A DNA stretch of 35,565 nucleotides from a virus: positions 1 through 35,565 of IMG/VR virus record IMGVR_UViG_3300046787_000082. One strand, written 5' to 3'. Position numbers and translations under genes: made by a program. Below, piece after piece: positions 1 through 35,565 of this stretch (positions are counted from its first letter, which is position 1; each line of letters opens with the position of its first letter). The notes beneath the pieces are model-generated. The model was not told the DNA's origin. It did not search any database and was given only the letters and a program-made list of their open reading frames with translations.

Positions 1-145
1 TTTGTTGCAAAAGAACTATGACCATCAAAACGGCATCATGGTTGAAACTGTATTTGTTCACGAATCAGGCGAAATGCTTGAATGTGGATGTTTGTTTTTT
101 CCTGCACAAAAGAACGACCCTCAAGGTTTTATGTCTGCTTTGACC
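1..145. repeat. Terminal direct repeat, left copy (circular-contig overlap)
   Basis: These 145 bases match 35421-35565 except at positions 13 (G here, A in the other copy) and 70 (C here, T there). Both differences fall in third codon positions of the same reading frame and leave the protein unchanged (Lys and Gly codons). The repeat lies inside one open reading frame that continues across the join, so it is best read as assembly overlap of a circular or circularly permuted genome, with two strain variants represented. A true packaged terminal repeat is less likely because its copies are normally identical. Confidence 0.93.
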
Positions 146-397
146 TATGGGCGCAGAGCGTCTTTGATGGCGGCTTGCGGCATTGCACCAGAAGATTCAG
201 ACGGTCAGCCAGCTACAAGAAAAACTTTTGTTGATTCAAATTTAATGGCTGACCACATCACAGCAATACAAGATGCAAAAGATGAGGCATCATTGTTAGT
301 TGTTTACAAAGAAGCCTACAAAGCCTGCGGCACAGACGCTAACTGGCAGAAAAAGATTATTGCTGTCAAAGATGAAAAGAAAGCGAGTTTGAAATGA
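1..397 (+). CDS. ERF-family single-strand annealing protein, C-terminal part (gene crosses the contig join)
   Basis: This is the 3' part of the gene that starts at 35269. The first complete codon here is at position 2. Joined at the repeat, the protein is 182 aa, the usual size of short ERF proteins. ERF proteins coat single-stranded DNA and anneal complementary strands during phage recombination and genome circularisation. The ERF signature is visible at residues about 90-118 of the joined protein: a DPQGF segment, then SALTYGRRASL, then AACGIAPEDSDG. The usual motif has Gly-Ser-Ala before the Leu-Thr-Tyr; here Met replaces the Gly. The stop overlaps the next start as ATGA at 394. The YqaJ exonuclease two genes on supplies the natural partner activity. 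ERF membership is confident; which host proteins it works with is unknown. Confidence 0.9.
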   Translation, partial: LLQKNYDHQNGIMVETVFVHESGEMLECGCLFFPAQKNDPQGFMSALTYGRRASLMAACGIAPEDSDGQPATRKTFVDSNLMADHITAIQDAKDEASLLVVYKEAYKACGTDANWQKKIIAVKDEKKASLK

Positions 398-564
398 ACC
401 AATCAACAAGAGATTTTTTTGCTGGTTTAGCCATGCAAGTTATTTACAGACGATGGCTTGACAACAATTGGGATGTTTCAGAACATCCAGAAGTTTTGGA
501 ATCAATAGCAATAGAGTCGTTTTTGGTAGCTGACGAAATGATGGCAAGGAGTGAACTGAAATGA
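394..564 (+). CDS. Small conserved-type phage protein, 56 aa, unknown function
   Basis: This is a 56-residue gene tied to both neighbours by ATGA overlaps: its ATG at 394 overlaps the ERF stop, and its stop at 562-564 overlaps the exonuclease ATG at 561. The protein starts MNQSTRDFFAGLAMQ. That N-terminal pattern (Arg-Asp-aromatic-Phe-Ala followed by an Ala-Met-Gln) is familiar from short unnamed proteins in proteobacterial prophage recombination clusters, but I know no function for it. It has no membrane segment or cysteine motif. Its position between an annealing protein and an exonuclease suggests an accessory role in recombination or simple translational coupling. The tight coupling on both sides is the main evidence that it is real. 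Confidence 0.75.
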   Translation: MNQSTRDFFAGLAMQVIYRRWLDNNWDVSEHPEVLESIAIESFLVADEMMARSELK

Positions 565-1193
565 TTGAACAAGGTTCACCAGAATGGTTTGCTCAACGCT
601 TGGGCAAAGTCACCGCCAGCCGTGTTGCTGACGTTATTGCCAAGACAAAGACAGGTTACAGCACCAGCCGTGACAACTATATGGCCCAGTTGGTCTGTGA
701 GCGTATGACAAACACCGTTGCCGAATCCTATTCAAACTCAGCTATGCAATGGGGTACTGAAACAGAACCATTGGCTAGGGCAGCGTATGAAGCCCATGCT
801 GACGTTTTAGTGGATGAAGTTGCCATGATTAACCACCCAACGATTGAAGCCGCTGGCGCCTCTCCTGACGGGCTTGTGGGCGATGTTGGTCAGCTTGAAA
901 TCAAATGCCCAAACACGGCAACTCACATTGACACTTTGTTGAGCCAAACTGTGCCAGGTAAATACAACACACAGATGCAATGGCAGATGGCTTGCACAGG
1001 TCGCCAATGGTGTGACTTTGTGTCATTTGACCCACGGTTGCCCACAGAACTTCAATTGTTTGTAAAGCGCGTTCCCCGTGATAACGCTTACATTCAAATG
1101 CTTGAAGAAGAAGTCAAAAAGTTCCTCACCGAACTAGATGGCAAAATTACGAAACTTAACGAACTGAAAGAAAAACATGGCAACAATTTATGA
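561..1193 (+). CDS. YqaJ-like viral recombinase / lambda-Exo-type 5'-3' exonuclease
   Basis: A 210-aa protein of the YqaJ/lambda Exo branch of the PD-(D/E)XK nucleases, which resects double-stranded DNA so that the annealing protein can act. N-terminal EWFAQRLGKVTAS (residues 9-20) is the family opening. The nuclease core follows: WGTETEP at 64-70, the catalytic Asp in SPDGLV (D103), then QLEIKCP with E113 and K115. The late motif with paired Gln residues is at about 138-142 (YNTQMQWQM). The C-terminal 30 residues are charged and helical. It is coupled to the preceding gene by ATGA, and its last 17 bases overlap the next gene. ERF and YqaJ in one operon form a Red-like pair. All expected catalytic residues are present. 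Confidence 0.93.
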   Translation: MIEQGSPEWFAQRLGKVTASRVADVIAKTKTGYSTSRDNYMAQLVCERMTNTVAESYSNSAMQWGTETEPLARAAYEAHADVLVDEVAMINHPTIEAAGASPDGLVGDVGQLEIKCPNTATHIDTLLSQTVPGKYNTQMQWQMACTGRQWCDFVSFDPRLPTELQLFVKRVPRDNAYIQMLEEEVKKFLTELDGKITKLNELKEKHGNNL

Positions 1194-1410
1194 AGTGACT
1201 GTCCGCGCTGGCACATACCAAAAGGATGGTCAGGAAAAGGTGCGTTATCAGCGCATTGGTAGCGTCATTGAGACAAAGAAAGGCCCGATGCTGAAACTTG
1301 ACCAAGTGCCTTTGGTTGAAGGCGGCTGGCAAGGTTGGGCATACTTGTTCACACCAAGAGAAGACGGTCAAAAGACTGCCAAACCTGAGTTTGATGACGT
1401 TGAATTTTGA
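1177..1410 (+). CDS. Small SSB-like phage protein, 77 aa (tentative)
   Basis: The predicted fold is a small beta-rich protein: it alternates charged and hydrophobic residues (TIYEVTVRAG, RIGSVIETKKG, PMLKLDQVP) and ends with PEFDDVEF. An acidic tail ending in Phe is typical of single-stranded DNA-binding proteins, where it recruits host replication and repair proteins. The location directly after an annealing protein and an exonuclease fits an ssDNA-binding accessory. It overlaps the exonuclease by 17 bases, so the two are translationally coupled. I do not recognise a named family with certainty; the SSB-like role is inferred from the tail and the context. Confidence 0.75.
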   Translation: MATIYEVTVRAGTYQKDGQEKVRYQRIGSVIETKKGPMLKLDQVPLVEGGWQGWAYLFTPREDGQKTAKPEFDDVEF

Positions 1411-1524
1411 TTAACGGGGCGAAAACGGATGTTGTTAGATAACGCCCAACCAAGTGATTTAGTTCATGCGGTGCAGCCCTAACAAACGCAGTCAGTAGCC
1501 CCACCCATTTGCATAGGAACCAAT
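1411..1524 (+). ncRNA. Non-coding gap with a possible structured RNA element (speculative)
   Basis: This is the only sizeable gap in the rightward operon. It begins with a hairpin-capable stretch: GGGCG at 1417-1421 can pair with CGCCC at 1443-1447, and GTT at 1431-1433 can pair with AAC at 1441-1443 just inside. The second half (about 1460-1500) looks like a short sequence I associate with non-coding gaps in betaproteobacterial phages, but I cannot name it. An AGGA ribosome site about 8 bases before the ATG at 1525 closes the gap. It could be a small RNA, a leader for the downstream gene, or only spacer. Confidence 0.3.
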
Positions 1525-1827
1525 ATGTTTAAATTTTTCAGAGCAAGAACAAAAGACCCAATCACCTCATTTCAAGCGGCTGATTCCGTTGAAGATATGT
1601 GCAAGCAACACCATGATTTGATTGTGGCTGCGCTTAAAAACATTGGCCCATTAGGGAAAGACGGAATTTCCAAGTTCACAGGACTAGATAGCACACAAGT
1701 ATCTAGGCGAATGAATGAACTTCAAAAACTTGACTTGATTGAACTTACAGGCCAAACGGTCAAATCCAACAGTAACAGACAAGAACGCGAATGGCGAATC
1801 AAACCAAAACAAGGCCAGTTGCTATGA
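1525..1827 (+). CDS. Winged helix-turn-helix protein, 100 aa
   Basis: The central part (residues about 30-80) reads as a winged helix: a helix around HHDLIVAALKNIGPLG, a recognition helix region KFTGLDSTQVSRRMNELQKL, then a beta wing LIELTGQTVKSN and EREWRI. The pattern GLDSTQVSRRMNELQ is the usual MarR/GntR-like recognition helix layout. It is probably a DNA-binding regulator or a replication accessory. The start has an AGGA ribosome site (about 1515-1518). Its stop overlaps the next start as ATGA at 1824. No ligand-binding part follows, so it senses nothing obvious on its own. Confidence 0.75.
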   Translation: MFKFFRARTKDPITSFQAADSVEDMCKQHHDLIVAALKNIGPLGKDGISKFTGLDSTQVSRRMNELQKLDLIELTGQTVKSNSNRQEREWRIKPKQGQLL

Positions 1828-2069
1828 ACGCATTTGACCCAAAATATGTAGAAACATATATGCCTGAGTTTTTATCCAAAATCAGGATTGAATCATCTCA
1901 GTATGCAAACGGTGTTATCAATGGTGGCAAGTCTCGCGCAAGTCGTGAATCTGCCAATAAGTCGGTCAACACAATTAGCGCGTTTCCAAAGACCAAAGCG
2001 CGGGTTTCGCTTGCGCCTACGGACTTTTTAATTTACTCACGGGCAGGGATGCCAAAGGGGGTCAAATGA
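1824..2069 (+). CDS. Hypothetical phage protein, 81 aa
   Basis: Not recognised. The start at 1824 is chosen because its ATG overlaps the upstream stop as ATGA; a longer version starting 33 bases earlier would run deep into the winged-helix gene. The N-terminal 25 residues are acidic and amphipathic. The middle is rich in Ser, Asn and Lys (GGKSRASRESANKS), so it is probably disordered and basic. It has no membrane span or cysteines. Its stop overlaps the next ATG at 2066. The chained overlaps support translation. Confidence 0.6.
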   Translation: MNAFDPKYVETYMPEFLSKIRIESSQYANGVINGGKSRASRESANKSVNTISAFPKTKARVSLAPTDFLIYSRAGMPKGVK

Positions 2070-2242
2070 ACGATGGCGGCAAAGGTGACGCTAGAAGGCC
2101 AATGGATGAAAACAAATTCCGTAGCAACTACGACCAGATCAAATGGACAGTAGAAGAAGATGAAGAATTCAAAAGAATCGAATCTCGAGATGGTGACAGC
2201 CTACCAGGGCGACCTACGCCGAGCAACGATTTGGCAGGATAG
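2066..2242 (+). CDS. Small conserved-type phage protein, 58 aa
   Basis: It starts MNDGGKGDARRPMDENKF and continues with FRSNYDQI. A Gly-Gly-Lys-Gly opening followed by Arg-Pro and a short FxSNYDxI segment is a recurrent pattern in tiny phage proteins of unknown function, which I recognise only as a type. Its start overlaps the previous stop (ATGA). Its last 27 codons overlap the start of the next predicted gene in another frame, so either the C-terminus here or the N-terminus of the next gene is a compromise. Confidence 0.6.
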   Translation: MNDGGKGDARRPMDENKFRSNYDQIKWTVEEDEEFKRIESRDGDSLPGRPTPSNDLAG

Positions 2243-2348
2243 AGACGAAAACACCGCTAGGGTTCGCGCCTTGGCGGTGTGGAGATGCAAGGTCTGTGAT
2301 ATTTATTTCAGCAGCTTAAAAGCGGCAAGGAGACACTTACATGAGTAA
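2160..2348 (+). CDS. Small protein with a C-terminal zinc-finger-like motif, 62 aa
   Basis: The C-terminus reads WRCKVCDIYFSSLKAARRHLHE. Two cysteines two residues apart, twelve residues, then His-Leu-His: close to a C2H2 finger but with the final histidines only one residue apart. It could bind zinc and nucleic acid. Two starts are possible, 2160 (with an AGAAG stretch before it) and 2190. The second reduces the overlap with the preceding gene. The next gene starts 8 bases before this stop. Confidence 0.5.
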   Translation: MKNSKESNLEMVTAYQGDLRRATIWQDRDENTARVRALAVWRCKVCDIYFSSLKAARRHLHE

Positions 2349-2442
2349 CATTGCAATGTTGGTCGCACTTTTGACTTTAGGCGTTGTGCTTTACGTCATT
2401 GTGTTTAGCGTAGTTCTTGCGCTTTTGGTTTCTCAGGACTGA
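2341..2442 (+). CDS. 33-aa single-pass membrane peptide
   Basis: The ATG at 2341 overlaps the preceding gene by 8 bases and is preceded by AAGGAGAC, a strong ribosome site inside that gene. The peptide is almost entirely one hydrophobic helix, from about residue 4 to 30 (IAMLVALLTLGVVLYVIVFS and onward), and ends Ser-Gln-Asp. This is a membrane peptide of unknown role. Phage early operons often hold such peptides, which can act on host membrane enzymes or exclude other phages, but nothing here shows which. The good ribosome site and the clean hydrophobic helix are the evidence. Confidence 0.6.
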   Translation: MSNIAMLVALLTLGVVLYVIVFSVVLALLVSQD

Positions 2443-2455
2443 ATATGGAGCAAAT

Positions 2456-2995
2456 ATGTTAACGCAAGAAAGATTGAAAGAGTTGCTTAATTATGATGAA
2501 GAAACAGGATTGTTTACAAGAAAAAAAGCCCTTGCAGCAAAAGGCTGTTCTATAAATAAAATTGCAGGATGTTTAACTGTTCGTGGCTATTGGAAAATAT
2601 CCATTGATAAAAAGCAATACACCGCACATAGACTTGCATGGTTTTATGTTAATGGTTGTTTTCCAGAGTCAGCAATTGACCACATAAATGGAATAAAAAC
2701 TGATAATAAAATTTCAAATCTTAGATTGGTTACACACTCAGAAAATTTGCAAAATATTTATAAATCTAGGAAAAACAATAAAACAAGCAAAACATTAGGA
2801 GTGTCTTGGTATAAAAGAGATAAAAAATGGCAAGCAGAAATTCAAGTAAACAAAAAGAGAATACATCTTGGTAGATATGATTCTCTTTCTGAAGCAAAAA
2901 ATGCTTATTTATCTGCAAAAAACATTTATCACATTAGCCAGATAAAACCTCAAGAGCTTTTTTTGTATGAGCAACTCGGTCATCGTACCCAATAG
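2456..2995 (+). CDS. HNH homing endonuclease with C-terminal AP2 domain
   Basis: A 179-aa free-standing endonuclease. The HNH_3-type core lies at about residues 60-105: AHRLAWFYVNGCFPES, then IDHINGIKTDNKISNLRLVT. The conserved Asp-His and the Asn of the HNH fold are present. Residues about 118-160 form an AP2 DNA-binding domain (LGVSWYKRDKKWQAEIQ, IHLGRYDSLSEAK). Such proteins cut a defined target and spread their own gene. The ATG at 2456 has GGAG eight bases upstream. By eye the gene is much more AT- and Lys/Asn-rich than its neighbours, which suggests recent arrival. Its last 62 bases are antisense to the endolysin 3' end. Confidence 0.93.
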   Translation: MLTQERLKELLNYDEETGLFTRKKALAAKGCSINKIAGCLTVRGYWKISIDKKQYTAHRLAWFYVNGCFPESAIDHINGIKTDNKISNLRLVTHSENLQNIYKSRKNNKTSKTLGVSWYKRDKKWQAEIQVNKKRIHLGRYDSLSEAKNAYLSAKNIYHISQIKPQELFLYEQLGHRTQ

Positions 2996-3533
2996 TCCCA
3001 CCGTTGATTTTCTTGGTCAATTTGACCCAATCAGCGACTTCTGCAAGTTCATTACACCCGTGGGTTGACCAGAACCAACCAGCGGTCAGGGCTGCATACT
3101 TTGGAGTAGCAACAAGGTCAGGCTGCATAACAAAATCAACGCCCAGTGCCTTACCAGCGTGAAAATAGTTAGCATGACCAGTAAGCTGAATACACCCACG
3201 ACCCCTAAAACGATAACCATCGCCAGACGCTTCATCTCTGTTGCCCATACGAGAGGCGTAAACCATGTTGGCGATACGTCTAGAATTTTTTTCGTAGGCA
3301 TTGGCAATCTCTTGAGTTGGGAATCTTTTGGGCCACAGCTTCATTAAAGTGGCGGCGCGGTAATTTAGGTTTTCTTCCAAGATTCGGAAATTGCCGCACT
3401 CATGCCCACATTGACCAATGAAAGCCGCCTGTTGGTTTGGCGTGTTAATACCAAAACGATTGAAAGTCTCGTTAAGAGCGTCAACCCATTCAGCACCAAT
3501 GTGCAACTTAGCTAGTTGGTCAGCGCGTACCAT
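2934..3533 (-). CDS. Endolysin, glycoside hydrolase family 19 (chitinase/lysozyme-like)
   Basis: A 199-aa muralytic enzyme and last gene of the leftward unit. GH19 features: GQCGHECGNF (residues 40-49) holding the general acid E45, a second acidic pair E53/E54, and the signature GYRFRGRGCIQLTGHANY at 106-123. There is no signal peptide or transmembrane start, so it should depend on a holin for release to the periplasm. It hydrolyses beta-1,4 bonds of peptidoglycan. Its start overlaps the Rz gene by 14 bases. The 3' end overlaps the convergent endonuclease gene by 62 bases, so the final 20 codons are constrained on both strands. Confidence 0.93.
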   Translation of the reverse strand: MVRADQLAKLHIGAEWVDALNETFNRFGINTPNQQAAFIGQCGHECGNFRILEENLNYRAATLMKLWPKRFPTQEIANAYEKNSRRIANMVYASRMGNRDEASGDGYRFRGRGCIQLTGHANYFHAGKALGVDFVMQPDLVATPKYAALTAGWFWSTHGCNELAEVADWVKLTKKINGGTIGYDDRVAHTKKALEVLSG

Positions 3534-3978
3534 TTATGGTTTCCCTTACTTTGTTGTAGGCTGATATGCAGGCGTTGAGTTCGTTGATTGCTCTGTCGCC
3601 TTCTGCTGCGAGTTGAGCAATAAGTCGGAGAGTCTCTCTGTCAGATTCGCTTGCTTGGGTGTTATCTCCGCTGGTAGAGGCGGCACTTGTGGCGGCTTGT
3701 ACGCAACTTTGGGCATTAAGCCGCACCCGCCCAGCGTTAATAGCGCGGTCAAGATCAGACTGTTTTTTAGTGACAACATCATTAGCCTCTTTCAGTTGTG
3801 AAGATGTATTGTTTAAATCTTGTGCAAGTTTCTGCTCTTTTTCACGCGCCTCGCCATTAAGACGCGCAATTTCAACTTGCATTTCCTTGTCGCGCTCTTT
3901 GTAACCAGTGTGTGTGCCGTACTTGTATGTCCCAAGCACAGCGCAAATCACACCAATAATCACCCACGGATTTATCAT
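3520..3978 (-). CDS. Rz-like inner-membrane spanin (i-spanin)
   Basis: A 152-aa protein with an N-terminal membrane helix (PWVIIGVICAVLGTYKYG, residues 4-21) and a long periplasmic coiled coil (about 25-85, KERDKEMQVEIARLNGEARE and onward). This is the standard i-spanin plan. Together with the outer-membrane lipoprotein encoded inside it, it fuses inner and outer membranes in the last step of lysis. Length and layout match lambda Rz. It is sandwiched between a membrane-protein gene and the endolysin. Confidence 0.9.
   Translation of the reverse strand: MINPWVIIGVICAVLGTYKYGTHTGYKERDKEMQVEIARLNGEAREKEQKLAQDLNNTSSQLKEANDVVTKKQSDLDRAINAGRVRLNAQSCVQAATSAASTSGDNTQASESDRETLRLIAQLAAEGDRAINELNACISAYNKVRETINGTR
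3546..3782 (-). CDS. Rz1-like outer-membrane lipoprotein spanin (o-spanin), nested in Rz
   Basis: A 78-aa lipoprotein read in a different frame and lying wholly inside the Rz gene, the arrangement seen in lambda and relatives. It has a signal peptide (residues 1-19) ending in the lipobox LTLGGC with the acylated Cys at residue 20. A proline-rich stretch follows (YKPPQVPPLPAE), typical of Rz1 proteins. The C-terminal half should pair with the Rz coiled coil. There is a choice between Met1 and Met2 as start. Confidence 0.9.
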   Translation of the reverse strand: MMLSLKNSLILTALLTLGGCGLMPKVAYKPPQVPPLPAEITPKQANLTERLSDLLLNSQQKATEQSTNSTPAYQPTTK

Positions 3979-4445
3979 CTCTCACCTGCCCTTGCTTCTG
4001 CAATTTCTTTACGCACATCGTCAGATTCCAAATGCTCTGGCGGTGTGCTTGGTGGTGGGGGTGGAACCCAAGACTCGTCTAAATCAGGATTGACCCATAC
4101 AGGCAACGCGCCCGATGGGTCAGGAAACTTTGGGGGCGTTGTACTCCCAACAGTTGTTTTTTCAATTGTTGCGCTTATGCCGCCACTCATTGCGTTGATA
4201 CCTTTGCGGCTCATTACGCCACCGATACCGCCCACCACAAGAAGAACGATGTCGTTCAGCATTTTGGTGTAAGCAATGTCAATCGGAGCCATTGACTTGA
4301 TGGGCTGGACAACAAATGTCACAGAGTAAAGCAAAGCAAAGACGATTCCTGCCAAGATTAGCGTGACCATGACGACCACGAAACCCCAGATGTAGGTTTC
4401 AATCTGCTCAACGGTCAGACGATGCTGCTGGTTGGTTTGGCTCAA
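3975..4445 (-). CDS. Two-helix membrane protein with Pro-rich tail, holin candidate
   Basis: A 156-aa protein with two predicted membrane helices: about residues 17-46 (IWGFVVVMVTLILAGIVFAL and onward) and 66-80 (DIVLLVVGGIGGVM). A Gly/Ser/Thr region follows, then a proline run (WVPPPPPSTPPE) and a charged C-terminus. The start is a TTG at 4445, supported by GGAGAG six to eleven bases upstream; no better start lies nearby. It overlaps the Rz start by 4 bases. Two helices next to the spanins and endolysin suggest a class II-like holin, but the length and Pro-rich tail are unusual. It does not match a holin family I know. Confidence 0.75.
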   Translation of the reverse strand: MSQTNQQHRLTVEQIETYIWGFVVVMVTLILAGIVFALLYSVTFVVQPIKSMAPIDIAYTKMLNDIVLLVVGGIGGVMSRKGINAMSGGISATIEKTTVGSTTPPKFPDPSGALPVWVNPDLDESWVPPPPPSTPPEHLESDDVRKEIAEARAGER

Positions 4446-4617
4446 TTTTTCTCTCCAATACAGGGGCGACTAAATATTCAGGGCAAGTTTGCGTAAACAA
4501 ACAACGTGGCTTTTGACATTCTGGCAAGTTGAATTTGTCAGGGTCTTGGCAAATATACCGATAACGGTCTTCACAAGCCGTTAGAAGCAACAGGCTTATC
4601 AGCAATAGCTTTCTCAT
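4408..4617 (-). CDS. Small lipoprotein, 69 aa (possible second o-spanin)
   Basis: A clear lipoprotein signal: MRKLLLISLLLLTAC with the lipobox Cys at residue 15. The mature part is about 54 aa, Cys- and Pro-containing (YICQDPDKFNLPECQKPRC, then CPEYL), so disulfides in the periplasm are possible. It overlaps the membrane/coiled-coil gene upstream by 47 bases and the TTG-started membrane gene downstream by 38 bases. The pairing with the upstream gene looks like a separate i-spanin/o-spanin set, although a true Rz1 pair already exists 0.6 kb away. It could instead be an entry-exclusion or envelope lipoprotein. Confidence 0.8.
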   Translation of the reverse strand: MRKLLLISLLLLTACEDRYRYICQDPDKFNLPECQKPRCLFTQTCPEYLVAPVLERKIEPNQPAASSDR

Positions 4618-4810
4618 TGTTTCCTTTCAATTCCTGTTTTAATTTACGCAACTCTTTGGCTTCTTTTTTGATCTCATCTTTCATCCACAGCGTTTCAACG
4701 TATGTAATAAAAGTAAGCGAAAACACAACAACCATCACACACAAAACTATGAGGTGAGCCAGAAAAACGCCCGTTCCTCTGTCTGTCTTTTTAGCTGCCA
4801 CATTACCCAC
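4571..4810 (-). CDS. Membrane protein with coiled-coil tail, 79 aa (possible second i-spanin)
   Basis: One membrane helix (residues about 15-40, TGVFLAHLIVLCVMVVVFSL and onward) followed by a charged helical stretch (MKDEIKKEAKELRKLKQELK) that would form a short coiled coil. It overlaps the preceding coiled-coil gene by 64 bases and the lipoprotein gene downstream by 47 bases. An N-terminal anchor plus coiled coil followed by an overlapping lipoprotein gene is the architecture of overlapped spanins. At 79 aa it is short for an i-spanin. It may also be a holin or antiholin. Confidence 0.75.
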   Translation of the reverse strand: MGNVAAKKTDRGTGVFLAHLIVLCVMVVVFSLTFITYVETLWMKDEIKKEAKELRKLKQELKGNNEKAIADKPVASNGL

Positions 4811-5436
4811 CCAAGAAAAATTAGCCCTGTTATTGCCACACCTACGTCAATAGATTTGTTTCTGATTTCCATCATTAACGCTTCTTGTTTTAGCCTTGCA
4901 CTTTCATCTTCACGCTCTTGCTTTTCTCGCGCTTCTGTTTGCTCCGCTTCAATCTGGTCACGCATCGCTTCAAACTCTGACCACAAAGCACCCAACTCAG
5001 GCGGTGACTCATAGATCATTTGATGCTTTATCTCTTGGTGCATTGACTGCAATTTGTTGCGAATCAAAATGCGCCTTAAAGCCATCCGTTTTAGCGAAAC
5101 GTCAGCAGATTGAACTTTTTTGGCTTCTCGTTCTTGCTCCCAAAAAATTGCTTCTAACCTGTCAAACGCATCAAACATTTCTCCAAGGTTGTCGCCAATC
5201 TTGAAAATAACTTCAGTTGGGTCTGTCTTTGCTACCGTTTGAACACGCGCTTTCTCAGCCTCAATCTTTTTAGCTTGCTCCTTAGAAACCGTCTTGCCAG
5301 CGAATTGACCAGAAATTTCATCATAGATTTGTTTTACGTTTCCAGCTACGCCCTTAACTTCTTTGTAAAGAGCGCAACCTTCTTTGACTAGCTGAAATGC
5401 CGTTGTCGCAGCGAATAGCGCAGTTCCAATCGGCAC
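4747..5436 (-). CDS. Long coiled-coil protein with C-terminal membrane anchor, 229 aa
   Basis: Not recognised as a named family. The N-terminus (about 1-45) is moderately hydrophobic and Ala/Val-rich. Residues about 55-190 are charged and helical with heptad-like spacing, dense in Glu, Lys and Gln (EAEQTEAREKQEREDESARL). A single membrane helix sits near the C-terminus (residues about 197-216, SIDVGVAITGLIFLGWVMWQ), followed by a short charged tail. This tail-anchored coiled coil lies between tail and lysis genes, so it may be a lysis regulator or a minor virion protein. It overlaps the following gene by 64 bases. Confidence 0.7.
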   Translation of the reverse strand: MPIGTALFAATTAFQLVKEGCALYKEVKGVAGNVKQIYDEISGQFAGKTVSKEQAKKIEAEKARVQTVAKTDPTEVIFKIGDNLGEMFDAFDRLEAIFWEQEREAKKVQSADVSLKRMALRRILIRNKLQSMHQEIKHQMIYESPPELGALWSEFEAMRDQIEAEQTEAREKQEREDESARLKQEALMMEIRNKSIDVGVAITGLIFLGWVMWQLKRQTEERAFFWLTS

Positions 5437-5437
5437 A

Positions 5438-5659
5438 TTACTTGTCGGCTTTACCGTCTAGCTTGTCAAAGATTTGGCGGCAAAGGTCTTTTACCTCACG
5501 CAAATCTTCTTTGTAATCGTTTTTGCCAACGTAGTCGTGAGGCATAGAACGAACATCAGCATCTAGACGTTCAATCGCCTTGGTGATGCTGTTCAATGTC
5601 CAGCCACCAAAAAAAGCCGCGATTGCCACGGCTCCGTTAAATAGAACCTGATAATCCAT
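5438..5659 (-). CDS. Small membrane protein, 73 aa, holin candidate
   Basis: An N-terminal hydrophobic helix (YQVLFNGAVAIAAFFGGWTL, residues 3-22), then an amphipathic section, a Met-Pro turn, and a charged C-terminal helix ending IFDKLDGKADK. I recognise this C-terminal pattern (YxxKxDYxxDLxExKxLxxxIFDKLDGKADK) from small podophage proteins next to lysis genes, often called putative holins. It starts with TAATG overlap on the preceding gene. Function as holin is inferred from size, one membrane helix and position. Confidence 0.75.
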   Translation of the reverse strand: MDYQVLFNGAVAIAAFFGGWTLNSITKAIERLDADVRSMPHDYVGKNDYKEDLREVKDLCRQIFDKLDGKADK

Positions 5660-6138
5660 TACTCAGCCCCAGGCCAGTTTTGAGTTGTCACAACAGTAGC
5701 CAATGCAGCAACATCGGAAGCTGTTTGTATAGCACCCAGTAACCTATCGCACTCAACCAACACAGCAGCACGATAAGCAACAGTGCCAGCAGGAATGTCC
5801 ACATTACGTTCAGCCTTACGAATAACCATCCAATCAGTTGCAGCTAAGAGCTTATTGGTTGTGTCTTTGATCTGAGCAGACCATTGAGACTTCAAACCTT
5901 TTTGTGTGTACGGCTCACCAGCTTCTGGAGTAACTTCAATGTCTTCCAGTTGTTTAGGATTGTCTACACCCCAGTAGAAGCGATCATCGTAGGGAATTGG
6001 GTCAGCTTCTTCTGTGATACCGATAGCAGCACGTTGCTCTGGTGTAGCAAGACGAAGCCAATTAGCAGGGTACTGAGTACCAGCTTCATCGGTGAATGGC
6101 GTATCAAGGCCAATGGTTTTATTGTTTAGTTGAAACAT
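5659..6138 (-). CDS. Tail fibre assembly / chaperone-like protein, 159 aa
   Basis: The N-terminus describes a short beta domain (LNNKTIGLDTPFTDEAGTQY) followed by a YDDRFYWG segment. The second half is helical and carries a recurrent phage pattern: QIKDTTNKLLAATDWMVIRK, then VAYRAAVLVECDRL and a terminal QNWPG. This helical block is common in proteins encoded directly after tail fibre genes and is thought to help fibre folding or attachment. It sits immediately downstream of the 792-aa fibre gene, as expected. Whether it stays in the virion is unknown. Confidence 0.75.
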   Translation of the reverse strand: MFQLNNKTIGLDTPFTDEAGTQYPANWLRLATPEQRAAIGITEEADPIPYDDRFYWGVDNPKQLEDIEVTPEAGEPYTQKGLKSQWSAQIKDTTNKLLAATDWMVIRKAERNVDIPAGTVAYRAAVLVECDRLLGAIQTASDVAALATVVTTQNWPGAE

Positions 6139-6147
6139 TGTTAGTCC

Positions 6148-8526
6148 TTATCGTGCGAGTGAGTTCTTGAACGGATTTTCAGCGAAGCAAGCGTACACAT
6201 AAGTAACACCGCTTTGGTTGAAGTTGGCATTGTCTGAGCCACGGAACTTAAATCCGTTAGACAAGATGTCAATTTGAGTTCCCCATCCGCCGTTACCTTC
6301 TACTGAAGTTGAGTTTGCAAGCAATTCAGAGTTAGTCAAGACGTTGTAGGTGTTTCGAGCAGTGTCCCACATCATCCATTGGCCTGTTGTGCTAGATGGC
6401 TTGTGGAGAATGAATCGAGGCTTAAAACCTGTGTAGACAAACGTGCCGTCAGTGCTTGAGTTACCTACGTAGCTTCCGAACTTGGAGTAGCCAGCGACTT
6501 CTGCGAACAGGTAGGCGACATAGTTGACACCAGTCGTGTTCACAAACGAACCACTGCCAACTGAGAAAACGCTGCTTGTTGGGGCGGTGTTGTTCCAGAC
6601 ACTTCCAGCAGTTGAGGCATTGGTTAGGTCGAGAAACAACGCATTACCAGCGCCAATAGACTTATGGTAAACACCCCAATCAGCCACTCCACTTCTTGAC
6701 TTGACGATATACATTGATGGGGCAACGCCAAGGCTGTGAGCGATTGTCTGTGCGCCAGCAGCCCCCGTATAGGTCACGATGTCAAAGCCAGCGGATACGC
6801 TTTCTTTCCAAACCCAATCTACATAGTTATACGAAGAACTATCAACCCGAGCAATATTGGTGGAACCAGCGGTAAACGAATATCCACTTGAGTTGAAGGC
6901 AGAAAGGTAGCCATAAATGTCATTCGTAGCTTCAGCGTCTGTATTGCTTGAGTACAGTGTCTTTGAAGCTCCGCGAACAGAGTCAAACAATGCGTGGTCT
7001 ACCGTTACGTTCCGTCCTTTGACCCATACGAAGTCAGGCTGAAAACCTAATCCAGAAACAGGTGTTGCTCCGTTTGCTCCTGTTCGTGCTTTAACATCAA
7101 AATAGGCACTACCTTTAGTGATCGTGCTGTCAGGCAGGTTGAATGTGTTCAGAGCCTTGAAGCCTGTGGGTGGGGTGTAGCTAAATGGGCGTTGACCGAA
7201 GTTGTGGTCAAACGATGTTGAGCCACCAGAGTAAGAAGTTGACGCAATAAAGAACCCAAGGCTTGATGTCAAACTGCTAAATGCAGCATTTGTCCCTGCG
7301 GCTGGATCGCCACTTGCTTGCCATGTTCCGTTCTTGCTAAACCAAACTTTTCCGTTATCAAGGTCAAGAGCGATGCCAACAACATTTCCAGAAGCGATTG
7401 AATCTCCATAAGAACTTGAACTGCCGTTGCTGTATTTGTTGCCGTTGTAAATGTAATACGAATATCCGCTAGATGTGCTTCCAACCAAACCTGCATTTGT
7501 TGTCAAATAGTTTTGTTCAGTACTGCTAGACACACCAATGAAGTTTGCACTGTTTGGTGTTCCGTTGACAGTGATCTCGCAATACCATTTGCCGCTAGTT
7601 GGAGCAATAGTTGCAAATGCGTTTTGGTACTGAGTTGTGGTTGGAGCCACATTTAAGTTTCCGCCAGCAATCGTTGGTTGGTACAGTGTTTTGTTGACAG
7701 GGTTCAACACAGCATAGTTTCCACGACCATTCCCACCATCAGCGTAAGGCGTTGGTGTGTCCAGCATTGAATCGTAGGTCGAGCCAGTAGTCACCGAGAT
7801 GTTGTTCGGTGTCCAGTTGTTGCCGTTACCTGAGCTGTCCTTACCAATGGTGGCTGCGGTGTTGTTGCTGTTGTCAGCGAAGTTCAGATAGAAGCCGTTG
7901 TTGCCGTATGTGCCTGTGTAGCGTTTAGGCTTCCACACGCCTGTGATTGTGTCTGTTTCACCGAAGCTCGATGGTGTTAGGGCTTGACCGTCAATGAAGT
8001 TGATCTCGGTGAGGTAGCCGTCATAAAAATAACCAGAAGCATCATAAGAAGAAATCTCATGTTGAGTAGTAGAATTTATGACGCTTTGTGAATTAAGTGA
8101 TGGATATATAGCCGTTCCAAAAGCGGTTACTCTGGTTCCATTTATATACAAACGCACTCTATCTGTTGATGTCGCATTAGTGGAGTCATAAACAACTACC
8201 ATGTGGAACCATGCGGCAACATCCCTAAAAACTTGAGATGTTGTCAAGTTATTTGTGTTTCCAGATTCAAGTTCTATATAAAGTGTATCCGTATCCCGAA
8301 ACATAATTTGAGAACGCTGACCAGAACCAGGATAAGCATGAAACAAATCTTGAAATGATCCAAGAGACCCGCGCTTAACCCAAGAACTCCATGTCCATGT
8401 AGTTTGGCTACCAGCACTAGCAGGTGTCCGATTCAGATAAGCACTCGCACTAGAGCGCAGACGCACAGAGCGACTAATGGTGTAGTCACCGCCAGAGTTT
8501 CCAAAACCTGTTTGTAAAACACTCAT
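6148..8526 (-). CDS. Large tail fibre / receptor-binding protein with LamG- and SPRY-like domains
   Basis: A 792-aa beta-rich protein. Residues about 20-215 look like a concanavalin/LamG fold (WTWSSWVKRGSLGSFQDLF, WFHMVVVYDST, RVRLYINGTRV). Residues about 310-450 look SPRY-like (GKWYCEITVNG, GIALDLDNGKVWFSKNGTW). The C-terminal 300 residues hold three diverged copies of one unit, beginning near GFQPDFVWVKGR, GVAPSMYIVKSR and GFKPRFILHKPS. The protein ends YACFAENPFKNSLAR, a familiar ending of this fibre type. Such lectin-like modules bind surface sugars or proteins of the host. It is the likely host-range determinant. It starts with TAATG overlap on the shorter fibre gene. Confidence 0.85.
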   Translation of the reverse strand: MSVLQTGFGNSGGDYTISRSVRLRSSASAYLNRTPASAGSQTTWTWSSWVKRGSLGSFQDLFHAYPGSGQRSQIMFRDTDTLYIELESGNTNNLTTSQVFRDVAAWFHMVVVYDSTNATSTDRVRLYINGTRVTAFGTAIYPSLNSQSVINSTTQHEISSYDASGYFYDGYLTEINFIDGQALTPSSFGETDTITGVWKPKRYTGTYGNNGFYLNFADNSNNTAATIGKDSSGNGNNWTPNNISVTTGSTYDSMLDTPTPYADGGNGRGNYAVLNPVNKTLYQPTIAGGNLNVAPTTTQYQNAFATIAPTSGKWYCEITVNGTPNSANFIGVSSSTEQNYLTTNAGLVGSTSSGYSYYIYNGNKYSNGSSSSYGDSIASGNVVGIALDLDNGKVWFSKNGTWQASGDPAAGTNAAFSSLTSSLGFFIASTSYSGGSTSFDHNFGQRPFSYTPPTGFKALNTFNLPDSTITKGSAYFDVKARTGANGATPVSGLGFQPDFVWVKGRNVTVDHALFDSVRGASKTLYSSNTDAEATNDIYGYLSAFNSSGYSFTAGSTNIARVDSSSYNYVDWVWKESVSAGFDIVTYTGAAGAQTIAHSLGVAPSMYIVKSRSGVADWGVYHKSIGAGNALFLDLTNASTAGSVWNNTAPTSSVFSVGSGSFVNTTGVNYVAYLFAEVAGYSKFGSYVGNSSTDGTFVYTGFKPRFILHKPSSTTGQWMMWDTARNTYNVLTNSELLANSTSVEGNGGWGTQIDILSNGFKFRGSDNANFNQSGVTYVYACFAENPFKNSLAR

Positions 8527-9296
8527 TATGAGAAACTCCGTGATACAACAACATAAGCGTTTGTGCCGTTATCAAAATAACTCAGCAAGTAAACACCAGC
8601 AGTCGAGATTGCAGTCAAATCAGTTGAGTTAATTTTAGTTGTTGCAGCAGCGGTAATCGCATAACCACCCGTGTTATCCAACAAAACAAAGCCACTCTGA
8701 CCAGCCGTGTGGTTAGTGAATGTCAATGCCCCTGTGCCTGTTGGAGTGCAAGAGAAGTTGTTAGTCGTGGCTTGGTTGAAAGACAAATCGTTGTCTGTCG
8801 TTACTGTGCCACGCTGAGAAGCCGTAAACGTCTGAGCAACATCTGTCTTGGCTGTGTCAGCGTCATAAGCCTGAACGTCTGTGCCAATCGCCAAACCAAG
8901 GAATGAACGAGCAGCAGAACCGCCAGCGCCCAAGGTTGTCAAATCAGCATCGTAGGCTTGTACGTCTGTACCAATCGCAAGGCCCAAAGCAGTTCTTGCA
9001 TCAGATGCAGTTCCAGAACCAGTACCACCAGCGGTGACAGGCAAAAGGTTAGATGCGCTTGGTAATTGCTCAAAACGAACCGAATCGCCAGCCGTTGTGC
9101 CAGCCGCCAGACCTGTTGCTTTGTAGCCACCAAAAGGGATGTTTGCCGTTGCCGCCGCCGTACCATTACGCAACCAAGTAAGGTTAAAGGCAGTCGCCAT
9201 GTCGTTACGGAAGGTGTTGTTTTCCGTAGACGATACGGTATCACCAGAGGCAAGCGCAGGCCCAGGCAGCGAGTATGTTCCAGATGAGAAAGCCAT
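8526..9296 (-). CDS. Tail fibre protein, 256 aa, probably the adaptor for the larger fibre
   Basis: The N-terminal half carries tail fibre hallmarks: NIPFGGYKATGLAAGT (residues 52-67), then DSVRFEQL and TAGGTGSGTASDARTALGL. A 15-residue unit, GLAIGTDVQAYDADx, occurs twice (residues about 105-119 and 134-148), the usual beta-helical shaft repeat. The C-terminal part (GTGALTFTNHTAGQ and onward) is a beta sandwich-like region. It is translated directly before the 792-aa fibre and probably links it to the tail. Confidence 0.85.
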   Translation of the reverse strand: MAFSSGTYSLPGPALASGDTVSSTENNTFRNDMATAFNLTWLRNGTAAATANIPFGGYKATGLAAGTTAGDSVRFEQLPSASNLLPVTAGGTGSGTASDARTALGLAIGTDVQAYDADLTTLGAGGSAARSFLGLAIGTDVQAYDADTAKTDVAQTFTASQRGTVTTDNDLSFNQATTNNFSCTPTGTGALTFTNHTAGQSGFVLLDNTGGYAITAAATTKINSTDLTAISTAGVYLLSYFDNGTNAYVVVSRSFS

Positions 9297-9305
9297 GATC
9301 TATCC

Positions 9306-9671
9306 TTACTTTAGTTGGTCTAGTTTATACAAAGTTGCGAGGTAAACCCCGACAATTTCATCAATAATGTTGTTCAAAGGCGTGTCTTTTGAGTTCACGA
9401 AATCTCGCGTGTCCTCAATGACTTCCATGTGTCGGCGCAATACCTTGGCTGGCTCACCTTCAGGCGACTTAATTGACGCAATAGCACCAATCTTTTTGCC
9501 TGTGCGACCCATGTAGGCTTCAGAAAACTTGTCAGCCAAGTCAACGATCTCATCGTAAAACGAATTTAAAGCCATGTGTTGAGCATAGCTTGAGGTGTTT
9601 AAATGTGCGCTGTGAGCATAGTCACGGCTCATAAATAAGATGCCTACAAATTCTTGTGCGTCAGTTTTCAT
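9306..9671 (-). CDS. Ferritin/Dps-like helical phage protein (DUF5856-like), 121 aa
   Basis: An all-helical protein with the pattern AHSAHLNTSSYAQHMALNSF (about residues 20-39), followed by EIVDLADKFSEAYMGRTGKK and a last helix IIDEIVGVYLATLYKLDQL. It resembles the DUF5856 proteins of marine and freshwater phages, which have a Dps/ferritin-like helix bundle. The histidines sit where metal ligands would be expected, but I cannot confirm a ferroxidase centre. It lies between ejection-protein and fibre genes. Possible roles are a virion component or iron/oxidative protection in the infected cell. Confidence 0.7.
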   Translation of the reverse strand: MKTDAQEFVGILFMSRDYAHSAHLNTSSYAQHMALNSFYDEIVDLADKFSEAYMGRTGKKIGAIASIKSPEGEPAKVLRRHMEVIEDTRDFVNSKDTPLNNIIDEIVGVYLATLYKLDQLK

Positions 9672-9713
9672 TAAAATTCCTTAATGTGGTTCATTTTATG
9701 CTTTGCGCTTGCC

Positions 9714-11798
9714 TTACTGACCGAGTACACCTGCGGCAGCACCAGCACCACCAAGCACTTTCGCCAAGAACTTCCGTTGCGCTTCATTCAATTCAAGTTT
9801 GGTAGCTGGTATTTCGGCTTTCAACGCCTTGCCTGCGGCAACTTCATTCTTTACTGCGCCCGTAACCGCATTGGTTAGACCAACCGCAATATCAGCGCCA
9901 GGGATGTGAGAAGCAGCCTTGCCAACCAATTTACCCGCTGGAGACTGCATCAAAGAAGCCACTAAAGTGTTTGATGTATTCACAGGCGCAGCGTTTGGAT
10001 GCTTTTCAATGTAGTTAGCCACACGAACCGCAGCCTCGTAGCGTTTCATTTCGCCTGGACTAAAGAACGCTGACATTTTTTCAGTTCCCAACTCACGCAA
10101 CTTTTTAGCAAGCATTTCAGGACGAATAGCTGAATCAGCCGTAATGCCTTCACCAAATGCGGCTCTGCGTAAATCTTCAGCCATCTGCGCTTTGGCTTGG
10201 TCAAATGCAGGGGTGTCGCGTAAAGTATCAGCAAGGCGCTTGACAGAATTTGTGTCTGCCTTAATGACGTACTTTTGAACAAAGTTGTCAGCGATTGCAT
10301 TGCCTTGTTGAACAGCCCCCATTGCAGGGATTTCTTCAAGCATTTTGAAGCGTTCTTTTGCGGCCTTGACCGCAGGGCCAAACACACCACCATCATCGGC
10401 AATGCTCATCACAGAATCTTTTACTGCGTTACGCAAACGACCTAATGCGGCATTGGTTGCAGGGTCATTGCTGACGTTTGCATTGATAACCTTGCCCAAT
10501 TTGTCGGCTTCTTCAACCGTAAACAGCTTGGTTTGCTTTTGACCTTCAAGACCAAACTTTTTAAACTGGTTACGCACACCACTTGGTACTTTGTCGCCAA
10601 ACTCATCCAAGACAGTCATGTAATCGTTGGCAAGACCGCCCATTGGCACTTCTAAGTCTTTGCCAGCAGATTGACGACCAGCCTTGTAAAGTTCAGAAAC
10701 TCGCTTGCTTGCCGCCGCTTCTTGCGTTGCAAGTTCACCCATCAAAACATTTCCGCCAGCATAGGCTTCTTGCGCCTTAGATGCAGGCTTGCCAAAAATG
10801 TCTTGTAAGGTACGGTTTTGCTCTGTCAATCGCTCTTGAATTGCAGGCATAGCGCCACGCAAGTTCTTTTCTTGTGCATATTGAGTTGCGTCACGGGTAA
10901 TCTGACCACGCAAAGGCTGGATGCCCAACAGTTCAAAGTCGTGCTTACGCAACAAAGCCGCAGGGTCGATTTCCTTGCCTTGGCGATACGCTTGACGTAA
11001 TTGGCTACCAACCCAATCAATTGTCTCTTTAGGGATGTTTTCAGGTGCAACGCCTGAATCTTCAAGGTCTTTGACTAATTGCTTTAGACCGTTAGCCGTT
11101 GCACTTTCAGCTTCCAAAGCAGCCGCTTTTGCAGGAACTAACTTTCGCAATCCAGCGCCTAAGACAGAACCAACTGGTTTAGCAGCAACGCCAAACAAAG
11201 CGCCACCAGCGGCTCCAGAACCCATTTCTTCAGGGTTTACAAGACCCGCAGCGGCTCCGCCAGTAACAGCACCACCACCAACACGCAAAGCCGCATTACC
11301 AGCCTTGCCGAGCGTTGTGGCGGCAGGGGCTACATCAAAACCAGCGGAACTAATTGCCTGACCAACACGACCAGCAACAGGCGCATACTTAGCAGCAGCC
11401 ATAAAAGGCTTGGCAATCACACCGCCAACTGGCGCAGTTAAAGCCGCTTCACTAGCAAATTCGCCAGCACCAGCAGACATTGGGTTTGCCACTTGATAAG
11501 GGAAAAACTCGGATTTGAGTTTCTGACGACCTTGAGCAACGTCTTCCTGCAAGGCTTTGCCTGTTTCTTCAGCACCTAAAGCAGACAATCCTTTGCCTGC
11601 CAATTCTTGAAGTGTCAAACCAACCTGACCAGTACCATAACCAAGACCAGCCAAGGCAGATTTAGCCATGCCAGGCGTTTCTAACTTGCCAGCACGAATC
11701 TTTGCAACGTGGTCTTTTAAGATTGGGTCATCAGGCTTAATGTCATCGGGAATGTCCGAGACTGTAATGCCATCTTTGGTTGTGATTGAGTAACCCAT
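9714..11798 (-). CDS. Internal virion (DNA ejection) protein, 694 aa
   Basis: A large Ala/Gly-rich helical protein. The N-terminal 30 residues form a small domain (SITTKDGITVSDIPDDIKPDD) often seen at the start of podophage ejection proteins. Residues about 40-230 contain hydrophobic Gly/Ala stretches that could insert in membranes (GGAVTGGAAAGLVNPEEMGS). The rest is long amphipathic helix. Ejection proteins leave the capsid with the DNA and build a channel across the envelope. Three such genes in a row (this one and the two upstream) match the gp7/gp16/gp20-type trio of P22-like phages in position and composition. No catalytic motif is visible. Confidence 0.8.
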   Translation of the reverse strand: MGYSITTKDGITVSDIPDDIKPDDPILKDHVAKIRAGKLETPGMAKSALAGLGYGTGQVGLTLQELAGKGLSALGAEETGKALQEDVAQGRQKLKSEFFPYQVANPMSAGAGEFASEAALTAPVGGVIAKPFMAAAKYAPVAGRVGQAISSAGFDVAPAATTLGKAGNAALRVGGGAVTGGAAAGLVNPEEMGSGAAGGALFGVAAKPVGSVLGAGLRKLVPAKAAALEAESATANGLKQLVKDLEDSGVAPENIPKETIDWVGSQLRQAYRQGKEIDPAALLRKHDFELLGIQPLRGQITRDATQYAQEKNLRGAMPAIQERLTEQNRTLQDIFGKPASKAQEAYAGGNVLMGELATQEAAASKRVSELYKAGRQSAGKDLEVPMGGLANDYMTVLDEFGDKVPSGVRNQFKKFGLEGQKQTKLFTVEEADKLGKVINANVSNDPATNAALGRLRNAVKDSVMSIADDGGVFGPAVKAAKERFKMLEEIPAMGAVQQGNAIADNFVQKYVIKADTNSVKRLADTLRDTPAFDQAKAQMAEDLRRAAFGEGITADSAIRPEMLAKKLRELGTEKMSAFFSPGEMKRYEAAVRVANYIEKHPNAAPVNTSNTLVASLMQSPAGKLVGKAASHIPGADIAVGLTNAVTGAVKNEVAAGKALKAEIPATKLELNEAQRKFLAKVLGGAGAAAGVLGQ

Positions 11799-11799
11799 A

Positions 11800-12960
11800 T
11801 TAGTAATCCACAGTTACGTTTTGATTTGCAGCGGGAGTTGCTTTCAAAAATGGGTTGCCATCTTTTGCACGACCTAAACCGAATTTGTTTTCCAAATTCT
11901 TCAAGGCTTCCATGTTTGCCTCATAACCTTTAGCTGGGTCAGTTGCAACGGATAACCACATTTGCAGTTCAGCATTAGAGTTCATCTCGGATGCAGTCAT
12001 GCCAGTAGCCTTCTTAATGTCAGCCAACAGCAAAGGTCGAGTCTGAGAAATAATGTCACGGGCTTTTTGATTTTCTGTGCCAGCAACCTGACCAGCCCAT
12101 TGACCAACACCAGTTGTTGCCAACTTAGCAGCAAGGTTAGAACCCCATTTGTTCTGTGTGCTAGGCATACCCATGCCTTGATTCAAAGCGTTGTATTGAC
12201 CAGCCAACACATTCAATGTGTCAGAAAGCGCACCACGACCAGTTCCTTTAGAAGCATTTTCTTGGGCAAACTTAGCAGCCTGTGGCGACCACAAAGAAGA
12301 ACTTGGCGGAACTTGCGAGATTGGGGTGGCAACTGATTCACCATTAGGGCCAAGAATGTTCACAATTCGTTCTGGTGGAGCAGGGCGCAATGATGCAGCA
12401 AAACGCATATTGTCTTGACGATTGCGTTGTTCTCTTTCTTGCGCTTCTCGCTTTTCGTCAGCCCTAATATGCGCTTCAGCAATACGAGCCTGACGACCAG
12501 CCTCAAGTTCAGCACCCTTAACGCCCAACTGAGCAACAGCACCTGTGTCAAGGCCAGGCGCTTTCATCGCCCATGCCAAAGTCTCGTCTGTCGTTGGTTT
12601 AACGCGCAAAGCCTTAGAGTAAGGCGATGGCCCCATTTGAGTCTGTTGTGCTTCAGGCAGCGCAGAACGGTCTTCAACTTGGTAAGTCTGCTCTTTAGGT
12701 GTGCTTTCAAGCCAAGCCTTGTTTTCAGCTTTGCGTTGCTCACCAATGCCTTTGATTTGCTTCTCAATGTCAGCTTCTTCTTTTGCACCCATGTAGCCTT
12801 GTAAGCCTTGGGCAAGATACTGAGTAATGCTAGGCTTTACATACCAGCCAGAAACCATCTGACCTTGTGGCATTTGCGCTGATTCACGCAACTTCTGTGC
12901 AAGTGCCTGCTTTTGGCGCAGGCCGATTATTTCTTCACCATATGGGTCATACGTTGCCAT
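11800..12960 (-). CDS. Internal virion (DNA ejection) protein, 386 aa
   Basis: A Gln/Ala/Glu-rich helical protein with no membrane helix. Residues about 160-200 are a charged coiled coil (RIAEAHIRADEKREAQERE and onward). The C-terminal third holds Gly/Ala-rich helices and a conserved-looking RDIISQTRPLLLADIKKATG block. It starts 14 bases before the end of the preceding ejection gene and stops just before the next one. Composition and place between two other ejection candidates are the evidence. The exact role is not known. Confidence 0.75.
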   Translation of the reverse strand: MATYDPYGEEIIGLRQKQALAQKLRESAQMPQGQMVSGWYVKPSITQYLAQGLQGYMGAKEEADIEKQIKGIGEQRKAENKAWLESTPKEQTYQVEDRSALPEAQQTQMGPSPYSKALRVKPTTDETLAWAMKAPGLDTGAVAQLGVKGAELEAGRQARIAEAHIRADEKREAQEREQRNRQDNMRFAASLRPAPPERIVNILGPNGESVATPISQVPPSSSLWSPQAAKFAQENASKGTGRGALSDTLNVLAGQYNALNQGMGMPSTQNKWGSNLAAKLATTGVGQWAGQVAGTENQKARDIISQTRPLLLADIKKATGMTASEMNSNAELQMWLSVATDPAKGYEANMEALKNLENKFGLGRAKDGNPFLKATPAANQNVTVDY

Positions 12961-14068
12961 ACACCACCTCGTAATTTACAGTTTTAAACCCATTGGCGTG
13001 TTGTGTTACAGCCTGTGGCATCAATTCTTCACATTCGTCAGCCATGACACCAACAAAAGAGCCGTGACCAGCCAAATCTTTGAATTCTTCCTTGTAATCG
13101 AATTTGTAAAGATTCAAGCCATTGTCCAACTTGCCAACTTTGATGATGTTTTCTTTCATCCGTGGGTCTGAGAACAAGCCAGCGACTGCGGCAGGGTTGC
13201 TTGCATAAGCCTTTAAACCAGCGCCAGCCAATGAACTTAAGCCACCCATCAAACCACCTTGAGCAGCTTGTTGAGCGTTATAAACGCCTTGATCGTATTG
13301 ACCTTGCGCCGTAGCAGCACCCAAAAGGTCTGCGCCAGCAACGGTGGACATTTGACCAGGGGATGAAGTGTTAACTTGTGGCTGTTGCGATGATTGCATT
13401 TGCGAACCAGTACGCACAGCGTTTAGCATATTCAAAGGGTTTTGCTGGAGCATTTGAGCCTCTGAAATCTGTTGCTGACGAGTGCCTAAACCTTGGTTGT
13501 AAGTTTGAGATGCACCTTGTAGTCCAGACAGATAGGCTTGGTTTTGGGCTTGACCGTAAACATTTTCACGTTGAGCCGCAGCATCTTCCATCGCAGCGTT
13601 CCAAGCCTCTGAACCACGGGTAATGCCTTGATTTGACAATTGGTTCTCAAGAGAAGCCTGTTGGCGTTGCAAGCGAGGCTCTGCATAACGCATTGCGTTT
13701 TGGTAAGCAGCATCGGTGGCTTGTTGTTGAATCTGTCCAGGCGATTGAAGTGCCTGCATATCTTCAAACGACAAAGGCTTATTCAGCGCCTCTTGAACGT
13801 AACCCAAGCCTTGCTGACCAACATCCTGCAAAGCAGAGTTCATCTGAACGTCTTTGTTGTAAGCTGCTTGCTGGTCAGGAGACAAAGTAACGCGCTGCTC
13901 GTAGCGGTCGTCACCAATTGGGTTGTATGTCACACTTCCATACGGAGTGACCTGATTGACCATATTGGCTTTTTGGGCAAACTTAGCGTTTTCTAAGTTG
14001 CCTGCGGCTGTTGCTTGTGCCGCCGCCGTGTAGTTTGGCGCTGCTGGAGCAGAGTTCTTGCTTCCCAT
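12947..14068 (-). CDS. Internal virion/tail protein with C-terminal S74-like intramolecular chaperone module
   Basis: A 373-aa protein. Residues 1-290 are Gln/Ala-rich and probably helical, typical of ejection proteins. Residues about 299-373 match the start of the peptidase S74 / endosialidase chaperone family: FSDPRMKENI, then GLNLYKFDYKEE and a GVMADECEELMPQAV segment. In that family the catalytic Ser and Lys are five residues apart (SDxxxK); both are present here (S300, K305). The module is shorter than usual, ending right after VNYEVVYGNV. S74 modules usually trimerise fibres and are then cut off. Their use on a Gln-rich internal protein is less common. Confidence 0.8.
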   Translation of the reverse strand: MGSKNSAPAAPNYTAAAQATAAGNLENAKFAQKANMVNQVTPYGSVTYNPIGDDRYEQRVTLSPDQQAAYNKDVQMNSALQDVGQQGLGYVQEALNKPLSFEDMQALQSPGQIQQQATDAAYQNAMRYAEPRLQRQQASLENQLSNQGITRGSEAWNAAMEDAAAQRENVYGQAQNQAYLSGLQGASQTYNQGLGTRQQQISEAQMLQQNPLNMLNAVRTGSQMQSSQQPQVNTSSPGQMSTVAGADLLGAATAQGQYDQGVYNAQQAAQGGLMGGLSSLAGAGLKAYASNPAAVAGLFSDPRMKENIIKVGKLDNGLNLYKFDYKEEFKDLAGHGSFVGVMADECEELMPQAVTQHANGFKTVNYEVVYGNV

Positions 14069-14093
14069 GATGATTTCCTTTAGTCAAATATCA

Positions 14094-14519
14094 TCAGGGT
14101 CGCCTGATAGATAAGAATTTACATTGTTCCCTTGTCATTGTCAAGAAATTTAAGTCACCATCAGGGCATCCATCCTTGATGACAGCTTCTTCAACAAAGC
14201 CAAGGTGCTTATCAAATTTCATTGCGTCTAGATTGCCGCTGCTCACTAAACCAACGACTTTTTTCACCTTCAACTGCTCAAAAGGGTATGAAAAGGCAAA
14301 CCAGAGAAAATCCCTCGTTAGCCACCGCTTACCCTCTCCAGCAACGTGCATACTTATTGTTGCCCCATTGTAATTGTCAAACCCAACTACGGCACACAAA
14401 ACACCATCATCTTCTAGCCCGATATACATCCCGTTATTAGGCGAATATTGGCCTTTTGTCCTCTGACAAAGCCATTGACCCAATTCTTTCTGATTTTCGG
14501 TAACTATTGTTTTTGTCAT
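14094..14519 (-). CDS. GNAT-family N-acetyltransferase-like protein, 141 aa
   Basis: The layout is GNAT-like: a beta strand with VGFDNYNGATISMHVAG, a middle helix with FLWFAFSYPFEQL, then VKKVVGLVSSGNLDAMKFDKHLGFVEEA, which holds the Asn and the helix that usually contact acetyl-CoA. The final strand is LNFLTMTREQCKFL. The ATG at 14519 has no strong ribosome site; a TTG at 14558 would add 13 residues and overlap the tail gene. It sits inside the tail/ejection cluster. The substrate could be a virion protein, a host protein or a small molecule; nothing decides this. Confidence 0.75.
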   Translation of the reverse strand: MTKTIVTENQKELGQWLCQRTKGQYSPNNGMYIGLEDDGVLCAVVGFDNYNGATISMHVAGEGKRWLTRDFLWFAFSYPFEQLKVKKVVGLVSSGNLDAMKFDKHLGFVEEAVIKDGCPDGDLNFLTMTREQCKFLSIRRP

Positions 14520-14535
14520 TTTTGAACAAATAAGA

Positions 14536-16074
14536 TTAGATGTTTCCACCGCCCTCAATGTTCATGTCATACGAATAGACGCGAATATCAGAGTATTTCG
14601 TGGAAAACTTCATGTGGAAGCTGCCCCAATACCCAAAACCATTCAGGTTTTTCCAGAGTTTGCGAACCGTAATCGAGCCACCATAAACTGAATTGTCATA
14701 GGTGGATGTGTCGTAAATAGCAGCAGGCGAGTCAATCACCGTGGGCAATGTGATCTCTTGGGCGTTCAAGTTGAAGTCAACTTCCATCCGAGCGCCGTAA
14801 GCAGCTTGGCCAGTAGAGCCAATCAGAATACGACCTAAAGACCAACGCTTTAACTGACTGCCAGCACCAAAGTTTTGATAAGCAGGCAGCACATCAGCAA
14901 CAATGTCTGTTCCGTTGTCGTTTTGGTTTGTCCAAGCCTGACCAACGTACCCGTTTGCACCGAAATACAGGTTGTCATTGACGTAATACCAGCATTTAGC
15001 GGGGATTCCTGTCCAACGTGACCAACCGCCTGAAATCGTGTTCATAACGTATTGGTACGACTCTGTTGTGCTAACAGGGATGTTTACCAACAACATATTT
15101 TGAGGCGGGAACAAAACAATGTCCCAACCTGAAACAGATTGATATTGGGTCGTGTCAGAGGCCAATTGAGGCTGAATTTTGTCCGTCAGTTGCAGCCAAG
15201 TGTTCACGCGAGATGACATTAACGACTTACTCATCTGAGCAATGCCATCTTTGTTAATCATCAAGAGATCGCCACCATACTTGCAAGTGTGACCTGTTCC
15301 TGTGGGTGTACCAATGTAAAACACACCTTGCAGCGACCAAGTTGAAGCCGTTGCAGGGTCTGTGCCTGTGAAAATAGCAACTTCACCCTCTGAGGTAACG
15401 ACCACAAAATAATCATCCAAACCAACGCCAGCATCAAGTGACCATGTGTCAATCTTGACGATCTTGCCACCGCGAGGAAAAATCGGGGCTAAATCATACT
15501 TAACCGCTGCGCCAGCGATTTGGTCTGTTGGCAAGTACCAAAGAGCCAAAGCGTTGTCAGGAGCGAACCAAAGGCGGCGTTTGTGGGCAATTACATCCCT
15601 AAACACCGTTGTGGATGGCCCTGTGATCGCGTAGGGCGATGAACTTGTTGTAACCGTGTGCCAAGTAGTCCCATCGTACAAAATGGCACTATCGGCGTTG
15701 TTTACATAGTAAGAAAAAAAGCCACCCGTGGTGGAGAAATGGCAATGCTTGAATTGTGCGCTTGTCAAACCTGTCTTGACGGTGGAACTTGCCCCGCCTG
15801 CGGTTACGTCATAGAGCGCACATGAACCACCGTTATTCACGGCAGCAATAATCAGTTGGTCGCCACTAGCAGGGCTGTAATCCATGATGGTTTCAGCGTT
15901 GCCTGTAAAAGTAGCGTGTTGGGTGTATCCCTTGCGAATCTGTAATTCAGATGGCAAGCAGAAGAAGTTGTCCAGAATAGGAGCGTAGACAGGTTCCATT
16001 GAAGGCAACGGGTCGCGCACATTCCAGCCCTTAATTGGGGCTGGTACTGAAACGATTTGAGAGGTTCTTGCCAT
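14536..16074 (-). CDS. Tail hub/nozzle-type protein (P22 gp10-like), 512 aa
   Basis: A beta-rich protein starting PAPIKGWNVRDPLPSMEP, a phrase common to podophage DNA stabilisation/tail hub proteins. Repeated strand pairs with Trp, Tyr and Gly (about residues 60-400, for example FRDVIAHKRRLWFA, GWDIVLFPPQNMLLVN) suggest a propeller-like fold. In P22-type virions this protein closes the tail tube below the adaptor. No enzyme motif is visible. It lies four genes after the tail adaptor in transcription order. Confidence 0.8.
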   Translation of the reverse strand: MARTSQIVSVPAPIKGWNVRDPLPSMEPVYAPILDNFFCLPSELQIRKGYTQHATFTGNAETIMDYSPASGDQLIIAAVNNGGSCALYDVTAGGASSTVKTGLTSAQFKHCHFSTTGGFFSYYVNNADSAILYDGTTWHTVTTSSSPYAITGPSTTVFRDVIAHKRRLWFAPDNALALWYLPTDQIAGAAVKYDLAPIFPRGGKIVKIDTWSLDAGVGLDDYFVVVTSEGEVAIFTGTDPATASTWSLQGVFYIGTPTGTGHTCKYGGDLLMINKDGIAQMSKSLMSSRVNTWLQLTDKIQPQLASDTTQYQSVSGWDIVLFPPQNMLLVNIPVSTTESYQYVMNTISGGWSRWTGIPAKCWYYVNDNLYFGANGYVGQAWTNQNDNGTDIVADVLPAYQNFGAGSQLKRWSLGRILIGSTGQAAYGARMEVDFNLNAQEITLPTVIDSPAAIYDTSTYDNSVYGGSITVRKLWKNLNGFGYWGSFHMKFSTKYSDIRVYSYDMNIEGGGNI

Positions 16075-16075
16075 A

Positions 16076-16579
16076 TTAGCTCACTTGACAGACAGTCATA
16101 ATGACCGATGGAATTGCAGGGCGCACAAATGGCGAAGTCTGAGCAGCAGAATGGTAAAGAGATACGTTTGTATCATCAACAGCCCAAACAAGCTCAAAAT
16201 ACTGACCAGCGTTCATTTGAAACATGAAGTTCCATGCCGCAACTTGTTGCGAATTGTTGCCAGCAATTGTAATGTCGGTGGCTGAATTTGCCACATCTGT
16301 TCCGTTGATTCTTGCCCAAATCACGACAAGTTTTGTGCTTGACGTTGCGCTTTGAAGCTGCAAGGAAAACTGAAAGTTGTAAACACCAGAAGCAGGGCAA
16401 ATAATCCTTGATTTATGAACTGAATCAAGATAAATGCCATCCACCAAGTCGGTGGTGTTCATCGTGATTGGGTAAGCCGTGTTAGTCGCCCCAGGATTTT
16501 GAGAAGTCGTATCCGAAAACGCCCCATACAGAAGACCGCTTCCGCTAGAGTTGTTAGCTGGATAACGAGTAACTCTCAT
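16076..16579 (-). CDS. C1q/TNF-like beta-jelly-roll virion protein, 167 aa
   Basis: The sequence reads as a C1q-like jelly roll: the early strand GLLYGAFSDTTSQN, then SRIICPASGVYNFQFSLQLQ, which is the typical entry (xG.Y.F...), then VVIWARINGTDVANS and the closing strands YFELVWAVDDTNVSLYH and SVIMTVCQVS. Such domains trimerise and occur as decoration or receptor-contacting modules on phage tails. It overlaps the next upstream gene by 4 bases. Adhesion to host surface is an inference. Confidence 0.75.
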   Translation of the reverse strand: MRVTRYPANNSSGSGLLYGAFSDTTSQNPGATNTAYPITMNTTDLVDGIYLDSVHKSRIICPASGVYNFQFSLQLQSATSSTKLVVIWARINGTDVANSATDITIAGNNSQQVAAWNFMFQMNAGQYFELVWAVDDTNVSLYHSAAQTSPFVRPAIPSVIMTVCQVS

Positions 16580-16905
16580 ACGCGCTCAAGTCCACTCATT
16601 GTGACGCTCAAGCCAGTAGCAGAGCCAACAGCTAACAAAGACTCATTGATATTGAGAATTTGATAACCGTTGTATTGCATAGACGAATAAGCAGGGATTG
16701 AAGACGAATACCAGCCAAACGCATTAGCCGTGGCAACTGAGCCGATATACATTGTCAAAGTAACAGGCGCAGAAGTTGTGTTGACCACCATGATGTCAAT
16801 AATGACAGTACGCCCGTCAGGTTGAGCCGTGTAAAGCGTTGTTGAGGTCGCGTTAATAGCCTTTTGGCATAGGCGGCTTGGTGTGCCTGATAGGTTGGCG
16901 ATCAT
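16576..16905 (-). CDS. Small beta-rich structural protein, 109 aa
   Basis: Alternating hydrophobic strands dominate: TTLYTAQPDGRTVIIDIMVV, then VTLTMYIGS, then ESLLAVGSATGLSVTMSGLE. This pattern is common in small phage proteins that sit with C1q-like proteins and form part of the tail or capsid surface. It is coupled on both sides by 4-base overlaps. No enzyme or binding motif is visible. The name is a structural description only. Confidence 0.7.
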   Translation of the reverse strand: MIANLSGTPSRLCQKAINATSTTLYTAQPDGRTVIIDIMVVNTTSAPVTLTMYIGSVATANAFGWYSSSIPAYSSMQYNGYQILNINESLLAVGSATGLSVTMSGLERV

Positions 16906-18536
16906 TTTTGTTCTTTCATTTCTGGCAACTCTTTACCAAAAATCCCAAGTGGCATGGTTGCAAACATTTCAGGGCCAAACTTTTTAAACAATTCTTTACG
17001 TTCTTCGGGTGTTGAATAGTAGTAAAGGTCTTGCAGACCTTGCTTTCTCAAGTAATCAACAGACTGTTTTGGAACATCTGCTGGCAAAATTGCGCCTTTG
17101 AACTCATTAACTTGAACTGCGCGTTGTGGCTTGATTTCAAAGTATTCGGATGGCATCTTTTGAAGATTGCCAATGAATGACCTTACATCATCTTTTAAAG
17201 AATCAGGAACATCTTTGTAGAGCTTGTCTAACAAATTTACGTTTTTGGTTTGTGCAATCTCATACAAAGCATCGGAAGGCGAATAACCATATCCAGCTTG
17301 GTCTTGCAACCCACTTAACTTGCTGCTCAATGTATCCATTTCAGAATCAATTTGCTCTTTCAAAGGCTTCATTTGCTCAGAAGTGACAAGATTTTCTCTT
17401 GCGCCTTTTACTTGGTTAAAAGTTCTAAATTTTGGAGCAGCAACAGCGCGAAGACTTCCAGCGCCATACATGATGCCTTCAGAACCAGCCCCGCCTTTCA
17501 TTTCTTTCACATAATTATCTAATGTGGCAGGCACATATTTTCTATTCCCAGAATCAGTAAATCCTTTAAAAATTCGTTCTTTGACATTAACCCCAGCATC
17601 AGGTAAAGATTTTTCAAATTCATTTATCCAGTCTTTGTATTGCGCTTGACGATTATCAACAGCTTCACCAACTGCGCGTGAGTATTCCCAATCATCTTTA
17701 AAATCAGAACGATTTGGCAAACTGCCTTGCTCTTTCAAAAACTTTTCTTTGTAAAGTTTGCTGAATTCTCGATTGTCCCAATCTTGCACCAATTTATGAG
17801 TTTCATAAGAAGATTGTGGATATACATCAGAGAACAATTTGGTTAGATTTTTCTGTGATTTAGGGTCAATTTCGTAATCAATTCTTGGGGCTTTTGCCGT
17901 GTAAGCATCAAACCCAAATACAGGATTTTTTGCCGATGGAGTAGCCATCTCCTTTGGGCCAATCAAAGAAATATCGCCAAAATTGGAAAGTGGATTCTCC
18001 ACATTAGAAACAGCTATTGACGGCACAGGCATACCACCAACTTTTTCAACCTTTGCCAATTTTTCAGGGCTAATGTTGTGGTGAACAATCATTTCTTTGC
18101 CAGCTTCAACGCCAGGCACAAACGATTCACGCGCAAAAACACCAGTTACAGGTTTAATTCCCATACCAACAGGTACATTCTTAGGCAAGAACTTAGCAGC
18201 AGGGACAAGCGGAGCCACGTTCATAATGGCTTCAGCAGTCTCAGGCTTCATTAGAGGCACGTTAGCTTTGCCAATGTTTGTCAAAGGCTCACCATACGCC
18301 ATGCGTTCCGTAGTCTTTGGGATGCCTGTGGATTCAAAGTAAGCGCCCAAGCCTTGCATTTGCTGAGTGCGTTCAGGACTTCTCATCCAGTTAATGCCTG
18401 AATTCATGGCATCTGAAATCGTGCCTAAAACTTCATTTCTAGGCGTTGCTCTTAGAGCATCAACGAGTTGACGCTTTTCGTCAGTAGAACCATCGTTCCA
18501 CGAACCCTGACGGAGTAGATCAGCAAGTGTTGGCAT
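16902..18536 (-). CDS. 544-aa protein of unknown function, possible virion-delivered polyvalent-type protein
   Basis: Not a capsid or tail protein I recognise. It starts MPTLADLLRQGSWND, with helices to about residue 100. Residues about 145-200 carry MIVHHNISPEKLAKVEKVGG, then MPVPSIAVSNVENPLSNFGD and ISLIGPKE. I have seen this block in large phage/plasmid polyvalent proteins, which are enzyme-like proteins carried into cells with DNA; I do not recall its reaction. A His-Asn pair and conserved Gly, Pro and Ser could form an active site. The remainder is charged and helical, with SEGIMYGAGSLRAVAAPKFRTF (about 355-376) as a second compact block. It sits between tail adaptor and tail hub genes, so virion entry is plausible. 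Confidence 0.7.
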   Translation of the reverse strand: MPTLADLLRQGSWNDGSTDEKRQLVDALRATPRNEVLGTISDAMNSGINWMRSPERTQQMQGLGAYFESTGIPKTTERMAYGEPLTNIGKANVPLMKPETAEAIMNVAPLVPAAKFLPKNVPVGMGIKPVTGVFARESFVPGVEAGKEMIVHHNISPEKLAKVEKVGGMPVPSIAVSNVENPLSNFGDISLIGPKEMATPSAKNPVFGFDAYTAKAPRIDYEIDPKSQKNLTKLFSDVYPQSSYETHKLVQDWDNREFSKLYKEKFLKEQGSLPNRSDFKDDWEYSRAVGEAVDNRQAQYKDWINEFEKSLPDAGVNVKERIFKGFTDSGNRKYVPATLDNYVKEMKGGAGSEGIMYGAGSLRAVAAPKFRTFNQVKGARENLVTSEQMKPLKEQIDSEMDTLSSKLSGLQDQAGYGYSPSDALYEIAQTKNVNLLDKLYKDVPDSLKDDVRSFIGNLQKMPSEYFEIKPQRAVQVNEFKGAILPADVPKQSVDYLRKQGLQDLYYYSTPEERKELFKKFGPEMFATMPLGIFGKELPEMKEQK

Positions 18537-18545
18537 CGCCTAACC

Positions 18546-19454
18546 TCAAGAGGTAGTGTTGCCGAAACCAGTATCAGGAAGATTGTTCTGGGTCAGCAAG
18601 ATGTTGGGGTACTTAGGAGCCAGCGAAAGGGTATCCGCGCCAGCATCTTGTGCTTTGAACTTAGACACTTCACGCGCAAAGTCAGCTTGCAGCGCGGCAG
18701 TATCAAAGCCCTTAATTTGGAAATACTTGAGTTTTGTTCCCAAGACCAACAGGCGGTCAGGGAAAATGCTTGTGTCTGTGTCAGCAGAAAAACGAGTTTT
18801 AGCAGTTCCATCAGCACCCACAACCCATGAGCCTGATTGGTACTCAAAGCCTAAAATGACGTTTGACGTAGGCATAGGCCACACAGCAAACTTGTTGCCT
18901 TGGATACGATAACGCATCCGTGGGCCTGTCGTCACATACGAGGCTTTCAACCATTGCCACTCTTGGGCATCTTTCGGGCCAATCACAGACCAACGATTAG
19001 ATTTGTTGTATTGGGTTTTGTTGACCATCCGTTGATAATCGGAAGGCATCGCATAGTTCACTTGACCAAACGTATAGGTTTGACCTGTGTATGAACCAGT
19101 TGCGTTGATGTTGAAGTTTACGGTGCTACCAGAGGCAGAAGTCACAAAAGTGTCCTGCATGATGCCGTTACCCATCACCATGAAGTCAGAGGTCAAGCCA
19201 GTAATGCTTGACATATTGGTAAGCGCCGTAGCATTCAGAGCCACATCGCCTGTGTATTCGTGATAAACAGTTTGGAAGCGATATTCTTTGATTAGACCTT
19301 GCCAATCGTTCTCAGTCGTCAATGAGTCGCCAATGCGATACATCAACGACTGAAGTTGCTGGACAGACTCATCCGAGTTGCCAATAACCGTATTCGGTGA
19401 AGGAATACCCAACTCAAGACAGACATCCTGAATGTTTTGCAGAAGGGTACTCAT
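18546..19454 (-). CDS. Tail adaptor / head-tail connector protein (gp4-like), 302 aa
   Basis: The opening (LLQNIQDVCLELGIPSPNTV) is the usual helix of podophage adaptors, which dock on the portal and start the tail. A middle beta domain follows, then YAMPSDYQRMVNKTQY and WQWLKASYVTTGPRMRYR, the phrases typical of this family, and RLLVLGTKLKYFQIKGFD near the C-terminus. Length and place fit. It probably has no enzymatic role. Confidence 0.82.
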   Translation of the reverse strand: MSTLLQNIQDVCLELGIPSPNTVIGNSDESVQQLQSLMYRIGDSLTTENDWQGLIKEYRFQTVYHEYTGDVALNATALTNMSSITGLTSDFMVMGNGIMQDTFVTSASGSTVNFNINATGSYTGQTYTFGQVNYAMPSDYQRMVNKTQYNKSNRWSVIGPKDAQEWQWLKASYVTTGPRMRYRIQGNKFAVWPMPTSNVILGFEYQSGSWVVGADGTAKTRFSADTDTSIFPDRLLVLGTKLKYFQIKGFDTAALQADFAREVSKFKAQDAGADTLSLAPKYPNILLTQNNLPDTGFGNTTS

Positions 19455-19465
19455 AAATCACTCCA

Positions 19466-19999
19466 TTAAGATGCCTCGGATTCTACCTCATCGGTAGTTT
19501 CTTTGGGCTTTCGACCGCGCTTTGGAGCATCTCCCAAGAGTGCTGCCATCTGCGCTTGCAGTTGTTCAATTTGGGCTTGTTGTTGCTTAACAATATCGTC
19601 AGCGCCAACTTTGCCACGGTTCAAAAAGGCTTGCGCTTTCACGCGCCATTGCAAACCACCCATGACACGGACAAAAGCCGAATCAGGAGCGCCAGCAACT
19701 TGTTCAACGAAACGGAAGCCCAAATAGGCCAGTTCTCGTTTAAATCCTTCAGGTACGTCAGACCATTCCTCGATGGGTGTGCCTGTCATGCCTTGCATTT
19801 GCTTGTAAGCCGCATATTTGCGACCAAAGCGGCGGCGGTAATCTTCTGTTGCTTCTACGTCAATCTCCAGCGTTTTATCGCCAGGCACTTTGACGTTCAC
19901 AAACTCAACCTCGTTTCCATCAACGATCTTTGAGTAGAAGGTCACATCCAGAAACTCATCGCCAGAGGTATCCCCAACGTATGCGATTTCATCAGCCAT
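19466..19999 (-). CDS. Hypothetical structural-cluster protein with basic tail, 177 aa
   Basis: The N-terminus is beta-rich and acidic (FLDVTFYSKIVDGNEVEFVN). The middle has DYRRRFGRKYAAYK, then a helical section, and a Gln-rich coiled coil (VKQQQAQIEQLQAQMAAL). The end PKRGRKPKE is like an AT-hook core, followed by an acidic stretch. I have seen similar proteins beside P22-like adaptor genes in environmental phages, with no assigned function. It may bridge capsid, DNA and tail. Confidence 0.7.
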   Translation of the reverse strand: MADEIAYVGDTSGDEFLDVTFYSKIVDGNEVEFVNVKVPGDKTLEIDVEATEDYRRRFGRKYAAYKQMQGMTGTPIEEWSDVPEGFKRELAYLGFRFVEQVAGAPDSAFVRVMGGLQWRVKAQAFLNRGKVGADDIVKQQQAQIEQLQAQMAALLGDAPKRGRKPKETTDEVESEAS

Positions 20000-20012
20000 T
20001 TAATTCTCCTGT

Positions 20013-21368
20013 TTACTTACCACGAACATGAAAAAGAGATGCAATATCTCTTTCTTCTTCCCACAAAACCTCACCACGCTTAGAAAGAACTTCTTTCCAC
20101 CACGAATGAGGCTCTACGGTTAAATGTAACTGTTGCCCAATCTCAGCACCCATTACGTCAGGAACGGTCGAGATTTGAAAGAAACAGTCATTGCAAGATG
20201 ACAGAATGTTGTCTATAACTGATTCTACATCTTCAGGTGCAATGTGTTCCATTACATCACAGCAATAGCCGTGGCGAACAAGAACAGGAATTGGCATTGT
20301 CAGGTCAGCTTGCACAAATTTAAAGTGCTGCGCTTCCTTGTCGCGTGAGTTCCATGTGAAATCCACCATCAACATATCGCAGTCAACCATCTTAGAGATA
20401 GCCAAGCCGCCTCGACCAGTTCCACAGCCATAGTCACAAATCTTAGCGCCTTGCTGTGGCTTCACAACGTCAACAAAAATCTCTGCGACTTCCTCGCCAG
20501 GGCTAACTGTACGGTATTGGTCAAAGTCCCACATCATCTGATATTTGTCTTTTTCTGCCATCTTTGGAGCGTTCCAAATATCAGGCAGCAAACCATCACC
20601 AAACACCTTCACCTCGCAACCCATGCCCTGAATTGCTTTGGCTGTGTATTGGAATTTGTGGGCTTGTGACTTCATCGTGTAAGAACAGATGTATTCCTTG
20701 CCGTTAAAACGAACGGTGGTCAATGGTTCTTCAGCGTTCATTGGTTGGTCAAAAGCGTGACCAGTAACACCACGGTGGCTTGAATCGTAGCCAAAGCAAT
20801 GAATTTTGCGGTGTCCCAATGTGTAAGCGATGCAGATAGCCGAATTGCCAACAGCACTTGCGCCACCAATTAGGGCGTAGTCTTCATCGTGCGAAGGCAG
20901 AATTTCTGAAATGTCGCCAATCTCTTGATGCCACAAAATAGCATTAGGCGCACGTTCAAAGCAAAGCGGGTCTACCTGAGAAGCAAAAAGATGCTTACCT
21001 GCCTTTGAATAAACCAAATCAGCAGTTTTCACACGGGCATCCACAATGATCTGAACGTCAGGGAAAACGCCATTCTCATGCAAGAACTTGGCAGAGCCAT
21101 TCATCGCATAGACGATGTTGCCTTGTGCTTGGAGTTCTTTGATCTGGTCTAGGTGGTCAGCTAATGACGGGCCAGAGCCACACATTACAGCCGTAAGCTG
21201 GTTCTCAGGCTCTATCTTGAGCCACTCGCGTTTTACCGCAGAGTTATGTTTGATGTTGCTGATTAAAACTTCATCAGAGGTGTTGCACGTTAGTACAACT
21301 GGAATTACCAAATCCTGTGTTGTATCAGGATTGCGGCGGCGCATCAAAACATCATGTTGTGGAAGCAT
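20013..21368 (-). CDS. DUF115/MptE-like domain fused to a SAM-dependent methyltransferase, 451 aa
   Basis: Two enzymes in one chain. Residues about 55-260 match the DUF115 family (6-hydroxymethylpterin pyrophosphokinase MptE and Maf flagellin-modification proteins): VMCGSGPSLADHL at 61-73, YAMNGSAKFLHENGVFPDVQ at 87-106, VDARVKTADL, and GGASAVGNSA with HCFGYDSSHRG. Residues about 285-451 are a class I methyltransferase: motif I DYGCGTGRGG (312-321), D336 as the later acidic motif, and DVMEHI (371-376). It starts after a GC-rich hairpin that follows the decoration gene. DUF115 proteins act on sugars or pterins, so the pair may build and methylate a modified sugar or base. The substrate is unknown. 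Confidence 0.88.
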   Translation of the reverse strand: MLPQHDVLMRRRNPDTTQDLVIPVVLTCNTSDEVLISNIKHNSAVKREWLKIEPENQLTAVMCGSGPSLADHLDQIKELQAQGNIVYAMNGSAKFLHENGVFPDVQIIVDARVKTADLVYSKAGKHLFASQVDPLCFERAPNAILWHQEIGDISEILPSHDEDYALIGGASAVGNSAICIAYTLGHRKIHCFGYDSSHRGVTGHAFDQPMNAEEPLTTVRFNGKEYICSYTMKSQAHKFQYTAKAIQGMGCEVKVFGDGLLPDIWNAPKMAEKDKYQMMWDFDQYRTVSPGEEVAEIFVDVVKPQQGAKICDYGCGTGRGGLAISKMVDCDMLMVDFTWNSRDKEAQHFKFVQADLTMPIPVLVRHGYCCDVMEHIAPEDVESVIDNILSSCNDCFFQISTVPDVMGAEIGQQLHLTVEPHSWWKEVLSKRGEVLWEEERDIASLFHVRGK

Positions 21369-21391
21369 AAATTACCTGTCGAGGAATTACA

Positions 21392-21414
21392 AACCCCCCA
21401 CATTGTAGGGGGTT
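21392..21414 (-). terminator. GC-rich hairpin between decoration and DUF115-methyltransferase genes
   Basis: AACCCCC (21392-21398) pairs with GGGGGTT (21408-21414) around a 9-base loop. Reading leftward it follows the decoration gene stop by about 15 bases, and the stem is followed by only three T, so it may be a weak terminator or a transcript stabiliser. A second short inverted repeat (ATTACC at 21419-21424, GGTAAT at 21432-21437) overlaps the decoration gene 3' end. This would lower expression of the gene downstream relative to capsid genes. Confidence 0.6.
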
Positions 21415-21428
21415 CAGAATTACCCGAA

Positions 21429-21926
21429 TTAGGTAATACGGCCTTGCATACGAGGACGGTTCACAACCACTTGAACGGTTGTGCGACCAGTAGCAGCAGA
21501 AGCCACAGCAGCAACGAGTGCGCCTGTGAGTTCTTTGCCAGAGCCAGTAGAGGCAATCAGACCAATGGTTTTCACACCAACAGCAACGCCAGCAGCCAAA
21601 GAGATAGTTGCACTCTTAGCCACAACAGCGACACCGCTGATCTGATACCAACCCCATTGGCTTGCCACGTTAGCAGACATTGCCACAGCCACAGGTTGTG
21701 GTTTGTTTGTGCCAACTGGAGCCAAAGCGGTAGTGCCAGAGGTAGTGTTGTAAGTTACCAAAGAACCCACGACCGTGGAAGCCACGCCCTTGAGGTAGAT
21801 GAACTCAGCACCGCCGTAATCTGGGTCATCACCAGTAACGATTGTGCCAACAGGGTGGTTTTGAGTTGTATCGGTAACTGCGATACCTTGGAAACCAGCC
21901 AAGGGGGTAGTGATTTTGTAAGCCAT
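21429..21926 (-). CDS. Capsid decoration / stabilising protein, 165 aa
   Basis: A Gly/Ala/Val-rich beta protein starting MAYKITTPLAGFQG, with PDYGGAEFIYLKGVASTVVG (residues about 35-54) as a familiar stretch of small head proteins encoded beside the major capsid gene. No membrane or enzyme features. Directly downstream of the capsid gene with a 25-base gap and its own ribosome site (GGAAA before ATG). The role is inferred from position and composition. Confidence 0.78.
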   Translation of the reverse strand: MAYKITTPLAGFQGIAVTDTTQNHPVGTIVTGDDPDYGGAEFIYLKGVASTVVGSLVTYNTTSGTTALAPVGTNKPQPVAVAMSANVASQWGWYQISGVAVVAKSATISLAAGVAVGVKTIGLIASTGSGKELTGALVAAVASAATGRTTVQVVVNRPRMQGRIT

Positions 21927-21951
21927 GATAATTTCCTTTCCGAACTTACGA

Positions 21952-22950
21952 TTAGGTGATAGACAAAGTTGCGTTGAACTGAGCGCCTGAACAAGTCAAA
22001 GCACCAGACCAGCCCATCAAGCGCACAATTGCGTCTTGGTTAACGGCTTGACGATCACCACCGATTGCAACAAAGTTGCGATCTTTGTGAGGACGGAAGT
22101 GGACAAACTTAGAGTTAATGAAGTCCATGCGAGTAGAGGTTTGGTTGCCACCGATACCACCACCCAACACAACGTCAGCAGAACCGCCTGAACCGTAGTA
22201 TTTGATCGCTGTAAAGCCAGCAGCGCCCAACTTTTCGTCAGTAATACGCTGGATGGATTGCAGAGATTGCAAATACATACCGTAAGCTGTTGTGCCTGCG
22301 TAGATCAGGTCAGGACGGTCATTACCGCGAACGCGGCTCAAAGCCACAGTGTTCATAGCTTGCTGGATGTTGGAAGCAGTCACGGCAACGCCCAAGATGG
22401 TCGAAGCTGTGTATGCGCCGTTTTGCCAGAAAGACCAAGAAGCGCGGTCGATACCACCGTAAGTGCCTGAACCAGGCGAAGTGGAGATCATTGCAGCCAA
22501 ACCGACCAAGGCTTTGCCGCCGTTGCCAGTGCCGTCACCGTGAAGGTCAACGTCAATTTTGTTAGCCAAACGAGCTTGTGCAACTTCAACGCGAGTAGCG
22601 ATCAATTCGATCATCTGCTCTTTGCCGCTGTTTTGCAACATTTCTGGGCCAGAGATAGTCACAGCGTCAGCATAATGCTTCATTGTGAACTGGGCAGCAG
22701 AAATGGGGCTATCAGGGCTAATGTTGATAGTTTCGTAACCAGAGTAGCTGTTAGCGTAGTTGGTTGCGGGGTCGTTATAGAAAATCTCTTGCAAAACGGT
22801 AGAACCACCAGAGATGGTCTTCACGTTGCCGCGCTCTTTCAAGCGAGTCAAGAGTGCGTTGTTGTTTGTCAAGTTATCTTGAGCCGATTTTGTACGGCTT
22901 TCGATGGTGGTAGCGATGATGTCGCTAATTGCGCTGTTAGCAAATGCCAT
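21952..22950 (-). CDS. Major capsid protein
   Basis: A 332-aa protein in the expected place, right after the scaffold gene. Capsid-type features: N-terminal AISDIIATTIESRTKS, LLTRLKERGNVKTISGGSTV (residues about 33-52), and a long E-loop/P-domain-like mix of strands and helices. FVAIGGDRQAVNQDAIVRLM near the C-terminus is typical of environmental P22-like coat proteins. It has an AGGAG ribosome site 8 bases before its ATG, as expected for a highly made protein. Confidence 0.85.
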   Translation of the reverse strand: MAFANSAISDIIATTIESRTKSAQDNLTNNNALLTRLKERGNVKTISGGSTVLQEIFYNDPATNYANSYSGYETINISPDSPISAAQFTMKHYADAVTISGPEMLQNSGKEQMIELIATRVEVAQARLANKIDVDLHGDGTGNGGKALVGLAAMISTSPGSGTYGGIDRASWSFWQNGAYTASTILGVAVTASNIQQAMNTVALSRVRGNDRPDLIYAGTTAYGMYLQSLQSIQRITDEKLGAAGFTAIKYYGSGGSADVVLGGGIGGNQTSTRMDFINSKFVHFRPHKDRNFVAIGGDRQAVNQDAIVRLMGWSGALTCSGAQFNATLSIT

Positions 22951-22973
22951 GATTGGCTCCTATTTAAAAAAGA

Positions 22974-23981
22974 TCAAAGACCGAGGTTTGCCATTGCTTG
23001 CCTAACGGCTTCTTCCGTTGTCTTTGGCTCAGGAGCGCGTGTTACGCCCGTAGGAGAACCTTTGACAGAAACGGCAGATGCCTTGGCTGCTTTGGCAGCT
23101 TCATTCGCACGTTGAACTTGATTTACTTGTTGAGTTGGCTGTTGGCTAACCCGAGAAAATACATCGTCATTCAGACGCACTGCTTTTGCGTAAGCATCGT
23201 TCAGGTCGCTTGCGAAGCCCTTGTCTAAAAGGTCTGCCATCGTTTCACGAACGTCATCGAAATGCTCATGCGTTTGCGCGAATTGCTCAATCGTTTGACC
23301 GAGTTGCGCTTCTTCCGCCATCTGTCGAGATTGCGTAATTTGGTTAAGCGCGGCCTGCTGTTGGGCAAGGCGTTGCTCTAGTTGGTGATGATAAGGGTCG
23401 AAAGGGACACTTGTCAAACTATTTAGGTCAATCCCGTAATCATGGGCAAGACGAACGAACTCTCTTGCCTTAGTTTGTGGGTCTGACGTTCTCAAGGTTT
23501 TCTCTGTGCTAATCAACTTGGCGATAGCATCTTCAGGAGAAACTTGAAGTTGTTGGAGATATTCCATATGCGGAGCAACAGCATTTCCCAAAGAACGACC
23601 ACGTTGGGCATCTTCTTTGTATTGCTGGATTCCCTTGTGGAATTGCTGCTCACGCTCAACAATATATTGCTGAGTTTCAGGTGGCAAAGCACGAAGCGCC
23701 TCTTGTGCTGGCTTTTTCCATGCCGCAAAAGGGTTGCGTTCAGGCTCTTTAACCTCTGTTTTTTCCTCAGATTCCTCTTTCGGGGTTTCTTGGGCTACGT
23801 CTGGCGTTTCCTCTTGAGGCTCTGCTTCTTTAGGCTTGAATCGCCCTTTTTCATCGCGTTTTTCAACTGATTGCTCGGCTTGTTCAGCCTGCTCTAGCTT
23901 ATCAAACTCACGGGCAACAATGTCGCGTGTATCCGTGGGTTCCTGAACTTCTTGGGTATCCAAGGTTTGTTCTTCTGACAT
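22974..23981 (-). CDS. Capsid scaffolding protein
   Basis: A 335-aa highly charged, helical protein with no cysteine. The N-terminal 90 residues are dominated by Glu, Gln and Lys and are probably disordered (KGRFKPKEAEPQEETPDV). Residues about 100-290 form coiled-coil-like helices (REQQFHKGIQQYKEDAQRG). The C-terminal 50 residues are basic and contain TEEAVRQAMANLGL, plausibly the coat-binding helix. GGAGAAAA precedes the ATG. Gene order portal - scaffold - coat is the classical one. Confidence 0.85.
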   Translation of the reverse strand: MSEEQTLDTQEVQEPTDTRDIVAREFDKLEQAEQAEQSVEKRDEKGRFKPKEAEPQEETPDVAQETPKEESEEKTEVKEPERNPFAAWKKPAQEALRALPPETQQYIVEREQQFHKGIQQYKEDAQRGRSLGNAVAPHMEYLQQLQVSPEDAIAKLISTEKTLRTSDPQTKAREFVRLAHDYGIDLNSLTSVPFDPYHHQLEQRLAQQQAALNQITQSRQMAEEAQLGQTIEQFAQTHEHFDDVRETMADLLDKGFASDLNDAYAKAVRLNDDVFSRVSQQPTQQVNQVQRANEAAKAAKASAVSVKGSPTGVTRAPEPKTTEEAVRQAMANLGL

Positions 23982-23989
23982 TTTTTCTC

Positions 23990-24325
23990 CTAGATGTTGT
24001 CAAAACGTGCTGCGATTTCCTTGCGGAGTGATTCTTTTTGAGTTTTTTGCTCAATCCATGACTGTGTTTTGGGTTTCACAGGCTCATTGCCTACCTCAAT
24101 ACAGCCGTGGGATTTTAGGTGATCTCGATGCTGTGATCGGGATGAAATCATTTCGCCAGTCAATTGAGACTGATATGGCTGAATGTCAGCTACAACCATA
24201 GGGGCGCATATTTGGCGCTCAACCGTTACGCCACAACATTCGGGCAAATCTTCATAGTTTGCAAGCGAACGGAAAATGTCTGTCACAGACTCGCATTTTG
24301 GGCATTTGACAACGTAGATAGGCAT
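23990..24325 (-). CDS. FmdB-like zinc-ribbon protein, 111 aa
   Basis: The N-terminal 45 residues form the ribbon: PIYVVKCPKCESVTDIFRSL, then ECCGVTVERQI. CxxC at residues 8-11 and CC at about 30-31 should hold one zinc. The rest is helical and basic. Proteins of this shape are common between portal and scaffold genes in environmental podophages; their role is not established. They may help capsid assembly or DNA handling. Overlaps the preceding gene by one base. Confidence 0.8.
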   Translation of the reverse strand: MPIYVVKCPKCESVTDIFRSLANYEDLPECCGVTVERQICAPMVVADIQPYQSQLTGEMISSRSQHRDHLKSHGCIEVGNEPVKPKTQSWIEQKTQKESLRKEIAARFDNI

Positions 24326-24711
24326 TAGATGAGCATCAGTAGTGATTCTTCATCTTCAAGTTCTGCGAGCATTTCTGCCTCATACGCTTGAAGGCTTAAT
24401 TCTGCTTGGGATAATAACCTATTTATCTGAGCAACTGCAACATCGTACTCAGCTAGGTCAATTTTCTTGATCTCTTGCTTGATTTCTTTCTTGATCTCAG
24501 TAAAAACAGGCTTGGGAACATAAGTCCCATCCATCTTGTCAAAAGCCTCTTTGACGATTGCTTTTATATCGTCTTGCTGGCTTTTCTTGATGTTGCTTTT
24601 TACCCTTTTAGGCGGCAACCCACCCGTTGTGACAATCTCAACCTCTGGGGTTGTTACGTCATATTGGCTTTCACCATATATGGCCTCGTCATAACGGGCA
24701 GGAATTGACAT
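24325..24711 (-). CDS. Hypothetical protein with charged helical region, 128 aa
   Basis: Not recognised. The N-terminus has DEAIYGESQYDVTTPEVEIV. The middle is dense in Lys and Glu (FTEIKKEIKQEIKKIDLAEY) and should form a coiled coil. The C-terminus is acidic (LAELEDEESLLMLI). It follows the portal gene with a TAATG overlap and precedes the zinc-ribbon gene. A head assembly role is likely from position only. Confidence 0.7.
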   Translation of the reverse strand: MSIPARYDEAIYGESQYDVTTPEVEIVTTGGLPPKRVKSNIKKSQQDDIKAIVKEAFDKMDGTYVPKPVFTEIKKEIKQEIKKIDLAEYDVAVAQINRLLSQAELSLQAYEAEMLAELEDEESLLMLI

Positions 24712-26960
24712 TATTGAACACCAATAATTTTGCCGTTTTGGTCACGCACAACTTGTTTTGGTCTGCTCAAGTTTGCCATCATGTTAGCCATGACCTCTGA
24801 CTGTTGTGCGTTTGAGTTTTGGATAGCCCCAACGACTTGCGCCATGTTTTCTGCCAATGCCTGATTGGATTGAGCCAGAACACCCTGCAACAAGGTCGAA
24901 ACTTGCTGATTGCCCTCACCATCGTAAGAAACAAGATCAGTTGACTTGTCTAAACTCTTGATGCGTAAAGCGTTTTCAGCTTGAATTTGAGCCACAGCCA
25001 TCTTAGTCTCAGCCTCAAGATTGGCTTTCCATTGGGTCAGTTGGGCTTCTTGTTGGACTTTTTGTTGCTCAAACTGCATCTTTTGCTGTTCAAGTTGAAC
25101 TTCCAACTGGGCCTTTTGTTGCTCCATCTGCATTTTGGCTTGCTCAATCTGAAGGTCAGACTGCGCCTTTTGAGCCTCTGCTTGTGCCTTGATTTGTTCA
25201 GGATTTGGCTGCGGTGGCTGTTGTGCTTTGGCTTTTTGTGCCTTGTCAATGTCTTGCATTGTGTTCTCAAACATACCCTCAAGTTCACGACCAGCTTTAA
25301 AGCCACGAACCCCAAACAGCAACATTTGCATGACCAAAGGAGCCATGTCAGGTGCAAATTGAACAGCTTGCGTTGCTTGAGTCAAGAAGTTGCCAGCCGC
25401 GCTTAAAAATTCAACACGGCTTTGCTTCTCGCCTTGCTCATCCAACTCCACCAAAGTGTCAGTCTCAATGTCAATTTGGAAGTTACGCATTGGCTCGTTC
25501 TTGAGCAAAGCGATGGCTTGGGCAATTAACTCAGGGTTTTGACCGTCAGGCGTGTTGGCAATACCAGATATTTCTAGAATGATCTCAGGCTGATACTTAG
25601 AGCAAATGACTTCCGCTTTCATGCGTAGCAAGTCACGGGCAAAACGTGCCACATCGTCTTTCATGTCGTTTAGACGAATAGAAGCAAATTGGCTCTTGAT
25701 TTGTTGGGCAGTAGCAGTTTCGGAAGCCACAGAAGCACCACGGAGAATGTCCGAAATGCCTGTTGTCTCATAAATGATCTGCTTGCATGACTCACGGGCA
25801 GCGTACAAACTTTGCAAAGCCTGAACCACATCACCCAAAGGCAAGAATTGAACAGCGCCTTGTAAGCCACCCTTTTCAACAAAAGCAGGCCAATTGGTGA
25901 CGGGAACCATCACAGCATCATTGCCTTCTTTCATCAATCGGGCTAATGAAGGCTCATCAGCAGCGTAAATGCCCATCACCTTCAAGGCGCGGGTCAAATG
26001 CTGAATTCGGCCTGTAATGTCATCAATCTCGTCTGCTTGGTCTTGGTACATCTTGAAGTCCGCAACGGGAATCAAGCTGTCTGTTGTGATTGTGGCAAAC
26101 AAAGGCTTTGGGCATGGAAAAAACGATTCCAACTCAAGCGGGTCGTCTTTCTCATCCAAGATTTCGTCAAAATGGTCAGCAAGCCAATAGACCTTCTTGC
26201 TTGACTTACACCAAATCTCCCACACGGGGGCTTTCTTCAGCGCCTCGGTGGTTGCCATGTCTTCACCGTCTTTGTCAGGCGAATGAGTCAGCGGCACTTC
26301 TTTGAATACGTCACCAAAACGCTCAACGCCTTCTTCTTGGCTCATGTAAACCCTGCGGCCTACCCAAGTCACTTCTTCCCATGTACGGGCAGGCAAGTGA
26401 GCAAAGTCTTCCCAAAAAACGTAATCAACAGGTGTGCGCTCGTCTGTTACGCGCTCCAATGGCTCTGCGTCTTCTCCAGCCAAGCCGTTGGTTTCTAAAT
26501 CGCCTTCACCCTGACCAGGTGCATAGCCTTCATTTTCAGCGTCATCCGTGATTTGAGGTTCTTCAACGGTTTCAATCTTTGGCTCGTAACGCAACCATGC
26601 TACGCCACGACCAGGCAACAAACGGTCATCCACCGTGTGTGACATTGCCGAGTTGTAATCGCTGTAATGACGCAATTCGTAGTCAATAGTGCGCTCAAGA
26701 ATCATTGAGGCAACGCGACCAATATCGTTGCGGTCTTTGAATCGGCGGGAAACCTCGACCTTTGGTGGGCGTGAATAGACCGCTGGCTTCAGGGTCTTGA
26801 TGTTTGACCAAAGAATGTTAAATCGTGCATCCGTGTAGTCGGTGTCTTTGCGAACATCGCGGAAACGCTTAACGATCTTGCGACCTTGCTCGGTAAATTT
26901 GCGATAGTCTTCTTTGTAACGGTGCAACTCATCGCGCCAATAGATCGCGTTATAGGCCAT
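24711..26960 (-). CDS. Portal protein (P22 gp1-like), 749 aa
   Basis: The start at 26960 is chosen because AGGAG lies 6 bases before that ATG; a version 24 bases longer has no such site. The N-terminal half has portal features: TDARFNILWSNIKTLKPAVY, RDRNDIGR-like segment (FKDRNDIGRVASMILERT), DYVFWEDFAHLPARTWEEVT. The middle has IIYETTGISDILRGASVASE and TATAQQIKSQFAS, typical of P22-type portals. Residues about 590-690 form a very long Gln/Lys/Glu coiled coil (QMEQQKAQLEVQLEQQKMQF) that would build the barrel inside the capsid. Confidence 0.92.
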   Translation of the reverse strand: MAYNAIYWRDELHRYKEDYRKFTEQGRKIVKRFRDVRKDTDYTDARFNILWSNIKTLKPAVYSRPPKVEVSRRFKDRNDIGRVASMILERTIDYELRHYSDYNSAMSHTVDDRLLPGRGVAWLRYEPKIETVEEPQITDDAENEGYAPGQGEGDLETNGLAGEDAEPLERVTDERTPVDYVFWEDFAHLPARTWEEVTWVGRRVYMSQEEGVERFGDVFKEVPLTHSPDKDGEDMATTEALKKAPVWEIWCKSSKKVYWLADHFDEILDEKDDPLELESFFPCPKPLFATITTDSLIPVADFKMYQDQADEIDDITGRIQHLTRALKVMGIYAADEPSLARLMKEGNDAVMVPVTNWPAFVEKGGLQGAVQFLPLGDVVQALQSLYAARESCKQIIYETTGISDILRGASVASETATAQQIKSQFASIRLNDMKDDVARFARDLLRMKAEVICSKYQPEIILEISGIANTPDGQNPELIAQAIALLKNEPMRNFQIDIETDTLVELDEQGEKQSRVEFLSAAGNFLTQATQAVQFAPDMAPLVMQMLLFGVRGFKAGRELEGMFENTMQDIDKAQKAKAQQPPQPNPEQIKAQAEAQKAQSDLQIEQAKMQMEQQKAQLEVQLEQQKMQFEQQKVQQEAQLTQWKANLEAETKMAVAQIQAENALRIKSLDKSTDLVSYDGEGNQQVSTLLQGVLAQSNQALAENMAQVVGAIQNSNAQQSEVMANMMANLSRPKQVVRDQNGKIIGVQ

Positions 26961-26998
26961 AAAAACTCCTGAAAGTTGGCGCATTTTAACGCCATATA

Positions 26999-28333
26999 TC
27001 AGATTCTAGTATGCCTCTTACTTGGCATCTCGTCAAATATCTCGTTGAGCGTCTGTTCATGCCACCATTTAGGTTTGGGCGGTTCAGGCGCTTTGTATTC
27101 CTCACGCCATGCTATTGCCATGTAACGGACTGAATCTGCTCCGTGGCTTGTCCAATCGTGGCGGGGACGGTCACGATAACGTTTCTTGTCGTCATCCCAT
27201 TCTCGTTGATACTGGCGCAAAGACTCCAGCAGGCTGTATTCCTTGCATTTTGCGGAGTCCATCCAAAGTCTTGGAAATAATGCTCTGACAGCTTGAATCC
27301 CGTCTTGCAGCGATAAATCAGGAACGATTCGGACATTGGCAATCCCCAACTGTTTTTGAGCCATTTCTTGAATTGACTTGCCACCAGAGGCCAAAGTTTT
27401 AGCCCTAGCATCGTGGGGTAGCCAGTGTTTACCGTAGCGGTAATGCTTGAATTTAACCACAGAAATATAGTCATCCATTGCCAGCCCAGAGCCAGCAAAG
27501 TGGTCAATGATGTGAATCTCACCGCCAATAACTTGAAAGAACACGATGGAAGTGTCATCGGTATAGCCCAAGTCCCAAGCCGTGTGAACTGGCGCGTTGC
27601 GGTCATAAGCAACGGCTGAAATCCTGCCTTCTTGCTCGGCAATCCTCATTTCCTTGCCGTAGTACGCCCCAAGAATAGCCGCCTCAAAGCTGCACTCAAA
27701 CTCTTGAAGGTATTGGTCTTCACTCATCATTGACTTGGCATCTTCAAGTTCAGAGTCAGGCAATAGCTTGGTTTGTGAGGCTTTTAGGGTCGTAACGTGC
27801 CAATTCGGAGATTGTTGGGCGCTGTCATACACATCCCAAAAGTTGTTCTTGCCCTTTGGCGTACCGATAAACACAGCCCAACCTTGTCGGTCAGCTAGTA
27901 AGGGGCGAATAACCTCACCCCACACACGAGGCTTCATGTCGGCATATTCGTCAAGAACGATGCCATCAAGGTACATACCACGCAAGGCTTCAGCGTTATC
28001 AGCACCAAAAAGGCGAATCCGAGCGCCTGTTACCAGTTCAATCCACAATTCTGAGGCGTTGGCTTTGACCCTGACGTTTTCGCTGAATCTAAGAAGGTAC
28101 AGCCAAGCGACTGACTTGGCTTGGGTAAGAAACGGACAAATGTAGGCATATTGCCCATCGGACTTGCCTTCCGTAAGCGCACGTTTAATTAGGTCATTGA
28201 CGCAAGCAACAGTCTTGCCGCATCTTCTATGTGCCACGGCAACAGCCCAACGCTCTTTGCGGTTGTGAAAAGATAGAAATTGCTTACGAGGCGCGTAGTC
28301 GATACGGACTCGTTTTATTTCGGTTCGTTCCAC
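26999..28333 (-). CDS. Terminase large subunit
   Basis: A 444-aa packaging motor. The ATPase part has Walker A AHRRCGKT (residues 34-41), Walker B GIVLDEYAD (124-132) with D128 and E129, and the coupling motif FIGTPKGKN (155-163). The nuclease part has AWDLGYTDDTSIVFF (D254) and HDARAKTLASGG (D308), with a further Asp in HDWTSHGADS near the C-terminus. It uses a GTG start at 28333; no other good start exists before residue 120. It overlaps the small subunit by 19 bases. The packaging type (headful or cohesive) cannot be decided from sequence alone. Confidence 0.94.
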   Translation of the reverse strand: MERTEIKRVRIDYAPRKQFLSFHNRKERWAVAVAHRRCGKTVACVNDLIKRALTEGKSDGQYAYICPFLTQAKSVAWLYLLRFSENVRVKANASELWIELVTGARIRLFGADNAEALRGMYLDGIVLDEYADMKPRVWGEVIRPLLADRQGWAVFIGTPKGKNNFWDVYDSAQQSPNWHVTTLKASQTKLLPDSELEDAKSMMSEDQYLQEFECSFEAAILGAYYGKEMRIAEQEGRISAVAYDRNAPVHTAWDLGYTDDTSIVFFQVIGGEIHIIDHFAGSGLAMDDYISVVKFKHYRYGKHWLPHDARAKTLASGGKSIQEMAQKQLGIANVRIVPDLSLQDGIQAVRALFPRLWMDSAKCKEYSLLESLRQYQREWDDDKKRYRDRPRHDWTSHGADSVRYMAIAWREEYKAPEPPKPKWWHEQTLNEIFDEMPSKRHTRI

Positions 28334-28644
28334 TCAAATACCATCTTAGTGACAACAGGAGCATCGGCATCGCCAATGATTTCGGTTCTAGCTAACTTAG
28401 GCGCAGCGTATTCAGCTAACTTTGCCAACATATCCAAAGCCTTATAAGGGTCTGGTTTGCGGTCTGTTAGCGGGTCGCCATTGGCAACGTCTTCTAGCCA
28501 AATAGAGACGTTTTCGCTGTTCTTATCTAGCAATGCCCGAATGGTGTCTCTAAACTCGGTGGTGGAGCGATTAGGCACGCCCTTGGGCCTTCCTCTGCCT
28601 TTATTGGTCAGATTTTCAGAATTTCCAGCCTGTACTTTTTTCAT
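28315..28644 (-). CDS. Terminase small subunit-like protein, 109 aa
   Basis: The N-terminal block GRGRPKGVPNRSTTEFRDTI (residues 17-36) is a basic DNA-binding opening common in phage small terminases. A helical region follows (KALDMLAKLAEYAAPKLART) and then a beta end. Directly upstream of the large subunit with 19-base overlap. It should recognise the packaging site and recruit the motor. There is no strong ribosome site; the ATG is chosen as the first in-frame one after a 146-nt gap. Confidence 0.8.
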   Translation of the reverse strand: MKKVQAGNSENLTNKGRGRPKGVPNRSTTEFRDTIRALLDKNSENVSIWLEDVANGDPLTDRKPDPYKALDMLAKLAEYAAPKLARTEIIGDADAPVVTKMVFEWNEPK

Positions 28645-28790
28645 GCTAATCCTTTAGGTTTCTAACTGATTGCGCTTATTTTAGTCACAAATGTAAAAGC
28701 CTCAATTTGGTTTTCAACTAGGCAAGGCAGAAAGCCAGAAAATACCTTGCGTCAACATCCTTGATTGCTGGCTTAACAGCTTTTACGGGT
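28645..28790 (-). promoter_or_regulatory. 146-nt gap with nested inverted repeats before the terminase genes
   Basis: This is the largest gap in the leftward unit and separates the accessory genes from the packaging and structural genes. Three nested inverted repeats are visible: GTAAAAGC/GCTTTTAC (28693-28700 and 28779-28786), AAGCCAG/CTGGCTT (28732-28738 and 28768-28774) and GCAAGG/CCTTGC (28722-28727 and 28745-28750). Not all can form at once. A late promoter, a terminator between early and late genes, or the packaging site could lie here. I see no clear sigma70 promoter. Confidence 0.4.
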
Positions 28791-29105
28791 TTATTTTAAT
28801 TCATCAGGCCATTTGCCTTGGCTTTTTAGCTTTGCCACGGTCTTTTGATAGGCCATTTGCCAAAGCATCTGTCTTTGGTCTTTGGTCAGTCTAGCGCCTT
28901 GGTCTAGTTCTCGGTGGCAGGATTGGCAAAGCGCAGCGGTGAATTCGTCACTTGCCTTGATTCCCCTGCCTTTGCCGTGTTCAGCCCAATTGCTGTGCGC
29001 GGCTTGGGTTTGGTCTTCTATGTAGCAGTTTTGGCAAGGTAGGCTGGCTACGTTCTGAAGATGCTTTTTGCTTCTGAAATAGTTGAACTTGGGAATTGCT
29101 GTCAT
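28791..29105 (-). CDS. YbcO/DUF1364-like or HNH-type nuclease, 104 aa
   Basis: The metal-binding pattern is clear: PCQNC (CxxC, residues 24-28), then QAAHSNWAEHGKGRGIKA, which holds the catalytic-type His, and LCQSCHRELDQG (CxxCH). This layout belongs to the His-Me finger nucleases such as YbcO (DUF1364), found in lambda-like nin regions. Its neighbours NinB and the VRR-NUC-like gene support a recombination or DNA-repair role. Overlaps the upstream gene by 4 bases. The closest family is chosen by eye. Confidence 0.8.
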   Translation of the reverse strand: MTAIPKFNYFRSKKHLQNVASLPCQNCYIEDQTQAAHSNWAEHGKGRGIKASDEFTAALCQSCHRELDQGARLTKDQRQMLWQMAYQKTVAKLKSQGKWPDELK

Positions 29106-29479
29106 TCTGTTTCACCATTTGCTTTTGCAATAGCTTTTTCAAGCCTGATTACAGCGGCTCTAGCATCTTGCATAGCAAAGTGGTCGTGTTTTATTGAAAA
29201 AAATCTGCCTTCCACTTGCGCTACCAATTCTCTTAATGCTTGCCTAGCTTGCCTCATTGCCACAATACTTGTTAAATCTTCACGCTGATTATTTGCACCA
29301 GCTACCACTCCAATTTGAATACCACAGTGATATGCGTCTTCTGCTACCAAATCATAAAAATTACTAAGTTCTTCACTTAAGTCAGCATCTTCAAATCCGT
29401 ATGGCGAAAGAATGTATTTTTCTGAAATTACAGGGAATCCAGCTTTTTTTGCTACACGAATAACGTCTTTATTTGTCAT
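29102..29479 (-). CDS. Hypothetical phage protein, 125 aa
   Basis: Not assigned. It begins NKDVIRVAKKAGFPVISEKY, then a helix ELSNFYDLVAEDAYHCG, and later helices with LRELVAQVEGRFFSIKHDHF and IRLEKAIAKANGE. Proteins of this type (short start, one helix with a Leu-Val-Ala core, single Cys) occur in many phage accessory regions and have no known role. It overlaps both neighbours by 4 bases. Confidence 0.7.
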   Translation of the reverse strand: MTNKDVIRVAKKAGFPVISEKYILSPYGFEDADLSEELSNFYDLVAEDAYHCGIQIGVVAGANNQREDLTSIVAMRQARQALRELVAQVEGRFFSIKHDHFAMQDARAAVIRLEKAIAKANGETE

Positions 29480-29940
29480 ACGATCTCCACCACATCCTTG
29501 CCGTGGCTCTTAATGTAATTGGCGGTTTTACGAATCATCTTTTCGTATTCTGACCTAGCAATGCTTGTGCGCTGAAGGTCGTGATATTCCCACAATTCCT
29601 TAATTTTGCTGATTCCAGTACCCGACAAGCCCATTTTGCCTGTCTTTTGGTAACGGTCAGCAGCTTCCAACAAGGCTGTTTGGACTTCCTTGCAGTAAGG
29701 CAGAACTTCAGGGCCAATGCCTTCTTTGCCCATGGTTTCTGAAATGTTGACCACATCGGCAAGCCAGCGCCAATCTTCTGTGGTTCCCATGCCCTTGGTC
29801 ATTGCGTCAATTGCGGATAGTTCACAAAGGCGCAGTTTGTCCAAAGCTGCACCATCAGACACAGCAGCGCCAGCGATTGCATGGGCAACGGTGTCTATGT
29901 TGGTTGACCAGACCTTGCGTTTACATCTTTTGCGTGTCAT
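29476..29940 (-). CDS. Hypothetical phage protein of a Burkholderiales-phage type, 154 aa
   Basis: Helical, with a recognisable order of phrases: VAHAIAGAAVSDGAALDKLR, LCELSAIDAMTKGMGTTEDW, LADVVNISETM, GKMGLSGTGISKI, and EYHDLQRTSIARSEYEKMI. I recall similar sequences in Burkholderia and Ralstonia phages with no function given; this is memory, not a search. The N-terminus is strongly basic (TRKRCKRKVW). It overlaps NinB by 20 bases. Confidence 0.7.
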   Translation of the reverse strand: MTRKRCKRKVWSTNIDTVAHAIAGAAVSDGAALDKLRLCELSAIDAMTKGMGTTEDWRWLADVVNISETMGKEGIGPEVLPYCKEVQTALLEAADRYQKTGKMGLSGTGISKIKELWEYHDLQRTSIARSEYEKMIRKTANYIKSHGKDVVEIV

Positions 29941-30340
29941 TTACTTCTATTCCATTCTCAGCACACCAAGCCAGCAAAAACTCAACAAACTCGCTTGCGT
30001 GTTCTTTTGAAAAATTACGGGTTTGAAAGCCAAGCTGAACGATTCCTGTTCCATCAAGATTAGGAATTATTGGCGAATCCTTAAATCCTGTTTCACGCAA
30101 AAATTTATCAACCAACAAGCGTTTCCAATCTTCTGCATCCCACTTAGACCCTAAATGTTGTGCTTGTTTGGCTATGTCACCAATAATTGCATGAAACTTC
30201 TCGTTTTGTTCGTTGCTTCGGCCTGCGTCTTTGACTTCTAACGTCAGATTTTTGCCTGCCGCCAATGCCGTTTTGACTTTAGGCCACAGGTTTTGCATCA
30301 GGGTTGTGGCTTGTTGTGGGTCAATTAGGTCGTATTTCAT
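29921..30340 (-). CDS. ninB: NinB-like recombination protein, 139 aa
   Basis: The block DAGRSNEQNEKFHAIIGDIA (residues about 38-57) is characteristic of NinB (Orf of lambda): it includes the Arg-Ser-x-x-Gln-Asn turn. SKWDAEDWKRLLVDKFLRET follows and the end has EFVEFLLAWCAENGIEV. NinB binds single-stranded DNA and SSB and helps load annealing proteins, replacing RecFOR. Length is near that of lambda Orf. The pair with the rightward ERF/YqaJ genes makes sense. Confidence 0.88.
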   Translation of the reverse strand: MKYDLIDPQQATTLMQNLWPKVKTALAAGKNLTLEVKDAGRSNEQNEKFHAIIGDIAKQAQHLGSKWDAEDWKRLLVDKFLRETGFKDSPIIPNLDGTGIVQLGFQTRNFSKEHASEFVEFLLAWCAENGIEVNDTQKM

Positions 30341-30588
30341 TTAAGCCTATCGCCCACCAAAGTGGCATAACCAGCAATATCGTGCCAATGGTCGTGGTAA
30401 TCAGGGTTGCCGTTCAGCACACGGGCAATCTTGTGGCAAATCATTTCTAAAGCCTCAATCTGATCTGCGTCAAGTTCTTGGAAATCATGCTCCCAAAGCA
30501 CAGCCTTTAGTTTTTGGCTGATCTTTGCGTGTGTTTCAAAGTCGCCATGTGTCTTTTGGCGTTGTTTCAATGTCTTTTCTATTGTCAT
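30337..30588 (-). CDS. DUF6378-like small phage protein, 83 aa
   Basis: The phrases RQKTHGDFETHAKISQKLK, DQIEALEMICHKIARVLNGN and YHDHWHDIAGYATL are the signature of a common small phage protein whose Pfam domain I recall as DUF6378. Its helical arrangement with conserved His, Glu and Asp residues is reminiscent of MazG-type pyrophosphatases, so an enzyme role on nucleotides is possible but not shown. Coupled by 4-base overlaps on both sides. Confidence 0.8.
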   Translation of the reverse strand: MTIEKTLKQRQKTHGDFETHAKISQKLKAVLWEHDFQELDADQIEALEMICHKIARVLNGNPDYHDHWHDIAGYATLVGDRLK

Positions 30589-30848
30589 ATCACTCCAATC
30601 ATGCGTAAAGCCTGTTCTGGGCCTTCAATTCGCTCAAGGCGACCACCGACCCACTTTTCAAAAAAAACCTGTTGTAGCTTCGTTAAACCCTTTTTAGGGC
30701 CTGATTTCACCTCAACCAAGTAAGTTACACCGTTATAGCCAACCAATAAGTCCACAGGCAAGCCAATAATCCAGACGTAAGCACCAGCAGACCGTAAAGC
30801 AGAAACCACTTGGTCTTGCGTAGCATCAACTCTCGCAGCGTATCTCAT
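30585..30848 (-). CDS. VRR-NUC-like nuclease, 87 aa
   Basis: The start at 30848 is chosen because its ATG overlaps an upstream 11-codon reading frame as ATGA; the longer version would begin at 30908. The PD-(D/E)XK pattern is GLPVDLLVGYNGVTYLVEVK: the Asp (VDLL), then E and K in VEVK. NVxQD-like start (ARVDATQDQVVSALRSAGAY) completes the VRR-NUC-type core. VRR-NUC proteins cut branched or flapped DNA. At 87 aa it is a minimal version. The final helix is EGPEQALRMIG. Confidence 0.85.
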   Translation of the reverse strand: MRYAARVDATQDQVVSALRSAGAYVWIIGLPVDLLVGYNGVTYLVEVKSGPKKGLTKLQQVFFEKWVGGRLERIEGPEQALRMIGVI

Positions 30849-30880
30849 CTTCCACCACCACGTTTGCGCCAGCCACTCAT
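30845..30880 (-). CDS. Possible 11-codon leader peptide linking two genes
   Basis: MSGWRKRGGGR and a stop. The ATG at 30880 overlaps the upstream gene stop (ATGA) and is preceded by AAGGAG. Its own stop overlaps the ATG of the VRR-NUC-like gene (ATGA at 30848). The very basic Trp/Arg/Gly peptide may be only a translational bridge that carries ribosomes to the nuclease gene. It could equally be an accident of overlapping frames. Confidence 0.35.
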   Translation of the reverse strand: MSGWRKRGGGR

Positions 30881-31131
30881 GTGTTCTTCTCCTTAAGTTT
30901 GGCTTCAAGTGCTTTTGAAAAATGCAACCACCCCCATTTTTTTAAAAAGCCATCCAACATATCTGGCATAGATTCAAATGCGGCTTGTCTGTCTTCATCC
31001 GTCAGCCCAACCCATGTGCGTTGTTGTGGCTCATCAAGTGCGCTACGAAGACATTTCACAATGGCAGGATTCCCAACCACAGCACCCATCTCAATCAGCT
31101 CAACAACTGCTTCTACTGCTTCAATACTCAT
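30877..31131 (-). CDS. Hypothetical phage accessory protein, 84 aa
   Basis: Two helices in the N-terminal part (SIEAVEAVVELIEMGAVVGN), a middle with PQQRTWVGLTDEDRQAAFES, and a C-terminal WGWLHFSKALEAKLKEKNT. The LTDEDRQA phrase is like the TDEEIGA phrase of the 206-aa protein further upstream, so the two may be related. The C-terminal codons contain AAGGAG, which serves as the ribosome site for the next gene. Function unknown. Confidence 0.65.
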   Translation of the reverse strand: MSIEAVEAVVELIEMGAVVGNPAIVKCLRSALDEPQQRTWVGLTDEDRQAAFESMPDMLDGFLKKWGWLHFSKALEAKLKEKNT

Positions 31132-31134
31132 GTC

Positions 31135-31335
31135 TTACTCCTTAATGCCGTGGGCGGCTACAAAGACCTTGACAAACTTTACTCGTGCAAGATGTTCTTT
31201 GTGGTACTTTTCTGGGAAACCTTCAAGATATGCGGCCTTTGCCTCCTTTCTCGTAAAACGAACACAAGTCCAAATAATCCAAGGTTTGCGACCTGCTGTA
31301 ACAACTGGCGCCCAAAGGTTGTTAGTGCGAATCAT
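31135..31335 (-). CDS. Hypothetical basic protein, 66 aa
   Basis: Rich in Arg and Lys with aromatic residues (RKPWIIWTCVRFTRKEAKAA). It ends VFVAAHGIKE, almost the same as the ending IEAAHGIKENT of the upstream 206-aa protein; the DNA encoding this end is an exact 22-base repeat. It uses ATGA coupling. No function can be assigned. Confidence 0.6.
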   Translation of the reverse strand: MIRTNNLWAPVVTAGRKPWIIWTCVRFTRKEAKAAYLEGFPEKYHKEHLARVKFVKVFVAAHGIKE

Positions 31336-31362
31336 GTGTTCTCCTTAATGCCGTGGGCGGCT
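31138..31362. repeat. 22-base direct repeat at two gene 3' ends (31138-31159 and 31341-31362)
   Basis: The two copies are identical over 22 bases and lie about 200 bases apart at the 3' ends of two neighbouring leftward genes. They encode AAHGIKE and include AAGGAG on the minus strand, the ribosome site of the next gene. Conservation may come from this shared use, from past recombination between genes, or both. Confidence 0.85.
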
Positions 31363-31952
31363 TCAATGGCTCGGGCAAATGTATATAGCCGTGTGCCATA
31401 GGCGTTAACACCTTCAAGGATTGCGCCTATCTCCTCATCCGTCAGCGGCTTGCGTTGTTGTGGTGTGGTGTTTTCTTTTTCAAGACACCACCGCCTCCAA
31501 TCTGCCGCATACACACACAATGCAGCTATGCGCTCTTGAAGCGTTAATAATCTTGGTGTGCGCCCATCGGGATAACCATCTTTTGCATTCCTGATAATTT
31601 TTGATTCGTCAGCATCAAGAATTGCATGAACATCATTACAAACAGTACATTCCACAGGCTCACCCTGCTCTTGCTTGGGTTGTGGTGTGGTGTAGAGAGT
31701 ACGAACTTCATAAGGCCCAAATCCATCGTTCGGGTCTGGAACACCGTCATACCAATCTGCACAATGCAAATGACGAAATTGATGTATCGCCACAGGCTCA
31801 CCCTGCTCTTGCTTGGCTAGTGCTTCTTCTAGGGTTTTGATGGCTTCGTGAATGTACTCAGGAGCGCCATCTTCATCTCCATAAAGGCGATAGTTTTCAC
31901 GCTCTTGCTTCAACGCCTCAAGCGCCAGCTTCTTTGCTTCTTTACTCATCAT
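31332..31952 (-). CDS. Accessory phage protein with internal repeats, 206 aa
   Basis: The start at 31952 is chosen for its ATGA overlap with the upstream stop. Residues 1-50 are helical (SKEAKKLALEALKQERENY). KQEQGEPV occurs twice, 46 residues apart, from an exact 26-base DNA repeat; the second part has CTVCNDVHAILDADES, with two cysteines. The end is LTDEEIGAILEGVNAYGTRL, then FARAIEAAHGIKENT. This modular make-up (helix, linker, variable insert, TDEE tail) is common in betaproteobacterial phages, with no known function. Confidence 0.7.
   Translation of the reverse strand: MMSKEAKKLALEALKQERENYRLYGDEDGAPEYIHEAIKTLEEALAKQEQGEPVAIHQFRHLHCADWYDGVPDPNDGFGPYEVRTLYTTPQPKQEQGEPVECTVCNDVHAILDADESKIIRNAKDGYPDGRTPRLLTLQERIAALCVYAADWRRWCLEKENTTPQQRKPLTDEEIGAILEGVNAYGTRLYTFARAIEAAHGIKENT
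31653..31816. repeat. 26-base direct repeat inside the 206-aa gene (31653-31678 and 31791-31816)
   Basis: Two identical 26-base copies spaced 138 bases apart, so in the same frame. They encode KQEQGEPV on the minus strand. The segment between them could be lost or doubled by recombination without breaking the reading frame. Confidence 0.85.
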
Positions 31953-32203
31953 GCACCCCAAAAATAATTTGTTTGCTCCCAAACAACAGAACGGGCCAAA
32001 AGCATTTCTGCTTTTTTCTTTGCTTTTGCAAACGCTTCATCTGCAAAGTCATGGCAGTCAAAAGGGCTTGTGCCCTTGACTTCACAGTATTCAAATACGT
32101 CAATCTTTTCCCACAAAAAACTAAAAACACGTTTTTGCTCAACGTAATAGCGTTTTTCTTCAGGCGAATGAACTATGCGAACTGATTTAAATAAATTACT
32201 CAT
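31949..32203 (-). CDS. Hypothetical protein, 84 aa
   Basis: A compact alpha/beta-looking sequence: SVRIVHSPEEKRYYVEQKRV, then FLWEKIDVFEYCEVKGTSPF and a helix DEAFAKAKKKAEMLLARSVV. It has several aromatic residues and two cysteines. It overlaps both neighbours by 4 bases. No family recognised. Confidence 0.65.
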   Translation of the reverse strand: MSNLFKSVRIVHSPEEKRYYVEQKRVFSFLWEKIDVFEYCEVKGTSPFDCHDFADEAFAKAKKKAEMLLARSVVWEQTNYFWGA

Positions 32204-32481
32204 AGCGTTTCCTTTGTTTCTTTTGTTCTGCGCTCTTTAATTTCTTTTCTTGCTTTATTGCCTTGACGCTTTGGAAGGCGCATGGTTAGCAATATTTCAC
32301 GGTCAATCTTTACATCAGGCAACATCTCCATTGCATCTGCAAAATAATCATGCCAATGCACAAACTGCTCTGCTTTAGCATCAAACATCCATCCGCTTCT
32401 AGCGTCTAAATGTTGAATCGCAAAGTTCACTCGTTGACCAAGTTCAATCGCAATGGTTTTCCAATCAATTTCTTTTGTCAT
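32200..32481 (-). CDS. Hypothetical protein, 93 aa
   Basis: The start at 32481 (MTKEIDWKTIAIELGQRV) is preferred; it overlaps the upstream gene stop as TAATG. The upstream extension of 34 residues is low-complexity and overlaps a different coding frame. The first half is helical with FVHWHDYFADAMEM; the last 25 residues are almost all Lys, Arg and Glu (KARKEIKERRTKETKE). Unknown function, possibly nucleic-acid binding by charge. Confidence 0.65.
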   Translation of the reverse strand: MTKEIDWKTIAIELGQRVNFAIQHLDARSGWMFDAKAEQFVHWHDYFADAMEMLPDVKIDREILLTMRLPKRQGNKARKEIKERRTKETKETL

Positions 32482-32597
32482 TACATCGGGCTTTCTGGCA
32501 GTTGTGCGCGTTGCGCTTGGTTGTACGCTTTGATTTGTTTGGCAGTCCAAGGAACTGCGCCTGTTGCGGGTGGGAAGGGCCACGATTGGTTATTCAT
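32481..32597 (-). CDS. 38-aa small phage protein
   Basis: MNNQSWPFPPATGAVPWTAK is the first half; the second half is a short helix (QIKAYNQAQRAQLPES). The ATG at 32597 lies 8 bases inside the end of the zinc-finger gene, and the stop overlaps the next ATG (TAATG at 32481). A longer reading frame through the same stop starts at 32735, but it reads the zinc-finger gene in the wrong frame, so the short version is preferred. Confidence 0.55.
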   Translation of the reverse strand: MNNQSWPFPPATGAVPWTAKQIKAYNQAQRAQLPESPM

Positions 32598-32739
32598 CAA
32601 TGTCATAGCAATCATCCACTTCTTTTTCAACAGGCTCAACGCCTGAACCATGACAGTGCTTACAGGTTGAACCATCCCACATCCCTTCGCCTGAACCACT
32701 ACACCATGAGCAGTCTTCATAATCGTCATCTTCAATCAT
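32590..32739 (-). CDS. DnaJ-type zinc-finger peptide, 49 aa
   Basis: Two CxxCxGxG motifs in a row: CSWCSGSGEG (residues 10-19) and CKHCHGSG (26-33). These are the zinc-binding repeats of the DnaJ cysteine-rich domain. The rest is strongly acidic (MIEDDDYEDC, VEKEVDD). The ATG overlaps the upstream stop as ATGA at 32739. Free-standing two-repeat peptides of this kind occur in phage accessory regions, but their role is not known. One zinc site is likely. Confidence 0.75.
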   Translation of the reverse strand: MIEDDDYEDCSWCSGSGEGMWDGSTCKHCHGSGVEPVEKEVDDCYDIDE

Positions 32740-32924
32740 GGCTTTACCTCTGCGTCAACAATACGAATCAGGGCGGCAATCATGTCTTTGGCTTGGTCTT
32801 TGGTCAGAGTAACGTGACAGCGGGCAGATTCCAAAACCATAGACAACCAAACGCCATCTTCATGCTGGTCAACATAAATGTGTCGGCGCTTGCGTGTTGT
32901 TTCAATGCGTGTTTCGAGTTTCAT
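32736..32924 (-). CDS. Hypothetical small protein, 62 aa
   Basis: A beta hairpin-like start (MKLETRIETTRKRRHIYVDQ), then EDGVWLSMVLESARCHVTLT and a helix DQAKDMIAALIRIVDA. The alpha/beta order and the final helix suggest a small folded domain. A ribosome site GAAAGG lies before the ATG. Overlaps the zinc-finger gene by 4 bases. No family recognised. Confidence 0.6.
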   Translation of the reverse strand: MKLETRIETTRKRRHIYVDQHEDGVWLSMVLESARCHVTLTKDQAKDMIAALIRIVDAEVKP

Positions 32925-32933
32925 ATATACCTT

Positions 32934-33107
32934 TCATTTGCGTTCATTAACTCTTTGCCTTACGGCCTCAACCAACCCAACCCATAAACCTGACGGGTCT
33001 TTTTCAAGTTCCTGCGCCCTTTGCTTGGCATACGGTATCCAACCCTTCTGCAAAGCCATCTTTGTCAGATGCTCCACTTGTTGCTCGAATACTTGGTTGA
33101 AATCCAT
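32934..33107 (-). CDS. Small helical protein, 57 aa
   Basis: MDFNQVFEQQVEHLTKMALQ, then GWIPYAKQRAQELEKDPSGL and WVGLVEAVRQRVNERK. The phrase GWxxYAxxRxxELE is a recurring phage accessory pattern. It overlaps the next upstream gene in another frame by 104 bases, so a shorter start at 33059 (MALQKGW) is possible. The quality of the helical sequence argues that this frame is coding. Confidence 0.6.
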   Translation of the reverse strand: MDFNQVFEQQVEHLTKMALQKGWIPYAKQRAQELEKDPSGLWVGLVEAVRQRVNERK

Positions 33108-33210
33108 CTAAGTCGCCTGTCAGTTCAAGTGCTTTGTTGATTGTGTCTAGATTATAAGACAGATTATCTTTGATTCCGTCTAAAACCTGAATTGCTTGCA
33201 AATATGTCAT
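33004..33210 (-). CDS. Small hypothetical protein, 68 aa; C-terminal half uncertain
   Basis: The N-terminal part MTYLQAIQVLDGIKDNLSYN and INKALELTGDLDG reads like short phage proteins with an MTYxQA opening and a helix ending in LTGD. The ATG at 33210 overlaps the replication gene stop at 33207. The C-terminal half (after residue 40) overlaps the 57-aa gene in another frame and is Gly/Ser/Asp-rich, so it may be an accidental extension. Confidence 0.5.
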   Translation of the reverse strand: MTYLQAIQVLDGIKDNLSYNLDTINKALELTGDLDGFQPSIRATSGASDKDGFAEGLDTVCQAKGAGT

Positions 33211-33977
33211 GGTGTGACGCTTTTACGCAACTCTGCCAATTTAGCCAATGTCTCCAAAGATGGTGGCACAGCCTTCTTTCTGTCTTCCTCAATCTTCCGC
33301 AAAGCAGCGTCTTGGTTTGGCGGTGGTGGCGTTGTGATGCCAGCTACATCCCACTTGTTTTGCATTTGTGGCTTTACAGCAACCCATTCAGCCTTAAACG
33401 ATTGCCAATTACGCACGATGGTTTCTTTCAATGCGTCTTCCAACGACCAGCCAGCTTTGCTTGCTTCTTTTGCAATGCCTTCAATCACCAACTGTGTGAC
33501 CTTGGCTTTCTTGGCTTTCCTGTGAGCAATGAATTCATCCCAAACAGATTGTGAAACGCCTTCAGGCGTAGCAACGACAGTTGCTTTCTTCTTTGTTTCT
33601 TGTTTTATGTTTATTGTTTCTTGTTTTATGTTTGGTTGCTCGTCTGTTGAACGGGCGTTGAACCTACGTTCAGCGGATGCTTTACCAGCGCGTGACGCTT
33701 GTTCAATCTTTGAATGATAGTGAGCAATTTCTTTGTCTGCCCTGCCATTTACATAGCCTTCTTCAGTCTTTTGAAAAAACTGATTAAGCACATCACGAAC
33801 AGTTGCTGCATCATCCCTCATGCCAATTTGCTTGGCAACGAACGCTGCATCGCCGTTCAACGGGCGTTCGTGAAGGTAATACAGGTCAAGAATTCTGCGA
33901 TAAGCCAAGTCCTCAAGCAAATCAAGGTGGCGAGTGTGACTAGCGTAGTCACCAATGTTGAATTGATAGTAGTGCAT
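33207..33977 (-). CDS. DUF1376 (YdaU-like) replication protein, 256 aa
   Basis: The N-terminal 90 residues match DUF1376: YYQFNIGDYASHTRHLDLLE, AYRRILDLYYLHERPLNGD, and VLNQFFQKTEEGYVNGR. This domain opens many phage replication-initiation proteins. A linker of about 35 residues contains IKQET twice (a 21-base tandem). The second half is helical and ends with EEDRKKAVPPSLETL. It lacks any helicase or primase motif, so the phage probably recruits the host replisome. No DnaC-like loader follows. Confidence 0.85.
   Translation of the reverse strand: MHYYQFNIGDYASHTRHLDLLEDLAYRRILDLYYLHERPLNGDAAFVAKQIGMRDDAATVRDVLNQFFQKTEEGYVNGRADKEIAHYHSKIEQASRAGKASAERRFNARSTDEQPNIKQETINIKQETKKKATVVATPEGVSQSVWDEFIAHRKAKKAKVTQLVIEGIAKEASKAGWSLEDALKETIVRNWQSFKAEWVAVKPQMQNKWDVAGITTPPPPNQDAALRKIEEDRKKAVPPSLETLAKLAELRKSVTP
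33595..33633. repeat. Short tandem repeat in the DUF1376 linker
   Basis: An 18-base unit occurs at 33595-33612 and 33616-33633, period 21 bases, so seven residues. It encodes the repeated Ile-Lys-Gln-Glu-Thr of the linker. Copy number could vary by slippage without frameshift. Confidence 0.85.
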
Positions 33978-34091
33978 TGTTTTCCAGTTTTTAACAACCC
34001 GTTTGAGAAAGAAACATAGGCAGGAGAACGGGTAACTCTTTTCGGTTGGGAGATCAGGCCCAACCTAGCCTTGTTTCAAAACATTATATCA
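33978..34091 (-). promoter_or_regulatory. Extended -10 promoter and two-hairpin leader of the replication gene
   Basis: On the minus strand TGATATAAT at 34091-34083 fits an extended -10 promoter; its TGA is also the stop of the membrane-protein gene. The leader of about 100 bases then holds a 7-bp stem GGTTGGG/CCCAACC (34044-34050 and 34059-34065) and a second stem ACCCGTT/AACGGGT (33997-34003 and 34027-34033). No T-run follows the first stem. The start codon has GGAAAA before it. This suggests separate expression and possible control of the DUF1376 gene. Confidence 0.45.
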
Positions 34092-34238
34092 ATTAAACCA
34101 AAGCCAGAAGCCATGCAAGATGCCTATGGGAAAAAAGATCGCGCCAGCTACCAAGAAGCCCCAGAAGCCATGTGCAAAGCAGGTGAAGATGTGGGTCAGC
34201 CAAGCAAAGCCACACAGGAAAGCGAACAATTCACCCAT
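34089..34238 (-). CDS. Small membrane protein, 49 aa, with repeated HGFW motif
   Basis: Two hydrophobic stretches, residues about 3-20 (ELFAFLCGFAWLTHIFTC) and 25-45 (FWGFLVAGAIFFPIGILHGF). The motif HGFW occurs at both the middle and the end. The ATG at 34238 overlaps the MazG stop (TAATG) and GAAGGA lies just before it. AxAIFxPIGxxHG is a pattern I associate with small membrane proteins in phage early regions. Role unknown; superinfection exclusion is one possibility. Confidence 0.75.
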   Translation of the reverse strand: MGELFAFLCGFAWLTHIFTCFAHGFWGFLVAGAIFFPIGILHGFWLWFN

Positions 34239-34543
34239 TACGATTCCTTCACAAAGATGCCATCAGCGTTCATGTAACCCTTGCGGTCTTTAATTTGCTC
34301 ATAGGCGGCTTCAAGGCAATCTGTTAGGTTTACATCCATCAAGGCGCAGACGTTAATTAAGCAAACCACGGTATCGCCTACGGCATCAATCGCTTCTGCC
34401 TTGTTGCTATCGCGCAACGCATCAACCAGTTCGTTGATTTCTTCACAGGCTTTGATAGCTTGTGCCATCGGTGTGCTGTTTGGGATGATTTGACGCGCTT
34501 CTGACCAGCGAATCACTTTAAGTTCTGTTTCTGCGTAACTCAT
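34238..34543 (-). CDS. MazG-like nucleotide pyrophosphohydrolase, 101 aa
   Basis: All-alpha NTP-PPase fold: ACEEINELVDAL (residues 32-43) gives the first acidic helix with E34, E35 and E38, and AEAIDAVGDTVVCLINVC (49-66) gives the second with E50, D53 and D57. C-terminal KDRKGYMNADGIFVKES is the standard ending of phage MazG-like proteins. Members hydrolyse non-canonical or alarmone nucleotides. It may tune nucleotide pools or (p)ppGpp during infection. Confidence 0.85.
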   Translation of the reverse strand: MSYAETELKVIRWSEARQIIPNSTPMAQAIKACEEINELVDALRDSNKAEAIDAVGDTVVCLINVCALMDVNLTDCLEAAYEQIKDRKGYMNADGIFVKES

Positions 34544-34764
34544 TTTGCTACCTCGTATGTCATTTCAAAGATGTCAGGCTTGCAAGGGTAGTGCTCACCC
34601 TGCACGCCTGTAATGATCCAGTCGCCTGGCATCACCGTCATGTCGCCCTCAAGCGTAGCCACCTTGCCCCAGCCACGATGAATGCTGTGCGTCACGGCTG
34701 GGTGGTCGCCCATCTTGAACCACTGGGTTGCCTCAATCACAACTGGCTTTTTTCGAAATTTCAT
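34540..34764 (-). CDS. Phage protein with KFRKKPVVIEA opening, 74 aa
   Basis: Start MKFRKKPVVIEATQWFKMGD and end GDWIITGVQGEHYPCKPDIF make a recognisable short beta-rich phage protein found in many proteobacterial phages, with no known function. It overlaps the HTH gene by 32 bases and the MazG gene by 4. It contains one Cys. Confidence 0.8.
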   Translation of the reverse strand: MKFRKKPVVIEATQWFKMGDHPAVTHSIHRGWGKVATLEGDMTVMPGDWIITGVQGEHYPCKPDIFEMTYEVAK

Positions 34765-34930
34765 TTTTGTCTTTCAATAGTTCAGGGAAATGCAGTTGAA
34801 TCTGCCAAATGCGAGACTTTGGAATAACACCGTTTTGCTTCCATAGCCAAACAGTCCCACGCTCAACACCTAGCAAACGGGCAAGCTCACTCTGTGAGCC
34901 TACTTTCTTGATAAGATGGTCAATGTTCAT
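34733..34930 (-). CDS. Cro/YdaS-like helix-turn-helix regulator, 65 aa
   Basis: The helix-turn-helix is at about residues 12-37: SQSELARLLGVERGTVWLWK, then QNGVIP. This is the YdaS/Cro pattern (SQxELAxxLGVxxxxVxxW). There is no dimerisation or cleavage domain after it, so it is Cro-like rather than CI-like. It is the first gene of the leftward unit and lies next to the divergent control region, so it probably binds the inverted repeat there. The ATG has no ribosome site; see the promoter entry. Confidence 0.88.
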   Translation of the reverse strand: MNIDHLIKKVGSQSELARLLGVERGTVWLWKQNGVIPKSRIWQIQLHFPELLKDKNEISKKASCD

Positions 34931-35065
34931 GCTATTAGTGTATAGAAAAATTGACGAAAATACAACACAACAAAAATATTTTTGAGATTGTTGAAAAATC
35001 TGTCAATTTTTATGCACAATACAAACATCCCGTAGCGCAACGCAAGCGGTAACTTAGGAAACATT
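34931..35065. promoter_or_regulatory. Divergent control region with inverted repeat operator candidate
   Basis: This AT-rich gap separates the two transcription units. AAAAATTGAC (34946-34955) and GTCAATTTTT (35002-35011) are a perfect 10-base inverted repeat, 46 bases apart, good candidates for paired operator sites of the adjacent HTH protein. For the leftward gene, TATACA (34944-34939) is a -10, with a weak TGTTGT -35 at 34967-34962. A rightward promoter is likely between 34988 and 35030 but I cannot fix its boxes. AGGAA precedes the rightward ATG at 35066. Confidence 0.7.
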
Positions 35066-35266
35066 ATGAAACTCAACGACACCACACGCTGCTTTCCACG
35101 CACAGAAGCAGAAGCCTTTAAAGATAACTATTACGACCTTCAGCGCCAGCAGCGTTGGGAATGGATGGAAGGCCACCGTTCTGATACAGCCGCACAAGCT
35201 GAATTTTGGGTTTACATCGTTTGCGCTTTTGCCGCAGGCTTTCTCACAAACACACTTTGGGGCTAA
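35066..35266 (+). CDS. Small phage protein with C-terminal membrane helix, 66 aa
   Basis: The N-terminal 45 residues are polar, with MKLNDTTRCFPRTEAEAFKD and Gln/Arg/Trp residues. Residues about 47-64 (FWVYIVCAFAAGFLTNTL) form one membrane helix. It is the first gene of the rightward unit with AGGAA 8 bases before the ATG; the ERF gene follows 2 bases after its stop. The MKLNDxTRCFPRT opening is one I recall from betaproteobacterial phage proteins. Function unknown. Confidence 0.75.
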   Translation: MKLNDTTRCFPRTEAEAFKDNYYDLQRQQRWEWMEGHRSDTAAQAEFWVYIVCAFAAGFLTNTLWG

Positions 35267-35268
35267 AC

Positions 35269-35565
35269 ATGAAAAACATCGCATCAGCCTTGGTCAAGGC
35301 ACAAAAAGCATTTGGCCCTGCACTCAAGACTTCCACCAATCCACACTTTCGCTCAAAGTATGCTGACCTTTCAGCCTGCGTTGAGGCTGTGATTGACGCG
35401 CTTAACAACAACGGAATTTATTTGTTGCAAAAAAACTATGACCATCAAAACGGCATCATGGTTGAAACTGTATTTGTTCACGAATCAGGTGAAATGCTTG
35501 AATGTGGATGTTTGTTTTTTCCTGCACAAAAGAACGACCCTCAAGGTTTTATGTCTGCTTTGACC
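35269..35565 (+). CDS. ERF-family single-strand annealing protein, N-terminal part (continues at position 1)
   Basis: This holds the first 99 codons; the last 48 of these lie in the terminal repeat. The N-terminus KNIASALVKAQKAFGPALKT, then STNPHFRSKYADLSACVEAV, is the ERF opening (NPHFRSKYADL is its hallmark). Reading across the join (position 35421 equals position 1) gives one 182-aa protein. The ATG is two bases after the upstream stop. See the entry at 1-397 for the C-terminal part. Confidence 0.92.
   Translation, partial: MKNIASALVKAQKAFGPALKTSTNPHFRSKYADLSACVEAVIDALNNNGIYLLQKNYDHQNGIMVETVFVHESGEMLECGCLFFPAQKNDPQGFMSALT
35421..35565. repeat. Terminal direct repeat, right copy
   Basis: Same 145 bases as 1-145 with two synonymous substitutions (35433 and 35490). 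It ends the window in the middle of the ERF gene, confirming that the contig closes on itself. Confidence 0.93.

Follow-up and report, generated by a model that had tools for sequence, protein, structure and literature searches.

Maf proteins O-glycosylate flagellin on Ser/Thr residues and have a three-domain architecture, in which Maf N- and C-terminal domains accompany a PF01973 domain that is reported to resemble the sialyltransferase Cst-II (PMC11339370). Glycosylation of phage virion proteins is also already known: according to PMC11600133, which cites Freeman et al. 2023, mycobacteriophages carry glycosyltransferase genes with an O-methyltransferase gene nearby, and modify capsid and tail tube proteins.

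The stretch of viral DNA analysed here in its entirety (the window; 35,565 nt, positions 1–35,565 of IMG/VR record IMGVR_UViG_3300046787_000082, confirmed as a virus record) carries among its head genes a single enzyme in which a DUF115 domain is fused to a class I SAM methyltransferase (MT) domain. It has the catalytic-domain fold and sequence of Maf (PseD; 5mu5) and, like Maf (PMC11339370), is proposed to modify one dedicated, surface-exposed, multi-copy protein. Unlike Maf, it lacks the other two domains of the three-domain architecture and has the MT instead, its acceptor is proposed to be a capsid decoration protein rather than flagellin, and the gene lies in phage head operons. Compared with the mycobacteriophage system, by description only, glycosyltransferase and methyltransferase functions likewise occur together; they are there spread over several separate genes, whereas the window has one bifunctional DUF115–MT protein, and the part proposed to be modified is the decoration protein's C-terminal half, which is exchanged in one block with the enzyme. 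The MCP and head-module gene order are those of the Mx8-like phages (Mx8, Mx9, BUCT555 and ppBjS10J-1), but no full-length copy of the fusion turned up in these four or in any other record of the phage collection.

A sequence-only reading of the locus had described the combination as unfamiliar among phage systems, and this stands for the literature searched (subscription papers lay outside its scope), where queries for DUF115 or MptE-like proteins with phage returned nothing relevant. Neither the bifunctional Maf-like enzyme, nor its pairing with half of a decoration protein, nor the reversed and unfused forms presented below were found described there.

Domain identity and fold

The enzyme gene runs from 21368 to 20013 on the minus strand (ATG start, 451 aa) and was characterised by its ORF, Pfam and PHROGs matches, a family alignment and a structure model. 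Its DUF115 domain (residues 31–267; 20568..21278, minus strand) matches PF01973 (DUF115/MptE-like) over residues 36–197 (E 5e-18, 65.8 bits vs a gathering score of 34.6), with the GxGPSL motif and the conserved residues after it intact. The MT domain (residues 268–451; 20016..20567, minus strand) scores 22.1 bits against Pfam Methyltransf_25, below the gathering cut-off of 27 bits, which the relative L083 passes (34.7 bits); it is clear in PHROGs (PHROG 24759, E 7e-10), and its glycine-rich SAM motif and Rossmann-type fold are those of class I enzymes. All four motifs picked out in the sequence-only reading are present (GSGPSL 64–69, GNSA 174–177, DYGCGTG 312–318 and DVMEHI 371–376). A structure model built from 18 sequences (mean pLDDT 85) contains two confident domains, the first matching the Maf glycosyltransferase 5mu5 (Z 21.9 over 220 residues, 3.3 Å) and the second matching many solved class I SAM methyltransferases (Z 16–19). 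Among 18 diverged members the SAM-binding and DUF115 motifs are invariant or nearly so, and positions invariant across diverged DUF115 domains include S68, N90, D110, D195 and H204. Both domains are intact, and degeneration of either half is ruled out by the conserved motifs and the confident model.

The DUF115 relatives originally suggested were Maf and a pterin pyrophosphokinase, of which the former is favoured. With a profile built from diverged DUF115 domains, Maf (E 3e-16) comes ahead of MptE (6-hydroxymethylpterin pyrophosphokinase, 8sd5; E 5e-5) and Cst-II (GT42, 1ro8; E 0.08). MptE shares PF01973 and the GxGPS motif, but its match is much weaker than that of Maf and its alignment ends at D195, whereas those of Maf and Cst-II continue across the region of the invariant H204; MptE is thus not the closest relative, and the neighbouring genes in relatives also speak against a pterin kinase. 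Cst-II has a GNGPSL-type motif and a matching GxD segment, but its sequence match is not significant and it is, as reported, a C. jejuni sialyltransferase without an MT domain; its absence from the structure-match rows (VIA) is uninformative because the MT half fills those rows. Since Maf leads both the fold and the profile rankings and has the reported role described above, glycosyl transfer is the likeliest activity of the DUF115 domain, which, judged by homology, would be an active enzyme.

Gene order and the border of the exchanged block

The head module of the window is Mx8-like, in the order portal, MCP, decoration protein, enzyme, 177-aa protein, adaptor. Upstream of the enzyme gene lie the capsid decoration protein (165 aa; 21429..21926, minus strand), assigned by PHROG 29386 (head and packaging) and by fold matches, and then the Mx8-like major capsid protein (MCP; 21952..22950, minus strand; PHROG 9953, E 3e-93). 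Downstream are the 177-aa protein of no assigned function (19466..19999, minus strand) and an SU10-type adaptor protein (18546..19454, minus strand; PF24175, E 9e-8). A position inside the capsid operon, with the decoration protein on one side and tail genes on the other, is thus borne out. The same position had been called odd for a metabolic enzyme; it proves instead to be the main clue, as enzyme and decoration type are inherited together. A terminator- or attenuator-like hairpin between the decoration and enzyme genes (21379..21427, minus strand; −25.6 kcal/mol, z −4.2) had been noted as possibly lowering expression of the enzyme. It is not specific to the enzyme: relatives that have the enzyme and relatives that lack it both show strong predicted structure 3' of the decoration gene, and we therefore assign the hairpin to the decoration gene.

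In enzyme-less relatives (L009–L014) nucleotide homology to the window is 76–88% through the MCP gene and into the decoration gene, to approximately 21775, with a further patch to approximately 21643 (decoration aa 95); it is absent over most of the remaining decoration gene and the enzyme, and is found again from 20009 (from 20000 in two relatives), just past the enzyme. The 177-aa protein, 80–91% identical in L009–L015, forms the right flank. Because homology breaks within the decoration gene and resumes after the enzyme, the exchanged unit comprises the enzyme and the decoration C-terminal half (aa 95–165; 21432..21644, minus strand), which is the proposed acceptor. Conversely, L058 is much closer to the window in the decoration protein (63% identity) and enzyme (47%) than in the MCP (31%), 177-aa protein (31%) or adaptor (25%).

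Pairing and coevolution with the decoration protein

A model of the decoration protein (mean pLDDT 80) finds capsid decoration or cement proteins as its best matches, each individually weak. Two types of this protein were distinguished. Among the matches listed, DUF115 was present in the locus of 85/85 proteins of the carrier type and 0/50 of the other, the types having first been defined from loci of known enzyme status; clustering the same loci at 80% identity left 55 carrier-type and 8 other-type clusters, the enzyme-less type thus being the less diverse. A scan seeded by decoration proteins alone, all of the carrier type, yielded at least 80 loci, with DUF115 just downstream in 69/69 carrier-type and 0/11 other-type loci among the matches listed. 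The MCP tree places the window among enzyme-less phages and requires three changes of the enzyme label, and in the decoration tree all enzyme carriers form one clade (support 100). Nearest-neighbour classification by sequence was free of error for the whole protein and made one error for the C-terminal half and two for the N-terminal half. The genetic pairing of enzyme and decoration type is therefore well supported, part of it being expected from linkage, as the two genes are adjacent. One relative (L130) has two tandem carrier-type decoration genes (578–1120 and 1130–1669) upstream of a single enzyme gene.

At several columns of the decoration C-terminal half, some of them near the C-terminal end, almost every carrier-type protein has Ser/Thr and the other type seldom does; mapped by eye, that stretch in the window contains S143, T146, T149 and T150. 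Such columns are suggestive as candidate glycosylation sites.

Pairwise protein distances were correlated across 55 dereplicated phages. DUF115 follows the decoration C-terminal half closely (r 0.79; 0.78 with the MCP trend removed; 0/999 permutations as high), more so than the N-terminal part of that protein (0.49), its own fused MT (0.48), the adaptor (0.25) or the MCP (0.20); the MT itself follows the decoration C-terminal half at r 0.34. The bootstrap interval for the excess of the first correlation over that between DUF115 and MT is 0.12–0.50. Sliding along the decoration protein, the correlation rises from approximately 0.2 to 0.81; within the enzyme, values of 0.39–0.74 across DUF115, highest close to the C-terminal end of the domain, give way to 0.29 where the MT begins, although modular exchange of the MT domain would likewise lower MT correlations. 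Linkage alone predicts that the MT should track DUF115 at least as closely as a neighbouring gene does, which is not observed. The simplest reading, strongly supported though not proven, is that DUF115 recognises the decoration C-terminal half and that the MT is less tied to it. The looser tie is consistent with three relatives (L127, L132 and L133) in which DUF115 is kept and the MT is missing; as the MT can be absent, it is not essential to the enzyme–decoration pair.

Distribution of the fusion and genes in the same slot

Searches with single enzyme sequences found almost nothing, and the family was exposed only via relatives fetched by their MCP. A tblastn search of 50,697 phage records with the window fusion gave no full-length match, its sole match being to the MT part in phage MW202621; the fusion of a relative added a second weak MT match, again with no full-length match, and the DUF115 half, DUF115-only and paralogue queries matched nothing in these records. 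The first viral scan with the window fusion retrieved one partial copy (L001), and the N-half scan and first genome scan with the enzyme retrieved none. Among close MCP relatives the slot between the decoration and 177-aa genes is empty in nearly all; it holds a fusion in L053 and a GT2-containing DUF115 protein in L018. Seeding an alignment with L053 added another 19 loci, beyond L001, that have long matches; one of these, L071, is the same contig as L053.

Full fusions are present at the same place in > 70 other contigs. An assembly artefact is ruled out by these contigs and by L001, an independent contig that repeats the 3' half of the enzyme and its right-hand neighbours (98% amino acid and 91% nucleotide identity). 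The enzyme gene directly follows the decoration gene wherever the upstream flank is present, with MCPs down to 31% identity, and four more fusions in MAG contigs share the gene order; linkage to virion structural genes, with the enzyme gene right behind the decoration gene or the MCP gene, extends to other capsid lineages. The domain order is reversed (MT–DUF115) in L083 and L084, and in L084 the gene lies immediately behind that of an MCP from a different family (PHROG 267). In MW202621 the MT and a DUF115-like protein are encoded by two genes that immediately follow the MCP gene, the DUF115-like gene being weak in Pfam (E 0.002) with a GGAPSL motif. That the same two domains are joined in different ways points to linked functions. 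Stand-alone relatives of the MT domain, with no DUF115, occur in three Chlamydiae MAG contigs (L085, L086 and L087). In two loci (L103:5559–6209 and L147:5542–6159) related ORFs lie between the decoration gene and the enzyme; they have no Pfam match and appear homing-endonuclease-like by eye.

Several other occupants of the slot belong to glycan-building or glycan-tailoring families. That of L018 holds an NAD-dependent epimerase-family protein, a fusion of GT2, HdmD/PmgQ-like and DUF115 domains, and an ORF that is methyltransferase-like by eye and has no Pfam match; that of L150 a hexapeptide transferase and a DUF115 protein with a different N-terminal region; and that of L143 a polysaccharide pyruvyl transferase and a second DUF115, the last also found in L094 and L100. 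The middle domain of the L018 fusion (10561–12657, residues ~237–444) is similar to HdmD/PmgQ from phages P7 and P1, for which the annotation reads putative morphogenetic function or glycosyltransferase; no function for this domain was found among literature titles. In podovirus MW202512 (L168:1904–5337) the MCP and tail genes flank genes for a TPR protein, an FkbM-type methyltransferase and a galT-like protein, which may be a further set for virion modification at a comparable location.

Proposed function and alternative explanations

We consider it probable that the enzyme is a virion-modifying one dedicated to the adjacent decoration protein, with DUF115 glycosylating its C-terminal half and the MT tailoring the sugar. 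The domain assignments and the two-step modification foreseen in the sequence-only reading hold up, and of the targets it had listed (a sugar on the virion, a sugar on the host surface, or a nucleotide) the evidence points to the first, in the form of the neighbouring decoration protein. On this proposal the decoration protein would be produced in the infected cell, where the Maf/Cst-II-like DUF115 domain would recognise its C-terminal half and transfer a sugar from a host nucleotide-sugar, most likely to Ser/Thr. No sugar-nucleotide synthesis gene was present among the window proteins scanned, so the donor would have to be the host's; by analogy with Maf and Cst-II it may be a CMP-activated ulosonic acid. 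The fused MT would then methylate the added sugar or the finished glycan, and the modified protein would bind the capsid; since the decoration protein is located on the capsid, the head would be covered in numerous copies of the modified sugar. A benefit to the phage in particle stability, adhesion or protection is speculative.

The enzyme might act elsewhere, on another virion protein (MCP or tail) or on host-surface glycans in receptor change or superinfection exclusion, its association with the decoration gene reflecting linkage only. The two genes are indeed adjacent, and it is common for phages to encode glycosyltransferases that change sugars of the host surface. In glycosylated mycobacteriophages, moreover, the MCP and tail proteins serve as alternative acceptors (PMC11600133). 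However, DUF115 tracks neither MCP nor adaptor and follows the decoration C-terminal half more closely than its own MT, the exchanged block ends inside the decoration gene, and host-surface enzymes are not usually encoded in a late head module; we thus regard another target as unlikely. A narrower alternative accepts glycosylation of the decoration protein by DUF115 and has the MT methylate something else, for example an amino-acid side chain of that protein. Evolution of the MT partly apart from both DUF115 and the decoration C-terminal half, and its absence from three relatives, would fit; but the two domains are fused in both orders and also encoded by adjacent separate genes, and other glycan-tailoring enzymes occupy the same slot, making this quite improbable.

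Two further readings dispense with glycosylation altogether. Tight coevolution with the decoration C-terminal half would also be expected of a non-catalytic assembly factor or chaperone for that protein, a role which the near-invariance of the SAM-binding and DUF115 motifs in 18 diverged members makes very unlikely. As for an MptE-like nucleotide or pterin pyrophosphokinase making a modified cofactor or nucleotide, for instance for DNA modification, PF01973 contains and is named after MptE and the DUF115 profile does find MptE structures; but the far better match to Maf, the end of the MptE alignment before the H204 region, and the poor fit with both the decoration pairing and the glycan genes in the slot of relatives leave hardly any room for it.

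Returning to glycosylation of the decoration protein, a broader reading, towards which we lean slightly, is that enzyme and acceptor part form a portable cassette: the decoration C-terminal half and a matched bifunctional Maf-like glycosyltransferase–methyltransferase would be swapped between phages as a single unit and give the head a methylated sugar coat, the cassette being a viral counterpart of the Maf–flagellin system that lies beside the capsid genes of more than one family. If so, virion glycosylation would be a common, inherited and exchangeable trait among environmental phages whose heads are Mx8-like, and not an oddity of certain mycobacteriophages. The locus would also supply a genetically defined enzyme–substrate pair, of which two genes suffice for a test in a laboratory bacterium, a Maf-like glycosyltransferase whose acceptor is compact, and a way to study the role of capsid sugars for phages in nature.

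Other genes of the window

A late GNAT-like gene (14094–14558, minus strand) weakly matches PseH, from the pseudaminic acid pathway (E 0.015); it is ruled out as a component of the system, as an annotated GNAT is also present in this module of Mx8-like phages that lack the enzyme. Within the structural module a 544-aa late protein (16902–18536, minus strand) contains a PBECR5 nuclease-type domain (E 2e-22). A tail-fibre-like protein of 792 aa (6148–8526, minus strand) combines Laminin_G, SPRY and DUF7483 domains, and a gene on the plus strand (2417–2995) encodes a homing-endonuclease-like protein with HNH endonuclease and AP2 domains.
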